From Paucibacter sp. DJ2R-2 (GTDB lineage Bacteria; Pseudomonadota; Gammaproteobacteria; Burkholderiales; Burkholderiaceae_C), in assembly GCF_025717675.1 (NCBI RefSeq), contig NZ_JAJIRT010000004.1, positions 124,001 through 188,000 on the forward strand: a DNA stretch of 64,000 nucleotides, in the 5' to 3' direction. The position numbers were made by a program, and so were the translations under genes. The notes under the pieces are model-generated. The model was given only the letters and a program-made list of their open reading frames with translations, was not told where the DNA came from and did no database searches. Below are positions 1 to 64,000 of this stretch, piece by piece (position 1 is the first letter of the stretch; the number at the start of each line of letters is the position of its first letter).

Positions 1-1567
1 TGGCGTAGCGGCTACGGCCGGTGAAGTCTTCCCAGGCCTGGTTGACGGTCACATAGCGCCCGGCCGCATCGAACATGGACACCGGCAAGGGACTCATCTC
101 CTGCAGCAGCGCACTGAAGGCCAGCTGGTGCTGCAGACTTTGCTGCGCTTCGCAGCGCTCGGTCACATCAACCGCGCTGCCGGCGAAGCCGGTCAGGCCC
201 TGACCGCGGACCTCCTGCAAGGGCAGGACGGACATTTCAAAGCGGCGCAAGCGGCCGTCAGGCGCCACCAGGGCGAACTGGGCCGTACGGGCCTCCTCCA
301 GCGGGCCGCGCGGGTCGAACAAGGCCTGCACTCGCGCGCGGTGTTCGGGCACCACCAGGTCGGCCAAATGCAGGCCCTGGGCTTCCCGGCTCGGCAAGGC
401 GCTGAGGCTGGCCCATCGGGCATTGACAAAGCTGATGGCGCCGCTGGCATCGGTGCGGAACACAAACTCCTGCAGGCTGCGCAGCAGCACGCGCAATTCG
501 TGCTCACGCGCCGCTACCCGTTCATGTGCCCGGCTCAGTGCAGCCCGCCCGCGTGCACTGTTGCTCAAGCTGCGCAAGACCACCCAGGTCGCTCCGGCGA
601 TCAACAAGGTGCCAGCCGCTGCAATGCCAAGCAAGACGTAGAGCATCTCACGCCAGCTTTGCAGGGCCAGTTCCATGGGCTGCTCGACCAGCAGCACCAG
701 CGGGCGGGTGCGCGAGGCACGGAAGGCCACCACCTGGGTTCCTGCGACCGCACCGGCACCCACATAACTGCCAAATTCACGGGCCGGCAGCCAGTCGCTG
801 AAAACCGGATGGGCACTCAAGCGGCTGCCGGGTGCCTGGGGCACGCTCTCGCTGCTGGCCAGCAGCTGGCCGTCGAAGCTGCTCAGCAAGGCAGCGCCCT
901 GCAGATCGGCCAGGGCCTGGCTCTGGTAATTGGCCAAGGTGTCGGGGTTGATCAAGGCCAGCAGCAACAAGCGCCGGCCGCCACCCAGATTCAGCTGGCG
1001 CAGCAAGGGCAGCATGCTGACCGGCGACGCGACCGGGCCGGCACGCAGATCGCGCACGCCGCGACCGGGCAGCATCCGGCCCAAGCGGTCGCCGCCGTCG
1101 CTGGGCCAGGTGCCCAGCAAGCTCAGCTCGACCTGCAGACCGGCCTCGCCCGCCTCCGAGCTGGCCAGCACATGGCCCTCGGGGCTCAACAAAGCGACAC
1201 TGCGCAGCACCGTCTGCCCCTGCAAGGCCTGGCGCAGCCCGGCCTGGGTCGTGGCGGCATCGGCGCTACTGGCTGCAGCATCGGCGGCCAGCCAGGCAGG
1301 CAGAGCGGGGCTCTCGGCCAACACTCGCAAACTCAGCGAAGCAGCCTCGACGGCACGGGTGATCTGATCCTCAAGCACCCGGCTCATCAGTTCGGCCCGC
1401 GCCCGCGCTGCATTCAGCGCTTCGTTGCGCTCGTACCAAGCGAGCACAGCCAGGGCCAGCAGCAAGGCCAGGCTCAACAGACCGGCAGCCAGATAGACCC
1501 GCAAACGCTGAGACAGAGCCGGCGTGTCGGTGGAATGAAGCATGGCCGAAGAGGAGCTGGGGCCCAT
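1..1567 (-). CDS. Membrane PAS-domain sensor protein (partial, 3' end beyond the window)
   Basis: The frame starts at an ATG five bases after the upstream HD-GYP stop codon and is open to the left edge, so at least 522 codons are present and the C-terminus is missing. Residues about 22-42 form a first membrane helix. A roughly 265-residue extracytoplasmic region follows, with the length and pattern of a dCache-like sensor. A second helix lies near residues 309-330 (VLLGIAAAGTLLIAGA). Two PAS domains come next: one around EFVFRTDASGAISFVN and a second around SMFDAAGRYVTVNQAWEDF near the edge. The output domain (histidine kinase, GGDEF or other) cannot be seen. The protein should sense an external signal and pass it on, probably to the receiver and HD-GYP proteins encoded just upstream in the same operon. 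Family assignment is firm; output type is unknown. Confidence 0.85.
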   Translation of the reverse strand, partial: MGPSSSSAMLHSTDTPALSQRLRVYLAAGLLSLALLLALAVLAWYERNEALNAARARAELMSRVLEDQITRAVEAASLSLRVLAESPALPAWLAADAAASSADAATTQAGLRQALQGQTVLRSVALLSPEGHVLASSEAGEAGLQVELSLLGTWPSDGGDRLGRMLPGRGVRDLRAGPVASPVSMLPLLRQLNLGGGRRLLLLALINPDTLANYQSQALADLQGAALLSSFDGQLLASSESVPQAPGSRLSAHPVFSDWLPAREFGSYVGAGAVAGTQVVAFRASRTRPLVLLVEQPMELALQSWREMLYVLLGIAAAGTLLIAGATWVVLRSLSNSARGRAALSRAHERVAAREHELRVLLRSLQEFVFRTDASGAISFVNARWASLSALPSREAQGLHLADLVVPEHRARVQALFDPRGPLEEARTAQFALVAPDGRLRRFEMSVLPLQEVRGQGLTGFAGSAVDVTERCEAQQSLQHQLAFSALLQEMSPLPVSMFDAAGRYVTVNQAWEDFTGRSRYA

Positions 1568-1572
1568 CGTGC

Positions 1573-2367
1573 TCAACCTTGGTCCATCAAGGATTCAAAA
1601 CTGGGCGGATCCTGGTTGATCCGCTCGCGCAGCGCGATCATCTCACTGGCGTTGGCCAACAGCAGATCCACCAACATAGGGTCAAACGCCAGGCCGCGTT
1701 GCTCGGCCAGCATCTGCAGTGCGGTGGCATCGTCAAACGCCGGCCGGTAGCAGCGATCCATGGTCAGGGCATCGAAGAAGTCGACCACGGCGACGATACG
1801 GCCAGAGAGGGGAATTGCCGCGCCAGCCAGGCCCAGAGGGTAGCCGGCGCCATCCCAGCGCTCATGGTGGTTCAAAGCCACCTCAGCGGCCAGCTGGAAC
1901 AAGGGGATGCGGGAACGACCGAGGATCTGTGCGCCCATCAGCGGGTGGCTGTTCATCACGCGCCGTTCCTCGGCGCTGTAGGCGCCTGGCTTTTTCAGCA
2001 CATCATCGGGCACACCGATCTTGCCGATGTCATGCATGGGCGCAGCCCAGCGCAACATTCGCGCGGCCTCCGCCGTTTGGCCGGCCAGCAGAGCCAGGGC
2101 TTCGGCCAGGAAGCCGATGCGCAGGATGTGCACGCCAGTGTCGTCGTCACGGAAGTCGGCGGCGCGCGCCAGGCGCAGCAGTGCCTCGTGATGGGCGCGG
2201 GCCACCTCGCGCAGCGCCTCGTTGCGCTCGTGGTACATGCGGCCCAAGTCGGAGATGATGCATTCCATCTGGGCCGCAGCTGCAGCGTCGAACTGCAGAC
2301 TGGGAGCTTGAAGAAACTCGGGGGCCGCCAGCAGATCGGCCGGATGCGCTGAAGTGGTCATGGGCAT
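1573..2367 (-). CDS. HD-GYP domain cyclic-di-GMP phosphodiesterase
   Basis: The 264-residue protein has an HD-GYP domain over most of its length. The metal-binding HD pair is H112-D113 in MHDIGKIGVPD, and the family signature HHERWDGAGYP is at residues 167-177. Residues 30-65 look like a helical linker. HD-GYP enzymes hydrolyse cyclic-di-GMP to GMP, or to pGpG first. Both signature motifs are intact, so an active enzyme is expected. There is no receiver domain in this protein. The receiver is supplied as a separate gene 37 bp upstream, an arrangement that resembles a split RpfG-type regulator. The membrane PAS sensor starts five bases downstream. The three genes probably form one operon, transcribed leftward from the AT-rich region near 2777-2887. 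Confidence 0.93.
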   Translation of the reverse strand: MPMTTSAHPADLLAAPEFLQAPSLQFDAAAAAQMECIISDLGRMYHERNEALREVARAHHEALLRLARAADFRDDDTGVHILRIGFLAEALALLAGQTAEAARMLRWAAPMHDIGKIGVPDDVLKKPGAYSAEERRVMNSHPLMGAQILGRSRIPLFQLAAEVALNHHERWDGAGYPLGLAGAAIPLSGRIVAVVDFFDALTMDRCYRPAFDDATALQMLAEQRGLAFDPMLVDLLLANASEMIALRERINQDPPSFESLMDQG

Positions 2368-2404
2368 GATTGCAAAGCCTTCGCCGTGTACGTCAAGGCG
2401 GTGT

Positions 2405-2776
2405 TCAGTCGATCAGCCAGAGGGCGGCCAGGCTGTCGATCAGCCGCAGCGGGCTGAAGGGCTTGACCAGATAGTCATGGGCGCCGGCCTTCAGGCCTGC
2501 TTCTTTGTCGCGCGCCTGGCCACGGGCACTGAGCAAAATGACATGGGTGTTGCGCAATGCCGGGTCGGCGCGCATCTGGCGGCAGGCCTCCAAGCCATCG
2601 ATGCCGCCGGGCATCATCACGTCCATGAGCACGTAGTCCGGCTGCAGCTTGCGGGCCTGATCCATGGCGGCATCGCCATTGGCTGCTTCGTGGATCTCGT
2701 AGTCTTCGAATTCCAGCGTCATGCGGATCAGCCGGCGGATGTCCGCATGGTCATCGACGATCAGGATCTTTTTCAT
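2405..2776 (-). CDS. Single-domain response regulator (CheY-like)
   Basis: The 123-residue protein is one receiver domain with no output domain. The acidic pair D8-D9, the phosphoacceptor D52 (in VLMDVMMPG), the conserved S83 and K105 (in YLVKPFSP) are all present, so phosphorylation should be normal. It is the first gene of a leftward operon with the HD-GYP protein and the PAS sensor, and likely acts as a phosphorylated partner of one of them. The start ATG follows a GGAGCC sequence suitable for ribosome binding. The operon is divergent from the HTH-receiver gene at 2888. Confidence 0.93.
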   Translation of the reverse strand: MKKILIVDDHADIRRLIRMTLEFEDYEIHEAANGDAAMDQARKLQPDYVLMDVMMPGGIDGLEACRQMRADPALRNTHVILLSARGQARDKEAGLKAGAHDYLVKPFSPLRLIDSLAALWLID

Positions 2777-2887
2777 GGCGGTGGCTCCTGTCAGATTTCA
2801 TTTCAGTGCGGCTAATTTATCATTTATATCAATTGAGAGTCGGGAAAAAATGCGTGTGCTTCCGTATAAATTCGGCAAAATCACACA
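2777..2887. promoter_or_regulatory. Divergent AT-rich promoter region of the signalling cluster
   Basis: This 111 bp stretch is much richer in A and T than its surroundings and separates two divergent signalling operons. It contains TTATCATTT (2817-2825) and the palindrome TCAATTGA (2829-2836). The same two words recur in the promoter region of the chemotaxis operon at 14312-14340, which suggests a shared regulator. Promoter position is inferred from base composition and context, not from clear -35/-10 boxes. Confidence 0.55.
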
Positions 2888-3541
2888 ATGACTGAATCAA
2901 ACAAGCGCAGTGACGAGGACGGTGCCGATTTCAGCACCATGGAAGTGGCGCGCATGCTGGGCTTGGCGGTGCGCTCGGTCCAGCTGATGGTGGACCGCGG
3001 AGAACTGACTGCCTGGAAGACGCCTGGCGGGCACCGCCGGATTTCCAGCGAATCGGTACGTGCCTGGCAGCTGCAGCGCCAAGGTCCTGGCGCCCTGGCC
3101 CGGAGTGCCGCGCGGGTTGCCCTGCCGGCCGACAGCGGGCTCGCGGACAAAGCCAAGCCCCGACGCATCCTGGTGATCGAAGACTCGGTGCACTACCAGA
3201 ACCTGATCGGCATGCTGCTCAAGCAACAGTTCCCCGAACTCGAGCTGCACAGTGCGCACGACGGCATCGTCGGCCTGGCCATGGTCGGCCAGCTGCAGCC
3301 CGAGGTGCTGATCGTCGACATCCTGCTGCCTGGCATCGACGGCGCCACCTTGATCACCAGCTTGCGCTCCCATGTGCAGTTTGCGCACAGCCGCCTGATC
3401 GTCGTCACCTCGCTGGACGAGGACCAGCGCCAGCCCTTTGCCTTTGCCCTGAGTGGCGTGCCGGTGGTGCACAAACCGCGCCTGGTGCTGGACCTGCCCG
3501 GCGCCTTGCAAGCGGCACTGGCTGCGGGAGCCGCCGAGTGA
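2888..3541 (+). CDS. MerR/excisionase-type HTH fused to a receiver domain
   Basis: The 217-residue protein joins two domains. Residues about 15-65 form a winged MerR/excisionase-like DNA-binding domain (TMEVARMLGLAVRSVQ, then WKTPGGHRRISSESV). Residues about 93-210 form a receiver domain (RRILVIEDSVHYQNL) with phosphoacceptor Asp in VLIVDILLPGIDG. In most DNA-binding response regulators the receiver comes first; here the HTH is N-terminal. The conserved C-terminal KP motif is present as HKPRL. The protein should be a phosphorylation-controlled transcription regulator. Its stop codon overlaps the GTG start of the receiver-HPt gene, so the two are translationally coupled and likely act in one phosphorelay. 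Its target may include the promoter just upstream. Confidence 0.88.
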   Translation: MTESNKRSDEDGADFSTMEVARMLGLAVRSVQLMVDRGELTAWKTPGGHRRISSESVRAWQLQRQGPGALARSAARVALPADSGLADKAKPRRILVIEDSVHYQNLIGMLLKQQFPELELHSAHDGIVGLAMVGQLQPEVLIVDILLPGIDGATLITSLRSHVQFAHSRLIVVTSLDEDQRQPFAFALSGVPVVHKPRLVLDLPGALQAALAAGAAE

Positions 3542-4335
3542 ACACCCCGACCGACATCACCGGGCCGCGACGCGTGCTGCTGGTCGAGGACGACCCCTCG
3601 CTGCAGCGTTTCGTCAGCATGGTGCTGGAGGACCTGGCGGTCGAGCTCACCGTCTGCGGCGATGTCGGCTCGGCCTTGCTGGCCCTGCAGCGCAACGCCT
3701 TCGAGCTGCTCATCACCGACTTGATGCTGCCCGACCGCTCGGGCCTGGACCTGCTGGCCGAGCTGCAGGCCCTGCCGGCGCTGCGAGGCAGCGCCCGCCT
3801 GGTGGCTTTCAGTGCCGGCCTGCAACCTGAGGTGCGCAGCCGCCTGCAGACCCTGGACGTCGAACGCATGCTGTTCAAGCCCTGCAGCGTCGGCGAGCTG
3901 GAAGCCTGCGTGCTCGAGATCCTGGGCCCGGTGCCGGCGGCCAGCGATGCGCCCGCGCCGCCGCCGCCGCCGCCGCCGCAGCAGCCCGCGCTGCAGGCCG
4001 ACCAGGAGGCCATCTTGCGCAATTTCGGCGGTGACGCGGCGCTCTACCGCGGCTTCCGCGCCGCCAGCCTGGAGCAGTTCGGCCAAGACCTGCAGGAAGG
4101 CGAACGCGCCTGCACGACTCGCGACACCCCAGCGCTGCGGCGCCTGGCCCACAGCCTCAAGAGCGTGCTCCTGATCCTCGGCCTGGACAGCAGCAGCGAC
4201 CTGGCCAACCGCCTGGAACGGCAGCTCGAGCAGTCGCTGAACGCGGGCGCCGCCTGGCCGGCCGAGGCCGACGGCTTGTGGCAAGAGCTCAGCCTGCAGC
4301 TGCGCGCCATCCGGGCCGAAACGCCCGAGCCATGA
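3538..4335 (+). CDS. Receiver-HPt phosphorelay protein
   Basis: The 265-residue protein starts at a GTG that overlaps the stop codon of the preceding gene. Residues 11-130 are a receiver domain (VLLVEDDP, phosphoacceptor D61 in LLITDLMLPDRSG, K114 in LFKP). A proline-rich linker with seven consecutive prolines (about residues 141-147) follows. Residues about 155-262 look like an HPt domain with the phosphorylatable H205 in RLAHSLKSVL. Such a protein can take a phosphoryl group on Asp and pass it through His, or act as a phosphate sink. No histidine kinase gene sits directly beside it, so its donor may be the PAS sensor encoded divergently. The proline run would normally call for EF-P during translation. 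The stop codon overlaps the ATG of the sigma factor gene. Confidence 0.88.
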   Translation: MNTPTDITGPRRVLLVEDDPSLQRFVSMVLEDLAVELTVCGDVGSALLALQRNAFELLITDLMLPDRSGLDLLAELQALPALRGSARLVAFSAGLQPEVRSRLQTLDVERMLFKPCSVGELEACVLEILGPVPAASDAPAPPPPPPPQQPALQADQEAILRNFGGDAALYRGFRAASLEQFGQDLQEGERACTTRDTPALRRLAHSLKSVLLILGLDSSSDLANRLERQLEQSLNAGAAWPAEADGLWQELSLQLRAIRAETPEP

Positions 4336-4913
4336 GTCCACGGCGTCCGGCGGCCAATGCCCTCGAGCCCGGCGCGGCCGAGCCTCAATTCGCAGAGCTG
4401 TACGAAGAGCTCAAGCAGATCGCCCGCGCGCGGCTGCGCCGCGCCGGCCCGACACGCCTGCACCTGAACACGACCGCGCTGGTGCACGAGAGCTTTCTAC
4501 GCCTGAACCGCAGCGATGCCGGGCCCGAGCCCGGGCCCAGGTCCGGCCCCCGCTTTGCCAGCTCCGGCCATTTCCTGGCCTACGCTGCCCGGGTCATGCG
4601 CTCGGTGATCGTCGACCTGGCGCGCGAACAAGCGGCCGAGCAACGCGGCGGCGGCCAGGCGGATCTGAGCTTGGACACCGAAGGCCTGGCCGCCCTGCCC
4701 GGCGCGAGTCCGGAGCCGGCCGTGCTGGCGGTGCATGAGGCCTTGCTGGCTTTGCAAGAGCTGGAGCCGCGCCTGGCCCAGGTGGTGGAGCTGCGCTATT
4801 TCGGCGGGCTCAGCGAGGGCGAAATCGCCAGCAACCTGGGCCTGACCGAACGCACCGTCCGGCGCGACTGGCAAAAAGCCCGCGCCTTGCTGCTGAGCAT
4901 GCTCACGGCTTGA
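4332..4913 (+). CDS. ECF sigma factor, TIGR02999/ECF43-like
   Basis: I chose the ATG at 4332, which overlaps the preceding stop codon (ATGA), giving 193 residues. Region 2 spans about residues 18-95 and region 4 about 125-190 (ELRYFGGLSEGEIASNLGLTERTVRRDW). In region 2.2 the usual acidic DxED-type stretch is replaced by NTTALVHE (residues 46-53), so the surface that contacts core RNA polymerase lacks its negative charge. In the ECF43 family (EcfP of Vibrio parahaemolyticus, EcfK of Xanthomonas) a kinase restores that charge by phosphorylating a threonine here. T47 or T48 would be the equivalent. A membrane Ser/Thr kinase gene converges on this gene. Family assignment is strong; the regulatory mechanism is inferred from the family. 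Confidence 0.9.
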   Translation: MSPRRPAANALEPGAAEPQFAELYEELKQIARARLRRAGPTRLHLNTTALVHESFLRLNRSDAGPEPGPRSGPRFASSGHFLAYAARVMRSVIVDLAREQAAEQRGGGQADLSLDTEGLAALPGASPEPAVLAVHEALLALQELEPRLAQVVELRYFGGLSEGEIASNLGLTERTVRRDWQKARALLLSMLTA

Positions 4914-7167
4914 ACGGCGGCACGGCCGCAGCGCTCCATGCACAAGCAGCCACCGCGCTGCGCAGCAAGGCGGCACGCCCATCCATGGGCCCGTGCGGCA
5001 GGTGCGGCCCCGACGCGACGCCGCTCAGCGCCGGCTCCGGCCAGGCTTCACGCCACAGGCGCTCGGCCTGCGCCCAGGCTTGGGCCTGCAGCGGGCCGGC
5101 CGGTGTGGCGCAGCCCAGCTGCAGTCGCTGCGCGAGCACAGCCCAGGCCAGCGGGTTGCGCAGGCCGATGCTGCCGCGCAGCAAGACCACGGCTTGATCC
5201 AAGTCCTCTCTAGGCCCGCTGCTGGCCTGAGGCAGGGCCGAGCGGACCTGTGCGCGCAGCGCCAGCAAGCGGGCGTGGTCCAAGGCGATATAGGGCTCGG
5301 CTTTGGACAGCAAGGCCAAGGCCTGATCCACGGTGAGCAGCGCCGCATTTGCATCGCCTGCCTGAAGCTGCAAGGCGGCCCAGTGGCTGAGCGCGGCGAT
5401 GCGGCCACTGTCCTGCGGCGCCGCCTCGGCATACAGGCGCAGCGCTTGTTGCAGCACGGCACTGCGCTCGCTGATGGCGGCACCGCGCTCGACCAGCACA
5501 TCATGGCGCGCCAGGGTCCACTCGGCGCGCAAGAGGCCGGTGGCGGGCAGCTGCGTGTCCAGCTCGCCCAGCACCCGAGCCGCGGCCTCGCGCTGATCCG
5601 CCGACCACAAGGCCCAGAACAAGGAGAGGCCGGCCTCCGTGCTGCGCGCATGACCCGCCCCGAGGCGCTGCTTGAGCAGGCGCCAGCGCAAGCCCGCAAG
5701 CTCCAAGCTGCGCACCTCATCGCTGAGATAAACCGCCACCGTGGCGCTGAGCCGCAAGAGCTCCTCGGCCAGCTCGGGGTCGCTGGGCAGGCGTTGCTCG
5801 ATCTGCGCCATCTGCTGCTGCAGCAGGCGGCGCATGCCGGCGGCGGGATCCTGGGCATCGGCCTGGCGCGGATCCAGGGTCTTGAAAAGTTCCAGCAAAT
5901 AGGTCTTGATGGCCTCGGCGCGCCGCGCCTGTTCGGCCGCCTCGCGCGCCTGCCACCAGCTGCTCGCCAGCCCAAGACCGAGGCTGAGGCTGACCGCCCC
6001 CGCCGCCGTCAGCAGCAGCCAATGCCGGCGCGCCGCCTTGAGCTGGCGCGCCAGCCAGGAGATGCGGCGCGCCTGCAGCGGCAGGCCGGCCAGGTGGCGA
6101 CCGATGTCATCGCTGAAGGCCTGGACCGAGCCATAGCGCTGGGCCGGTTCGCGCGCCAGGGCCTTGGCCAGCAAGGCATCGATATCGCCGCGCAGCCAGC
6201 GCTGCAGGCGCCGCCGGCTCAAGCCGCAGTGCTCGGCATGACCGGGCTGCACCGACTCGGAGGCCAGCAAGGGGCCGGCGCTGTCTGGCACGGGCGGGCG
6301 GCCACAAAGCAGTTCCTGCAGCACCGCCCCCAGTGCGTAGACATCGGTGGCCACGCTGATAGGGCCGCCCTGGACCTGTTCGGGCGCGGCATAGGCAGGC
6401 GTCGCCAGCAGCAATCGGCTCGGCTCGCCCAGCGCGGGCTCGGGCCGCAGCAGCTTGGCAATGCCGAAGTCCAGCAGCTTGACCTCGCCATGCTCAGTCA
6501 CCATCAAATTCGACGGTTTCAGGTCCCGATGCACCAGCAAGCAACCATGGGCATGCTGCACCGCCGCCATCACCTGCTGCATCAGGCGCAAGCGCTCCCG
6601 TGGCGCCAGCGCCCGGGCTTGGCAGTGGGCGCTGAGGCTCAGGCCCGGCACATATTCCAGCGCCAACCAGGGCTGCAGCTCGCCACCAGGCAGCTCGGCC
6701 GTGCCGGCGTCATAGAACTGGGCGATATGGGGGTGCTGCAAGGCCGCGAGGATGTCGCGCTCCTGGGCAAAGCGCCGCCGCCCCTGGCCCAGCAAAGCCA
6801 GGGCAAGGGGCAGCTTGAGCGCCACCTGACGCTGGTATGCGCCGTCACAGCGCTCGGCCAGCCAGACCTCGCCCATGCCGCCCTGTCCCAGTCGGCGCAC
6901 AAGGCGCCAAGGCCCCAGCACCTGCTCCGGGCTGAACTCAGGCTCGCCCCCCGTCTCGCTGCCCAGCAGCGTGGCGGGCAGCTCCAGGCGCGGCTTCGTC
7001 GGCCCGTCCTGCGCCAGCACCCGAGCCAGGGCTGGGCGCAAATGCAGCGCAGCGGGCGGCAGCGCCTGCAACCAAGCGGCGCGCTCAGCCTCCGGCAGAT
7101 CCAGGGCCGCATCCAGCAGGGCCGAGAACTCGGGCCAATCCACAGCGGCGCAGGGCAAGCTCGTCAT
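4903..7167 (-). CDS. Transmembrane Ser/Thr protein kinase with TPR-like C-terminal region
   Basis: The 754-residue protein carries a Hanks-type kinase domain at about residues 86-360. Visible motifs are the glycine loop LGQGGMGEVW, catalytic Lys118, HRDLKPSN (213-220), DFG (233-235) and APE (261-263), all intact. One membrane helix lies near residues 382-403. The remaining 350 residues are helical, Ala/Leu-rich and TPR-like, and would face the periplasm. The gene converges with the ECF sigma gene and the two coding ends overlap by 11 bp. Kinase-ECF neighbours of this type form signalling pairs in which the kinase phosphorylates the sigma factor in response to an envelope signal. The first 85 residues are a short N-terminal extension common to these kinases. 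Kinase function is firm; the substrate is inferred. Confidence 0.93.
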   Translation of the reverse strand: MTSLPCAAVDWPEFSALLDAALDLPEAERAAWLQALPPAALHLRPALARVLAQDGPTKPRLELPATLLGSETGGEPEFSPEQVLGPWRLVRRLGQGGMGEVWLAERCDGAYQRQVALKLPLALALLGQGRRRFAQERDILAALQHPHIAQFYDAGTAELPGGELQPWLALEYVPGLSLSAHCQARALAPRERLRLMQQVMAAVQHAHGCLLVHRDLKPSNLMVTEHGEVKLLDFGIAKLLRPEPALGEPSRLLLATPAYAAPEQVQGGPISVATDVYALGAVLQELLCGRPPVPDSAGPLLASESVQPGHAEHCGLSRRRLQRWLRGDIDALLAKALAREPAQRYGSVQAFSDDIGRHLAGLPLQARRISWLARQLKAARRHWLLLTAAGAVSLSLGLGLASSWWQAREAAEQARRAEAIKTYLLELFKTLDPRQADAQDPAAGMRRLLQQQMAQIEQRLPSDPELAEELLRLSATVAVYLSDEVRSLELAGLRWRLLKQRLGAGHARSTEAGLSLFWALWSADQREAAARVLGELDTQLPATGLLRAEWTLARHDVLVERGAAISERSAVLQQALRLYAEAAPQDSGRIAALSHWAALQLQAGDANAALLTVDQALALLSKAEPYIALDHARLLALRAQVRSALPQASSGPREDLDQAVVLLRGSIGLRNPLAWAVLAQRLQLGCATPAGPLQAQAWAQAERLWREAWPEPALSGVASGPHLPHGPMDGRAALLRSAVAACAWSAAAVPPFKP

Positions 7168-7202
7168 GGGCAGCCATGATGCCAGTGCGGCCGAACAGAA
7201 CG

Positions 7203-8087
7203 TCAGGACTGCGGGCCGCGCCGTTGCTGAAGCCTCAGGCCCAGGCCCAGCAGGCCGAGCGCCAGCAGCGCCGCGCTGGAGGGCTCGGGCACGGCGCTGA
7301 CCGTGAAGTCATGCCCGCTGGCGCCGACCGTGTTGAGCGCCGCCACAGAAGGGCGCAGATAGAAATTCGCCGTGTGGCTGAAGTCGGACTGAGCCCAGCG
7401 CGCCAGAGTGGCACTGGAGTCGACCGAGGCGCTCGCGTACAACATGCCCGAGACCATCAAAGAATGGCCCACCTCGGTGTCCAGAGCCAGGCTGTACCAG
7501 CCCGTGCTCTGCGTCTTGGCGTTCCAGCTGAAGATCTTCTGGGTGTTGCTGGTCCGGTCGGTGAGGCGAATTTCGGCCACGCCGTCGACGGCCAAGTGCC
7601 CACCCACCTCGAAAGAGGGCTGACTGATCTGCCCCTCGATCCACAGCAGCAATTCATAGCGCACCGGCGCACCCGGCGCCAGGCCCGCGCCCTGAACCTG
7701 CACGGTGTCGGCAAAGGTGGCCTGGGCTGTGCCGAAAGAGTAGCCGTAGTAATACGGCGCCGGGATGCCGCTCGGGTAGGCCGATTCGGCAAAAGCCTTG
7801 AGCCGGCCCATCGAGGCCTCCAGGGTGGCCCAGCCATAGCCGCCATTGCTGCCATCGACCCGGGCCGCCAGGCTCTGCGGCACTTGCGCCTCGGGCTGGT
7901 CCATCCAGTTGAAGTGCTCGGTGCGCTGGAGGTCCTCGCGCGGCCCCGGCGCAAAGGTCGAGGCCAGGGTGTTGACATGGCCGGTGATCTGGTAGTTCTG
8001 GGCCTGCGCCCCGGCCGCCGCCAACAGCAAACCCAGCGTCAGGCACAAGCCCGCGCCGCTGCGTGTCATCGAATTCTGGGTCTTCAT
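7203..8087 (-). CDS. PEP-CTERM sorting domain protein
   Basis: I chose the ATG at 8087 because AAGGAG lies eight bases upstream; the open frame continues to 8288 without a ribosome site. The 294-residue protein has a signal peptide (LTLGLLLAAAGAQAQ) and ends with a PEP-CTERM signal: VPEPSS, a hydrophobic helix, then an RLQQRR basic tail. Such proteins are exported, cleaved and sorted by an exosortase (EpsH/XrtA family), often in strains that make exopolysaccharide. The exosortase is not in this window. The middle region (residues about 30-265) is beta-rich and not recognised. The gene lies 101 bp downstream of the LuxR-type regulator gene on the same strand and may be its target. Confidence 0.88.
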   Translation of the reverse strand: MKTQNSMTRSGAGLCLTLGLLLAAAGAQAQNYQITGHVNTLASTFAPGPREDLQRTEHFNWMDQPEAQVPQSLAARVDGSNGGYGWATLEASMGRLKAFAESAYPSGIPAPYYYGYSFGTAQATFADTVQVQGAGLAPGAPVRYELLLWIEGQISQPSFEVGGHLAVDGVAEIRLTDRTSNTQKIFSWNAKTQSTGWYSLALDTEVGHSLMVSGMLYASASVDSSATLARWAQSDFSHTANFYLRPSVAALNTVGASGHDFTVSAVPEPSSAALLALGLLGLGLRLQQRRGPQS

Positions 8088-8188
8088 CTTCCGCTCCTTG
8101 AATGTCGAACGCGCACCATGCGCACTCGCTTCAAGCCAACGGAAACCGGGCGCTGAACCCGGACATGAGGAACTAGGGGGGCAGACCT

Positions 8189-9949
8189 TCAGACGCCGCT
8201 GTGCAGCATGCCCAGGGTGCGTGCACGTGTCACCGCATGGCGGCGCGAACCGGCGGCCAGCTTGCCGTACAGGCCCTTGAGGTGCCATTTCACCGTCTCG
8301 GTGCTGACCCCCAGGGACTGGGCAATTTCCTTGTTCGAGTAGTTGCGCGCCAGCAGTTGCAGGATCTGGCTTTCCTTGGGCGTCAGCGCCTCGCTCGACG
8401 CCGCGGGGCTGAGCAAGCGCGGTGCCAGGCTCGGCTCCGCTGGCGTGGCTTGCGGGCTCAGGCTGCGGTAGCCGAGCAGGTGCAGCATGGTGCGCGGGTT
8501 CTTCAGCTTCATGGCGTCGCCCTGCTCATGGGCCAGGCGCGCCATGCGCGAGTAGGAATAGGCTTGCGCCATTTCGTCGGCCTCGGCCCAGGCATCGGCC
8601 AGATAGTCCAGCAAGGCCGGCGGAGGCTTCCAACCGGCGATGTTCAAGCCCCGGTTGAGCGCGGTCTGGGCGTAATGGATGGGCGCGCTGGGCGCCGTCA
8701 TGCCCGGCGGGGGCGGCAGGCGGGCGCCGCTGTGGCGGTGCACCTCGGCCAGGGCCTCGGCGAGATCCACCGCCAGGGCCGAATAACCGAAGCGCTCGAT
8801 CAGCTCCTGGGCCTCGGCAATGGCGGCCAAGGCCGCCTCGGTGCCGCCCAGCTGCGCCAAGGCGCGGGCCTGACGCACCAGATTGAGGGCCAGATTGACA
8901 TTGGACTGGGCCGCACGGTAGAGCGCGATGCCCTCTTTCATCACCTCGATGGCTGCCGGCGCCTGGCCCTGAGCCAGCAGGGTCAGGGCCAGCTCGCTGC
9001 AGGCGAAGGCCTTGGCTGTGCCGGGCGGCGCCACCCGCAGCAAGGCCAGCGCTTCGTTGAGCACGGACTGACTTTCCTCAAAGCGACCCAGGTGGCGCAA
9101 GACGCGGCCGATCTGGGTCTGGCTGGTGCCCATCAGCACCGGCCACCCGGTGCGCGCGGCCAGCTCGGCCGCCTGCTCGAAGCAGCTGCCGGCATTGTTG
9201 AGGTCGCCCAACTCGAGCCAGGCATTGCCGGCATTCATGGTGATGATGCAAACGAAACGGCGCATGCCCATGCTGCGGGCCAACTCGGCGGCGCGCAGAA
9301 ACAGGCCGGCAGCCGTGGCGGGCTCGCGCAGGCAGAGCGGAAAAGCCTGGGCCGCCAGTTGCCAGGCTTCGCTGGCCGGGCCGCCGCTCGCAACGGCGGA
9401 ACCCAGGCCTAGGTCTTGCTGGCGCGCCAGGTCCTGGTGGGTCTGGCTGAGGCTGAACTCGCTGCAGGCAACTCCGCGCGCGATGCCGGCTCGTTGGGGG
9501 TCGCCACTGGCCGCGGACTGGATCTCGGCCTCGCGCAAGGCCTGCAGCTCGCGGCTGCGTTCGCCAGTGGCTTTCGCCAAGGCCGCTTCGACCAGGCAGG
9601 CGTCACAGGCGGCGGCCGGGTCCGGCGCCAGCCGCAGCTGGGCACGAGCACGCGCGAGTTGAGCCTCGGCCTCGTCCAAGCGGCAGAAATGCACGGCGAT
9701 TTCACCGGCCGCCAGCGCCAACCTCAAGGCCAGGCCGGCCGCCTCTTGTGCGCTCAAGGGCCGGCCCGCGGCCTCGAAGATGGCCTGACGACGCTCACAT
9801 TCAGCAATCAGCTTGAGCGCACGCAGGCTGTCGCGCTGGCGCAAATGCCAAGCCAGGGCGGCCACCAGCTGCAGGCGCTCCACCCCGGTGGCTTCTTCGA
9901 GCGCCAGTTCCAGCCGCGCCAGTTCGTCGTCGCACAGCTCGTACTTCAT
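8189..9949 (-). CDS. LuxR-family transcriptional regulator with TPR-like repeats
   Basis: The 586-residue protein has a C-terminal LuxR/NarL HTH (LTPKESQILQLLARNYSNKEIA, followed by STETVKWHLKGLYGKL) in the last 65 residues. The preceding 500 residues are alpha-helical and contain TPR-like repeats, for example around AGSCFEQAAELAART. There is no Walker A motif, so it is not a complete MalT/LAL-type ATPase regulator; it resembles only their TPR and HTH parts. The TPR region probably binds a partner or ligand. Its neighbours are a PEP-CTERM gene downstream and, divergently, the exported metalloprotease unit. Both are plausible targets, but nothing in the sequence proves this. Confidence 0.87.
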   Translation of the reverse strand: MKYELCDDELARLELALEEATGVERLQLVAALAWHLRQRDSLRALKLIAECERRQAIFEAAGRPLSAQEAAGLALRLALAAGEIAVHFCRLDEAEAQLARARAQLRLAPDPAAACDACLVEAALAKATGERSRELQALREAEIQSAASGDPQRAGIARGVACSEFSLSQTHQDLARQQDLGLGSAVASGGPASEAWQLAAQAFPLCLREPATAAGLFLRAAELARSMGMRRFVCIITMNAGNAWLELGDLNNAGSCFEQAAELAARTGWPVLMGTSQTQIGRVLRHLGRFEESQSVLNEALALLRVAPPGTAKAFACSELALTLLAQGQAPAAIEVMKEGIALYRAAQSNVNLALNLVRQARALAQLGGTEAALAAIAEAQELIERFGYSALAVDLAEALAEVHRHSGARLPPPPGMTAPSAPIHYAQTALNRGLNIAGWKPPPALLDYLADAWAEADEMAQAYSYSRMARLAHEQGDAMKLKNPRTMLHLLGYRSLSPQATPAEPSLAPRLLSPAASSEALTPKESQILQLLARNYSNKEIAQSLGVSTETVKWHLKGLYGKLAAGSRRHAVTRARTLGMLHSGV

Positions 9950-10226
9950 GCCGCGAGTCTAGAGGCTGAGCAAGGCCGTCCGACTCAGGCAAAGCCCATG
10001 GCCCCTCGAAACACGGGGGTCCCAATGGCGCGGAAACACCCCATTCACGCACCAGCCTGGTGCCTGCGGCCACAGGTTTTCCCGGGGGGGTGGCCGCGCC
10101 ACCTCCACCCGCGGCGGGGGGGGTGATGGCGCGAGGGGCTGGCTAAGGTGAAGGCCATGTTCTGAGAGGTGCCCGCCGCCGGCTCAGAACGCCACGAAAT
10201 TCAGACCCATCAAGGAGTGTTGACCC
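9950..10226. promoter_or_regulatory. Divergent upstream region with G-tracts before the metalloprotease unit
   Basis: The 277 bp between the LuxR gene and the exported-protein gene have no coding frame I can support. Two homopolymer runs stand out: seven G at 10084-10090 and eight G at 10116-10123. The stretch between them is GC-rich and can fold. The downstream gene has a clear AAGGAG ribosome site at about 10215. I cannot place a promoter with confidence. Confidence 0.4.
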
Positions 10227-10865
10227 ATGAAACATGAACACCTGGCCGGGAGTGCGCGCATCGGCGCTGGCCTGGCCCTGCTGAGCGCCCTGCTGGCGCC
10301 CCAGGCACAAGCCACCCAGCTGCCGCCGCAGAACCTGGCCCAACTGATCGCCCGCGCCGATGTCATCGTCAGCGGCCAGGTCACGGCGCTGAAGGACGGC
10401 ATCCAAGACGGCCTGCCCTACACCGAGATCACGCTCAAGGTCAGCAGCAGCGCCAAGAAATCGCTGGAGGCCAAGAGCAACTACACGATCCGCCAGTACG
10501 GCCTGCTGCGCGCGCGCAAGCTCGACGACGGCCGCTACCTGCTGCCCGCCAAGATCGAGGGCATGCCCAACTGGCAGGTCGGCGAACGGGTGATGGCCTT
10601 CATGAACAAGCCGGCGGCCCGCTCGGGCTTCAGCACCCCCGTGGGCCTGGCCCAGGGCAAGCTGACCATCACCGGCAACAAGGTCAGCAACGGCTTCAAC
10701 AACGTCGGCCTGTTCGAGGGCATGGTGGTGACACCGGGCCTGCTGCGCCGCAATGAAGCCCGCATGCTGGAAAACCGCGCCGGTGGTGTGGACCTGAACA
10801 CCTTGCAAGGGCTGGTGCAACGCAGCCTCAAGAACAACTGGCTGGCCACGGGAGCAATGCGCTGA
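10227..10865 (+). CDS. Exported protein, probable partner of the downstream metalloprotease
   Basis: The 212-residue protein starts at an ATG preceded by AAGGAG and has a signal peptide ending near PQAQA (residues 22-26). The mature part begins with an ADVIVSGQV pattern, continues with PYTEITLKV and ends in a beta-rich region with GERVMAFM. From memory, small secreted proteins with this ADVIV...GxV...YTxxTLxV pattern are encoded beside matrixin-like metalloproteases in several phyla; their function is not known to me. The stop codon overlaps the ATG of the protease gene by one base (TGATG), so translation is probably coupled. An inhibitor, chaperone or secretion partner role is possible, but this is inference only. 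Confidence 0.75.
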   Translation: MKHEHLAGSARIGAGLALLSALLAPQAQATQLPPQNLAQLIARADVIVSGQVTALKDGIQDGLPYTEITLKVSSSAKKSLEAKSNYTIRQYGLLRARKLDDGRYLLPAKIEGMPNWQVGERVMAFMNKPAARSGFSTPVGLAQGKLTITGNKVSNGFNNVGLFEGMVVTPGLLRRNEARMLENRAGGVDLNTLQGLVQRSLKNNWLATGAMR

Positions 10866-13447
10866 TGAACACCCACTTCAAGACCACGCTGCTGGCCGGC
10901 CTGCTGCTGGCCGCCGCCAGCGCCCAGGCCGCCGGCCCGCTCTACCTGAACGACAAGCCGGGCAACCCTCAGCCCTTGCGCTGGGACACCACCCAAGGTC
11001 CGATCAAGGTCTACACCGATGTCGGCGTGTTCACCCGCAAGAACGACGGCAGCGTGTTCCTCAGCGCCGAGCAGGCCAACGCCATCACCGCGTTCGCGCT
11101 CAAGCAATGGAGCTCGGTCGCCACCTCGACTTGGCGCGCCCAGACCGACCCGGCGCAGTTCACCCCCTTCACCGCCGTGCCCAGCATCGGTCGCGACGTC
11201 AATGACGCCGCCAGCGCCCAGTTGGTCTATGGCCAGTACAACCAGGGCGGCTTCTACGTCATCTACGACGAAGACGGCCGCGTGCTGGAGGAATTCTTCG
11301 GTGTGCCGCGTGACCAGGTGCTGGGCATCGCCATGCCCGAGTTCGCCGAGGACCGCGACGGCGACGGCTACCCCGAGACCATCGTCAAGGCCACCGCCCT
11401 GATGAATGGCTGGATGGTCGGCCACGAAAGCCCGCCCGTCGGCCAACGCTCGGCACCGCCGGCTGACGTCAACGGGGCGCGTTATGCCGGCGTCTTCACA
11501 CACGAGTTTGGCCACGCCATCAACCTGTCGCACTCGCAGGTCAACGGTCAGCTGGCTTTCATGAGCCAGCCCGGCTACGGCCGCGACCTCTACCCCGGCG
11601 TGCCCGGCTGTGTGGCACCGGTGCACCATTGGCTCTACGGCCCGGCCGCCAGCCATATCGACCCCAAGCAGGTCGAGACCATGTTCCCCTTCATCGACCC
11701 GCAAAGCGTGGCCAAGGGCCGCTCGATCGGCCAGGAGATGAGCACGGTGGACCGCGCGGACGACATTGCCGGCATCTCCAACCTCTACCCCACAGCCGAC
11801 TATCAGGCCCGCACCGGCTCCATCGCCGGCAGCTTGCTGCTCAAGGACGGCAAGACCGGCTTCAGCGGCATCAACGTCGTCGCCCGCAATGTGCGCGACC
11901 CGCTCGGTGACGCGGTCTCGGCCATGTCGGGCGACCAGAGCCAGGGCAAGCTGGGCCCGGACGGACGCTTCCGCATCAACAACCTGAAACCGGGCGAGCG
12001 CTACCAGCTCTACATTGAGGAAATCAGCGGCGGCGGCTACCCGACCCGCCCGGCCATGCTCTTGTCCCAGGCCGAATACTGGAACAGCGGCGAGAGCCAT
12101 GACCCGAAGCTGGACTCGCCCTGCCTGGCCGGCGCTATTGAGGTGCAGGCCGGCACGGTCAGCCCGGCCGACATCGTCTTCAACGGCCACCGCGACGGCG
12201 TGCAGTACGACTTCATCGGCGGTGTCTTCCTGAGCAGCATGTCGGCCGACGGCCAGCGCGCCGGTGGCGCCTACGGCTTCGGCTACCCGCTGTACTGGGA
12301 CGCCAAAGAGGGCATTCAGCTGTTCCCGGAGAGCCTGGACCTGCTGTCTTCTTCGAGCAGCAATATGTCCAGCGATGGCCGCAAGATGCTGGTGGAGGCC
12401 AATTTCGACGGCATCGTTCACACCGACCCCGATGGCTACAGCTACACCATCAAGCAGATGGCGCTCTGGGACTTCGACACCGGCCAGGCCAGCCCCATGG
12501 GCGCACTCAGCGATGAGTGCGGCCTGGGCGGCGCCGCCGGCGTGACCAGCAGCTATGGCTTCGGCATGAACGCCAACGGCACCGCCGCCGTGGGCTACAG
12601 CGGCCATAAGAATGCCGATGGCAGCTGCGTCATGCACGACTGGGACACCGACCTGGGTTTGCAGGTCGTGCCCTACCGTTGGACGGCCGCAGGTGGCGGC
12701 AAGGCCCTGAAACTGGACGGCCTGGACCTGCGCGGCCTGCCCTGGATGCGCGCCAACGCCGTCTCCGGCGACGGCCTCGTGGTGGTGGGCACGGCCAACT
12801 ACACCCGCGCCATTGGCTGGGTGGGCGACGCCAATCCGGTGGACCTGAGCGCCCTGACCGGCGCGATCAGCGCCGATGCGGTCAACTTCGACGGCAGCCG
12901 CGTGCCCCTGGCCACGGCCCAGGGCATGCTGATGTGGAACGCCCTCAAGGGCACCGGCCCAGATGCCTTCACGCCGCGCAGCAGCCCCAAGTACTGCATC
13001 GACATGCCCTTCATCAGCTGGGACGGCATCGACCACTGCGCGGTCGACGGCGCGGCCTGGGTGGAAGCCAATGCCGGCACACCGCAGCTCAACATCAGTG
13101 CCATCAGCGCCGACGGCCGCGTGGTGCTGGCCCGGGCCGGTGACTTCTTCACCATGTTCGCCGGCTTCATGTGGGTGGAGGACATCGGCTGGATCGGCCT
13201 GAACGACTTCCTGAAGAAGCAGGGCGTGGTCGAAGCAGACAAATACGGCCTGGAAAACCCGATCGCCCTCAGCGGCGGCGGGCAGGTGCTGATGGGCGGA
13301 CTGACCGGCGCGCAAGCAACCTGGCGCGTCGATCTGAGCACCGTCTATGTTTGCAAGAACGGCCAGTCAAGCGCCGTCGCTTTCCCGGCCGGATTGAGCG
13401 ACCCCATCAAAGCCGGCGCCAAGCTCGGCCGCTGCGAGAACCTCTGA
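10865..13447 (+). CDS. Secreted zinc metalloprotease with HAF-like extracellular repeats
   Basis: The 860-residue protein has a signal peptide (residues 1-22). The metzincin zinc motif HEFGHAINLSH is at H213-E214-H217-H223, typical of matrixin-like proteases. A calcium-type DRDGDGYPE segment lies just before it (residues about 163-171). A carboxypeptidase-regulatory-like beta domain follows near residues 325-440 (GSIAGSLLLKDGKTGFSGINVVARNV). The C-terminal half has spaced repeats of the type SADG/SSDG + RxxG + W/LWD. These resemble HAF-family extracellular repeats, at about residues 458, 497, 633 and 746. There is no PEP-CTERM or other anchor. It is coupled to the exported protein before it and lies 41 bp ahead of a PEP-CTERM gene. 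It probably cleaves extracellular protein; the substrate is unknown. Confidence 0.88.
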   Translation: MNTHFKTTLLAGLLLAAASAQAAGPLYLNDKPGNPQPLRWDTTQGPIKVYTDVGVFTRKNDGSVFLSAEQANAITAFALKQWSSVATSTWRAQTDPAQFTPFTAVPSIGRDVNDAASAQLVYGQYNQGGFYVIYDEDGRVLEEFFGVPRDQVLGIAMPEFAEDRDGDGYPETIVKATALMNGWMVGHESPPVGQRSAPPADVNGARYAGVFTHEFGHAINLSHSQVNGQLAFMSQPGYGRDLYPGVPGCVAPVHHWLYGPAASHIDPKQVETMFPFIDPQSVAKGRSIGQEMSTVDRADDIAGISNLYPTADYQARTGSIAGSLLLKDGKTGFSGINVVARNVRDPLGDAVSAMSGDQSQGKLGPDGRFRINNLKPGERYQLYIEEISGGGYPTRPAMLLSQAEYWNSGESHDPKLDSPCLAGAIEVQAGTVSPADIVFNGHRDGVQYDFIGGVFLSSMSADGQRAGGAYGFGYPLYWDAKEGIQLFPESLDLLSSSSSNMSSDGRKMLVEANFDGIVHTDPDGYSYTIKQMALWDFDTGQASPMGALSDECGLGGAAGVTSSYGFGMNANGTAAVGYSGHKNADGSCVMHDWDTDLGLQVVPYRWTAAGGGKALKLDGLDLRGLPWMRANAVSGDGLVVVGTANYTRAIGWVGDANPVDLSALTGAISADAVNFDGSRVPLATAQGMLMWNALKGTGPDAFTPRSSPKYCIDMPFISWDGIDHCAVDGAAWVEANAGTPQLNISAISADGRVVLARAGDFFTMFAGFMWVEDIGWIGLNDFLKKQGVVEADKYGLENPIALSGGGQVLMGGLTGAQATWRVDLSTVYVCKNGQSSAVAFPAGLSDPIKAGAKLGRCENL

Positions 13448-13488
13448 CCCTGTGACGAGGCGCTGCCTCGTCCCTACCGGAAACCCCT

Positions 13489-14211
13489 ATGAAACTGCGC
13501 AATTCCTTCCCCCTCCACGCCCTGGCCCTGGCGGCCTTGCTGGGCAGTGCCGCTGCAGCGCACGCCGAGATGACCTTCTACAGCTCGCAAGCCTCATTCC
13601 AGGCCGCCATCTCGGCGCCGGTGGTGGACCGCTTCGACGACCTCTTCTGGGCCCAGGGCCCGGGCTCGCTGTACCGCGAGCCGGGCGCCGGCTACGGCTA
13701 TGTGGTCAATGCGCTGAAGTTCGACGGCAGCGACTACTCGAGCTTCTACAACGCCGGCAGCGATGCCGATGTCTGGCTGTCCACCGACCAGGCCACCGAC
13801 GTCATCAGCTTTGACTTCAACTACACGGACAAGGTCTACGGCGTCGGCGGCTTTTTCTTCGGCACCGACGCCCTGGGCGTCTTTCAGCCGGGCCAGAGCA
13901 TCAAGCTGAACGCCCTGGACGCCGACGGCGTCGAACAGGTGGTCTTCATCGAAAACGCCCAACCGGGCACCTTCTACGGCTTTGCCTCGACCAGCCAGAT
14001 TCGCTACTTCGAGATCAGCGCCGTGCAGCCGGCCGGTGGCCTGACCTGGGTGGCGGCCAATGACCTGGTGCTGGGCACGGTGGCGGCGGTGCCGGAGCCC
14101 AGCAGCGGCGCCCTGCTGCTGGGCGGGCTTGGGCTGCTGGGCTGCGGCGCCGCCCGGCGTTCGACAAAGGCGAAACCCAGGGCTGAGAACCCGAGAAATC
14201 CGCAAAACTGA
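13489..14211 (+). CDS. PEP-CTERM sorting domain protein
   Basis: The 240-residue protein has a signal peptide (ALALAALLGSAAAAHA) and a PEP-CTERM signal, VPEPSS plus hydrophobic helix GALLLGGLGLLG, then basic residues. Unusually, about 16 further polar residues follow the AARR cluster; PEP-CTERM proteins normally end within a few residues of it. The central region is beta-rich (VISFDFNYTDKVYGVGGFFFG) and resembles the beta-sandwich proteins common in this class. It is 41 bp downstream of the metalloprotease gene and shares its operon. A strong terminator-like hairpin lies after it. Confidence 0.87.
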   Translation: MKLRNSFPLHALALAALLGSAAAAHAEMTFYSSQASFQAAISAPVVDRFDDLFWAQGPGSLYREPGAGYGYVVNALKFDGSDYSSFYNAGSDADVWLSTDQATDVISFDFNYTDKVYGVGGFFFGTDALGVFQPGQSIKLNALDADGVEQVVFIENAQPGTFYGFASTSQIRYFEISAVQPAGGLTWVAANDLVLGTVAAVPEPSSGALLLGGLGLLGCGAARRSTKAKPRAENPRNPQN

Positions 14212-14266
14212 CAAACCGCTGCCAAGGGGCTGCGCCAGCGCAGCCCCCCTTGGAATGAGCACTTCG

Positions 14267-14312
14267 AGGCCGCCTGAACCTGCGTGAACAAGCGCACGGC
14301 AGGCGGCCTTTT
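14267..14312 (+). terminator. Rho-independent terminator after the metalloprotease/PEP-CTERM operon
   Basis: A ten-base perfect stem (AGGCCGCCTG at 14267-14276 with CAGGCGGCCT at 14300-14309) closes a 23-base loop that has its own TGCG/CGCA pairing, followed by TTTC. A second, bulged hairpin (CCAAGGGG...CCCCTTGG, 14222-14253) precedes it. Confidence 0.7.
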
Positions 14313-14386
14313 CAATTGATAAAGCTAGTTTTTATCATTTCTATTATTTAAAGTGGAGTCCTGTACCGCAAACCGAGGACGTCGAC
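14312..14386 (+). promoter_or_regulatory. AT-rich promoter region of the chemotaxis operon
   Basis: This short AT-rich stretch between the terminator and cheW holds TCAATTGA (14312-14319) and TTATCATTT (14332-14340). Both words also occur upstream of the signalling operons at 2817-2836. No convincing sigma-28 promoter was found. The placement is inferred from composition and context. Confidence 0.45.
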
Positions 14387-14935
14387 ATGAGCGCGCTCCA
14401 AGTGATACCCGATCCCAGCGACCACGCGCTGTCCCCCGTGCGTGAGCGCCTCGACACGGGTCGCAGCCAGGAGTTCTTGAGCTGCCAGTTGGGCGGCGTG
14501 TCCTACGGCATCCCGCTGCGCTGCGTGCAGGAAATCCGCTCCTACGAAGCCCCCACGCAGATCGCCAACGCGCCGGCCTGGGTCAAGGGCATCGTCGATC
14601 TGCGCGGCGTGATCGTGCCCATCGTCGATCTGCGCATGAGCTTCGGCCTGCCCCAGGTGAACTACGACGCGCTGACCGTGACCGTGGTGCTGCACATGCG
14701 CGAGCGGGTGATCGGCGTGGTGGTCGACTCGGTCAGCGATGTGCTGGCCCTGAGCGGCCCACAGATCAAGCCCGCGCCCAGCTTCAGCCACGCACTGGAC
14801 GCCAGCTACATCGCCGGCATCGGCACGCCAGACGCCGAGGACACACAGCGCATGCTGATCTTGCTGGACATCGAACGCCTGCTCGGTGGCGCCGCCATGG
14901 GCCTGCTGCCCGCCGACCTGCTGCCGCTGAACTGA
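14387..14935 (+). CDS. cheW: Chemotaxis coupling protein CheW
   Basis: The 182-residue protein is a CheW domain preceded by about 28 extra residues. Typical segments are visible: [41 protein letters not shown], and [11 protein letters not shown]. CheW links chemoreceptors to the histidine kinase CheA in the cytoplasmic receptor array. It is followed by two MCP genes on the same strand (gaps 74 and 98 bp), so this is a receptor-adaptor unit. CheA, CheR, CheB and CheY are not in the window. Expression probably starts in the AT-rich region at 14312-14386. Confidence 0.95.
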
Positions 14936-15009
14936 GCCATGCCTCACGCCAAACACCCACTGCATCGCGCCTTCAACCCCATCTGCCACCATCAAGCCTG
15001 AATCACACC

Positions 15010-16800
15010 ATGAAGCTGATTGCCTCGCTGGGCATCACCCAGCGCCTCTACCTTGTATCCGCCGTGGTGTGCAGCAGCCTGGCCGCGGTGACGATTTACG
15101 CCTGGTCCAACTTGGGCTCGGTCACCGCCACCGCCCTGCAGACCGAGACCGTGCGCGTGCCACAGCTCTCGCGCATGAGCCAGATGGAGCTCAACTTGAC
15201 GCACGCCTCGCTGGAGCTGCGCCACGCCATCCTGGCGCCCACGCCCGCGGAGCAGGCCAAGGCCTTGACCGAAATCCAAGCCCGTCGCCAGCTGATCCAG
15301 GAAGAGCTGGATGGCTTTGAGCAGCACCTGAGCACCGAGAAGGGGCGACAGATGTTTGCCGGCCTGCCCACCAAGCTGCAAAGCTTCTGGCAAACCGCCG
15401 AACAAGACATTCGCATGCTTGAAGAGGGCCGCAAGGCCGATGCCTACGTGCATCTGACGGACCAAACCGTGCCCAAACGCAATGAAGTGCTGGCCGTGCT
15501 GGAGCCCTTGGTCAACTACCAGACCGAATTGCTGGTGCGCGATCTGCAAAGCGTGGAGACACGCACCGTGCAGATCGAGCGAGGGCTGGAGCTGCTGGTC
15601 GTCGGCAGCATTCTGCTGCTGCTGAGCTCCACCTTCCTGATCGGCCGGGCTTTGCGTCACCGACTTGGTCTGGCGCGGGCCGTGGCGGAACGCGTGCGCG
15701 ACGGCGACCTGACGCCACTCGGCGAAGACCCACGCCGCGATGAGTTCAGCCCCTTGCTGGCTGCGCTGCGGCAGATGCAGTCCGGCCTGTCAGACCTGGT
15801 CACTCAGGTGCGGGGCAGCTCGGAGAGCGTGGCCACAGCCAGCAGCGAGATTGCGCAGGGCAGTTTGGAACTGTCCAGCCGCACTGAAGAGCAAGCCAGC
15901 GCCCTGCAGCAAACGGCGGCCTCGATGGAGCAGTTGGGCGCCACCGTGCGCCAGAGCAGCGAGAGCGCCCAGCAAGCCAACCAACTGGCTCAAGGCGCCA
16001 GTCAGGTGGCCATCCAAGGCGGATATGTGGTGGGCCAGGTGGTCAGCACCATGAAGGACATCAACGAAGCCTCACAGCGCATCGCCGACATCATCGGTGT
16101 GATCGATGGCATTGCCTTCCAGACCAACATCCTGGCGCTGAACGCCGCCGTGGAATCGGCACGGGCCGGTGAACAGGGGCGAGGCTTTGCCGTGGTGGCC
16201 AGCGAAGTGCGCCATCTGGCACAGCGCAGCGCCGCGGCGGCCAAGGAAATCAAGAGCTTGATCACCGCCAGCGTCGAACGGGTGGAAAAGGGCTCGCAGC
16301 TGGTGGACGAAGCCGGTGCCACGATGGACGAAGTGGTGCGCGCCATCCAGCGCGTGACCAACATCATGGGCGAAATCAGCGCCGCCAGCGTCGAGCAAAA
16401 CGCTGGCATGAGCCAGATCAGCGACGCCGTCACACAAATGGACCTCACCACACAGCAGAACGCGGCCTTGGTGGAAGAAAGCGCAGCCGCAGCGGACAGC
16501 CTGCGCTCGCAAGCGGCTGGCCTGGTGCGGGCTGTGGGGGTGTTCCATCTGAGCGAGCAGGACTCGCCGAAGCCGGCGCTGGAGCAGGTGCGCAGGCTCA
16601 AGCCGGTGGCACAGCCCCCGGCTTTTGCGCCCAGCCCCGCCTCGAACGCCGCCTGGGCTGGACAAGAGCGTCGCGGCGCCGATCGCGCAAAGAATGTGGT
16701 TCGACCCAACTTCAAGGCCGCGCCGACGACGGCGTCGCGTGCCAGCACGCGCGTCGCCACCGCCACTGGCACGGACACCGATCAATGGCAGAGCTTCTGA
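15010..16800 (+). CDS. Methyl-accepting chemotaxis protein with C-terminal tether motif
   Basis: The 596-residue receptor has a first membrane helix at about residues 12-32, a four-helix-bundle periplasmic region (about 33-193), a second helix at about 194-214 and a HAMP domain. The methyl-accepting signalling domain contains the conserved hairpin tip [20 protein letters not shown]. After the signalling domain comes a roughly 75-residue Pro/Ala-rich flexible linker. It ends in QWQSF, which fits the W-x-x-F type pentapeptide that tethers CheR and CheB in receptors such as E. coli Tar (NWETF). The ligand is unknown. It is encoded between CheW and a second MCP. Confidence 0.95.
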
Positions 16801-16898
16801 TGCACGCCGCAGGCGCGCCAACAAGCCTGACCGAGCGATAGCGCACAGACCCACGCCGGCTGCCGCGCCAGCATTCGGGCTTCTTGAGGAGCTCGATG

Positions 16899-18467
16899 AT
16901 GAATGTGTCCAAACGCTTGGCTCTGGGCTTTGCTGCCGTGTTGATGATTCTGGTGATCGTGGCCGGCATCGCCATGGTGAAGGTGTACGCCATCGAAGGC
17001 GCACTCCAGGCCAACAGCCAGGAGCACACACAAATTCAGCGTTACGCCATCAACTTTCGCGGTTCGGCGCATGACCGCGCCATTGCCAGCCGGGACTATG
17101 TGCTGGCCAGCACAGCCGAGCAGCGCAGCAAGGAGGCCAGCACCATTGCCAGCTTGGCCAAGTTCTATGCGGATTCGGCGGCACCGCTCGAAGAAAAGAT
17201 CGGCCGGTCCGCGGACGCGCGCGAGCTGAAGCGCTTGTATGGCGCGATCCAGGCGATCGAAGCCGAATCCGTCGCTTCAAGCCAGGCCGTGATGAGCGCC
17301 ATGGATCAGGGCGATACCGCGACAGCCGGCGCCGCGCTGTGGACGCGGGTGAAGCCGCAGTACGTGCGCTGGCTGGGCGCGATCAACGCGCTGATCGATT
17401 TCGAGGAGGCTCGGGTCCAGGCGCTCAACAAGGTGGCGATGGATGAGGCTGAGGGCTTTCGCGCCGTGATGTTGACGGCGCTCGCCTTGGGTCTGATCTG
17501 CGGCAGCGCCCTGGCCTGGTCCATCTCCGGCAAGATCTTGGGGCAGTTGGGGGCCGAACCGGCCCGCCTGAGCGAGGTGGCGCAGCGTGTGGCCGGGGGT
17601 GATTTGAGTGAGGTCGAGGGTGCGGCGCAGGCCACGCCGGGCAGCGTGCTGGCCTCCCTGGCCGCCATGCAACAGGCCCTGGCACGCGTGGTCGGCCAGG
17701 TGCGGCAGGCCTCGGACTCGATCGCCACCGGCTCGGCAGAAATCGCCAAAGGCAATCTGGACCTGTCGCAGCGCACCGAAATGCAAGCGAGCAGCCTGCA
17801 AGTGACCGCGGCCACCATGGACGAACTGGGCAGCACGGTGCGCAACAACAGCGACAGCGCCAAACAGGCCGATCAGCTCGCCAAGCAGGCCTCCGCGGTG
17901 GCCGGACAAGGCGGCGAGGTCGTGGGCAAAGTGGTCGCCACCATGCAGGACATCAATGAAAGCAGCCGCAAGATCGGCGACATCATCAGCGTCATCGACG
18001 GCATTGCCTTCCAGACCAATATCCTGGCGCTCAATGCGGCAGTGGAAGCGGCGCGCGCGGGCGAACAGGGGCGCGGCTTTGCCGTCGTCGCCTCGGAAGT
18101 CCGCAGCCTGGCCCAGCGAAGCGCCGAGGCGGCCAAGGAGATCAAGTCCCTGATCGGCCGCAGCGTTGAGCAGGTGGAGCAAGGCAGTGCCCTGGTCGGA
18201 CAAGCCGGCCAGACCATGGGCGAGATCGTGCAGTCGATCCAGCGCGTGAGCGACATCGTGGCCGAGATCACCGTGGCCACCCTGGAGCAAGGCAGGGGCA
18301 TCGCGCAAGTGGGTCAGTCCGTCAGCCAGATGGACCGCTCCACCCAGCAGAACGCCGCCCTGGTGGAAGAAAGCGCCGCGGCGGCGGAGAGCCTGCGGGT
18401 TCAGGCCCAGGATCTGGTGCAAGCGGTCGCGGTGTTCCGCCTGCGCGACGCGGCCCGGCGAAGCTGA
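16899..18467 (+). CDS. Methyl-accepting chemotaxis protein
   Basis: I chose the ATG at 16899 (522 residues) because GAGGAG lies seven bases upstream; an adjacent ATG at 16896 and a TTG at 16884 are alternatives. Residues about 8-30 form the first membrane helix, followed by a four-helix-bundle sensor region. The second helix is near residues 187-207 ([20 protein letters not shown]), then HAMP and a signalling domain with [20 protein letters not shown]. The protein ends soon after the signalling domain and lacks the pentapeptide seen in the neighbouring receptor. It would therefore depend on that receptor for assisted methylation. It converges with priA, six bases apart. Confidence 0.95.
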
Positions 18468-18473
18468 GCCCGC

Positions 18474-20579
18474 TCAGATCGCCAGCGGGTCCACGTCCAC
18501 CGCCCAGCGCAGCACGCCCTTGTGCTCGCGCTTGAGCAGGTGCAGCTCAGGCATCCAATGCCAGAGCAGGCGCTGCAGATCGCCGCGGCTGCCGGCCTCG
18601 ACCAGCATCTGCAAGCGCTCGACATTGGCCACCCGGGCCACGCTCATGGGGATGGCCGGGTAGATCAACGTGCCGCGCGCCTCGGGCAGGGCCTGGGCAA
18701 AGGCGGACGCCGCTTTCAGAAAGCCCAGGGCCGCTTCGGCCGTGCGCCCCTCGGCGCGCAGCAAAGCCAGATGGGCAAACGGCGGCAGGCCGGCCGATTC
18801 GCGCTCGGCCAGCTGGCTCTTGGCAAAGGCCTCGAAGTCATGGCTTTGCAGTGATTTGTAGAGCGCATGCTCGGGGTGCCAGGTCTGCACCCACATCTCG
18901 CTGCGTGCCGCCGCTTCGGCGTCACGCCCGGCCCGGCCGCCGGCCTGCATCAACAGGGCAAAGAGCCGCTCGGGGGCGCGGAAGTCACTGCTGAACAAGG
19001 CACCGTCGGGGTTGACCGCCGCGACCAGGGTGATGCGACGGAAGTCGTGGCCTTTGGTCACCATCTGGGTGCCGACCAGGATGTCGACCTCGCCGCTGTG
19101 GACCGCCGCCAACTGCGCCTCCAGCTCGCCTTTGTGCTTGCTGCTGTCGGCATCGATGCGCAGCACGCGGGCGCCGGGCAGCTGTTCCTGCAACTGCTCT
19201 TCCAGGCGCTCGGTGCCGCGGCCCAGGGGTGCGATGTCCTGGTTGCCGCAAGTCGGGCAGGCGCTGGGCACCCGCTCGGTGAACCCGCAGTGGTGGCAGC
19301 GCAGGGTGCGGTCGCCCTTGTGGAACACGCGCCAGGCGCTGCAATGCGGGCAGTCGCTTTTCCAGTTGCATTCGGCGCAGTGCAAGACCGGGGCATAGCC
19401 GCGCCGATTCAGGAAGATCAGGCTTTGCTCGCCGCGCGCCAGACGCAGGCGCAGGGCCTCCAGCAGCGGTGCGGTCAGCGCCGTCGTGACGCCTTTGCTC
19501 AGCGGCAAGCGCTTCATGTCAAAGAGGCGCACACGCGGCAAGGCGCCGCCACCGATGCGGCCCGGCAGCAGCAGGCGCTTGTAGCGCCCTTCATTGGCCT
19601 TTTGCCAGCTCTCCAGCGAGGGCGTGGCCGAGCCCAGGATGACCGGGATCTTTTCCTGATGGGCGCGGTAGATGGCCAGATCGCGGGCCGAGTAGCGGGC
19701 GCCGTCCTGCTGCTTGTAGGATGGGTCGTGTTCCTCGTCGACGACGATCAGGCCCAGGCGCGGCATGGAGGCAAACACGGCCAGGCGCGTGCCCAGCACC
19801 AGATCGGCCTCGCCCATGTGCGCGGCCAGCCAGTTGCGCAGGCGCTGAGCCGGGGTCAAGGCGCTGTGCAGGGAGACGATGCGATGGCAGGCGGCACCAT
19901 CGGCTTGCAGGCCGCCGAAGCGCTCGGCAAAACGCGCTTCCAGCTGCGGCGTCAGATTGATCTCGGGCACCAGCACCAGGACCTGGCGGCCTTGCGCCAA
20001 GGCGTGCTCAGCGGCGCGCAAATAGACCTCGGTCTTGCCACTGCCGGTGATGCCGTAGAGCAGCACGGGTGCGGGGGCACGGTCGCGGGCGGCGCTCAGC
20101 AAGGCATCAAGCTCGTCCAGCACCTGCTGCTGGGCCGGGTTCAATGTCGGCCGTGCCGGCGCTGGCGCCGACGCGTCGGCCGGCGTGGCCAGAAACTTGT
20201 CGAGCTTCTTGAGCCGCGCACGGAGCTGGGCACTGTCCAGCTCGCGCAGCTGCGGCGGCAGCACGGCCAGGGCCAGCTCGCCAATGCTGCGCTGGTAATA
20301 GCTGGCGGCAAACTCCAGCAGCTGGCACCAGGCCGCGCTCAAGGGCGGCAAACCCTCCAACTCGGCCAGGATGGGGCGCAGCATGGAGGCCTCGACCTGC
20401 CCCTCGGGTTCACCGGGCCAAACGATGCCCATCAGCTCGCGCCGACCCAAGGGCACACGCACCAGGCTGCCCGGTGCGAGCGCCCGCTCACTGAGATAGT
20501 CCAGCGGGCCGCTGAGGCCGCTGTGCTGCGGCGCCTCGACCGCGACGCGGATGCGCAGCAAGCCGGCCAGCTCAGTCAT
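18474..20579 (-). CDS. priA: Primosomal protein N' (replication restart helicase PriA)
   Basis: The 701-residue protein is a 3'-to-5' DNA helicase that restarts stalled replication forks by recruiting the primosome. Visible are the N-terminal 3'-DNA-binding region, Walker A GITGSGKTE (residues 176-183) and the DEEH box (281-284). The zinc-binding cysteines are in CAECNWKSDCPHC and CHHC...CPTC, and the GxGTERLEE segment is also present. Length agrees with beta-proteobacterial PriA. The upstream 385 bp region contains a perfect DnaA box, which may link its expression to replication. It is followed on the same strand by no gene, as it converges with an MCP gene. Confidence 0.97.
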   Translation of the reverse strand: MTELAGLLRIRVAVEAPQHSGLSGPLDYLSERALAPGSLVRVPLGRRELMGIVWPGEPEGQVEASMLRPILAELEGLPPLSAAWCQLLEFAASYYQRSIGELALAVLPPQLRELDSAQLRARLKKLDKFLATPADASAPAPARPTLNPAQQQVLDELDALLSAARDRAPAPVLLYGITGSGKTEVYLRAAEHALAQGRQVLVLVPEINLTPQLEARFAERFGGLQADGAACHRIVSLHSALTPAQRLRNWLAAHMGEADLVLGTRLAVFASMPRLGLIVVDEEHDPSYKQQDGARYSARDLAIYRAHQEKIPVILGSATPSLESWQKANEGRYKRLLLPGRIGGGALPRVRLFDMKRLPLSKGVTTALTAPLLEALRLRLARGEQSLIFLNRRGYAPVLHCAECNWKSDCPHCSAWRVFHKGDRTLRCHHCGFTERVPSACPTCGNQDIAPLGRGTERLEEQLQEQLPGARVLRIDADSSKHKGELEAQLAAVHSGEVDILVGTQMVTKGHDFRRITLVAAVNPDGALFSSDFRAPERLFALLMQAGGRAGRDAEAAARSEMWVQTWHPEHALYKSLQSHDFEAFAKSQLAERESAGLPPFAHLALLRAEGRTAEAALGFLKAASAFAQALPEARGTLIYPAIPMSVARVANVERLQMLVEAGSRGDLQRLLWHWMPELHLLKREHKGVLRWAVDVDPLAI

Positions 20580-20634
20580 GCGCGCAGCTCAGGCCGGGCT
20601 CGACACCAGTCGCTTGAGAGTTTGAATGAGCTTT

Positions 20635-20810
20635 GCGAGCTAAGTGCATGATTTAAAAGGGCCCGAAAAACAATGCACCAAATCTGTGGATAACTTTGTG
20701 GGGAAAGTTCGAAGAATGCACGCCGGCACGATGTGTCACAGCACTTACCAATGCCAGACCATTCTCCTCCGTGCCGAGTCGCCGTCTTATAAATCAAGCA
20801 CTTAGCGAGC
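20635..20810. repeat. Dispersed inverted repeat flanking a DnaA box
   Basis: The arm GCGAGCTAAGTGCATGATT (20635-20653) matches the reverse complement of AATCAAGCACTTAGCGAGC (20792-20810) at 16 of 19 positions. The arms lie on either side of the DnaA box at 20685. Additional GCACTTA copies occur at 20741-20747 and, as TAAGCAC in reverse, near 20893. Confidence 0.6.
20685..20693 (-). promoter_or_regulatory. DnaA box (perfect 9-mer) upstream of priA
   Basis: TGTGGATAA is the reverse complement of the consensus DnaA box TTATCCACA. A one-mismatch copy, TGGGGATAA, is at 20874-20882. The site lies 106 bp upstream of the priA start codon. Binding by DnaA is inferred from the consensus. Confidence 0.55.
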
Positions 20811-20964
20811 AATCGGGAAAACACCAAGCTGCAGTGCAGCACAGGCCCCGGGTCTGTCTCGCTTCGAGAAAATTGGGGATAAGTCTCTACCCTGAGTGCT
20901 TACTTCACGTTTTGTGGCCGTGTTTTTTGGCCCGGCCGCAGCGGCCGCCGGGCCCGGGCCGCGC

Positions 20965-22056
20965 TCAGACGCCGGCGCGCAGGCGACGTGAGTGGGCGTG
21001 CACCTCGTCCACCAGGGCCGTGACATGCTCAGGCGGGGTGAACTGGCTGATGCCATGTCCCAAATTGAACACATGACCGTCCCAGCCACCATCGGCACGC
21101 TGCGGATTGCCAAAGCTGTCCAGCACCGAGCGCACCTGCTCGCGAATGGCGTCCGGCGGCGCGAACAAGACATTCGGGTCGAGATTGCCTTGCAGGGCGA
21201 CCCGGCTGCCGACCTGAGCGCGAGCGCGGCCGAGGTTGGCTGTCCAGTCCAGGCCCACCACATCGGCGCCGGCATCGGCGATTTCGTCCAGCCAGAGCGC
21301 ACCGCCCTTGGTGAACAGGATGCGCGGGATGCGCTGGCCTTCATGCTCGGTCTTGACCTGGGCCAGCACGCGGCGCGAGTAGTCGAGGCTGAAGCGCTGG
21401 AACATGCCGTCGGCCAGCACACCACCCCAGCTGTCGAACAGCATCACGGCCTGGGCGCCGGCTTCGATCTGGGCGTTCAGATACTGAGCCACGGCGTCGG
21501 CATTGACCTGCAGGATGCGGTGCATCAGGTCGGGGCGGGCGTACATCAGGCTCTTGACCTGGCGGTAGTCGTCCGAGCCGCCGCCTTCGACCATATAGCA
21601 GGCCAGGGTCCAGGGGCTGCCGGAGAAGCCGATCAGGGGCACGCGTCCGTTCAAGGCCTTGCGGATGGAGCTGACGGCGTCGAAGACGTAGCGCAGCTTG
21701 TCCATATCAGGCACGGCCAGCGCCGCCACGGCGGCCTCATCACGCACGACCTTGGCGAACTTGGGACCCTCTCCGATGGCGAAGGACAGGCCCAGGCCCA
21801 TGGCATCGGGCACGGTCAGGATGTCGCTGAACAGGATGGCTGCATCGAGCTTGTAGCGCTCCAGCGGCTGCAAGGTCACCTCGGTCGCGTAGTCGCGGTT
21901 GGTGGCCAGACCCATGAAGCTGCCGGCCTTGGCCCGCGTGTCGCGGTACTCGGGCAGGTAGCGGCCGGCCTGGCGCATCAGCCAGACGGGGGTGTAGTCG
22001 GTAGGCTGGCGCAGACAGGCGCGCAGGAAGGTGTCGTTTTGCAGAGGTGCATTCAT
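20965..22056 (-). CDS. hemE: Uroporphyrinogen decarboxylase
   Basis: The 363-residue enzyme removes four carboxyl groups from uroporphyrinogen III to give coproporphyrinogen III in haem synthesis, in the cytoplasm. The substrate-binding motif [10 protein letters not shown] (from residue 28), catalytic Asp78 in FSDIL, the [13 protein letters not shown] segment and the C-terminal NLGHGI motif are all present. Length is normal for the family. The gene is divergent from lemA and lies upstream of priA on the same strand; hemE-priA linkage near the atp operon is, to my knowledge, common in Burkholderiales. Confidence 0.98.
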
Positions 22057-22232
22057 GCGCGGATTATCCGATGCCGCGATAGGCTGAGCTTGCTGCAGAG
22101 CAAGCAGCGCGCCTGGGACCTGTCATCAGTTACCGTCATCAAGCGCTGCGATACTCGGCCGGCACTTGATTTCGCACGGCGGGCCGCCACATGGCGCTCT
22201 ACCCTCGAACGATTCCATCACGGAGGATTTCC

Positions 22233-22859
22233 ATGTCGGCCATCTCGATGACCAAGCGCGGCGCCACCACGACGGCGGCCGCCCTCGCCCTGACCCTCTC
22301 GCTCAGCGGCTGCGGCTACAACGAATTCCAGACCCTGGATGAACAAGTCAATGCCAACTGGGCCGAGGTGCTGAGCCAATACCAACGCCGCGCCGACCTG
22401 ATCCCCAATATCGTCAACACGGTCAAGGGCGAGGCCAATTTCGAGCAAGAAACCCTGACCAAGGTGATCGAGGCTCGCGCCAAGGCCACCAGCATCCAGG
22501 TCACGCCCGAGCTGGCCAAGGACCCGGAAGCCTTGAAGAAATTCCAGGCCGCCCAGGGCGAGGTGTCGAGCGCCCTCTCGCGCCTGCTGGTGGTCAGCGA
22601 GAACTACCCCAACCTCAAGGCCAACCAAGGCTTTCAGGACCTGCGCGTGCAGCTCGAAGGCACGGAGAACCGCATCACCGTGGCGCGCAACCGCTACATC
22701 AAATCGGTGGCCGACTACAACGTGCACACCCGCCAGTTCCCCAGCAACCTGACCGCCAAGGTGATGGGTTATGAGGTCAAACCCAATTTCACGGTTCAGA
22801 ACGAGGCGGCGATCAGCAACGCCCCGGCCGTGAGCTTCGACAAGCCGGCTTCCAAATAA
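22233..22859 (+). CDS. lemA: LemA family lipoprotein
   Basis: I chose the ATG at 22233 because GGAGG lies about eight bases upstream. The 208-residue protein has a signal sequence ending in a lipobox-like LSGC, so it is probably a lipoprotein. The LemA fold follows (NANWAEVLSQYQRRADLIPNIV), with the long helices and the C-terminal FTVQNEA segment common in the family. LemA proteins occur across bacteria beside TPM-domain proteins; their exact role is not established. Two TPM genes follow at 7 bp and with one-base overlap, so the three form an operon. Confidence 0.93.
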   Translation: MSAISMTKRGATTTAAALALTLSLSGCGYNEFQTLDEQVNANWAEVLSQYQRRADLIPNIVNTVKGEANFEQETLTKVIEARAKATSIQVTPELAKDPEALKKFQAAQGEVSSALSRLLVVSENYPNLKANQGFQDLRVQLEGTENRITVARNRYIKSVADYNVHTRQFPSNLTAKVMGYEVKPNFTVQNEAAISNAPAVSFDKPASK

Positions 22860-22866
22860 GCAAGCC

Positions 22867-23802
22867 ATGAGCAAGGCGCTTCGCCTGCTGTTTCCGCTTT
22901 GGCTGTTTGCCCTGCTGAGCGGCGGCGTCGGCATGCCGGCCTGGGCCCAGGACGTGCGCCCGGTGCCGGTGCTCAGCCACCAGGTCATGGACCAGACCGG
23001 CACGCTCAGCACGGCGCAGCGCGAAGCGCTGGAAAGCAAACTCGCGCGCCTCGAGCGCGAGACCGGCACGCAGCTGGTGATCCTGATGGTGGCCAGCAGC
23101 CAACCCGAGGACATCGCGGCCTATGCGCAACGCGTGGGCGATGCCTGGAAGATCGGCCGCAAGGACGTGGGCGACGGCGTGTTGATCGTGGTCGCCAAGG
23201 ACGACCGCAAGGTGCGCATCGAGGTGGCCAAGGCGCTGGAAGGTGCTGTGCCCGACCTTGCGGCTCGACTGATCATCCAAAGCGCCATCACGCCGGCCTT
23301 CAAGGCAGGTGACTATGCCGGTGGCTTGAATCTGGCCATCGACCAGTTGGACGCGCGCATCCGCGGTGAGGCATTGCCGCCGCCTACTGCGGCCACCCGC
23401 CCCGGCGCCGGCGATAGTGGCTTTGATTTCGAATCGCTGGCGGCGCTGTTCTTCATCGGCGTGCCCATGCTCGGTGCCGTGCTGACCGCTGTCTTCGGCC
23501 GCAAGCTGGGCAGTGTGGCGACGGGCGGCATCGCCGGTTCGGCCGCTGGCTGGCTGGCCTCCAGCCTGTTGATTGGCAGCCTGGCCGGCTTCGCATCCCT
23601 GGTGCTGGTGGGCTTGATGGGTGTGGGCGCCTCACGCGGCCGCAGTGGCCGCAGTGGCCGTGGCGGAAACCACGATCTTCCCATCATCTGGGGTGGAGGT
23701 GGAGGCGGCAGCTGGGGTGGCGGCAGTAGCGACAGCGGCGGAGGGTTCTCCTCCGGCGGCGGGGGCGACTTTGGCGGCGGCGGCGCCTCGGGGGATTGGT
23801 GA
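22867..23802 (+). CDS. TPM domain membrane protein (YgcG family)
   Basis: The 311-residue protein has a signal peptide (residues 1-27) and a TPM domain at about residues 35-165 (VMDQTGTLSTAQREAL, GDAWKIGRKDVGDGVLIVVAKDDRKVRIEV). Two hydrophobic segments follow near residues 193-255. The tail is rich in Gly, Ser and Trp (about residues 270-311), as usual for YgcG proteins. The role is uncertain; TPM domains have been linked to membrane protein quality control. It sits between lemA and a second, tail-less TPM gene. Confidence 0.92.
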   Translation: MSKALRLLFPLWLFALLSGGVGMPAWAQDVRPVPVLSHQVMDQTGTLSTAQREALESKLARLERETGTQLVILMVASSQPEDIAAYAQRVGDAWKIGRKDVGDGVLIVVAKDDRKVRIEVAKALEGAVPDLAARLIIQSAITPAFKAGDYAGGLNLAIDQLDARIRGEALPPPTAATRPGAGDSGFDFESLAALFFIGVPMLGAVLTAVFGRKLGSVATGGIAGSAAGWLASSLLIGSLAGFASLVLVGLMGVGASRGRSGRSGRGGNHDLPIIWGGGGGGSWGGGSSDSGGGFSSGGGGDFGGGGASGDW

Positions 23803-24323
23803 TGGGAGGCAGCAAGAAGCAAGGCTGGCTGCGTTGGCTACGCCACCGCTGGACGGACAGCGGCGATGTGCGACGAGCGCTGCCGGACAGCGCCATGGCG
23901 CGAATCGAAGCGCTGGTCAGAGCCAGTGAATCGATGCACAGCGGCGAGATCTGCGTCTGCGTGGAAGCCGGTTTGCCCTTGTCCTATTTGTGGAAGGGCT
24001 TGCGGGCACGTCAACGCGCCTTGACCCTGTTCGGCAAGCTCAGGGTCTGGGACACCGAAGCCAACAACGGCGTGCTGATTTACCTCTTGCTGGCGGACCA
24101 GGCGGTGGAGGTGGTGACCGACCGCGGTCTCAATGCCGTGGTCACCGCTCAGCAATGGCAAGCCTTGATTGCAGCACTGGGCGAACATCTGCGAGCCGGG
24201 CAGTTTGAAACCGGACTTTGCGAAGCGGTCGAGGGCGTGAGCCAACTGCTGACTCAGCACTTCCCTCTGGCACCGGGCCAGATCAACCCGAACGAACTGG
24301 CCGATGCCGTCGTGCGCCTGTAG
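23802..24323 (+). CDS. TPM domain protein
   Basis: The ATG at 23802 overlaps the preceding stop codon by one base. The 173-residue protein is a TPM domain without a signal peptide: SGEICVCVEAGLP, WDTEANNGVLIYLLLADQAVEVVTDRG, and a helical C-terminal part. It has no membrane helix, so it may be cytoplasmic or peripheral. The lemA-TPM-TPM order is a recurrent beta-proteobacterial arrangement. The 3' end converges with the PPK2 gene, 14 bases away. Confidence 0.9.
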   Translation: MGGSKKQGWLRWLRHRWTDSGDVRRALPDSAMARIEALVRASESMHSGEICVCVEAGLPLSYLWKGLRARQRALTLFGKLRVWDTEANNGVLIYLLLADQAVEVVTDRGLNAVVTAQQWQALIAALGEHLRAGQFETGLCEAVEGVSQLLTQHFPLAPGQINPNELADAVVRL

Positions 24324-24337
24324 GCAGTTGCGCCGAT

Positions 24338-25159
24338 TCAGCGCCCCTTGATCGGCTTCAAGCTGCCGCTGAAGCTTTCCGTCAGGGGCTTGCTGCCCAG
24401 GGCGGGAAACTTGAGTTTGGCTTGTGGCACGCGCACATCGGGCAGATGGTCGAGCAGATGGCGGATCAGGGTCAAGCGGCCCAAGCGCTGGTCATTGAAA
24501 TCCACCAGGGTCCAGGGCGCGCATTTCTTGTGCGTCGCCTTGAGCATGCGTTCGCGAGCCAGGCCGTAGTCGGCGTAGCGGGCGCGCGCTTCCAGGTCGA
24601 TCGGCGAGAGCTTCCAGCGTTTCAGCGGATCACCCAGACGCTCGGCAAAGCGCTGCTCCTGCTGGGCCTGATCGACGCACAACCAGTACTTGAACAAGAG
24701 AACGCCGTCGTCCACCAGCATTCGTTCGAACACTGGCGCCTGCTTCAGGAAGGCCTCGGTCTGAGCTGGCGTGCAAAAACCCATGACGGTCTCGACGCCC
24801 GCGCGGTTGTACCAGCTGCGGTCGAACAAGGCGATTTCGCCCGCGGCCGGCAGATGCGGCACATAGCGCTGGAAGTACCACTGTCCGAGCTCGCGCTCGC
24901 TGGGCTTACCCAGTGCGACGGTGTGGCACTGGCGCGGATTCAGCGTTTCCGAAATGGCCGCAATCGTGCCGCCTTTGCCGGCCGTGTCCCGGCCTTCGAC
25001 CAGCACGACGAGGCGTTTGCCGGTGTGCTGTAACCACTGCGCCATGGCGCTGAGCTCCAGCTGCATGGGCGCCATGCGCTCCAGGTACTCGGACTTGCTG
25101 AGCTTGCTGCCGTTGCCGTTGCCGTTGGCAACACCGGACTTGGGTTTCTTGCTGGCCAT
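24338..25159 (-). CDS. ppk2: Polyphosphate kinase 2 family protein
   Basis: The 273-residue enzyme has the PPK2 P-loop GRDTAGKGGT (residues 56-65) and Walker B-like FDRSWYNRAGVE. The lid and KLSPIDLEARARYADY segments that define the family are also present. PPK2 enzymes transfer phosphate between polyphosphate and nucleotides; the single-domain form usually prefers nucleoside mono- or diphosphates. Which nucleotide is used cannot be read from the sequence. The N-terminus holds a short Asn-Gly repeat (GNGNGNG-like) that is probably disordered. The gene stands alone, 43 bp downstream of a mutarotase gene on the same strand. Confidence 0.95.
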   Translation of the reverse strand: MASKKPKSGVANGNGNGSKLSKSEYLERMAPMQLELSAMAQWLQHTGKRLVVLVEGRDTAGKGGTIAAISETLNPRQCHTVALGKPSERELGQWYFQRYVPHLPAAGEIALFDRSWYNRAGVETVMGFCTPAQTEAFLKQAPVFERMLVDDGVLLFKYWLCVDQAQQEQRFAERLGDPLKRWKLSPIDLEARARYADYGLARERMLKATHKKCAPWTLVDFNDQRLGRLTLIRHLLDHLPDVRVPQAKLKFPALGSKPLTESFSGSLKPIKGR

Positions 25160-25202
25160 CGTCGCTCCCGATCAGAAGCGAAGCAGCATACGACCAAAGC
25201 GA

Positions 25203-26075
25203 TCAGGCCAGCAGCAGCGTCTGCATGCCCACCCAGCTCTCGCCCGGCGCTAGCTGCACCGGCTGGCGGATCTGGGCCGCCTCGATGCAGAGCATTTGCT
25301 GGTAGCCCTCGGCCGGCATATCGGCCAGGGCCGCGCACTTCTCGGCGCCCGGGTTCCAGACCACCGTGTCTTCGAAACCTTGCTGGCGGATCAGCAGCTG
25401 GCGGCTGCGGTTGATCAGCTGTTCCTTGAGGGCCAGGTCTTGCTTGAGCCCATGGTAGATGCGGTCCAGATCGCCGCCCGGCAGCAGCAGCTCGACGCGC
25501 TGACGCTTGAGCTCGCCACCGGCGGCGCTGTCCTCGTACTGCAGACCGCTCAGGCCCTCGACGCTGCTCGAGTCCAGATCGTTCAGGCGCAGATAGGTGT
25601 GCAGGGCGCTGGTGAAATCAAAGCTCGACTCGCCGGTGTTTTCGCAGGCCAGCTCGATCTGCAACTCGCGGCCGCTGATGCGCACGCTGAGTTCCAACTC
25701 AAACGCGTGTGGCCAGAACATGCGGCTTGCAGCATCGTCGCTCAGGCGCAGCACGGCCAGGGCATCGTCGGCGCCCTGCTCGGCCGAGACCAGCTGCCAG
25801 GGCTTGCTGCGGGCAAAGCCATGGCGCTTGAGCGGGCCGCGCGTGGCGAACTGCGGAAAGATCACAGGCACGCCGCCACGGATCGCCTCACCGTTGGCAT
25901 AGGCGGTCTTGGGCGAGACGTAGAGCTGTTCCTCGCCGCCGGCCGGCACCCAGGACAGAAGGTGAGCGCCATGCAGCAGAACGGTCGCACGAGCGCCGTC
26001 GGGCGACAGCAGTTCAATCGCATCGAGGCCCTGGTGGCGGGTGATGGCAATGGACTTGGGCGTGGCGGCGGTCAT
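25203..26075 (-). CDS. D-hexose-6-phosphate mutarotase (YeaD family)
   Basis: The 290-residue protein belongs to the aldose-1-epimerase-like family that interconverts alpha- and beta-anomers of glucose 6-phosphate and related sugars. Visible features are the beta-sandwich core, LLSWVPAGGEEQLYVSP, RGGVPVIFPQF, HGFAR and the catalytic Glu region NPGAEK near the C-terminus. Length fits YeaD. It lies directly after atpC, separated by a likely terminator, so it is probably not part of the ATP synthase operon. Confidence 0.92.
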   Translation of the reverse strand: MTAATPKSIAITRHQGLDAIELLSPDGARATVLLHGAHLLSWVPAGGEEQLYVSPKTAYANGEAIRGGVPVIFPQFATRGPLKRHGFARSKPWQLVSAEQGADDALAVLRLSDDAASRMFWPHAFELELSVRISGRELQIELACENTGESSFDFTSALHTYLRLNDLDSSSVEGLSGLQYEDSAAGGELKRQRVELLLPGGDLDRIYHGLKQDLALKEQLINRSRQLLIRQQGFEDTVVWNPGAEKCAALADMPAEGYQQMLCIEAAQIRQPVQLAPGESWVGMQTLLLA

Positions 26076-26117
26076 GGCGAGGCTCTCGGCGATGAAGGGG
26101 TTGTTCTTGAGGATTTC

Positions 26118-26154
26118 AAAAGGACAACGCCCGCCAGACTTGCGTCGGCGGGCG
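26118..26154 (-). terminator. Probable terminator of the atp operon
   Basis: On the minus strand an eight-base perfect stem (CGCCCGCC, 26147-26154, with GGCGGGCG, 26128-26135) is followed by TTGTCCTTTT. The uridine run is interrupted, so strength is uncertain. It lies between atpC and the mutarotase gene. Confidence 0.5.
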
Positions 26155-26204
26155 CTGGGTTCAGAGCCAGAAAAGCGGAGCTTCCCGACCCTGGAACTTG
26201 CGAA

Positions 26205-26618
26205 TTACTTCTGACGGAACTTGCGCAGCGCCGCGATCTGAGCCGCCATGGCGGCGAATTCGCTTTGCGCAGCGGCAAAGTCAATGTCGCTCTTGGCGTT
26301 CTTCATCGCTTCCTCGGCCAACTTCTTGGCTTCGGTGGCCTTGGCTTCGTCGAGGTCCTTGCCGCGGATGGCGGTGTCGGCCAGCACAGTCACCGTGCCC
26401 GGCTGCACTTCCAGAATGCCACCGGCGACGAAGACGAACTCTTCGCTGCCGTCGGCCTTCTCGATGCGCACGGCACCCGGCTTGATGCGGGTGATCAGGG
26501 GCGTGTGCTTGGGCAAGATGCCCAGCTCGCCGCCTTCACCCGGCAGCGCGACGAACTTGGCTTCGCCGGAGAAGATCTGCTCTTCGGCGGAGACCACGTC
26601 AACATGAATGGTTGCCAT
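26205..26618 (-). CDS. atpC: ATP synthase subunit epsilon
   Basis: The 137-residue subunit shows the N-terminal beta-sandwich ([42 protein letters not shown]) and the C-terminal helical hairpin. It couples rotation of the central stalk to the catalytic head and can inhibit ATP hydrolysis. It is the last gene of the atpIBEFHAGDC operon, 83 bp after atpD. Confidence 0.97.
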
Positions 26619-26701
26619 GATTTGTATCGTCCTTAGCGTTGAAAAAGAGAGTTAGCAGGAGCTGCCGCCGAAGGTTTGAGGCCCGCGGCGGCGAGATTCC
26701 A

Positions 26702-28171
<1,470 letters not shown>

Positions 28172-29053
28172 TCAACCCACCGCGGCCGCGCCACTGACGA
28201 TTTCGCTCAGTTCCTTGGTGATGGCGGCCTGGCGGGTCTTGTTGTAGACCAGCTTCAGCTCACCAATCAAGGTGCCGGCGTTGTCGGTTGCGGCCTTCAT
28301 CGCCACCATGCGTGCCGATTGCTCGGACGCCATGTTTTCCGCCACAGCCTGATAAACCAGCGCTTCGGTGTAACGCACCAAGAGCTCGTCGATCACGGTC
28401 GCCGCGTCGGGTTCGTAGATGTAATCCCAGGCGTGCGAAGACTTGTCGGTGTTCGCGCTCTGCATACCTTCGGAGCTCAGGGGCAGCAGCTGCTGCACCA
28501 CCGGCTCCTGCTTCATCGTGTTGATGAAGCGGGTGTAGCAGAGGTAGACGGCCGAGAGCTTGCCTTCCGCGTACGCGTCCAGCAAAACCTTGACCGGGCC
28601 GATGATCTTCTCGATATGCGGCTGGTCACCCATCTGCGTGACATGCGAGACCACCTTGGCGCCGATGCGGTTCATGAAGCCCAAGCCCTTGTTGCCGATG
28701 GCAACGACTTCAGCTTTTTGACCGCCCGCTTCCAAGTCTTTCAACTTGGCCGTGGCTGCGCGCAAGAGATTGGTGTTCAGACCACCGCACAGACCCTTGT
28801 CCGTCGTGACCACCACGAAACCGACCTGCTTGGCCGCATCGTTGGCAACCATGAAGGGGTGCTGGTACTCGGGGTTGGCCTTGGCGAGGTTGGCGGCGAT
28901 ATTGCCGATCTTCTCGCTGTAAGGACGGGCCGAGCGCATCCGTTCCTGCGCCTTGCGCATTTTGGATGCAGCGACCATTTCCATGGCCTTGGTGATCTTC
29001 TTGGTGTTCTCGACCGACTTGATCTTGCCGCGAATTTCCTTGCTTGATGCCAT
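28172..29053 (-). CDS. atpG: ATP synthase subunit gamma
   Basis: The 293-residue subunit forms the rotating central stalk. The N-terminal helix ([27 protein letters not shown]) and the C-terminal helix ([15 protein letters not shown], then [12 protein letters not shown]) that pair in the coiled coil are both conserved. It lies between atpA and atpD in the usual order. Confidence 0.98.
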
Positions 29054-29115
29054 GATTTCTCCTGTTCAGATGGGGCGGTTCAGCGCTTGGTGCTTGTTCC
29101 GCCCCGTCATGGGCA

Positions 29116-30669
29116 TTAAGCGAAAGACTTCTTGAACGTGGTGATCGCAGCGTTCAGCTCGGCTTCCGCATCCTTGTCCATGGCCTTGTCGGCTTCCAGC
29201 TTGGCCAGCAGAGCGGCGTGGCTGGTCTTCAGGAACTGGTGCAGGCCGTGCTCGAAAGCCAGAACCTTCTTCACGTCCAGGCTGTCCATGAAACCCTTGT
29301 TGACCGCGTACAGCGTCGAAGCCATCAAGCTGATGGGCAGCGGCGAGTACTGAGCCTGCTTCAGCAGTTCGGTCACGCGGGCACCGCGGTCCAACTGCTT
29401 GCGGGTGGACTCGTCCAGGTCGGAAGCGAACTGCGCGAAGGCAGCCAGTTCACGGTACTGGGCCAAGTCGGTACGGATACCACCGGACAGGTTCTTGATC
29501 AGCTTGGTCTGAGCAGCACCACCGACGCGCGACACCGAGATACCGGCGTTGATGGCGGGGCGGATACCGGCGTTGAACAGGCTGGTTTCCAAGAAGATCT
29601 GACCGTCGGTGATCGAGATCACGTTGGTCGGCACGAAGGCGGACACGTCACCGGCTTGGGTTTCGATGATGGGAAGCGCGGTCAGCGAACCGGTCTTGCC
29701 CTTCACTTCACCCTTGGTGAACGCTTCGACATAGTCGGCGTTCACGCGAGCGGCACGCTCCAGCAGACGGCTGTGGAGATAGAACACGTCGCCAGGGTAG
29801 GCTTCGCGGCCCGGCGGGCGACGCAGCAGCAGCGAAACTTGACGGTAAGCCACAGCCTGCTTGGACAGATCGTCATAGATGATCAGCGCGTCTTGACCGC
29901 GGTCGCGGAAGTACTCGCCCATCGTGCAGCCCGAGTAGGCCGAGACGTACTGCATGGCAGCCGACTCAGAGGCCGAAGCGGCCACGACGATGGTGTACTC
30001 CATCGCGCCGTTGGCTTCCAGAGCGCGCACCACGTTCTTGATCGACGAAGCCTTCTGGCCGATCGCAACGTAGATGCAGGTCATCTTCTGACCCTTCTGG
30101 CTGATGATGGCGTCGATGGCCACAGCGGTCTTGCCGGTCTGGCGGTCACCGATGATCAGCTCACGCTGGCCACGGCCGACGGGCACCATGGAGTCGATGG
30201 ACTTCAGGCCGGTTTGCATCGGCTGGTCCACAGACTTACGGGCGATCACGCCGGGAGCGACCTTTTCGATCACGTCGGTCAGCTTGGCGTTGATCGGGCC
30301 CTTGCCATCGATCGGCTCGCCCAGGGCATTGACCACACGGCCGATCAGCTCGGGGCCGACGGGCACTTCCAGAATGCGACCCGTGCACTTGACGGTGTTG
30401 CCTTCGGAGATGTGCTCGTAAGCACCCAGAATCACGGCGCCGACGGAGTCGCGCTCGAGGTTCAGGGCCAGACCGTAGGTCGGCTTGCCATCGGCACCGG
30501 CCGGGAACTCCAGCATTTCGCCTTGCATCACGTCGGACAGACCGTGGATGCGGCAGATGCCGTCGGACACGGACACGACGGTGCCCTGGTTGCGGACGTC
30601 CGTCGATGCACCCAGACCCTCGATACGGGACTTGATGACTTCGGAAATTTCAGCAGGATTCAAATTCAT
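29116..30669 (-). CDS. atpA: ATP synthase subunit alpha
   Basis: I chose the ATG at 30669 (517 residues, [13 protein letters not shown]), as in other AtpA proteins; an ATG five codons earlier is less likely. The nucleotide-binding P-loop GDRQTGKT is at residues 174-181, and the conserved [17 protein letters not shown] and [11 protein letters not shown] segments are present. It forms the non-catalytic part of the F1 head. The order atpH-atpA-atpG is standard. Confidence 0.98.
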
Positions 30670-30761
30670 TGCTATGGCTCCCATCTGGACTAACGTCTGT
30701 TGCCAGAGCGGTAGACACAGGGATGAACGAAAGGGGGTGGCGTCGCGCTCAATCGCCTTGA

Positions 30762-31295
30762 TCAGGCGGTGAGCGCCACTTTCATGCGCTCCAGGCGGGA
30801 CTTGACCGAGGTGTCGAGCACCTCATCGCCAACCACCACCCGGATGCCGCCAATCAATGCCGGCTCCAGCGTGACATGGGCTTGCAGCTTGCGAGCGAAA
30901 CGCTTCTCCAACGCCGCCACGACCTCGGCCAACTGGGCCGGCTCGATCGGGTAGGCGCTGAAAATGGTCGCATCGGCCACGCCTTGAGCGGCATTGGCCA
31001 GCGCATGGAACTGCGCTGCCACCGCGGGCAAGGCTGCCAGGCGACCATTGGCGATCACTTCACGCAGAAAACTCTGCATGCCTTCGGCCAAGGGCTGAGC
31101 AGCGGCCGCCGTCATGATGGCAAGCACTTGCTCAGGCTGGGCCTTGGGGCTATCGGCAAACTGGCGCAGCTCGGCGTCTTGCGCCACCAGAGCCAGCGCA
31201 GAAATCTGCTGGCCCCAGGCCTTGACGTCAGCCTTCAGCGCGACTTGGTAGAGCGCTTCAGCGTAAGGACGGGCAATGGTTGCGAGCTCAGCCAT
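30762..31295 (-). CDS. atpH: ATP synthase subunit delta
   Basis: The 177-residue subunit links the peripheral stalk to the top of F1. The N-terminal helical domain ([15 protein letters not shown]) and the C-terminal [25 protein letters not shown] signature are clear. It starts two bases after the atpF stop codon, so the two are translationally coupled. Confidence 0.97.
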
Positions 31296-31297
31296 GA

Positions 31298-31768
31298 TTA
31301 CAGCTCCGTCTTCAGACGGCCCAGCAACTCGGCGTGCACGCTGGCATTGACCTCGCGCTGCAGAATCTGCTCGGCACCCTTGACGGCCAGTGCGGCGACC
31401 TGCTCGCGCAGGGCCTCACGGGCACGCATGGCTTGCTGCTCGGCTTCAGCCTTGGCAGCGGCCACGATCTTGGCGCCTTCTTCTTCTGCACGCGTCTTGG
31501 CGGCGTCCACGATGGCGGCGGCACGCTTTTCAGCGTCGGCCAGCTGCTTGGTGGTTTCACCGCGCGCTTGGGCCAGTTGCTCGTCGACCTTCTTGTTGGC
31601 CGTGGCCAACTCGGACTTGGCCAGGTCAGCCGCCTTCAGACCGTCAGCGATCTTCTGGGCGCGCTCGTCCAGGGCCTTCATGACCGGAGGCCAGATGAAG
31701 CGCATGGTGAACCAGACAAGGATCGCAAAGACGATCGCCTGCAGGAACAGGGTTGCGTTGATATTCAC
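31298..31768 (-). CDS. atpF: ATP synthase subunit b
   Basis: The 156-residue subunit has an N-terminal membrane helix ([22 protein letters not shown]) and a long charged helix (about residues 30-156) that forms the dimeric peripheral stalk. Length equals the usual proteobacterial b subunit. Confidence 0.97.
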
Positions 31769-31806
31769 AGCACGATCCTTTCAACCGTGAAAGGTTGGCC
31801 GTTCAA

Positions 31807-32118
<312 letters not shown>

Positions 32119-32142
32119 TCAACAGCAGGACAGCTGCAGCGA

Positions 32143-33033
32143 TCAATGTTGATCGTGCGCCTGGCCGGTGTAGATCAAGGTCAGCATCATGAAGATGAAG
32201 GCCTGCAGGGTGATGATCAGGATGTGGAACAAGGTCCACACCGTGCCCGCCACCAAATGGCCCAGACCCAGCCAGAAGCCACCCGACAGGGGGTTCAACT
32301 CCCAGGCCCAGACGCCACCCATCAGCGCGATCAGCATGAACACCAGCTCACCCGCAAACATATTGCCGAACAACCGCATGCCGTGAGACACGGTCTTGGC
32401 CGCGAACTCGATCATCTGCATCAGGAAGTTGATCGGGTACAGGAACCACTTGTCGCCGAAAGGCGCTGCCAGCAGCTCATGCGTCCAGCCGCCGATGCCC
32501 TTGATCTTGATGCTGTAGAAGAAGCACATGATCAGGACGCTGGTCGACAGACCCAGCGTGGTGGACAGGTCGGCGGTCGGCACCACACGCATATAGGCGT
32601 GGTGGGCGTCATGGCCCATGGCGGCATAGGCATGCGTCCAAGCGGACGGCAGCAGATCGACCGGCAGCATGTCCATGAAGTTCATCAGGAAGATCCAGAC
32701 AAACACGGTCAGCGCCAGAGGCGAGATCACCTTGCGGCTGGCGGCGTTGTGGATCACGCCCTTGGCCTGGTTCTCGACCATTTCAGCCAGGATTTCCACG
32801 GCAGCCTGGAAGCGGCCCGGCACACCCGAAGTGGCCTTGCGCGCAGCGCGCCACAGGAAGAAGCAACCGATCACGCCCAGCAACACCGAATAAATCAGTG
32901 AGTCGAGGTTGAACAGGCTGAAATCCACAATGCTGGTCTGCTTGACCGCTTCACCGGCAAAGTTCACTTGCATGTGCTGCAAGTGATGCTGGATGTATTC
33001 GCCCGCGTTCGGCGCGTGTCCTTCGGCTGCCAT
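32143..33033 (-). CDS. atpB: ATP synthase subunit a
   Basis: I chose the ATG at 33033 (296 residues, MAAEGHAP); the frame is open 27 codons further but overlaps atpI. The membrane protein has about five or six helices. It carries the essential Arg in SHGMRLFGNMFAGEL and the helix LVAGTVWTLFHILIITLQAFIFMML, which together form the proton half-channels at the c ring. It starts two bases after atpI. Confidence 0.97.
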   Translation of the reverse strand: MAAEGHAPNAGEYIQHHLQHMQVNFAGEAVKQTSIVDFSLFNLDSLIYSVLLGVIGCFFLWRAARKATSGVPGRFQAAVEILAEMVENQAKGVIHNAASRKVISPLALTVFVWIFLMNFMDMLPVDLLPSAWTHAYAAMGHDAHHAYMRVVPTADLSTTLGLSTSVLIMCFFYSIKIKGIGGWTHELLAAPFGDKWFLYPINFLMQMIEFAAKTVSHGMRLFGNMFAGELVFMLIALMGGVWAWELNPLSGGFWLGLGHLVAGTVWTLFHILIITLQAFIFMMLTLIYTGQAHDQH

Positions 33034-33035
33034 TG

Positions 33036-33689
33036 TCAGTTTCCGTCCCGCTTGGCGTGGCTTGCGGCCACGCGATTTTTGCTGAAACGACCCTGCAGAA
33101 GCAGGGCCACCCAATTAACTTTCAAACACCCGATCAGCCCAACCAGCAGTGCTGGCCAGTACAGCCCGGGCATCCATTTCGCAGCCGCGGCCAACATCGC
33201 CACGGCCAACATGATCTTGATCAGCTCCCAGAACATAAAGCCCAGCACCGCAGCGCCAGGAATCCCTCTGAAGAGCCCGGTCATACCCCATGCCATCAAG
33301 GCATTGGGCAGAACCACCGCCGCCACCCCACACAGGGCCGACCGCGCTTTTTCAAACCCACCCAGCACGCCGTCGCCGGCCAACCAGGCTCCCAACCACC
33401 ACAGCACAATGATCAAACCACCGGCCACGGCCTGCGCCCCCACCACCCGCCAGGGTGACAAAGGCGGATGACGCGCCACCAAGGCTTGCGCTTCCTCCCG
33501 CGTGAGCGTCTTGAAAGCTGCCTCGTCGACCCCATCCTCTTCAGCATCACCGCGGCCGTCATCATCCCAATCGGCCGGACGGAACTTTCGCTCTGTCGTT
33601 GGCTTGGACTGCCCCACTGGCGCACTTGCGGGCTTGGCAAGCTTTGAACCCCTGGAATCGCTCCGGTGTTCGCCCTCAAATTCGCTCAT
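33036..33689 (-). CDS. atpI: ATP synthase subunit I
   Basis: I chose the ATG at 33689 (217 residues); a TTG ten codons upstream is possible. About 90 hydrophilic, acidic residues come first, which is long for this family. Four membrane helices follow (VVGAQAVAGGLIIVLWWLGAW, SALCGVAAVVLPNALMAWGM, and two more). AtpI helps assemble the c ring and may aid magnesium uptake. It is the first gene of the operon, with a -10 box 33 bp upstream of the start. Confidence 0.9.
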   Translation of the reverse strand: MSEFEGEHRSDSRGSKLAKPASAPVGQSKPTTERKFRPADWDDDGRGDAEEDGVDEAAFKTLTREEAQALVARHPPLSPWRVVGAQAVAGGLIIVLWWLGAWLAGDGVLGGFEKARSALCGVAAVVLPNALMAWGMTGLFRGIPGAAVLGFMFWELIKIMLAVAMLAAAAKWMPGLYWPALLVGLIGCLKVNWVALLLQGRFSKNRVAASHAKRDGN

Positions 33690-33721
33690 GACTGGATGAC
33701 GGCTGTCGGCAAAACCCAAAG

Positions 33722-33751
33722 ATTATATGTGGAAACCCGTAGCCCTGGAAA
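33722..33751 (-). promoter_or_regulatory. Sigma-70 type promoter of the atp operon
   Basis: On the minus strand a perfect TATAAT (33722-33727) lies 18 bp from TTTCCA (33746-33751), a 4/6 match to the -35 consensus. Transcription would start near 33715, about 25 bases before the atpI ATG. Confidence 0.6.
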
Positions 33752-33881
33752 GCCGGACTGTCGGGAGCACCCTCCAGACCTTCTTGCGTGGCCGGGCCAT
33801 GGCTGCGCGCGCATGATCCGACTGGTCCATGACTTTTGCCTGACAGCCCGGGCTCCCGCCGGGGCAATCGACGCGAAATTG

Positions 33882-34796
33882 CTAGGCCCGGAGCCGATGC
33901 GGAGGCAGGCCCGGCACGGCCACACGCAGCTGCAACACACAGCCGGCCCAGGGCTGGGCGGCCAACTCTTCGGCCGGGCGCTTCTCGCGCGCCGTCGTCA
34001 GATAGAGCGTGCGCAGATCGGCCCCACCAAAGGTAGGCATGGTCGGGCAGCGCACCGGCAGCTTGACTTCCATCAAGAGCTGACCCTCGGGCGAAAGCCG
34101 CAGCAGACGCTGGCCCTCGAACATGGCGACCCAGTAGCAGCCCTCGGCATCGACCGCCGCTCCATCGGGGCGGCCGCCATAGGTATCTAGAGCCTGGCCG
34201 GCGGCACGCGGCTCGAAGCGAGCGAACAACTCGCGCTCACCCAAGTGGCCGGTGTCCGCACTGAATGGGAAACGATAGATTTCGTGCGCCTTGGTGTCGG
34301 ACCAATAGAGCTGGGTCTGATCCGGGCTCCAGGCCAGACCATTGGAGGTGGTGATGCCAGCGGCCGCCTGACTGAAGCGACCTGACTCATAACGATACAG
34401 GGCAGCGTCAGGCGCGCGCGCGTCGTCGATGCTGCCAATCCAGAAGCGGCCCAACACATCCGGCTTGCCGTCATTGAAGCGCTGGCGCTCCGGCGCATAG
34501 GGAGGCGGAGCCAGCAAACTGCTGTCGCCACTGGCCAGGTCTAGGCGGAACAGACCTTGGCGCTGCGCCACCGCCAGACCGCCGCCCTCGATCAAGGCGA
34601 TGCAACCAGGCTCGCTCGCGACCGCCCAGCGGCGCAGCTCGCCGTTTGAGGGGTCGAGACGCAGGATCTGGCGCTCGGCAATGTCCACGTAGTAAAGCGC
34701 CTGCTCCTCAACGCACCAGAGCGGTGACTCGCCCAGGGTGGCTGCAGCCGGACCGGCCGGTGTGACAAGGTACAAAGGGGCGGACTCGGAACTCAT
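33882..34796 (-). CDS. SMP-30/gluconolactonase family protein
   Basis: The 304-residue protein (ATG at 34796; an ATG ten codons earlier is also possible, neither has a clear ribosome site) is a six-bladed beta-propeller of the SMP-30/LRE family. The metal-binding residues are visible: Glu in LGESPLW, Asn in SNGLAWSPDQ and Asp in GRPDGAAVD. Members hydrolyse sugar lactones or related esters. No sugar-oxidation genes are adjacent, so the substrate is open. It lies downstream of the GNAT gene on the same strand. Confidence 0.9.
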   Translation of the reverse strand: MSSESAPLYLVTPAGPAAATLGESPLWCVEEQALYYVDIAERQILRLDPSNGELRRWAVASEPGCIALIEGGGLAVAQRQGLFRLDLASGDSSLLAPPPYAPERQRFNDGKPDVLGRFWIGSIDDARAPDAALYRYESGRFSQAAAGITTSNGLAWSPDQTQLYWSDTKAHEIYRFPFSADTGHLGERELFARFEPRAAGQALDTYGGRPDGAAVDAEGCYWVAMFEGQRLLRLSPEGQLLMEVKLPVRCPTMPTFGGADLRTLYLTTAREKRPAEELAAQPWAGCVLQLRVAVPGLPPHRLRA

Positions 34797-34865
34797 ACAG
34801 GCCTGACGCAAGCGCAAAAGCGACATGCTACGGCCGTAACCCGATGAAACTGGGCAGGCCGGCGC

Positions 34866-35360
34866 TCAGTCCAGCTCGACGCGCAAATAGTGGGCGCCGG
34901 GAATGGGATTGAAGTAGTAGGGCGGCACCGCCGCAAAACCCAGGCTCTCGTACAAGCCGCGTGCCGCTTCCATATCGTCCAGCGTATCCAGCAACATGGA
35001 TGAATAGCCGGCCTGGGAAGCCCGGTCGATCAGGCCCTGGGCCAGCAGACGTCCCAGCCCGAAACGGCGGAAGGCGGGGCGGACGAACAGGCGCTTCATC
35101 TCGCAGGCATTGGGATAGTCGACATCGGGCAGATTGCGAAAGCCTCCGCAGCCGGCCACCGCACCGTCCACCAAAGCCAGCAAGAGCAGACCTCCTGGCG
35201 CGGCGTACTGGCCGGGCAAGACGGCCAGCTCGGCCTCGAAGTCCTGGAAACAAAGATCCACCTGAAGGCTGGCGGCATAGTCACGCAGGATGTCGCGTGC
35301 CGCCGACCAGCTCGGGCCGTCGTCAGGCGTGATCAAGGTGATGTCGGGGCTTTCGTCCAT
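34866..35360 (-). CDS. GNAT family N-acetyltransferase
   Basis: The 164-residue protein has the GNAT fold: a beta hairpin at LLLLALVDGAVAGCGGF and the acetyl-CoA-binding motif A in MKRLFVRPAFRRFGLGRLLAQGLI. A C-terminal ARGLYESLGF...PYYFNPIPGAHY also fits small GNAT enzymes. The substrate is unknown. It is encoded between a cytochrome b561 gene and an SMP-30 gene, all leftward. Confidence 0.9.
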   Translation of the reverse strand: MDESPDITLITPDDGPSWSAARDILRDYAASLQVDLCFQDFEAELAVLPGQYAAPGGLLLLALVDGAVAGCGGFRNLPDVDYPNACEMKRLFVRPAFRRFGLGRLLAQGLIDRASQAGYSSMLLDTLDDMEAARGLYESLGFAAVPPYYFNPIPGAHYLRVELD

Positions 35361-35396
35361 GCAGCGCCGCAGTGTAGTGAATGAATGCTGGCGGGC

Positions 35397-36086
35397 TCAA
35401 ACGACCGGGGCAGGCGTCACCAAGAGATAGACGCCGGCGGCGCAGGCCGCCAGCAGGGTCAGGGCAAACAAGCGGCTGGCCCAGGTGTCGCGAGCCGGCG
35501 GCACGGCCGCCTGCAAGCGCTTGTCACCCGAAAACATGGGGCCGATCAGATCCTTGCTCCGCCCGAGGCGGTAGTAGGCAATCGCGGCCACATGCAAGGC
35601 CACCAGGGCATAGAGGCCCCATTGCCCATAACTCTTGTGATAAGCGGTCCAGGCCAGGCTGATCTCCGAACTCACCTGACTCACCAGCGGGCCGCTGAAG
35701 GCGATCTCGTCATCGGCCACCAAGCCGGAAGCCACCTGCAGCAGAAGCCAGGCCAACATGGCCAGCACCGAATACGCACCCAGCGGGTTGTGACCGACCT
35801 CGAAATGGTCATCCGCCCGGGGCCGGCCGCGCAGGTAACGCAACAGCGCCGCCGGGCTGTAGAGAAAGCTGCGAAAGCGCGACCAGCGCCCGCCCACCAC
35901 GCCCCAAAGCAGGCGAAAGCCCAGCAGCGCCAGCACGGCATAGCCCAGGCGCATATGCCAGACCATGGCATTGCCTCCGACCTTGGCACTGAGCACAGAC
36001 CCCAGGACACAGAGCACCAGCGCCCAGTGAAACAAGCGGGTCGGCAGGTCCCAGATCCGCACCCGCGTCAACAAGCCCTCGGACAT
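35397..36086 (-). CDS. Cytochrome b561 family protein
   Basis: I chose the ATG at 36086, which has GGAGG nine bases upstream. The 229-residue protein has four main membrane helices plus a C-terminal one. It has haem-ligand-like histidines in RLFHWALV, VWHMRLGY, VASGLV...TAYHKSYG and VALHVAAIAYYR. Such proteins pass electrons between quinols and periplasmic acceptors. The cytochrome c' gene is divergent, 142 bp away; b561/c' pairs are common in proteobacteria and probably act together. Confidence 0.92.
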   Translation of the reverse strand: MSEGLLTRVRIWDLPTRLFHWALVLCVLGSVLSAKVGGNAMVWHMRLGYAVLALLGFRLLWGVVGGRWSRFRSFLYSPAALLRYLRGRPRADDHFEVGHNPLGAYSVLAMLAWLLLQVASGLVADDEIAFSGPLVSQVSSEISLAWTAYHKSYGQWGLYALVALHVAAIAYYRLGRSKDLIGPMFSGDKRLQAAVPPARDTWASRLFALTLLAACAAGVYLLVTPAPVV

Positions 36087-36228
36087 GTGCAGCCCTCCAT
36101 TCAGCTGCGGCAACGATACCCCAGTCGCGCCCCGCCGACAGCTCGGAAAAACTGCCAGGTCTTCCGTACACTCAAGCCGGCCTTTGGCTGTATCGCCTGT
36201 TCAATCCACACCGAGGACGCAACGCATC

Positions 36229-36696
36229 ATGACGACCCCGACCAAGCAACACCTGACCCTGGCCCTGCTCTGCCTGAGCGCATGGGCGACCAGCCTGCCG
36301 GCCCAGGCGCAATTCCAGAAACCGGAAGACGCCGTCAAGTACCGCAAGGCGGCCTTCACGCTGATGGGCAGCCATTTCGGGCGCATGGGCGCGATGGTGC
36401 AAGGGCGCGCGCCCTTTGATGCCGCCGCAGCGGCCAGCAATGCGGACATCGTCGCCAACCTCTCGCGCCTGCCTTTCCACGGCTTTGTCGAAGGCACGGC
36501 CAGCAAGGAAAAAGGCGGTGCCAAGGCCGAAATCTGGAGCGAGCGCGCCAAGTTCGACGAAGCCGCCAAGAAGATGCAGGACGAAGTGGCCAAGCTGGCT
36601 GCGGCCAAACCCGCGACCGTGGAACAGCTGAAAGCCAGCTTCGGCCCGGCCGCCAGCACCTGCAAGTCCTGCCACGACAGCTTCCGCAACGACTGA
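36229..36696 (+). CDS. Cytochrome c'
   Basis: I chose the ATG at 36229 (155 residues), with GAGGA upstream; the open frame extends 48 codons further without support. A signal peptide ends near LPAQAQ. The mature protein is a four-helix bundle with the haem-binding motif CKSCH near the C-terminus, as is typical of cytochrome c'. These periplasmic proteins bind NO or CO and may protect against nitric oxide. The partner is probably the divergent cytochrome b561. Confidence 0.95.
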   Translation: MTTPTKQHLTLALLCLSAWATSLPAQAQFQKPEDAVKYRKAAFTLMGSHFGRMGAMVQGRAPFDAAAAASNADIVANLSRLPFHGFVEGTASKEKGGAKAEIWSERAKFDEAAKKMQDEVAKLAAAKPATVEQLKASFGPAASTCKSCHDSFRND

Positions 36697-36729
36697 GCCC
36701 TCGACGCCGCGCCGCCCTGCGGCTGAAGC

Positions 36730-37365
36730 TCAGGGCTGGCCGTTGGCGCCGTGGTTCCGGAAACCGGCGCGCTGCTCCAGGCGCGCCAAATAGGCACGGG
36801 CGGCGGGCACATCCGGCCGCCCCGCATCCTCCAAGGGTGCCACACGCCAGCGCTGCAGCGAAAGACCCAACACCACGTCGGCCAATGTGAATTGCTCGCC
36901 ACAGACAAAGGCGCCGGTCCGCGCCAACTGCGCATCGAGGATTCGGACATGGCGATGCCAGGCCGCCACGCCCTGGGCCAAAAGCTGCGGGTCTTGATGG
37001 GCCGGGCTGTGCCGCACCAGGCTCATGAAGGCGTAGCGCCAGGCGTTGTTGAACTCCCCGGCCTGCCAATCCATCCACTGCTCGACCTGCGCCCGAGCCT
37101 GCGGCGCCTGGGGCAGCAAGTCCAGGCGCTGCTCGCGTGCCGCCAAATAGCGGCAGATGCTGTTGCTCTCCCAGAGCACGAAGTCGCCATCGATCAGCAC
37201 CGGCACCATCGCGTTGGGATTGAGGCGAGTGAATTCGGGCGTGTCGGTCGCGGCAAAGCCCGAACCCCAATCCTCTCGCTCGCAGTCGAGGCCCAACTCC
37301 TCCAGGGTCCAGAGGACTTTGCGAACGTTGATGGAGCTGGCTTTGCCCAGTAGTTTGAGTTTCAT
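36730..37365 (-). CDS. Glutathione S-transferase
   Basis: The 211-residue protein has an N-terminal thioredoxin-like domain (MKLKLLGKASSINVRKVLWTLEE) with the cis-proline VPVLIDGDFVLWESNSICRYLA, and a C-terminal all-helical domain. The active-site Ser is in KASSINVRKV. It is the last gene of the five-gene operon from the racemase and lies 44 bp after AlaX. Its substrate is unknown. Confidence 0.93.
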   Translation of the reverse strand: MKLKLLGKASSINVRKVLWTLEELGLDCEREDWGSGFAATDTPEFTRLNPNAMVPVLIDGDFVLWESNSICRYLAAREQRLDLLPQAPQARAQVEQWMDWQAGEFNNAWRYAFMSLVRHSPAHQDPQLLAQGVAAWHRHVRILDAQLARTGAFVCGEQFTLADVVLGLSLQRWRVAPLEDAGRPDVPAARAYLARLEQRAGFRNHGANGQP

Positions 37366-37409
37366 CGGAGTTTTGGAATGAGCGCCCAGTTGTCCGGGCG
37401 GAATCTGGC

Positions 37410-38171
37410 TCAGGGGAGCGCTGCGTGCACTGTCTGAGCGAAGCCCAGCACGACCCGCCGGGTCGAAGCCGACTTCTTTTCAATCTTGGTGACGGTCAAA
37501 CCACCAATCTCAGCGGTATTCCCGACATGGGTGCCGCCACAGGGCTGCAGATCGACGCCCTCGATGCGGAGCACGCGCACGCGACCGGTTCCGCGCGGAG
37601 GCTGCACGCTCATGCTGCGAACCAGGCTCGGATTGGCGTCCAGCTCTTCGTCCGTGATCCAGCTGTGGCTGACGGCATGGGCCTCGGTCACCAGTCGATT
37701 CAGGCCCTCGGTCAGCGCCTCTTTGTCAAACGGCGCATCGGTATGGAAGTCGAGCCGCGCATAGCTCTCGGTGATGGAGCAGCCATCGACCGGATAGGGC
37801 AGCAGCGCGCAGAGCAAATGCGTGGCCGTGTGGAAGCGCATCAAGGCATGGCGGCGCGCCCAATTGAGGCGAGCCTGCACCTGCATACCCGGCAGCAAAG
37901 CCGCCAGCAGCTCCTCCTGGCCCGGGGCCGGCACGTGGAGAATCTCCCCCTCCGCCCCCGGCTCCTTGCTTTTTCGGGTGTCCGCAATGGCCAGCATCCG
38001 GCCATCTGGCAGCAGCAAGTCGCCCGCGTCACCCGCTTGCCCACCGCCCAGCGGGTAGAACACGGTGCGATCGAGCACCACGCCGCGTTCGTCGACGCGC
38101 AGCACAAGCGCCTGGCATTCCCGCAATGCCGAGTCCTCGCGGAACAAGGCTTCGGTTCCCTGATTCATCAT
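37410..38171 (-). CDS. Alanyl-tRNA editing protein AlaX
   Basis: I chose the ATG at 38171 (253 residues) because GGGAG lies eight bases upstream; the next ATG and an upstream GTG are alternatives. It is a free-standing editing domain related to alanyl-tRNA synthetase. The zinc ligands are visible in HTATHLL and QPCGGTHVG, and the N-terminal part has the VFYPLGGGQAGD motif of the longer AlaX form. It hydrolyses Ser-tRNA(Ala) or Gly-tRNA(Ala) mischarging errors. Its position in an amino-acid operon with a racemase and aminotransferase is notable, since it might protect against misacylation when amino-acid pools change. Confidence 0.93.
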   Translation of the reverse strand: MMNQGTEALFREDSALRECQALVLRVDERGVVLDRTVFYPLGGGQAGDAGDLLLPDGRMLAIADTRKSKEPGAEGEILHVPAPGQEELLAALLPGMQVQARLNWARRHALMRFHTATHLLCALLPYPVDGCSITESYARLDFHTDAPFDKEALTEGLNRLVTEAHAVSHSWITDEELDANPSLVRSMSVQPPRGTGRVRVLRIEGVDLQPCGGTHVGNTAEIGGLTVTKIEKKSASTRRVVLGFAQTVHAALP

Positions 38172-38211
38172 CCCCAGCACTCCCTCGCGGCTTTGAGCCG
38201 CAACCCTCCGC

Positions 38212-39066
38212 TTACAAGCGGACTTCGCCTGTGATCAGGGGCACGACGTCACCGCCGATCCAGGTTCCCTCCGCATCTCGCTGGACATGGATGCGCCCCG
38301 CTCGACCCAACTTGGCTCCTTGCGCGGCGACATAGCGATCGGGCGCCAGGCCCGCTTCGATCAACCACAGGGCCAGGCCGGCATTGAAGCTGCCGGTGAC
38401 CGGGTCTTCAGGCACGCCGATATCCGGCACGAAGGCGCGCACCTCAAATTGCTGCGGCGAGGCTGCCGGATAGGCACCCACCACGCCGAGCTTCAAACCC
38501 TGCATGGCCCCAAAATCGGGCAGCAAGGCCAGCACGGCCTCGGCCGAGCGCAGGCGAGCGGCGATCCAGCCCGGCCCGTTGTCCACCCAAACCACATCCA
38601 GCACGGCATCGGCAGGCAGCCTCAAAGAATGCAGGACTTGCGCATGCAGCTCGACCGAGACCGGGCCGGAACGCTTGAGCGGCGGCGCAGCGAAAGCCAG
38701 GCGCTCGCGCTTGCGATCGCCGCCACGTTGTATCGTCACCAGGCCGATCTCGCACTCCTGCACCACCCGGCCTTTTTGCTTGGGTACACCGCCGGCGCTC
38801 AGCCAGCAATGCGCCGAACCGAGTGTCGGGTGACCGGCAAAGGGCAGCTCACCGCCGGGCGTGAAGATGCGCACCCGGTAATCCGCCTCCGCCCGCGTGG
38901 GCGGCAGCAGAAAGGTGGTTTCGCTGAGGTTGGTCCAGCGGGCAAAGCTGGCCATGGCGGCGTCGCTGAGCCCCTCGCCGTCGATGACGACGGCCAGAGC
39001 ATTGCCCAGCAAGGGCATGGCGGTGAAGACGTCGACTTGAGCGAAGCGGCGCGTCTGCAAGCTCAT
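38212..39066 (-). CDS. PhzF family isomerase/epimerase
   Basis: The 284-residue protein has the two-domain PhzF fold. The catalytic Glu49 is in NLSETTFLL, and IFTPGGELPFAGHPTLGSAH is the classic motif. The second domain is present too (EDPVTGSFNAGLALWL). PhzF catalyses isomerisation in phenazine synthesis in pseudomonads, but most homologues of this size have unknown substrates. The start codon overlaps the stop of the aminotransferase gene (ATGA), so it is translationally coupled. Confidence 0.93.
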   Translation of the reverse strand: MSLQTRRFAQVDVFTAMPLLGNALAVVIDGEGLSDAAMASFARWTNLSETTFLLPPTRAEADYRVRIFTPGGELPFAGHPTLGSAHCWLSAGGVPKQKGRVVQECEIGLVTIQRGGDRKRERLAFAAPPLKRSGPVSVELHAQVLHSLRLPADAVLDVVWVDNGPGWIAARLRSAEAVLALLPDFGAMQGLKLGVVGAYPAASPQQFEVRAFVPDIGVPEDPVTGSFNAGLALWLIEAGLAPDRYVAAQGAKLGRAGRIHVQRDAEGTWIGGDVVPLITGEVRL

Positions 39067-40271
39067 GGGGTGGGCTGAGCGCCGTTGTCCAGCGCCTCGC
39101 GCAAGACCTTGCCCAGGATGGCCACACCTTCTTCGATCTGCGGCGGCGTCAGGGTCACAAAGGACAGACGCAGGGTGCGCGGATCAGGGTTCTGGGCGTA
39201 GAAGGCGGCGCCGGGCACGAAAGCGATGCCGGCATCGACCGCCTTGGGCAACAACTCCATGGCATTCATGCCTTCGGGCAGGCGGATCCAGAAAAACATA
39301 CCGCCCTTGGGGCTTTGCCAGACGCAACCCGGCGGCAGGTGCTTTTCCAGGCCGGCGGCCATGGCATCACGGTTGGCCTTGTAGCGGGCCCGGATCTTGG
39401 GCACATGCTCATCGAGGAAGCCGTTCTTGACCACCTCATAGACCACGCGCTGGTTGAAGCCGGGCGTGTGCAGGTCGGCTGCCTGCTTGGCCTGCAGCAG
39501 CTTGGGGTAGAGCTCGCTCGGGGCGATGATGAAGCCCAGGCGGAAGCCGGGCGTCAGCACCTTGGAGAAGCTACCCAGGTAGATGGTGCCTTCGGGCCAG
39601 AAGGAGGCCAGGGCCGGCAGCGGCGGCTCGTCGAACCAGAGGTCGCCGTAAGGGTTGTCCTCGATCACCGGCACGCCGGCGGCCTTGGCGGCGGCCATCA
39701 CGGCCTGGCGGCGTTCCAGGCTCATCACCCGGCCGGTGGGGTTCTGGTAGTTGGGCAGCAGGTAGGCGAAGCGGGTGCCGGGCGCGTCATGCGGCAGGCG
39801 TGCGAACTCGGCCGGATCCACGCCTTGCTCGTCACTGGCCAAGCTCACGAAGTTGGGCTCGTAGGGCGTGAAGGCCTGCAGGGCACCGAGGTAGGTGGGT
39901 GTTTCCACAGCCACCGGCGCGCCAGCATCACAGAGGATCTTGCCGACCAGGTCCAGGCCTTGCTGGGAACCGCTGGTGATCAGCACCTGATCGGGGTTGA
40001 CGGTCATACCCAAGCTGGCCATGCGGGCCGCCACCCATTCGCGCAGCGGCGCAAAGCCCTCGCTGGCCGCGTACTGCAGGGCTTCCTTGGCGTTGTGGCT
40101 GAGCACCTGGTCGCAAGCGGCTTTCAAGGCCTCGACCGGGAAGGTCTCGGCCGAAGGCAGGCCGCCGGCCATGGACAGGATGCCCGGTTTTTCGGTGACC
40201 TTGAGGATCTCGCGAATGATGGATGGGTTCATGCGCGCGGCGCGGCGTGCTTGGTTCCAGATGCTGCTCAT
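39063..40271 (-). CDS. PLP-dependent aminotransferase, class I/II (LysN-like)
   Basis: I chose the ATG at 40271 because AGGAG lies about ten bases upstream; an ATG eight codons earlier is less likely. The 402-residue protein shows the fold type I pattern. The PLP lysine is in YLGSFSKVLTPGFRLGF, and TSGSQQGLDLVGK, NYQNPTGR and IEDNPYGDLWF are also present. It resembles 2-aminoadipate/branched-chain aminotransferases and the catalytic half of MocR proteins. It follows the racemase by 42 bp and overlaps the PhzF gene. The actual substrate is unknown; the operon suggests an acidic or related amino acid. Confidence 0.93.
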   Translation of the reverse strand: MSSIWNQARRAARMNPSIIREILKVTEKPGILSMAGGLPSAETFPVEALKAACDQVLSHNAKEALQYAASEGFAPLREWVAARMASLGMTVNPDQVLITSGSQQGLDLVGKILCDAGAPVAVETPTYLGALQAFTPYEPNFVSLASDEQGVDPAEFARLPHDAPGTRFAYLLPNYQNPTGRVMSLERRQAVMAAAKAAGVPVIEDNPYGDLWFDEPPLPALASFWPEGTIYLGSFSKVLTPGFRLGFIIAPSELYPKLLQAKQAADLHTPGFNQRVVYEVVKNGFLDEHVPKIRARYKANRDAMAAGLEKHLPPGCVWQSPKGGMFFWIRLPEGMNAMELLPKAVDAGIAFVPGAAFYAQNPDPRTLRLSFVTLTPPQIEEGVAILGKVLREALDNGAQPTP

Positions 40272-40313
40272 GCTTCTTGTCTCCTGCTGATTCATTCAAG
40301 AAAGGCGATTCGT

Positions 40314-41096
40314 TCAATTCAAAAATTCTGGCCTGCCCAAGCCGGGCGCGGCGGCCTCACCCGGGCTTTTACCACCGAGCGGGGCCGAGTCGGCGCCGGC
40401 CAGCATCCAATCGACCGCCGCGCGTGCCTGCAGCACGGTTGAATCGAAAAAAGGCAGGGGGCTCAGACGCTGCGCCTCGGCGTCAAGCAAGAGCCCGACT
40501 TCGGTGCATCCCAGGATCACGCCTTGGGCGCCGCGCGAGGCCATCTCCTCGACACAGGCCAGATAGTGAGCGCGCGATTGCGGCCGCAGCTGGCCCCGGC
40601 ACAGCTCTTCATAGATCACGCGGTTCACTTCTTCGGCGGCAGTGGCCGGCGGCGTCAGCAATTCCAAGCCGTGCCCGGCCATGCGCTCTTGGTAGAAGGA
40701 GTCTGAGGCCATGGTGTAACGGGTCGCCAGAAGGCCGACCCGACGCAAGCCCTGGGCCTGCAGCGCGGCGGCCGTGGCGTCGACGATGTGCAGCAGGGGC
40801 AGGCCGGCCTGCGCTTGCACCTCATCAGCCACCTTGTGCATGGTGTTGGTCGCCAGCAGCAGGGCTTGGGCGCCGGCGGCCTTGAGCCCAGCAGCGGCTT
40901 CACCCAGCAGGCGGGCGGCCGCAGCCCAGTCACCACGCTGCTGCATCGCTTCGACCTCGGCAAAGTCCACGCTGTGCATCAGCAGACGCGCGCTGTGCAG
41001 GCCGCCCATGCGCGCCGCCACTTCGCGGTTGAGCAAAGCATACAGATGCGCGCTCGACTCCCAACTCATGCCACCCAAGATGCCTAGCAATTTCAT
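40314..41096 (-). CDS. Aspartate/glutamate racemase, YgeA type
   Basis: The 260-residue protein has GILGGMSWESSAHLY at the N-terminus and the conserved ATNTMHK and GCTEVGLLL motifs. The catalytic pair is T83 and C197. The first Cys of ordinary Asp/Glu racemases is replaced by Thr, exactly as reported for the atypical L-Asp/Glu racemase YgeA of E. coli. The likely reaction is racemisation of acidic amino acids, with a bias from L. It is the first gene of the five-gene operon. It is divergent from a MocR regulator with operator-like repeats between them, so it is probably controlled by it. Confidence 0.92.
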   Translation of the reverse strand: MKLLGILGGMSWESSAHLYALLNREVAARMGGLHSARLLMHSVDFAEVEAMQQRGDWAAAARLLGEAAAGLKAAGAQALLLATNTMHKVADEVQAQAGLPLLHIVDATAAALQAQGLRRVGLLATRYTMASDSFYQERMAGHGLELLTPPATAAEEVNRVIYEELCRGQLRPQSRAHYLACVEEMASRGAQGVILGCTEVGLLLDAEAQRLSPLPFFDSTVLQARAAVDWMLAGADSAPLGGKSPGEAAAPGLGRPEFLN

Positions 41097-41116
41097 AGGC
41101 CCAGTCTAGCCGCCAC

Positions 41117-41169
41117 AACCAATACAGAACCAATACACTTAGCCATACGTTTTGAGAATCTGTATCGGT
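41117..41169. promoter_or_regulatory. Repeated operator boxes between the racemase operon and mocR
   Basis: Two direct copies of AACCAATACA lie at 41117-41126 and 41128-41137, spaced one helical turn apart. A one-mismatch inverted copy (ACCGATACAG on the minus strand, 41160-41169) ends at the regulator's start codon. MocR/GabR-type regulators typically bind direct repeats in such divergent regions. The protein-DNA link is inferred. Confidence 0.6.
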
Positions 41170-42585
41170 ATGAGCACCAGCACAGCCCTGTCCCGCAGCG
41201 CCAGCCTTTCGCTGGCCCAGCAATTGGCCCTGCGTTTTTCGGAACGCATCCAGCAGCGCCTGCTCCTGCCCGGCGCGCGCCTGCCCTCGGTGCGCGAATG
41301 CGCGCGCCACCATGGCGTCAGCCCCTACACCGTGGTGGCCGCCTACGACCAGCTGCTGGCGGCCGGCTTGCTGGAGGCGCGCAAGCAGCGCGGTTTTTTC
41401 GTTCGCGATATGCGCGATGCACGGGCCCCCAAGGCCAAGGCGGCCCCGGTCCAGGCCGTGCAAGCGCCGCCGACGCCGATCGACGCCAGCGCGCTGATCC
41501 GCGGCATGTTCCAGGCCGATGCGCGACACGCCCCCGGCCTGGGCACCTTGCCCGGCGAATGGCTGGACCTGCCGATGTTGCAAAGCGCCATGCGCCGCGT
41601 CGTCAGCCAGAGCGAGGAGCCGGACCAGTTGGCCTTGCAGTACGGCGAACCGGGCGGCGACCCGCGCCTGCGCAGCGCCCTGAGCCGGCGCCTGGAAGAC
41701 ATCGGCGTCCATGCAGCACCGGAGCAGATCATCAGCACCGTGGGCGCCACCCATGCGCTGGACCTGATCACCCGTTGCCTGCTGACACCGGGCGACGCGG
41801 TGCTGGTGGACGACCCGGGCTGGGCGATCGAGTACGCCCGTCTGTCCCAGGCCGGCATGCGCCTGCTGCCGGTGCCGCGCGGGCCACAGGGGCCGGACCT
41901 GGAGGTGATGGCCCGCCTGATCGCCGAGCACCGGCCGCGCATGTATGTGACCGTTTCGGTGCTGCACAACCCCACGGGCAACAGCCTCTCGCTGGCCAGC
42001 GCTCACCAGATCCTCAAGCTGGTCGAGGCGGCCGATATGTTGGTGGTCGAGGACGACACCTACGCCTTCCTGGCGCCCAACCATGCAGCACGGCTCTCGG
42101 CCCTGGACGGGCTCAAGCGCACGATTTATGTCTCGGGTTTTTCCAAGATCCTGACTCCGGCCTGGCGGGTCGGCTTTGTCGCCGCCAGCGCCCAGGTCGT
42201 GCACCAGCTGACCGAGCTCAAACTGCTCTCCACCCTGACCACCAGCCCGATGATGGACCGCGCCGTGGCCATCTGCCTGGAGCAAGGGCAGTTGCGTCGC
42301 CATGCCGAGCGGGTGATCTCGCGCCTGGATGCTGCGCGGCAACGCGTCGTGCACCTGGCCGAAGAGGCGGGCTGCCAATTCGTGACGCCGCCGCAAGGCC
42401 TGTTCGGTTGGCTGGAGGTAGGCGTGGACACCGAACGCCTGGCCCAGCGCATGCTGGACGCCGGCTGGCTGATCGCGCCGGGATTGCTGTTCAGCCCGAC
42501 GCGCCGTGCCGGCACCCTGATGCGCATCAACTTCGCCACCTCGCAGGACGCACGCTTCTGGCGCCTGCTGCAAGAACTGCGCTGA
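41170..42585 (+). CDS. MocR-type regulator (GntR HTH fused to aminotransferase domain)
   Basis: I chose the ATG at 41170 (471 residues); six upstream codons in the same frame lack support. Residues about 14-78 form a GntR-type winged helix (LPSVRECARHHGVSPYTVVAAYDQL). The rest is a fold type I aminotransferase-like domain with the PLP lysine in SGFSKILTPAWRVGF. MocR proteins bind PLP or a PLP adduct and act on nearby transport or metabolic genes (GabR, PdxR). This one is divergent from a racemase-aminotransferase-PhzF-AlaX-GST operon and probably senses an amino acid related to that pathway. Confidence 0.94.
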   Translation: MSTSTALSRSASLSLAQQLALRFSERIQQRLLLPGARLPSVRECARHHGVSPYTVVAAYDQLLAAGLLEARKQRGFFVRDMRDARAPKAKAAPVQAVQAPPTPIDASALIRGMFQADARHAPGLGTLPGEWLDLPMLQSAMRRVVSQSEEPDQLALQYGEPGGDPRLRSALSRRLEDIGVHAAPEQIISTVGATHALDLITRCLLTPGDAVLVDDPGWAIEYARLSQAGMRLLPVPRGPQGPDLEVMARLIAEHRPRMYVTVSVLHNPTGNSLSLASAHQILKLVEAADMLVVEDDTYAFLAPNHAARLSALDGLKRTIYVSGFSKILTPAWRVGFVAASAQVVHQLTELKLLSTLTTSPMMDRAVAICLEQGQLRRHAERVISRLDAARQRVVHLAEEAGCQFVTPPQGLFGWLEVGVDTERLAQRMLDAGWLIAPGLLFSPTRRAGTLMRINFATSQDARFWRLLQELR

Positions 42586-42599
42586 GCCCTCGGCCTGCC

Positions 42600-43937
42600 T
42601 CAGGGCAGGCGGCGGAATTCCAGAGGCAGATCGCTGCGGTTCAGACGCACCCAATGGGCGGGCGAGGTCATCACCTGTGTGCAGATCTGACCATCGGTCG
42701 GCGTGGTGGCGCGGTACTCCAGCCTTAGGCGCGTCACCTCAGACCGCAAACCTTGCACCTCGACGCCATGGCAGCCGGTTGTCCCGGACAGACCGAGAAA
42801 CACGGCGGCGACCATTTCCTTGTCGAAGTCGACCGCCGGCGCCGCGCTGGCATCGCCGCGATGCTCGGCCCACAAGCTCTGGAAAGCCTTGCGATCGCGA
42901 ATCAGGACCTCTCGCGCAGTCACGACGCGCGAATGGGCTTGCTGCTCGAGTGAGAGGAAGTCGGCAACTTGGATCGCCACGCGAGCGGTCAGCGCCGGGA
43001 AATCATCTCTTTGCGCCTGCACATGAAAGACGCCCACGCGCCCCGGCGCTTGATAGCGACCACTGAAGGCATCGACCTTCCCGCCCTCGGGCTCCAAGAC
43101 CTTCCAGCTGACCGGCTGACGGATGTAGCGCACATTGGGCGGGTAGTTGATGTCCGCCATCAATTGGCGACTGGCGCCGGTCAGCAGCTTGGCGTCATCG
43201 AGCTGAATACTCAGGCGCGGGACAAACGGCGCGGTCGGGTCATCCGGCTTGCCTGCCGCCAGCAAGGCCAGCAGCTCCGCCTGTCCTTGCTTGCTGAGCC
43301 GGCTACCCAGCTGGTCGAGAAGTTGGTCTTGCGCATCGCCCTGCTCGGGCGCGGTCGGCGTGGCCGCCTTCAAAGGTGTGGCCAACAGGTCCGCCAGAGG
43401 GCTGAGGTCAACGGTGCTGGCCAGCGCGCTGACCACATCGGCCTGCGCCGCCTTGATGCGGTCGACGCTCAAGCTTTGCGCCGTGCTGCGGTCAAACTGC
43501 TGGAAGAACTGCTCGGCGGGCGCCCGCGCCAGCCGCACCAGCACCATCTCCGTCAGCGGGGTCAAGTTGCTCAGCGGCGCAGCGCTGCCTGCCAGCGCCA
43601 ATGAATGCAGCTTCAAGCCCTGAGCTTCAGCGTGCAGCTGCAAGACACAGGGCAGACGGCCGTTCTCGATCTTCACAAGATAGCTGCCGTCGGCCGCGGT
43701 GGTCGCCGTGCCCGTGCCCTGCTCGCACCGCGCCTGCACCTTGGCGGCCGGCAAAGCCAGGCCGACGGCTGCCGTGCCACTGAGCTGCAAGACCGGAGGC
43801 GCCTGCGTAGCCGGGGGCTCAGCCCCACCGCAGGCGGCCAGACTCACCGCCGCCACGGCCACAGCCACAGCCGGCACCAGCAAGACCGCCGAAGTCAGCC
43901 GAGCCAAAGGCCAAGCGCTGTAATGGCTGCTCTCCAT
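42600..43937 (-). CDS. PrcB-like lipoprotein
   Basis: I chose the ATG at 43937 (445 residues), with GAGG just upstream; the frame is open 22 codons further. A signal sequence ends in a lipobox (SLAACGG). The first half has a beta-rich carboxypeptidase-regulatory-like stretch and a helical region. The last 100 residues match the PrcB_C (protease complex inhibitor) pattern: VDFDKEMVAAVFLGLSGTTGCHGVEV...TTPTDG...SPAHWVRLNRSDLPLEF. PrcB inhibits the PrcA/PrtP protease of Treponema; elsewhere the function of this domain is not established. The 3' end converges with the mocR gene at 14 bp. Confidence 0.78.
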   Translation of the reverse strand: MESSHYSAWPLARLTSAVLLVPAVAVAVAAVSLAACGGAEPPATQAPPVLQLSGTAAVGLALPAAKVQARCEQGTGTATTAADGSYLVKIENGRLPCVLQLHAEAQGLKLHSLALAGSAAPLSNLTPLTEMVLVRLARAPAEQFFQQFDRSTAQSLSVDRIKAAQADVVSALASTVDLSPLADLLATPLKAATPTAPEQGDAQDQLLDQLGSRLSKQGQAELLALLAAGKPDDPTAPFVPRLSIQLDDAKLLTGASRQLMADINYPPNVRYIRQPVSWKVLEPEGGKVDAFSGRYQAPGRVGVFHVQAQRDDFPALTARVAIQVADFLSLEQQAHSRVVTAREVLIRDRKAFQSLWAEHRGDASAAPAVDFDKEMVAAVFLGLSGTTGCHGVEVQGLRSEVTRLRLEYRATTPTDGQICTQVMTSPAHWVRLNRSDLPLEFRRLP

Positions 43938-44185
43938 GATCCTCATCCCTTTGGTGTTCGCGGCAGATTGCCTGCGTGGAATAATATCCCACGCATTTTT
44001 CAAACGTCAATCGCTGAATGAGGGCAAGCGCACCCTGATTGAAGCGAGCAATGCGGAAATCGCACACAAGAAACAAAGTGCTGCGCGCGCGCCGACATGC
44101 AGCAGCCTCAAACGGGGGCTACCATTGCGATCCGCTGCCTGTATCAGCTCGGGCAGCACCGAGACTGACCGCCCTTGCTTTGCTC

Positions 44186-44824
44186 ATGAGTGCCCCCGCG
44201 AACGCTGAACTCCGCTTCCTTGTCGTCGATGCCCTGGCCGGCGTGCAAACCTTTGCACGCCAATTGCTGGAGGGCTTCGGCTTTCCGGCTCACAGCATCC
44301 GCTGTGCCAGCGACACCGACTCGGCCCTGGCCTTGGGTCTGGAATTCAAACCCGACTTCCTGATCACGGACTGGTTTGCCAAGGCGGGCATGAATGGCAT
44401 CGCCCTCTATCAACGCCTGAAGACCGCCAACCCGGGCTGCCGCCTGGCCTTGCTCAGCTTCGAGGTGACGCCCGCCCATGAAGCCGAAGCCCATGCCGCC
44501 GGTTCTCGCTTCCTCTTGCGCAAGCCCTTCACGGCCGACGACCTCAAGACCACCATGCAACGCTCGCTGGAGCTGCTGGCCACGGAGCGCCCCGAGTTGG
44601 CGCAACGCCTGAATGCCGTCATCAAGGCCCAGCAGGGCCCGGGCAAGCTGCCGGTCAAACTGGCCTTGCCGCCCTTGCCTCCCCAGCTGCGGGCCGGCGA
44701 CCGGGTCCAGTACGGTAGCTCGACCGACACCGTGCAGTTCGTGGTGGTACGCAGCGGCGAGTTGGTGGTGCAACTCAAGGGCAAGCCCGAGCTGATCCCC
44801 GCACACAAATTGCAGCGCCTGTGA
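44186..44824 (+). CDS. Receiver-domain protein with extra C-terminal region
   Basis: The most likely start is the ATG at 44186 (212 residues). The frame is open back to 44039, but that extension has no ribosome site or domain. Residues 9-130 are a receiver domain with D15, phosphoacceptor D62 (ITDWFAKAGMNG), S91 and K113 (LLRKPFTADDL). Only one of the usual two N-terminal acidic residues is present (VVDAL), so magnesium binding may be weaker. The last 80 residues have no recognised output domain. The stop codon overlaps the GTG of the hydratase gene. Confidence 0.82.
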   Translation: MSAPANAELRFLVVDALAGVQTFARQLLEGFGFPAHSIRCASDTDSALALGLEFKPDFLITDWFAKAGMNGIALYQRLKTANPGCRLALLSFEVTPAHEAEAHAAGSRFLLRKPFTADDLKTTMQRSLELLATERPELAQRLNAVIKAQQGPGKLPVKLALPPLPPQLRAGDRVQYGSSTDTVQFVVVRSGELVVQLKGKPELIPAHKLQRL

Positions 44825-45603
44825 GCCACCACGATCTGGCCCAAGATCTGGCCTCCCAACTGGCGCGCGCTTGGCGCGGTGAGGGCCTGCTGGACGCCCA
44901 GGCATGGCCCGCCGAGGCGCCCGATTCGCTCTGTGCCGACCGGGCCCTGGCCGCCTTGGCTGAGCAACTGAACTGGCAGCCTGCTACGGCACCGCAATTC
45001 TGGAAAAGCGGTGGCCCCTCACGCCAGGCCGACTTGAGCCATGCGCCACTGGCGCCATTCGGCGTGCGCATAGCACCGGCCGACTTCAGCGACCTTCGCC
45101 TGCAGCGTCCCGGTGTCGAGGCCGAAATTGCCCTGCGTCTGGGCCAAAGCGTCGATGCCGAATCGCTGGCCCGAATGAAACCTCAGGCCGCCGCCGAGCT
45201 GGTCGATGGTGTCTGCGTGGCCGCCGAATTGGTCAGCTCGCGCTGGCAGCAGGGCCAGGCCGCGCCGGCCTGGTTGCGTCACGCCGATGCCTTGTCCCAT
45301 GGGGCGCTAGCCCTGGGCGAATGGCATTCACGCCAGAGCTGCGCGGCCATCGATTGGTCGCAACAGACCTGCAGTATTCAGCGCAATGGCGAACCGCCTC
45401 GGAGTGCACGCGGCAGCCACTCACTCGGAGACCCTTTTTGGGGGCTGCTGGGCTGGCTGCGCCACGCCACCCGCGAGGGCCGCAGCCTGGCAGCCGGTTC
45501 TGTGGTGACGACCGGTGCCTGGCTGGTGCTCAGCGATCTGGTGGCTGGCGACCAGATCTGCGTGGGTTTCGATGGCCTCGGAGAGCTCAAGCTGTGCGTC
45601 TGA
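44821..45603 (+). CDS. 2-keto-4-pentenoate hydratase/FAA-like family protein
   Basis: The GTG at 44821 overlaps the preceding stop codon. The 260-residue protein has the FAA-hydrolase/MhpD fold. Segments such as PGVEAEIALRLG, ELVDGVCVAAELVSSR and the C-terminal GSVVTTGAWLVLSDLVAGDQICVGFDGLGEL match hydratases that act on 2-hydroxypentadienoate-type substrates in aromatic meta-cleavage. The acidic metal ligands appear to be present, in EAEIAL. No other ring-cleavage genes are in the window, so its true substrate is unclear. Coupling with a receiver protein is unusual. Confidence 0.82.
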   Translation: MSHHDLAQDLASQLARAWRGEGLLDAQAWPAEAPDSLCADRALAALAEQLNWQPATAPQFWKSGGPSRQADLSHAPLAPFGVRIAPADFSDLRLQRPGVEAEIALRLGQSVDAESLARMKPQAAAELVDGVCVAAELVSSRWQQGQAAPAWLRHADALSHGALALGEWHSRQSCAAIDWSQQTCSIQRNGEPPRSARGSHSLGDPFWGLLGWLRHATREGRSLAAGSVVTTGAWLVLSDLVAGDQICVGFDGLGELKLCV

Positions 45604-45628
45604 GCCGCTAGCGCGGGAGCGTCAGCGC

Positions 45629-46054
45629 TCAGTACCAGGCCAGAAGCGCCAGCAGAATCGGGTACGGCAAAGCCACGGTCGGACGCAAGGCCGATTTCAA
45701 GTACTCCAGCAGCAGACCGAGGCTGCCGGGCCGCTGCTGCAACCACTCGCTGTGCAACTGCATGGCCTCGCTCGATGCAACGTCGCTGCGACGCAAGGCC
45801 TGCTCCAGCCTCAGTAAACGGTCCGACAAACGCGCCTGAAAGGTCTTGAGCACCGCCTCCTGGAGCCAGACCAAAATCAGCAATGCCCAGAGCCACGGAG
45901 CACCCCAGGCAGCGGCGCACAAGCCCATGGCGAACAACTTGAGCGCCAAGGCGGCGAGCTCGTACTGCTCATGGGCCTTGAACAAGGCCAGCCATTCCTG
46001 GCGCCGTGCCTCGTCGGCCACGTCAGCCCGCTCCGGACCGGCGTTGGTGCTCAT
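45629..46054 (-). CDS. Hypothetical membrane protein
   Basis: The 141-residue protein has no family I recognise. Residues about 33-70 form two closely spaced membrane helices (LAALALKLFAMGLCAAAWG, ALLILVWLQEAVL). A charged, helical region follows (about 71-115), and then a hydrophobic C-terminal end (PYPILLALLAWY). It overlaps the start region of no gene but shares four bases with the stop of the Uup-type gene (46051-46054), so the two are probably co-transcribed. Confidence 0.7.
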   Translation of the reverse strand: MSTNAGPERADVADEARRQEWLALFKAHEQYELAALALKLFAMGLCAAAWGAPWLWALLILVWLQEAVLKTFQARLSDRLLRLEQALRRSDVASSEAMQLHSEWLQQRPGSLGLLLEYLKSALRPTVALPYPILLALLAWY

Positions 46055-47925
46055 TTCGCTTCCAGCTGTTCCCAGCGTTCCATCAAGACCAGCAGCTCTT
46101 CGTCGATCTGGCCGGCCCGGTCCGTCACCTCGGCGATACGAGCCGCGCCCTGGCTGTACAACTCGGTTCCAGACAGCAAGGCATTGAGCTGCTTCTGCTC
46201 GGCTTCGAGCGCCGCCACCTTGCCCGGCAGCTCATCGAACTCGCGCTGCTCCTTGTAACTGAGCTTTTTCTTGTTGGCGACCACCGGTGCCGGCGCTGGG
46301 GCCGGAGCAGGCCCGGCTGGCGTCGGCGCAGGCGTGGCCTTGGCCGCCAGGGCAGCCGCGCGCTTGGACTGGACCAACCAATCTTGCACGCCGCCTTCGT
46401 ACTCGCGCCAACGGCCGTCGAGCTCATTGACGATGGTGCTGGTGACAACGTTGTCCAGGAATCGTCGGTCATGGCTGACCAAGAAAACGGTGCCGTCGTA
46501 GTCGGCCAGCAACTCTTCAAGCAGCTCCAAGGTCTCGATGTCGAGGTCATTGGTCGGCTCGTCGAGCACCAGCACATTGGCCGGGCGTGCAAACAAGCGG
46601 GCCAGCAGCAAGCGGTTGCGCTCACCGCCGGACAGGCTGCGTACCGGTGAATTGGCACGCGCAGGCGAGAACAGGAAATCGCCCAGATAGCTCTTGACGT
46701 GCTTCTTCTGGTTGCCGATCTCGATCCACTCGCTGCCCGGGCTGATGGTATCGGCCAGCGTGGCGTCGAGGTTCAGCGTGTCGCGCATCTGGTCGAAGTA
46801 GGCCACGGTCAGGCGCGAACCCTGACGCACCTCGCCGCTGTCCGGGGCCAGCTCGCCGAGGATCATTTTCAACAGCGTGGTCTTCCCGGCTCCATTTGAG
46901 CCCACCAGGCCGACCTTGTCGCCCCGCAGAATGGTGGCGGTGAAGTCACGCACGATGACGCGGTCGCCGTAGCTCTTGCAGACGTTCTCCAGCTCGGCCA
47001 CGATCTTGCCGCTGGCGCCACCGGTGTCGATGTCCAGCTTGACCTTGCCCTGCACATCGCGCCGCGCCGCATGGGCCACGCGCATGGACTCCAGGCGCTG
47101 GATGCGCGCCACGCTGCGCGTGCGCCGCGCTTCCACGCCTTTGCGGATCCAGATCTCCTCCTGGGCCAGGATCTTGTCGAAGCGCGCATTGAACAGCGCC
47201 TCGTTCTCCAGCTCGTAGGCCTTGGCCGCAGTGAAAGCAGCAAAGTTGCCGGGGTAACCGCGCAGCTGGCCGCGGTCGAGCTCGACGATGCGATTGGCCA
47301 CATTGTCGAGAAACGCCCGGTCGTGGGTGATCAGCAGCAAGGAGCCCTTGAAGTCGTTGAGCAAGCCTTCCAGCCAGGTGATGGCATCCAGGTCCAGGTG
47401 GTTGGTCGGCTCGTCGAGCAAGAGCACATCGGGCTGGGCCACCAGGGCCCGGCCCAGGGCCACACGCTTCTTCAGTCCGCCCGACAGCGAGCCCACCAGA
47501 CGCGAACCGTCAAGATTCAAACGGTGCAGGGTTTCCTCGACACGCTGCTCCCAGTTCCAGGCACCGATGTGCTCGATGCGCTCGGCCACCCAGTCCAGAT
47601 CGTCCTCGGGATCGTGAATTTCATAGCGCGCCCGTAAGGCCTTGGCCTCGGCCACACCCTCGCTGACGGTGTCGAAGATGCTCGACTCGGCGTTCATCAC
47701 CGGCTCTTGCGGCACATAGACGCTGGTCAGGCCTTGCTGCAATTGCAACAAACCGTCATCGAGTTTCTCGATTTGAGCCAGCACCTTGAGCAAGGAGGAC
47801 TTGCCGGTGCCATTGCGGCCAATGAGGCCGACGCGCTCACCCGTTTCGAGTGAGAAGGAAGCGCCATCGAGCAGGGCCACGTGGCCGTAAGCAAGATGGG
47901 CGTTGGAGATGGATAGGACTGCCAT
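46051..47925 (-). CDS. uup: ABC-F family ATPase (Uup type)
   Basis: The 624-residue cytoplasmic protein has two ABC domains without membrane helices. Walker A motifs are GRNGTGKSS (residues 36-44) and GSNGAGKTT; signature motifs are LSGGLKKRVAL and LSGGERNRLLL; the linker is long. After the second domain comes a roughly 70-residue charged coiled-coil tail, which is the mark of Uup rather than EttA. ABC-F proteins act on ribosomes to relieve stalls; Uup has also been linked to DNA transposon excision. The stop overlaps the next gene's ATG. Confidence 0.93.
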   Translation of the reverse strand: MAVLSISNAHLAYGHVALLDGASFSLETGERVGLIGRNGTGKSSLLKVLAQIEKLDDGLLQLQQGLTSVYVPQEPVMNAESSIFDTVSEGVAEAKALRARYEIHDPEDDLDWVAERIEHIGAWNWEQRVEETLHRLNLDGSRLVGSLSGGLKKRVALGRALVAQPDVLLLDEPTNHLDLDAITWLEGLLNDFKGSLLLITHDRAFLDNVANRIVELDRGQLRGYPGNFAAFTAAKAYELENEALFNARFDKILAQEEIWIRKGVEARRTRSVARIQRLESMRVAHAARRDVQGKVKLDIDTGGASGKIVAELENVCKSYGDRVIVRDFTATILRGDKVGLVGSNGAGKTTLLKMILGELAPDSGEVRQGSRLTVAYFDQMRDTLNLDATLADTISPGSEWIEIGNQKKHVKSYLGDFLFSPARANSPVRSLSGGERNRLLLARLFARPANVLVLDEPTNDLDIETLELLEELLADYDGTVFLVSHDRRFLDNVVTSTIVNELDGRWREYEGGVQDWLVQSKRAAALAAKATPAPTPAGPAPAPAPAPVVANKKKLSYKEQREFDELPGKVAALEAEQKQLNALLSGTELYSQGAARIAEVTDRAGQIDEELLVLMERWEQLEAK

Positions 47926-48072
47926 GGGGGCGCATTGTCCTCGACCCGGAGCTCAGGCTCGAAACACGTGGCCCTAAAGCGGAGCGACAGACACCCAATC
48001 CGGGTGAAAACCCAAGCAATTAGCGTTTTCCCCGCCCTCCATCCTCAGGGGGTACCAGGGATTTCATGGGTT

Positions 48073-48138
48073 CGTCATCAAAACGATGACGGTACAAGGA
48101 ACAACGTGTGGTCCTGCACAGATTTTTAGAGCAGGACC
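48073..48138. repeat. Inverted repeats upstream of a PEP-CTERM gene
   Basis: CGTCATC (48073-48079) and GATGACG (48085-48091) form a perfect operator-like palindrome with a five-base spacer. GGTCCTGC (48110-48117) and GCAGGACC (48131-48138) form a second one with a 13-base AT-rich loop. They lie 63-128 bp before the ATG at 48201 and may be regulator sites or leader structure. Confidence 0.55.
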
Positions 48139-48200
48139 TCCGAAGTTTCCCCGGACCTGGTGCCGGGTGCAGTTTTCGACTCGTATTTCAGGAGAAGAAC

Positions 48201-48917
48201 ATGTCTACCGCTTCCGTTTTCGCCCGGGCCTTCATTCCCGCCCTGGTCGCCGCCCTGGCCGCTGGCAGCGTCAACGCTGCCACGCTGGATGAAGGATTCG
48301 ACGCCGTCTTGCCGGCCGGCTGGACCGCCAAGAACAACAGCGTGCCCCTCGGCACCAGTGGATGGTTCCAAGGCAATGCCACGGTGTTCGCCTCGCAGTC
48401 GGGTGCCGCCAATTCCTACATCGGCGCCAACTTCAACAACACCGCCGGCGCCGGCGAGATCAGCAACTGGCTGATCACCCCGACCCTGAGCTTCAACAAC
48501 GGCGACACCCTGAGCTTCTGGAGCCGCAGCGTCACCGATTCGCTGTACCCGGACCGCCTGGAAGTGCGCTTCAGCAATGTCGGTGGCACCGATGTCGGCA
48601 ACAGCGACACCAGCGTCGGTAGCTTCACCACCCTGCTGCTGAGCATCAACCCGAATCTGGAACAAGGCGGCTACCCCGGCGAGTGGACCCAGTACAGCGC
48701 CATCATCAGCGGCCTGAGCGGTGCCACCGACGGCGCCATCGCCTTCCGCTACACCGTCAACTCGGGCGGCCCGTCCGGTGACAACTCAGACTACCTCGGC
48801 ATCGACAGCGTCAGCATCACCGCCGCCGTGCCGGAACCCACCACTTGGGCCCTGATGGCTCTGGGCCTGGGCGCCATCGGCCTGCGCCGCCGCAAGCAGT
48901 TGCAGCAAGACCGCTGA
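48201..48917 (+). CDS. PEP-CTERM sorting domain protein (choice-of-anchor-like)
   Basis: I chose the ATG at 48201 because AGGAG lies seven bases upstream; the frame is open 31 codons before it. The 238-residue protein has a signal peptide ending near SVNA and a beta-rich domain. The pattern LDEGFDAVLPAGWTAKNNS...NWLITPTLSF is that of the choice-of-anchor J domain. It ends in VPEPTTWALMALGLGAIGLRRRKQLQQDR, a canonical PEP-CTERM. A strong terminator follows. The gene stands alone with its own upstream region. Confidence 0.93.
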   Translation: MSTASVFARAFIPALVAALAAGSVNAATLDEGFDAVLPAGWTAKNNSVPLGTSGWFQGNATVFASQSGAANSYIGANFNNTAGAGEISNWLITPTLSFNNGDTLSFWSRSVTDSLYPDRLEVRFSNVGGTDVGNSDTSVGSFTTLLLSINPNLEQGGYPGEWTQYSAIISGLSGATDGAIAFRYTVNSGGPSGDNSDYLGIDSVSITAAVPEPTTWALMALGLGAIGLRRRKQLQQDR

Positions 48918-48943
48918 TCCCAGCTGGCTTTCGCACTGACAGG

Positions 48944-48974
48944 AACCCGCGCTGGCAACAGGGCGGGTTTTTTT
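48944..48974 (+). terminator. Rho-independent terminator after the PEP-CTERM gene
   Basis: AACCCGC (48944-48950) pairs with GCGGGTT (48963-48969) around a 12-base loop, and the T-run extends to 48974. The stem and T-run favour termination of rightward transcription. Confidence 0.75.
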
Positions 48975-49010
48975 ATGCCCGTGGCGCGCAGATGCGCCTG
49001 GGTTCGGCCC

Positions 49011-50198
49011 TCAGAGCTGCAGCTCGACGCGGTTGCGACCCTGGCTCTTGGCGCGGTAGAGCGCTCGGTCGGCCCGGCCGAACAAGCGGTCGGCATCATC
49101 GCCGCTCTGCCACACGGCCACGCCGATGCTGGCGCTGCGTACCCCCGGCAGGGCGGACGCTGCAGAGGCTGAATTGGCGATGGCAGCGCGCAGACTTTCG
49201 GCCATCGCCAGTGCCTGATCGGCCCCCATTTCAGGCAGCAAGACCGTGAACTCCTCGCCGCCGTAACGGTAAGCCCGGCCCGACTTCAGCTCGGCTTGAA
49301 GGCACAGGGAGAACTGCCTCAGCGCAGCATCGCCGGCGCGGTGGCCATGCTGGTCGTTGAAGGCCTTGAAATGGTCGATGTCCAACATCAGCACCGCAAA
49401 GGACTGCCCGGCATGTTGAGCCAGGCCCAAAGCACGGACCATGTCCTCATCGAGTGCGCGGCGATTGGCCAGACCGGTCAAACCATCACTCAAGGCCAGT
49501 TCGCGCACCTCCTGCTCAGCCCTCGTCTTGCACATCAGCAGAAAACCGAGGCTGCAGATCACCAGATAGACAAAGCTGAAGACGAAGACCGGCTCCTGCC
49601 AGCCCTTTGACATATCCAGATAGTCGGGCTGGTCAGCCCCCAAGGCCAGCAGCAGGGCGCGCAGCGGCAGGACCAGGCCCATCAGCAAATGCACGAGGGC
49701 CACCAAGGTCTGGACTCGCACCAGACCGTCCAGTCCCAAACGGGGGGCGAACGGCGGCGCGGCGCGGCGGTCGCGCCAGAGCACCCAGGCACTCAGCAGT
49801 TGCAACAAGCCGTAGGCAAAGCCATTGAAGATGGTGGCGCCGACATATCGCCCACCGAAGGCAAGGCCCACCGCCGTCACCGCCAGACCCATCAGCAACA
49901 GCGGCTGCCAGCGCCAAGCCAGACCAAGGAACTGACGAATGGCCACGAACAACAGAGCGACGCCGAGCGCACCCAGGGCATTGGCCAAACCACCCGAGAG
50001 CAGCGCCGGAAGATGGCCGGCCCCGGCCAACAAGGAATAGGACAAGCCCTCGGCGGCAATGCCCCAGGTCCAGGTGCGCAAGCCATTGGCTTGGTCCGCC
50101 GAGCTGCGGGCCAGCCAGAGCGTGAAAGCCACGGTGACCAGCAAAGCGGTCTGGGCGAGAAACAAGGTTCGAAGGTCCACGGCAGACTGAGGCAGCAT
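49011..50198 (-). CDS. Membrane diguanylate cyclase (GGDEF)
   Basis: The 395-residue protein has about seven membrane helices in residues 1-225, starting with TLFLAQTALLVTVAFTLWLA, and a GGDEF domain at about 230-395. The active-site motif GGEEF is intact (YRYGGEEFTVLLPEMG), so it should make cyclic-di-GMP from GTP. The RxxD allosteric inhibition site that normally sits five residues before GGEEF is missing (LKSG there), so product inhibition through it is not expected. The signal sensed by the membrane part is unknown. Confidence 0.94.
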   Translation of the reverse strand: MLPQSAVDLRTLFLAQTALLVTVAFTLWLARSSADQANGLRTWTWGIAAEGLSYSLLAGAGHLPALLSGGLANALGALGVALLFVAIRQFLGLAWRWQPLLLMGLAVTAVGLAFGGRYVGATIFNGFAYGLLQLLSAWVLWRDRRAAPPFAPRLGLDGLVRVQTLVALVHLLMGLVLPLRALLLALGADQPDYLDMSKGWQEPVFVFSFVYLVICSLGFLLMCKTRAEQEVRELALSDGLTGLANRRALDEDMVRALGLAQHAGQSFAVLMLDIDHFKAFNDQHGHRAGDAALRQFSLCLQAELKSGRAYRYGGEEFTVLLPEMGADQALAMAESLRAAIANSASAASALPGVRSASIGVAVWQSGDDADRLFGRADRALYRAKSQGRNRVELQL

Positions 50199-50374
50199 TC
50201 ACAAGGGGCGGCAGGAGCAAGGGCTCCGCCGCCATCCTAGCCGGCGATGATCACGACAGTTCGCCGAAACAAACCCGCTCACCCCTACAGCCACGGTCTG
50301 CCAGCGCACGGTGGCGAGCCAGAGCGAGGCGCATGCTGCAGGCATTCTTTCACCGCAACAACGAGGTCGATGCC

Positions 50375-50521
50375 ATGTCCAAAGGTCAACGAGGCAACAA
50401 AGAAGTCAAGAAGCCCAAGCAAGACAACAGCGGCGCGAAATCCGGCGTGCCCCTGGCCATGCCCTCGGGCCTGACCCCGATCGCACCGGCCCGCGCCGAA
50501 CTGCCACGCAAAAAGCCCTGA
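50375..50521 (+). CDS. Small basic protein of 48 residues
   Basis: I chose the ATG at 50375, with GAGG upstream; the frame is open 14 codons further. The protein is short, lysine-rich at the N-terminus (KGQRGNKEVKKPKQ) and ends in PARAELPRKKP. It has no membrane helix and no family I can name, but short proteins of this composition are widespread in Burkholderiales. Its coding status is supported by start site and frame, not by a domain. Confidence 0.6.
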   Translation: MSKGQRGNKEVKKPKQDNSGAKSGVPLAMPSGLTPIAPARAELPRKKP

Positions 50522-50531
50522 ACGCCGACCC

Positions 50532-51395
50532 TCAGGCGCAGAGCTGCGCCGCGTGGTGGCGCAGGTGATCGCCGACAAAGCTGGCGATGAAGTAGTAGCC
50601 ATGGTCATAGCCGGCGTGGCGACGCAGGGTCAGGCCTTGCCCGGCGACGGCGCAGGCCGCCTCGAAGGCTTCCGGGAACAGCTGAGTCGCCAGAAAACCA
50701 TCGGCCAGACCTTGGTCGATCAAGATGCCGCCGGGGAACTGTGGCCGGCGGGCCTTGGCATGCATGAGCATCAAGGCGGTTGCATCATGGGCTGCCCAGT
50801 CGGCCGCGTCCCCTCCCAGGTAGCCCTGGAAAGCCTTCTGGCCCCAGGGGCACTGCATGGGTGCGGCAATCGGCGCGAAGGCCGAAAGCGAACGGAAAGC
50901 GCCGGGATGGCGCTGCGCCAACACCAGCGCACCATGGCCGCCCATGGAATGGCCGAAGACACCGGTCCGCTCGGCTGCCAGGCCAAACTCGCGCTGCACA
51001 CCTGGCAGCAGCTCGTGCATCAGATAGCTTTCCATGCGCCAGTGTCGGGCCCAGGGCTGCTGCTTGGCATCCAGGTAGAAGCCGGCGCCGACACCGAAAT
51101 CCCAATCCTTGGCTTCATCGGGCACTTGAGCGCCGCGAGGACTGGTGTCGGGCATCAGCAGGGCCAGGCCCAGCTCGGACGCCAGACGCTGCGCCCCGGC
51201 CTTCATGGTGAAGGTCTCCTCGGTGCAGGTCAGGCCGGCGAGAAAGACCAGCAGCCCCTTCGGCTGGGGCGGCAGGTAGAGCGCAAAGCGCATGGGCAAG
51301 CCGATCTCGGCCGAGGCATGACGGTAGAAGCGCTGACGTCCCCCGAAACTGCCATGCTCCCCGAGCAGCTCCAGCGCTTGCAAAGCTCCCGCCAC
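50532..51395 (-). CDS. fghA: S-formylglutathione hydrolase
   Basis: I chose the GTG at 51395, with GGAG eight bases upstream and two bases after the adhC stop codon; a longer open frame on the same strand overlaps adhC and is not the start. The 287-residue esterase has the nucleophile S150 in GHSMGGHG, LAGLTCTEE near residue 57, the Asp in LIDQGLADGFL and the His in YDHGYYF. It hydrolyses S-formylglutathione to formate and glutathione, the second step of formaldehyde detoxification after AdhC. Confidence 0.96.
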   Translation of the reverse strand: MAGALQALELLGEHGSFGGRQRFYRHASAEIGLPMRFALYLPPQPKGLLVFLAGLTCTEETFTMKAGAQRLASELGLALLMPDTSPRGAQVPDEAKDWDFGVGAGFYLDAKQQPWARHWRMESYLMHELLPGVQREFGLAAERTGVFGHSMGGHGALVLAQRHPGAFRSLSAFAPIAAPMQCPWGQKAFQGYLGGDAADWAAHDATALMLMHAKARRPQFPGGILIDQGLADGFLATQLFPEAFEAACAVAGQGLTLRRHAGYDHGYYFIASFVGDHLRHHAAQLCA

Positions 51396-51397
51396 GC

Positions 51398-52507
<1,110 letters not shown>

Positions 52508-52610
52508 GGGGAGCTCCAAAAACAATGGGGAAACAGACGCTCAATCGTCAGGCTGCCGCAGCATAAACGGCCTGCCCCGAGTCTGCAGCTGGAGCCGCCC
52601 AAGAGCCCGA

Positions 52611-52699
52611 ATTCGTGAACGAATGCACAGTGACCACCCCCGATTCCTTCACCGATTCAAGGGGGATCGACCCTTGAATTCGTGACGCAATTCACGAAT
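52611..52699. promoter_or_regulatory. Cluster of ATTCGTGA boxes and palindromes
   Basis: ATTCGTGA occurs at 52611-52618 and 52678-52685, and its reverse complement TCACGAAT at 52692-52699; the last two form a palindrome with a six-base spacer. The first also forms ATTCGTGAACGAAT. An overlapping palindrome, ATTCAAGGG/CCCTTGAAT, spans 52655-52679. The boxes lie between adhC and a PEP-CTERM gene and could control either. Confidence 0.6.
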
Positions 52700-52804
52700 A
52701 GAGGCCCACCCCCCGCAGACAAACGATGTTGGCAGGCACCGACGCTCCCTAGTATTCGCCCCGCTACACCAATACCACCCGAATACCAAATACATCGGTA
52801 CCCC

Positions 52805-53410
52805 ATGAACATCCGTCAAATTGCCAGCAGCCTGATCCTTTCCCTGAGCGCCGCGACCAGCATGGCCGCCCCGGTGCTGATCGACTTCAACCAGCAAGCG
52901 TCCACCAAGGTGGGCAACAGCCTGCAGATCAGCGACTTCCTGATCAGCGACGATTGCGCCGGCCTCAAGAACAAGACCGACTGCCTGGTCGGCCAAGTCG
53001 CCAACAAGAACTTCTCGCTCTTCAACAACTACGGCGGCTCCGTCACCAGCCTGAGCCGCGTCGATGGCAAGGCTTTTGATTTCCTGAGCATCGCCCTCGA
53101 CCAGTACATCAACAACGGCGACAACGGCAAGACCCCGGTGGAGTTCAACTTCAGCTACACCGACAAGACTGGCGCCAAGTCCACGGTCAAGGTCGACCAC
53201 AAGGCCGGCTGGGAGCAGTTCAGCTTCAACCAAGGCCTGAGCCTGCTGAGCGTCAGCTGGACCGTGAAGAACTCGCAGTGGATGCGCTTCGACAACATCA
53301 GCGCCCAAGCCACGGCCAACAAGGTCCCGGAACCGGCCTCCCTGGCCCTGACTCTGCTGGCCCTCGGCGGCCTGGCTTACAGCCGCCGCAAGAGCAGCAA
53401 GCGCGGCTGA
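52805..53410 (+). CDS. PEP-CTERM sorting domain protein
   Basis: I chose the ATG at 52805 (201 residues), where the signal peptide starts (IRQIASSLILSLSAATSMA). The mature region is beta-rich, with ISDFLISDDCAGLKNKTDCL and several NFSYTDKTG-like strands. It ends in VPEPASLALTLLALGGLAYSRRKSSKRG, a canonical PEP-CTERM signal. The protein has no other domain I can name. It is divergent from adhC and followed by a terminator. Confidence 0.9.
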   Translation: MNIRQIASSLILSLSAATSMAAPVLIDFNQQASTKVGNSLQISDFLISDDCAGLKNKTDCLVGQVANKNFSLFNNYGGSVTSLSRVDGKAFDFLSIALDQYINNGDNGKTPVEFNFSYTDKTGAKSTVKVDHKAGWEQFSFNQGLSLLSVSWTVKNSQWMRFDNISAQATANKVPEPASLALTLLALGGLAYSRRKSSKRG

Positions 53411-53446
53411 GGCCCGGCGGCCTGTGCCGCCGCCCCCGCACGATCA

Positions 53447-53480
53447 AGCACCGTCAGCTCCAGCTGCGCGGTGCTTTTTT
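53447..53480 (+). terminator. Rho-independent terminator after the PEP-CTERM gene
   Basis: AGCACCG (53447-53453) pairs with CGGTGCT (53469-53475) and is followed by a run of T to 53480. It ends the rightward transcript 37 bp past the stop codon. Confidence 0.75.
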
Positions 53481-53488
53481 CTTTGCCT

Positions 53489-54442
53489 TCAGGCTTTGGC
53501 CAGCGCAGCCTCCAGCGCGTCAATGAACATGGCGGCCACGTCGAAGCCGGTCTGGTCGAAGATCTCTTGGAAGCAGGTCGGGCTGGTGACGTTGACCTCG
53601 GTCAAGTGGTCGCCGATCACATCCAGGCCTACCAGCAGCAGGCCGCGTGCCGCCAGCAGCGGGCCGACAGCCTCGGCGATTTCACGGTCGCGCGCGCTGA
53701 TCGGCTGGGCCACGCCCTTGCCGCCCGCGGCCAGGTTGCCGCGCACCTCGCCGCCCTGCGGAATGCGCGCCAGGCAGAAAGGCACGACCTTGCCGCCGAT
53801 CACCAGCACGCGCTTGTCGCCGTCCTTGATGGCGGGAAGATAACGCTGCACCATGACGGTCTCGGCGCCGTCCTTGTTCAGAGTCTCGATGATGGCACCG
53901 AGGTTGAGGCCATCGGCACCGACGCGGAAGATACCCATGCCGCCCATGCCGTCGAGCGGCTTGAGGATGATGTCTCCCTGCTCGGCATGGAAGGCCCGGA
54001 TGGCCGCCTCGCTGCGCGTCACCAAGGTGGTCGGGCAGAACTGCGGAAACTCCATCAGCGCCAGCTTCTCGGGATGGTCGCGCAACGCGGCCGGTTTGTT
54101 GAAGACGTGCGCGCCCTCACGTTCGGCCTGGCCCAGCAGATGGGTGGCGTAGAAGAACTCACTGTCAAACGGTGGGTCCTTGCGCATGACGATGGCATCG
54201 GTCTCGGCCAGCACCAGCTCCTGCGTAGCCAGCACCTCGAACCAGGGCGAGACCTGACCGGTCAGCGCGATCGCACGCGCCTGGCGCGCCACCACGCGGC
54301 CGCCGCTGCGCCAGACCAGATCCTGCGGCTCGCAGGCCCAGATCTGGTGGCCGCGGCGCAAGGCCTCGCGCATCATCACAAAAGTCGTGTCCTTGTGGAT
54401 CTTGAAGGACTCCAAGGGGTCGGCAACGAACAGCAGTTTCAT
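53489..54442 (-). CDS. gshB: Glutathione synthetase
   Basis: I chose the ATG at 54442 (317 residues, MKLLFVADPLESF), which matches other GshB proteins; the frame is open 37 codons before it. The ATP-grasp domain is clear: ILKPLDGMGGMGIFRV, RVLVIGGKVVPFCLARIPQ and the C-terminal DVIGDHLTEVNVTSPT. It joins gamma-glutamylcysteine and glycine. It lies 40 bp after the benE-type gene on the same strand. The glutathione genes adhC and fghA are only 1 kb away on the other side of a PEP-CTERM gene. Confidence 0.98.
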   Translation of the reverse strand: MKLLFVADPLESFKIHKDTTFVMMREALRRGHQIWACEPQDLVWRSGGRVVARQARAIALTGQVSPWFEVLATQELVLAETDAIVMRKDPPFDSEFFYATHLLGQAEREGAHVFNKPAALRDHPEKLALMEFPQFCPTTLVTRSEAAIRAFHAEQGDIILKPLDGMGGMGIFRVGADGLNLGAIIETLNKDGAETVMVQRYLPAIKDGDKRVLVIGGKVVPFCLARIPQGGEVRGNLAAGGKGVAQPISARDREIAEAVGPLLAARGLLLVGLDVIGDHLTEVNVTSPTCFQEIFDQTGFDVAAMFIDALEAALAKA

Positions 54443-54482
54443 GGCGGATTCACTCACGAGAAGAGCAGGAAAGAAAAAAGGG

Positions 54483-55658
54483 TCAGGTCTTGCGCAGCTT
54501 CTGCACGGCCAGCGCGGCCGAGCCGGCCACCACGCCCCAGAAGGCGGCGCCAATGCCCAGCAGGCTCAGGCCCGAGAGGGTGACGAGAAAGGTCAGCATG
54601 GCCGCGTCGCGGTGCTCGGGCTCGGCCAGGGCGCTGTTCAGGCCGCCGGCAATCGTGCCCAGCAAGGCCAGGCCGGCCACGGCCGCCACCAGCTCGCGCG
54701 GAAAGGCCACCAGCAGGCCCACCACCGCGCCGCCGGCCAAACCCAGGGCGATGTAGAACAGGCCGGCCGCCATCGCTGCGGTGTAACGCCGGGCCGGGTC
54801 TTCATGGGCCTCGCGGCCCATGCAGATGGCCGCGGTGATGGCCGCCAGATTGAAGGCATAGCCACCGAAGGGCGCCAGCAGCAAGCCGGCTGCACCGGTG
54901 ACGCTCAAGCTGGCCGACACCGGCGTGCGGTAGCCCGCCGCCCGTTGCGCCGCCACGCCGGGCAAGTTCTGCGAGGCCATGGTGACCAGGAACAAGGGCA
55001 AGGCCACGCCGATCAGGGCCGGCAGGCTGAACTCGGGCGCGGTCCAGACCGGCGCCGCCCAGGCCCAGTCCACGGCCTCCAGATGCAGACGCCCTTGCAA
55101 GGCCGCCATCACCACGCCGGCCAGCAACACGCCGGGCACGGCATAGCGGGCCCAAAAGCGCCGGCCCAGCAAATAGGCCGCCGCCATGACGAGCACCAGA
55201 CCGGGCGCGGTTCGGACCGTCAGCACCGCATCGAGGCCGAAACGCGCAAGCACCCCGGCCAGCAAGGCCGAAGCCACGGCCAGCGGAATGCGGTCCATCA
55301 AGCGCTCGAACCAGCCGGTCACGCCGAACAGCACAATCAAGCCGCTGCAGACCAGAAAAGCGCCCACGGCTTCCGGCATGCTCAGGCCCGAAGTGGCCGC
55401 CAGCAGGGCCGCGCCAGGTGTGGACCAGGCGGTCAGAATCGGTTGGCGCGTCCACCAGGACAAGCCCAAGCTGGTCGCGCCCATGCCCAGGCCCAGAGCC
55501 CACATCCAGGAGCTGGTCTGGGCCGGCGTAGCGCCCAGGGCTTGCGCAGCCTGGAACACGATGGCCACCGAACTGGTGAAACCGACCAGCACGGCCACAA
55601 ACCCGGCCACCGCGGTGGACAGGGAAAGTTCCCGGTACCAGGCATTTTTTTTCAGCAT
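54483..55658 (-). CDS. benE: BenE family benzoate/H+ symporter
   Basis: I chose the ATG at 55658 (391 residues); the frame is open far upstream, into the divergent amidotransferase gene, without support. About twelve membrane helices cover the whole protein, beginning LSTAVAGFVAVLVGFTSSVAIVFQAA. BenE-type features include WSTPGAALLA, FGGYAFNLAAITAAICMG and SQNLPG. Benzoate uptake is the known role of the family, but no benzoate catabolism genes lie nearby, so another aromatic or organic acid is possible. It is followed by gshB. Confidence 0.92.
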   Translation of the reverse strand: MLKKNAWYRELSLSTAVAGFVAVLVGFTSSVAIVFQAAQALGATPAQTSSWMWALGLGMGATSLGLSWWTRQPILTAWSTPGAALLAATSGLSMPEAVGAFLVCSGLIVLFGVTGWFERLMDRIPLAVASALLAGVLARFGLDAVLTVRTAPGLVLVMAAAYLLGRRFWARYAVPGVLLAGVVMAALQGRLHLEAVDWAWAAPVWTAPEFSLPALIGVALPLFLVTMASQNLPGVAAQRAAGYRTPVSASLSVTGAAGLLLAPFGGYAFNLAAITAAICMGREAHEDPARRYTAAMAAGLFYIALGLAGGAVVGLLVAFPRELVAAVAGLALLGTIAGGLNSALAEPEHRDAAMLTFLVTLSGLSLLGIGAAFWGVVAGSAALAVQKLRKT

Positions 55659-55727
55659 GCGCGCAGCATAGCGGGCCGGGTCCGGCCTTGTTGTGGCAAG
55701 CTCAAGCCAGGACTTTGCGAACCCACC

Positions 55728-56498
55728 ATGTGCCGTTTTCTCGCCTACCTGGGTGACACGATCTTTCTCGATGAGCTGGTCTGCAAGCCGCAGCATTCCC
55801 TGGTGCGGCAGTCCTTGCGCGCCGACCAGGCCAAGGCGGTGACCAATGGCGACGGCTTCGGCATCGGCTGGTACGGTGAACGCGAAACACCGGGGGTGTA
55901 CCGCGAGGTGATGCCGGCCTGGTCGGACGAGAACCTGCTGGCCCTGTGCGCCAATGTGCGCTCCCACCTGTTCTTCGCCCATGTGCGGGCCGCCACCGGC
56001 ACCGGCATCGCGCGGCAGAACTGCCACCCGTTTCACTACGGCCCCTACCTATTCATGCACAACGGCCAGATCGGCGGCTACGGCCAGATCCGCCGAGCCA
56101 TGGAGGCACGCCTGCCCGATCACCTCTATGCACGCCGCCTCGGCGCCACCGATTCCGAGCTGCTCTTCCTGCTCATCATTGCCCGCATGGAAATTGGCGA
56201 GGGTGTGGCCGATGCCGTCAGCCAAGTGCTGCGAGAAACCATGGCCATGATGCAGGTGCTGAACATCCACGAACCGCTGCGCTTCGCCGCGGCTCTCGCC
56301 GATGGCGAGCAGGTCTACGCCTTCCGCTTCGCCAGCGACAAGCGCGCGCCGACGCTCTATATGCGGGAGGAAGACGCGCGAGGCTTGGTCGTGGCCTCCG
56401 AGCCCCTGGCCGATGACCAGCAGGGCTGGGAGTTGATCCCGCAAGGCACGGTGCTGCTGCTGAGCAGCCAGGGCTTTCGTCACGAAACCCTGGCCTGA
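55728..56498 (+). CDS. Class II glutamine amidotransferase (YafJ type)
   Basis: The protein starts MCRFLAYLG, so the catalytic N-terminal Cys2 follows the initiator Met. At 256 residues it matches single-domain amidotransferases. NGDGFGIGWY, FFAHVRAATGTG and NCHPF...FMHNGQIGG are the Ntn-hydrolase signatures. It should release ammonia from glutamine or hydrolyse a related amide. No synthetase partner is adjacent, so the in vivo substrate is unknown. The gene is divergent from the BenE-type gene. Confidence 0.94.
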   Translation: MCRFLAYLGDTIFLDELVCKPQHSLVRQSLRADQAKAVTNGDGFGIGWYGERETPGVYREVMPAWSDENLLALCANVRSHLFFAHVRAATGTGIARQNCHPFHYGPYLFMHNGQIGGYGQIRRAMEARLPDHLYARRLGATDSELLFLLIIARMEIGEGVADAVSQVLRETMAMMQVLNIHEPLRFAAALADGEQVYAFRFASDKRAPTLYMREEDARGLVVASEPLADDQQGWELIPQGTVLLLSSQGFRHETLA

Positions 56499-56518
56499 GG
56501 CCGCTCAGCCCAGCGGGC

Positions 56519-58417
56519 CTAGATCTCGACCTTGGAACCCAGCTCGACGATGCGGTTGGTCGGCAGGTGCAGGAAGTCGGCCGCGGCGGCCGCGTTGCGG
56601 TGCATGCTGGCGAACAGCTTTTCGCGCCACAAGGCCATGCCGCTGCCAATCGTCGGGATGACGATGTCGCGCGAGAGGAAGTAGCTGGTTTCCATCTCGT
56701 CGAGGTGGACCCCGTTCTGCTCCAGCATCTTCAGCGCATAGGGCACATCGGGCTCGTTCTTGAAACCGAAGTGCAGGCTGACGGCCCAGCAGGCATTGCC
56801 CAGCGACTCCACATGGACCCGCTTGTCGAAGCCCACCCAAGGCACCTCGTGGTGCTTGACCGTGACGAACAGGTTCTGCGCATGCAGCACCTTGTTGTGC
56901 TTGAGGTTGTGCAGCAAGGCATTGGGTGTCACACCGGCCTCGGCGGACAGGAACACCGCCGTGCCTTCGACACGCTGTGGCGGGCTGACGAACACGGCCT
57001 CCAGAAAGCTCTTGAGGTCGATCGCATCCTCGCGCAGCTTGCTGCTGAGCAGGCGTCGGCCCTGCTTCCAGGTCAGCATCAGCGTGAACATGCCGATGCC
57101 GATCATCAGCGGGAACCAGCCACCGGCGAACAGCTTGAGCAGGTTGGAGCCGAGGAAGATCACATCGATGACGAAGAAGAAACCGGTGGCCAGCAGACAC
57201 AGCGGCAGCGGGTACTTCCAGCCGTAGCGGATGACGAAGAAGGTCATGACCGTGGTGATGGTCATGTCGATGGTCACCGCAATGCCGTAGGCACCGGCCA
57301 GCTTGCTCGACGAGCCGAACAGCACCACCGCCAGCACGATGAAGACGAACAGGCCCCAGTTGACGAAAGGCACATAGATCTGGCCCGTGTCACGCACGGA
57401 GGTGTGCAGGATGCGCATGCGCGGAAGGATGCCCAGCTGCACCGCCTGCTTGGTGACCGAGAAGGCGGCCGTGATCAAGGCTTGGGACGCCACCACCGCG
57501 GCGCAGGTGGCCAGGATGAAGAGCGGGATCTCGGCCCAGGCCGGCGCCAGATTGAAGAAGGGGTTTTTCACCGAGGCCGGCTCGGCCAACAGCATGGCAC
57601 CCTGGCCGAAATAGTTGACCACCAGGGCCGGCATGACGATGCCGTACCAGGCAATGCGGATCGGCTTCTTGCCGAAATGGCCCAAGTCGGCGTACAGCGC
57701 CTCGCCGCCGGTCACCACCAGCACCACGGCGCCCAGGGCGACAAAGGCCACCCATTTGTATTCAAGGCAGAAGGCCACGGCGTACATGGGGTTCACGGCC
57801 ACCAGCACATGTGGGTTGGTGAGGATGTGCGGCAGGCCCAGCAGGGCCAAGGCTGCGAACCAGACCAGCATCACTGGCCCGAAGGCCTTGCCGATGCCGC
57901 CGGTACCGAAGCGCTGCACCGCGAACAAGCCCGCCAGAACCACCAGGGTCAGGGGCAGGATGGCGTCGTGCAGATGAGGCGCGTAGACATCGATGCCTTC
58001 GACCGCGCCGAGCACCGTCATGGCCGGCGTGATCACCGCGTCGCCGTAGAAGATGGCGGTCCCGAACAGGCCGACCAGCATCAGCACACGGCGCAAGCGC
58101 GGGCTGCTGTTCACCGCATTGGTGGCCAGGGCCAGCATGGCGATCAGGCCGCCTTCGCCGTTGTTGTCGGCGCGCAGGATCAGCATCACGTACTTGAGCG
58201 AGACGATGATGGTCATCGTCCAGAACAGCAGCGAAAGCACGCCGAGGATGTTGTCCGGCGTGGTGGCGACATGGCCACCGTGAAAGACTTCTTTGAGCGC
58301 GTAGAGCGGGCTGGTGCCGATGTCGCCGTAGACGACGCCCAGGGCGCCGAGGGTCAAGCCGGCCAGGGCTGAGGGCGAGCGGGCCGTGTTGGAAGAACTC
58401 ACGTGATGTTGCAGCAC
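56519..58417 (-). CDS. kup: Low-affinity potassium transporter Kup
   Basis: The frame gives 632 residues from a GTG at 58417; a second GTG five codons later (58402) gives MSSSNTARS and fits other Kup proteins equally well. About twelve membrane helices start with [23 protein letters not shown], the Kup signature. The C-terminal 170 residues form a cytoplasmic domain. Kup brings potassium (or caesium) into the cell with protons, mainly at low pH or high osmolarity. It follows the S9 peptidase by 27 bp. Confidence 0.96.
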
Positions 58418-58444
58418 GCTTGCGGCGCCGCCGAGCCAAAAGTG

Positions 58445-60556
58445 CTATTTTGCGCCTGCTTTGCTGCGCTGCGGCAAAACTGATGAAACATCGGCATCGG
58501 CCGCCACAGGCTCGGCATCGGGCGGCACGGCAGCCAGCGCCTGCTGCACAAAAGCCACGGTGGCGCTGAACAGGAAGTCGCGGTTCTCGGCCCGGCTGAA
58601 GCTGTGGCCCTCATCCTCGGCCGTCAGGAACCAGACCGGCGTGCCCGCCGCGCGCACCGCCGCCACCATCTGCAAGGCTTCACCATAGGGCACACGCGGG
58701 TCGTTGCGGCCATGGACGATGAACAGCGGCTTGCGCACCGCTGCGGCCCGGCTCAGGGGCGAAATGCCTTGCAAAAATGCGCGCATCTCAGGGTCGCGCT
58801 CGTCGCCGTATTCGGCGCGGCGGTTGTCGCGACGGTAGCTTTCGGTGTTCTCCAGAAAAGACACGAAGTTGGCAATGCCCACGCGACAGATGCTGCCGGC
58901 AATGCGGGCCGACTCGTGCGTGGCCACCGCCAGCGACATATATCCGCCATAGCTGCCGCCGGAAACGATGACGCGGCGCGCGTCCATCTCGGGCCGGCTG
59001 GCGATCAGGTCCAGCAAGGCGCTGATGTCGCGCACCGCATCTTCGCGGCTGCGGCCGTTGTCCAGCTTGAGAAAGCGCTGGCCGAAACCCTCGGAGCCGC
59101 GCACATTGGGCAGGATCAGGTGCATGCCCAGGGTCTCGACCAGGTAGCGCAAGCTGCCCGACAGATGCGTGGGCCGGGCCTGCGCGCTGGGCCCGCCGTG
59201 GATGCTGATGAACACCGGGCGGGGCCCCTTGAAATGGGCCGGCGGCGCGATGTGCAGGCCGCTGATCTCCAGGCCGTCGAAACTCTTCCAGCGCAGGCTG
59301 GCGTAGTCCAAACCGGAAGTGGCGCCCTCCTCCCGCCCGGACCATGCCTGCAGGCCCGGCGCCTCGGGCGACCAAGTGACGATACGCCCGGGGCTCTGTG
59401 CCGAGGCGTGGTTGAAGGCCAGCAGGGGCAGGCGCGGATGCCATTGCGGCCCCTGGATCACTCCGGCCGGCAAGTCCGCCGCGACGCGCTGCAAGGGCTG
59501 TTCGCTGCCCAGCCGAGCCAGGCGCAGCACCGACACGCCGGCCTCGTTGTGCACCAGAGCCAGGGGCAAGGCGCTGCCAACCGGCGGCAGCGCCAGGGCC
59601 TCGAGATCGCCGGCCAGCTCGGGCAGGTTCACGGCGCGGCGCTGGCCCGTGGCGAGCTGCAACTGCACCAGCTGGCGGAAGTCGCCGTTCAAGGCCTGGC
59701 GCTGCAGCAGCACATCGTCTTCGCGGTGACGGTCCGCGTTGCTGACGCCGACCAGGGCTTGGCCACCGGGCGCGGCGGCCGGGTCCAGATCGAAGCGCAA
59801 GGTCTGGCTGCGCCCTTTGAGGGTGTGCAGGGCCAGCACCGTGCCGGCCGAGCTGATGCGCAAATCGGTGTAGCGCCCGCCGACAGTGTCGCCGAGCAGG
59901 CGCGCGCTCTCGGGTCGGGTCGGGTCCATCCAGAACAGCTGGCTGCGGGCACTGCGCGTGCGGGGCGAGGGCGCCGCAGCAGCGTCTTCAGCATCGGCTT
60001 CCGCTGCGTCACTGGTCACCGGATTGCGGCTGCCGTCCAGCTGATCCAGCACATAGACCAGACCATCCCCTTGCGGCAAGAACTGAAAAGCGCTGACGCG
60101 CGCACCCGGCGGCGTCAGGGGCTGCGGCTCGGCCAGGCGGGAGGAGTTCGCCTCGGGCGACTGCAGGCGGTAGAGCCGAAACGCCTCGTCGCCGCCACGG
60201 TCGCGGCTGAACACCAGGTACTCGCCGCGGCGCGGTTCCCACTGCGCGCTGTCCACACGCTCGCGCCCACCAGTCAGCGGCTGCGGGCGCGCGCCGGGCT
60301 CGGCCAAACGGTGCAGCTGCAGGCTGCCGCCGGCGCTGGCCAGCACCAGCATTTCGCGCCGCTGCGGATGCCAACCGACAAAACGCAGCACCGGGGCTTC
60401 GGCGCCAGCCGCCGCCACCCGCTGCAACGCCGGCAGGCCATCGGCCTGTAGACCAGGCGGCGGCGACAAAGGCCGGGCCAGGGCCAGGGCTACCCATCCA
60501 GCCCCAAAGAGGAACAGGGCGCCCACACGGCGCCATGTTTTGAAATGCTGATTCAT
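58445..60556 (-). CDS. S9 family prolyl oligopeptidase
   Basis: The 703-residue protein has an N-terminal membrane-like signal (VGALFLFGAGWVALALARPL), a beta-propeller-like middle (residues about 60-430) and a C-terminal alpha/beta hydrolase domain. The catalytic residues are visible: Ser in VSGGSYGGYMSL, Asp in VHGRNDPRVPYGEAL and His in EGHSFSRAEN. It probably cleaves short peptides in the periplasm. It lies just downstream of a TonB-dependent receptor, so peptide import followed by cleavage is a natural model. A terminator hairpin between the two genes may lower its level. Confidence 0.94.
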   Translation of the reverse strand: MNQHFKTWRRVGALFLFGAGWVALALARPLSPPPGLQADGLPALQRVAAAGAEAPVLRFVGWHPQRREMLVLASAGGSLQLHRLAEPGARPQPLTGGRERVDSAQWEPRRGEYLVFSRDRGGDEAFRLYRLQSPEANSSRLAEPQPLTPPGARVSAFQFLPQGDGLVYVLDQLDGSRNPVTSDAAEADAEDAAAAPSPRTRSARSQLFWMDPTRPESARLLGDTVGGRYTDLRISSAGTVLALHTLKGRSQTLRFDLDPAAAPGGQALVGVSNADRHREDDVLLQRQALNGDFRQLVQLQLATGQRRAVNLPELAGDLEALALPPVGSALPLALVHNEAGVSVLRLARLGSEQPLQRVAADLPAGVIQGPQWHPRLPLLAFNHASAQSPGRIVTWSPEAPGLQAWSGREEGATSGLDYASLRWKSFDGLEISGLHIAPPAHFKGPRPVFISIHGGPSAQARPTHLSGSLRYLVETLGMHLILPNVRGSEGFGQRFLKLDNGRSREDAVRDISALLDLIASRPEMDARRVIVSGGSYGGYMSLAVATHESARIAGSICRVGIANFVSFLENTESYRRDNRRAEYGDERDPEMRAFLQGISPLSRAAAVRKPLFIVHGRNDPRVPYGEALQMVAAVRAAGTPVWFLTAEDEGHSFSRAENRDFLFSATVAFVQQALAAVPPDAEPVAADADVSSVLPQRSKAGAK

Positions 60557-60567
60557 TGCGCAACACC

Positions 60568-60602
60568 AAAAAAACAGGGGCGACTGCCTTCGCAGCGCCC
60601 CT
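60568..60602 (-). terminator. Intergenic rho-independent terminator between receptor and peptidase
   Basis: On the minus strand AGGGGCG (from 60602) pairs with CGCCCCT (to 60576), with an inner CTGC/GCAG pairing and a four-base loop, followed by a T-run (60568-60574). This is a strong terminator within the presumed operon. A further perfect palindrome, ACGCGGCC/GGCCGCGT, lies at 60610-60627. Confidence 0.75.
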
Positions 60603-60645
60603 CAAACCGACGCGGCCAAGGCCGCGTTCGGGACTGTCCGCTTGT

Positions 60646-63597
60646 TTACTTGAAGGTGTAGCTCGCGCTCACCGAGAAGCGACGACCCAGCTGACCGGCA
60701 TTGCCTGCATCGTAGTAAGTCCAGGGCGAAACCGGGCCGTTGGTGTTGGGGTAGGTCCCTTCCAAATTCAGCACGCTGAAGGACAGCACCAGATCCTTGA
60801 AGCCCTTGTAGCTGCCGCCGATGTCCACGGTGTTGGTGGCCGAGACATAGCAATAGTCGTTGGCACGCAGGAAGCTGTTGTAGGCCGATGTCGAAGTTTG
60901 GCAGGTGTCGGTGGTCGAGCTCTTGAGCTTGTCCACGTGGTTCAGACGCGCGAAGCTGCTCCAGTCACCAAGCTTCCAATTCAGGCTGACCGTGGCCTTG
61001 GTCTTAGGGATGTCGTTGGTGGTGGTGCCGACCGAGTAGGTGGTGTCGCCATTGGCCAGGATCTTGTAATCGAAGCGGCTGGTGTAGGTGCCTTCGATCT
61101 TCAGCTTGAACTCACCGATGGATTCGGTGGGCATGCGCGCCGACAGCTCGTAGTCCAGGCCCGAGGTCTTGGTCCAGTTGTAGTTGCCGTACTCGCGAAC
61201 CAACATCAGGATCGGGCCGCTGTTGGGCACGCCTGGCAGCCAGGTCGCGGGGTTGGGGTCACGAATGACCTGGCGGCTCGGCGTGGCCGGCGACTTGTTG
61301 GCGTCCTCCATGATGTCCACCCCGCGCTGCGAGCGGATCTCGTTGTTGCGCTGGAAGTACCAGGCATCGAGGCTCAGGTCGACGTATTTGGTAGGCGACA
61401 GGATCACGCCCAGGGTGAAGGAGCGCGATTTCTCCGGCTTCAGGTTGGGGTTGGCGCTGATGGTGGTGGCGATGCTGCCCGGGTTGGGTGTGCGCGAACT
61501 GAAGCCCAGCACATTGCAGTCGCGGTTGTTGGCCGGGTCGGCCTTGCTGACCGGCTTGTCCGGGTTGCTCAGATCGCAGCGCAGATTGTCGGCCACCGCA
61601 TAGGTGCCAAAGCTGTGGAAGGACGAGGCGTAGGAGTTGCCGATCTGCGAGATCGAGGGCGCGCGGAAGCCGGTGGCGGCCGTGCCGCGCAGGGCCACGA
61701 AGGAAGGCATAGCGCTCCACTTGAAGCCCAGTTTGCCGGTGTTGGCGCGGCCGAAGTCGCTGTACTTCTCGGCGCGCAGGGCGGCTTGCACTTCCAGCGC
61801 CTTGTGCACCGGCAGGCTCAGCTCGCCGAAGGCCGCATAGGAATTGCGCGAGCCTGAGGTGCCGTTGGCCACCAGGCCGATGAAGTCACCGCTGGTGTAG
61901 GCCTCGTTCGGACTGGCCGACAAGGTCTCGCGGCGGAACTCGCCGCCCACGGCCACACCGGCCATGCCGCCTGCCAGGTCGAACAGTTCACGGCTGGCGC
62001 GCACATCGACGGAAGCGATGGTGGCCTTGCCGTCGATCACCGCATCCGACGCAACGCTGGCGATGGCCGCGGCGTCATTGGCCTTGCCGAAGTGGTAGCT
62101 GTTGGAGGCGATCGCCTTCTTGAGCAGGGAGGAGCGCAGCTCATTGCTGCGCACGCGGCTCATGTCCTGGCGTGTGTAGAGCAGCGCGCTGTCGATGTCC
62201 CAATCGCCGATCACGCCACTGATGCCGGCGGTGAAGCGCGAGGCCTTGAGCTCGGTGGTGTCGAAGCGCGGCACGTCGGCGAAGCGGTAGATCAGCTGCA
62301 CGGCTTCCGGCTTGGCCTTGCCATTGGTCGGGTTGTCCGGGTGGCCGATAGGCAGGATGATGGTCGGGAAGGTCTGCAGCGAACCATCCAGCTTAGGCCA
62401 GGTCACGGCTGTGTTGGCGGTGGCGCTGCTGAAGATGCTGGTGGTCAGCGTGCGCGGCGCGACATAGGACTCGGTCGTGGTCTTGGACAGCATGACGTCC
62501 GCGTACGCCGTCAGCTCCGAGTTGATGGCGAAGGTGCCGCGCACGGTGGCGCCGATCTTGTCCTGCTTGGAGATTGCCTCAGTGGCGCTGTCCACGTCAT
62601 AGCGGCACATGCCATTGGGCATGTTGGCGGTGGTGGACGTGAAACCGGGCAGGCGATTGGGCAGGCCCTTGCCGACGGTCAGCTCATCGGGGCAGCCAGC
62701 CAGAGAGCCCAGGAAGAACTTGCCCGAGGTGCTGGAGTTGGCCACGCTGATGCCGTTGAGCGTGGTGCTGCCTGAGGTGCTACTGGGCAGGCTGTAGTAA
62801 TTACCCCAAAAAGAGGCGACGCTAGAAGGCGAGAAGCGGCTCAACGATGAGTTGAGATTCAAGGCCTGGTCATAGAGCTCGGGGGCGCCGCGGTCACGCA
62901 AGTCCGGGTACATCACACGGTCGCGCTGCGAAACATCCACGCCACCGAAGACATTGAAACGGTCGCGGCTCAGATCGCCAAAACCGAAGCTGGCATTGGC
63001 ACTCTTGGTGCCGCCCACGCCCTTGTCATTGGCGGTGTAGGTGACGCCGGCTTCGGCGCCCTGGTAGTCCTTGCGCAGCACATAGTTCACCACGCCGACC
63101 ACGGCGTCCGAGCCGTAAATGGCCGAGGCACCGTCCTTGAGGATTTCGATACGGTCGATGGCGCCCTTGGGAATGGTGTTGACGCTGACCAGATTGCCAC
63201 GGCCGAAGTTCACGTCGACCGCAGCAGCCGGCGCGATGCGGCGGCCGTTGATCAGGGTCAGCGTGCCTTGCGAGCCGAAGCCGCGCAGCGAGATGGTGGA
63301 CAAGCCGCTGACGAAGCCCGAGGCTGCGCCGTCACCGACCGAGCTCAGGTCGACCGCGCCGGTCGAGCGCAACAACTCTTCGATGGTGCCGAAACCGGAG
63401 TTCTTGATGTCTTCGCGGCTGATGGTCTGCACCACCGACGGCGTTTCGCGATCGGTGCGCTTGATCATGGAGCCGGTGATGGTGACCCGTTCCAGCTCGG
63501 CCTTGGGCGCGCTGTCGGCGGCCTGCGCTTGAGCCTGGGTGGACGCAGCCAGGCTCAGGATGGCCAGGGCGATGAGGTGAGGACGCTGCTGTTGCAC
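60646..63597 (-). CDS. TonB-dependent outer-membrane receptor
   Basis: I chose the GTG at 63597 (983 residues) because GGAG lies about eight bases upstream; a GTG at 63639 is the alternative. A signal peptide ends near STQAQAQ. A TonB box-like ERVTITGS comes next, then a plug domain (SLRGFGSQGTLTLINGRRI, IEILKDGASAIYGSDAVVGVVNYVLR) and a 22-strand barrel ending in FSVSASYTFK. The size and the lack of iron-uptake neighbours suggest uptake of a peptide or another large substrate. The S9 peptidase is directly downstream and a LysR regulator is divergent. Confidence 0.94.
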   Translation of the reverse strand: MQQQRPHLIALAILSLAASTQAQAQAADSAPKAELERVTITGSMIKRTDRETPSVVQTISREDIKNSGFGTIEELLRSTGAVDLSSVGDGAASGFVSGLSTISLRGFGSQGTLTLINGRRIAPAAAVDVNFGRGNLVSVNTIPKGAIDRIEILKDGASAIYGSDAVVGVVNYVLRKDYQGAEAGVTYTANDKGVGGTKSANASFGFGDLSRDRFNVFGGVDVSQRDRVMYPDLRDRGAPELYDQALNLNSSLSRFSPSSVASFWGNYYSLPSSTSGSTTLNGISVANSSTSGKFFLGSLAGCPDELTVGKGLPNRLPGFTSTTANMPNGMCRYDVDSATEAISKQDKIGATVRGTFAINSELTAYADVMLSKTTTESYVAPRTLTTSIFSSATANTAVTWPKLDGSLQTFPTIILPIGHPDNPTNGKAKPEAVQLIYRFADVPRFDTTELKASRFTAGISGVIGDWDIDSALLYTRQDMSRVRSNELRSSLLKKAIASNSYHFGKANDAAAIASVASDAVIDGKATIASVDVRASRELFDLAGGMAGVAVGGEFRRETLSASPNEAYTSGDFIGLVANGTSGSRNSYAAFGELSLPVHKALEVQAALRAEKYSDFGRANTGKLGFKWSAMPSFVALRGTAATGFRAPSISQIGNSYASSFHSFGTYAVADNLRCDLSNPDKPVSKADPANNRDCNVLGFSSRTPNPGSIATTISANPNLKPEKSRSFTLGVILSPTKYVDLSLDAWYFQRNNEIRSQRGVDIMEDANKSPATPSRQVIRDPNPATWLPGVPNSGPILMLVREYGNYNWTKTSGLDYELSARMPTESIGEFKLKIEGTYTSRFDYKILANGDTTYSVGTTTNDIPKTKATVSLNWKLGDWSSFARLNHVDKLKSSTTDTCQTSTSAYNSFLRANDYCYVSATNTVDIGGSYKGFKDLVLSFSVLNLEGTYPNTNGPVSPWTYYDAGNAGQLGRRFSVSASYTFK

Positions 63598-63729
63598 GAG
63601 GAATCTCCAACGGTTCTTTGATGAGATGGGGCTTGGCACCAGGCTTTGGGGTCCTGGCGTCAGGGCTCACGCAAACCATAGAAGCGCGTCACAAAATCGA
63701 CATGAGTAAAGGTTTGTTAAAGTGAAAAA

Positions 63730-64000
63730 ATGGTTATCTCCAGCGCGCCCAAGGCCCTTCCCATCGCCCCAGAAGCAGCTGACAGCTTTGTTCGCAAGCG
63801 CCTGAGCCTGCGCCATTTGCGGGTGCTGCAAGCGCTTTCTGAGGCGGGAAGCCTGGGGGCAGCAGCCGATGCCTTGCATGTCACCCAGCCAGCCGTCAGC
63901 AAGGCTCTGAGCGAAATCGAACAAGGCCTAGGACAAACCCTGTTTGTGCGCCGAGGGCGCAGCTTGCGCGCCACAGCGCTGGGTGAACGGCTGATCCGGC
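63730..64000 (+). CDS. LysR family transcriptional regulator (partial, 3' end beyond the window)
   Basis: Only the first 90 codons are present. They hold the N-terminal winged HTH: LRHLRVLQALSEAGSLGAAADAL, HVTQPAVSKALSEIEQGLGQ, then LFVRRGRSLRATALGE. The ligand-binding domain is beyond the edge. The gene is divergent from the TonB-dependent receptor, 132 bp away, and is the most likely regulator of that receptor and the peptidase. AAAGTGAAAAAATG precedes the start. Confidence 0.9.
   Translation, partial: MVISSAPKALPIAPEAADSFVRKRLSLRHLRVLQALSEAGSLGAAADALHVTQPAVSKALSEIEQGLGQTLFVRRGRSLRATALGERLIR

Follow-up and report, generated by a model that had tools for sequence, protein, structure and literature searches.

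Gene content of the locus

The window, a 64,000-nucleotide stretch of the Paucibacter sp. DJ2R-2 genome, encodes an ECF43-like sigma factor whose coding end overlaps that of a Ser/Thr kinase on the opposite strand. The sigma gene lies behind two receiver-domain genes, and the kinase gene lies behind a gene for a PEP-CTERM protein. The features are listed by coordinates and strand:

1..1576, minus: PAS-containing histidine kinase, 3' part within the window (domains from locus L197, 4495-7077 minus: PAS, HisKA, HATPase_c)
1573..2367, minus: HD-domain protein (PF13487), which we take to be HD-GYP-like
2405..2776, minus: single-domain response regulator (PF00072), divergent to the sigma operon
2888..3541, plus: helix-turn-helix-receiver protein (HTH_17; PF12728, PF00072), first gene of the sigma operon
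3538..4335, plus: receiver-HPt protein (PF00072, PF01627), its stop overlapping the sigma start by 4 bp
4332..4913, plus: ECF43-like sigma factor, 193 aa (TIGR02999, 145.2 bits, cut-off 126.15; PF07638, 116.4 bits, cut-off 21.1)
4470..4475, plus: codons of T47 (4470-4472) and T48 (4473-4475), T48 being the predicted phosphosite
4668..4670, plus: codon of linker residue S113, a possible second phosphosite resembling EcfK T106, from alignment counts and the accessible literature
4903..4913, no strand: 11-bp overlap of the convergent sigma and kinase coding ends, of equal length at loci L070, L071 and L072
4903..7167, minus: membrane Hanks-type Ser/Thr kinase, 754 aa (PF00069; best PDB sequence match 9EED, PknS, over residues 4-359; AF2 model)
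7203..8087, minus: PEP-CTERM protein (PF07589, 26.3 bits, cut-off 20.7), 35 bp upstream of the kinase gene on the same strand
8136..8165, minus: candidate sigma-dependent promoter TGTCC-N19-CGTTGG, the top site of the 64-kb window with a matrix trained on other loci
8171..8180, minus: CCCCCTAGTT element directly upstream of the candidate -35, from sequence comparison of loci
8189..9949, minus: LuxR-type regulator with TPR repeats (PF00196, PF13424), upstream of the PEP-CTERM gene

The PAS-containing histidine kinase extends past the window edge to a full length of 860 aa, and its Cache match is under the cut-off. A sequence-only reading of this DNA had placed two receiver proteins in the sigma operon; both were confirmed, and 4-bp start/stop overlaps join all three genes. 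Given the 35-bp gap, the PEP-CTERM and kinase genes presumably form one operon.

Sigma factor and predicted phosphosite

We take the ECF43 group to be the PF07638/TIGR02999 type of sigma factor, and the protein encoded here scores above both family cut-offs. The gene starts with the ATG at 4332 and ends with the stop codon at 4911-4913, and its translation contains NTTALVHE at residues 46-53 (N46, T47, T48, A49, L50, V51, H52 and E53), as the sequence-only reading had stated. NTTA occupies the place of the DAED motif with the second threonine kept: T48 aligns opposite the acidic third position of DADD in canonical ECFs of the same genome. The same reading described the acidic residues of region 2.2 as absent, which holds for the DAED acids but not for E53, the last acid of the region; E53 and D115 retain some charge. 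Loss of every acid is no general rule among related sigmas either, since position 46 is aspartate in 54 of 82, while position 48 is threonine in 74 of the 82 and glutamine or glycine in 8. The orthologue in G009 (Paucibacter sp. Y2R2-4) carries an aspartate at position 46 (DTTT) and, because of this acid, may not be fully off. A Pfam scan of 12 neighbourhood proteins found no anti-sigma families, a further ECF43 trait.

In the accessible literature, the published phosphosite is the second threonine of STTA in EcfP and T51 in EcfK, which favors T48 over T47. The accessible portion of PMC13147305, where more than 1000 ECF43 sequences are aligned, gives QTTA as the consensus in the DAED place, with threonine at 88 %. 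It also describes EcfK T51A as remaining functional when expressed from a multicopy plasmid, and the linker threonine T106 as a second, redundant site; T48 alone may therefore not be the switch. The earlier proposal that T47 or T48 is the switch is supported insofar as T48 occupies the published position. The AF2 model of the sigma factor is mediocre (pLDDT 76), and Foldseek returned zero matches with it at E <= 0.001, with ECF sigmas topping the list.

Convergent kinase

The membrane Hanks kinase that the sequence-only reading saw converging on the sigma gene is indeed encoded at 4903-7167 on the minus strand, with intact HRDLKPSN, DFG and APE catalytic motifs. Its AF2 model comprises helices at residues 8-52, a kinase domain at about 87-359, a long helix at 383-429 and helical repeats at 441-708; the long helix spans a hydrophobic stretch and is predicted to cross the membrane. 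The top PDB sequence match is PknS, the Xanthomonas ECF43 kinase (1.6e-51 versus 1.1e-39 for PknB), and the match to 9EED takes in the N-terminal extension. Because no TPR family passed the Pfam cut-off in the kinase, its C-terminal region is TPR-like by model only. Sequence match and AF2 model together fit the PknS-type layout of an N-terminal extension, a presumably cytoplasmic kinase domain, a predicted transmembrane helix and a presumably outer TPR-like region.

The family scores, the threonine in the published place and the adjacent gene for a Hanks-type kinase with PknS (9EED) as its closest PDB sequence bear out the original assignment of an ECF43-like sigma factor with a Hanks kinase partner. 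Studied ECF43 members, as met in the accessible literature, are EcfP, EcfK and one of Hyphomonas. Like EcfP/PknT of Vibrio parahaemolyticus and EcfK/PknS of Xanthomonas citri, the pair described here has lost DAED, carries a threonine at the published phosphosite (NTTA here) and includes a partner kinase with an N-terminal extension, a transmembrane helix and a helical-repeat C-terminal region. Unlike those systems, the two genes converge with an 11-bp overlap, the sigma gene sits within a receiver operon, a candidate sigma promoter and a PEP-CTERM gene precede the kinase gene, and T6SS genes are absent among the 12 Pfam-scanned neighbourhood proteins.

Conservation of the convergent arrangement and of the receiver operon

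The sigma and kinase coding ends overlap by 11 bp at 4903-4913, exactly as first described, with the sigma stop inside the kinase gene. The same gene order, again with an overlap of exactly 11 bp, is present in three other genomes, G006 (L070), G011 (L071, whose contig begins within the receiver-HPt gene) and G009 (L072, the same locus as L085), a recurrence that places the arrangement beyond chance. The sigmas of these four genomes of the genus form one clade (support 100/100) with identities of 69-75 %, and a homologue of the LuxR-type regulator occupies the equal place at L070, L071 (partial) and L072. Across related loci, the nearest kinase match lies within about 2.5 kb of the sigma gene in 77 of 80, 73 of them in tandem and 4 convergent. 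Convergent pairs elsewhere include L160, with a 71-bp gap, and L105 and L119, each with a small ORF between the two genes. A 'divergent' kinase at L161 was rejected, as no ORF in the gene map supports it. The gene arrangement that the sequence-only reading considered new is real and clade-conserved, but convergent sigma/kinase pairs exist in other lineages too. The protein type is known; the conserved gene arrangement and the predicted promoter are new.

The helix-turn-helix-receiver and receiver-HPt genes belong to a family module that has the same two genes elsewhere; L077 additionally carries the HD-domain protein and the divergent response regulator. The module differs in that none of the 29 other family loci examined (the best 29 of 50 non-own matches) has a sigma match within 1.5 kb. 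Judging from these loci, the receiver pair is an older module than the sigma embedding. At the receiver-HPt to sigma junction, G009 has a 7-bp gap in place of the 4-bp overlap. The proposed joining of a phosphorelay to a kinase-sigma switch would, as a functional link, be read solely from gene order and translational overlap.

A candidate promoter of the sigma subclade

The sequence TGTCC-N19-CGTTGG at 8165-8136 on the minus strand is an instance of a general candidate pattern, TGTCC-N18/19-CGTTSG, found at all four clade loci. In the window, the pattern precedes the PEP-CTERM-kinase gene pair. The pattern was derived from the clade loci and L099. Among loci not belonging to the clade, it occurs at 17 of the 19 that fall in the sigma subclade (16 of 18 if L099 is left out) and at none of the 59 that fall elsewhere (p = 2.7e-15, with L099 counted and related loci taken as independent). 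A reversed-pattern control gave 0 matches over the same two regions. Among 10 further, previously unused loci, the pattern was present at 3 of 3 within the subclade (two exact, and one with a single mismatch that was recognised afterwards) and at 0 of 7 outside. A raw count of 28 matches versus 4 in a shuffled control is inflated by doubled stretches (L071/L086, L072/L085 and L073/L099) and was not used. With a matrix built without the clade loci, the site at 8165 minus ranks first in the 64 kb, scoring 18.07 versus 15.41 for the next. Of the 22 training sites, 21 have a spacing of 18, but the sites of the window, L070 and L086 have one of 19. The fork that defines the subclade has modest support (89/82).

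Tandem pairs of Burkholderiales and Lysobacteraceae/Nevskiaceae, such as L099 (Roseateles MAG), L133 (Roseateles puraquae) and L132 (Lysobacteraceae MAG), share the sigma subclade and the candidate promoter. They differ in that sigma and kinase genes lie on one strand, receivers beside the sigma gene are undetected, and the pattern stands between the two genes, upstream on the divergent side or in both places, often beside a PEP-CTERM gene. No match was found within 260 bp upstream of the sigma gene on its own strand at any of 78 loci. At L088, which also has a pre-kinase site, a divergent site at 5438 has no clear gene downstream and may be a chance match.

A wide regulon was considered and rejected: this genome has 20 matches where the reversed control gives 31, and matches fall under the control in all four others searched. 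Since the pattern has no genome-wide enrichment, the promoter is backed by position and conservation only. Seven of 8 other sites inspected (7 of the 19 others here and 1 in G006) fall inside ORFs of a simple caller, the one outside any ORF being G000:C12:344558. The CCCCCTAGTT element was likewise rejected as a genome-wide PEP-CTERM signal (2 matches in the genome versus 5 in the control). A terminator-like hairpin at 8162-8146 minus overlaps part of the promoter site and could end the LuxR gene; it is one of 7 hits of a terminator scan in which 4.0 were expected. A sigma-70 promoter scan found no site. The accessible passages of PMC13147305 and PMC8103513 that treat promoters show no ECF43 promoter motif, and Iyer et al. 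2020 (Nat. Microbiol.) may print one. We regard the pattern as the candidate cognate promoter of the sigma subclade.

PEP-CTERM ORFs are more frequent near related sigmas (24 of 549 ORFs) than far from them (3 of 369; p = 0.0012, related loci taken as independent). This comparison is based on 82 loci and omits the bin of the sigma itself (85 ORFs, 0 PEP-CTERM) and 5 ORFs of the outermost bins; in the by-locus test, L089, with its PEP-CTERM gene 4.4 kb away, was scored as not near. The candidate promoter suggests that the subclade controls PEP-CTERM proteins, for which the accessible literature holds one RpoN-dependent case. The sequence-only reading overlooked the PEP-CTERM-kinase pair and its candidate promoter, both of which are more telling about the working of the circuit.

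Proposed mechanism and alternative explanations

We propose, at a probability of roughly 0.7, a kinase-activated ECF43-type sigma factor that has a receptor kinase of its own and would transcribe the PEP-CTERM and kinase genes from the candidate promoter. Gene order, the overlap, the sigma and kinase motifs and the promoter distribution are seen in the sequence, and from these we infer phosphorylation, promoter use, feedback and signal. Supplied by the receiver operon that holds its gene, the unphosphorylated sigma factor would lack the acids that bind the beta-prime clamp of RNA polymerase. The helical-repeat domain of the membrane kinase may sense an envelope or surface signal, upon which the kinase would phosphorylate T48, and possibly the linker residue S113 as well, so that the charged sigma could bind core polymerase. 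The armed sigma would then transcribe the PEP-CTERM gene, the presumed output of the circuit, together with the kinase gene from the site at 8165-8136 minus. The position of the candidate promoter before the kinase gene predicts positive feedback through the kinase, in which fresh kinase would yield more active sigma, acting on activation rather than sigma amount. The hairpin on the promoter and the spacing of 19 slightly reduce our confidence in this explanation.

The receiver genes can be accounted for in two ways. The chances are about even that a working ECF43 switch came by insertion to lie behind an old phosphorelay operon, whose transcript it borrows, the receivers being a landing site with no signalling link; all 29 other loci examined with the receiver pair (the best 29 of 50) have no sigma match within 1.5 kb, and the eight top-ranked candidate promoter sites of the window all lie elsewhere than before the receiver operon. 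Against such a passive insertion, four genomes whose sigmas are only 69-75 % identical keep the gene order and the close junction, a 4-bp overlap that in G009 is replaced by a 7-bp gap. A two-input gate, in which the phosphorelay sets sigma amount or the receivers act directly on sigma or kinase while the kinase sets activity, seems the weaker possibility: the sigma gene follows the receiver-HPt gene in four clade genomes and the kinase lies in a separate gene group with a candidate sigma promoter, but contact between receivers and sigma or kinase is hypothetical and the receiver module exists elsewhere without a sigma.

It is improbable that the sigma factor is active unphosphorylated and controlled by its amount, with the kinase serving other targets. 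The charge retained by E53 and D115, D46 in G009 and the functional EcfK T51A (as described in the accessible literature) would fit such control, but the DAED acids are lost, a kinase match lies near the sigma gene in 77 of 80 relatives, and the kinase genes stand behind a candidate sigma promoter. Less probable still is a regulatory role for the overlap itself, in which readthrough antisense RNA would let the sigma and kinase transcripts damp each other. A terminator cannot fit between the two ends, and the overlap is exactly 11 bp in four genomes; inheritance alone can keep such an overlap without a function, however, and the convergent pair of another lineage, L160, has a 71-bp gap.

An extension of the kinase-activated sigma model, which we consider tentative and rather doubtful, is a three-layer switch in which the phosphorelay operon would supply a silent sigma, the receptor kinase would arm it, and the sigma would transcribe the kinase and a PEP-CTERM surface protein. 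If true, this would provide a self-reinforcing, possibly bistable response requiring both signals. The candidate promoter tracks the sigma subclade across Burkholderiales and Lysobacteraceae/Nevskiaceae, which makes both the target and the feedback directly testable. Conserved inside a phosphorelay operon, the sigma factor also offers a natural case for studying whether His-Asp and Ser/Thr phosphorylation converge on a single sigma factor.

The convergent sigma factor/kinase pair

The core of the sequence-only reading, a kinase-switched ECF43-like sigma factor, stands as a well-supported inference, with an architecture that is clade-specific. The class is already known; what is new is this variant and its candidate, testable promoter. 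The coordinates bear out the proposed gene pair, whose coding ends overlap by 11 bp:

4332-4913, + strand: sigma factor gene (PF07638 and TIGR02999 above curated cut-offs)
4903-7167, - strand: kinase gene, coding end overlapping the sigma end by 11 bp
Upstream of sigma, + strand: HTH-receiver and receiver-HPt genes, with 4-bp overlaps
Opposite strand from the sigma operon: response regulator, HD-domain protein and PAS-containing histidine kinase (860 aa; gene continues beyond the window edge)
7203-8087, - strand: PEP-CTERM gene (PF07589), stop 35 bp from the kinase start
8189-9949, - strand: LuxR-TPR gene

Among solved sequences, the kinase is most similar to PknS of Xanthomonas citri (9EED; 1.6e-51, residues 4-359), the match extending into the N-terminal extension; PknB scores lower (1.1e-39). 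By fold, PknS ranks ninth by E-value, after PknB chains, with the highest target TM-score (0.84) among the first ten matches. The predicted structure (mean pLDDT 80, pTM 0.49) comprises N-terminal helices and the kinase domain, followed by a single long helix and by helical repeats modelled with confidence.

Conservation and history of the arrangement

The convergent architecture is real and clade-specific. Counting the window, 4 of 18 genomes of the genus encode the sigma factor at 73 % identity or more. On the sigma tree, the window, L070, L071 and L072 proteins form one clade (support 100/100), and the claimed arrangement with receiver genes recurs in all four genomes with an overlap of exactly 11 bp (4/4) and a gene order that agrees wherever contigs cover it; the L071 contig starts inside the receiver-HPt gene. 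Among 399 family genomes drawn evenly (E <= 1e-45), no clade member was found besides the window's own genome, the next sigma matches reaching at most 62 % identity. A protein search returned seven further close sigmas (69-95 %; sequence matches only), one named Paucibacter sp. DJ1R-11. Script-called orientations in 80 named relatives were 73 tandem, 4 convergent, 1 divergent and 2 without a kinase match, the last two being contig ends. The divergent call was rejected, having no ORF behind it. Other convergent pairs have a 71-bp gap (L160) or a small intervening ORF (L105, L119). In L070 and L071, GCTGAGCATGCTCAGC forms a perfect 16-bp palindrome across the sigma gene end and kinase stop, and the window retains 12 of its 16 bp.

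Both receivers were detected beside sigma in only one of the 80 relatives, L085 (the same locus as L072; L086, a duplicate of L071, is truncated); a further 20 loci showed no such case. Across the family, 51 of 299 genomes contain receiver-HPt matches. We fetched 30 such loci, the window and the best 29 of 50 non-own matches; the HTH-receiver gene adjoins in all 29, and none has a sigma within 1.5 kb. The receiver pair is older than its union with sigma, and the most parsimonious history has an ECF43 module inserting 3' of a phosphorelay operon already in place, its kinase facing the other way.

The predicted switch residue

Aligned with DADDLVQE of canonical ECFs of the same genome, NTTALVHE (residues 46-53) places N46, T48 and A49 on three acids and T47 on alanine. 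The switch had been assigned to T47 or T48; since the second Thr of xTTA is the phosphorylated one in published work (PMC13147305), T48 appears the better candidate and T47 is less favoured. Residues were counted over 82 related sigmas, from the window, G006 (another clade genome) and 80 named loci. Thr stands at position 48 in 74 of them, the others having Gln (4) or Gly (4); at position 47 it is likewise found in 74. At position 46, Asp predominates (54), followed by Asn (19). These counts show that acid loss is partial among the relatives; in the window protein the proposed absence of region 2.2 acids is complete for DAED only. Thr at 47 is kept without Thr at 48 in the sigmas of L094, L095, L103 and L140 (DTQA) and of L114, L134, L136 and L154 (DTG.); all eight loci have a tandem kinase match, and these sigmas are natural tests of which residue counts. 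Linker position 113 is Ser or Thr in 72/82 and may be the counterpart of T106, which in EcfK is a second functional site (PMC13147305).

A candidate promoter before the kinase

The pattern TGTCC-N18/19-CGTTGG emerged when the regions preceding the PEP-CTERM gene were compared between the clade and tandem locus L099. Scanning 78 non-clade loci with TGTCC-N16-20-CGTTS gave matches in 17, with 14 directly 3' of the sigma stop and 8 on the divergent side upstream of sigma, where 7/8 loci have a PEP-CTERM ORF upstream on the divergent strand. The own-strand 260 bp upstream of sigma contained no match in the 78 loci, and a reversed control pattern gave none in the first two regions. Pattern loci and the clade form one group of 23 on the sigma tree (fork 89/82, not starred), with the pattern in 17 of 19 non-clade members (16/18 independently, as L099 helped define it) and in 0/59 loci outside; L104 and L144 carry one-base variants before the kinase. 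Of ten new loci, assigned by a tree built after the pattern search, the three in the subclade carry it (2 exact, 1 variant) and the seven outside do not (0/7).

A matrix trained without clade loci ranks 8165 (- strand) as the top site of the whole window. Two points call for caution: the half-sites are 19 apart in the window, L070 and L086, versus 18 in 21 of 22 training sites, and part of the window site coincides with a terminator-like hairpin. CGTTGG starts 54 bp before the PEP-CTERM ATG. In both architectures the kinase, or its gene group, lies behind the same site type and sigma, in the loci tested, does not, which suggests feedback through the kinase. Between sigma and kinase in L124, L130, L133 and L093, the kinase ATG lies ~7-8 bases past CGTTSG, so kinase messages may be nearly leaderless in some tandem loci.

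CCCCCTAGTT occurs at 8171-8180 (- strand) and in L070, L071, L099 and L149, with variant CCCCCCTAACTT in L085. In the clade and L099 it precedes the candidate -35 of PEP-CTERM genes; L149 has the element without the promoter pattern. It may serve as an activator-binding site, conceivably of the LuxR-TPR protein.

Identified with a tail-sequence rule and a simple ORF caller, PEP-CTERM ORFs occur in 21 of 82 related loci, more commonly within ~4 kb of sigma (24/549 ORFs versus 3/369 farther off, p = 0.0012) and in the promoter subclade (12/23 versus 8/59 loci, p = 0.001); as a caveat, these counts draw on loci that share ancestry. At 10227-14211 (+ strand), the window encodes three proteins, secreted-looking by eye; one contains HEFGHAINLSH, a motif resembling that of zinc proteases (PF00413 below cut-off), and another is a PEP-CTERM protein (PF07589); the first of the three has a homologue near the pair in L072 too.

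Other related sigmas of the genome

On contig C29 of the same genome, a second ECF43-type sigma (L075 8586-11853, ~238.6 kb; motif DPTG) has a tandem kinase, and cross-talk with the window pair is possible. A third TIGR02999 sigma (L074 8541-9572, ~98.5 kb; motif SATA) had no match to the window kinase among called ORFs in the surrounding 16 kb.
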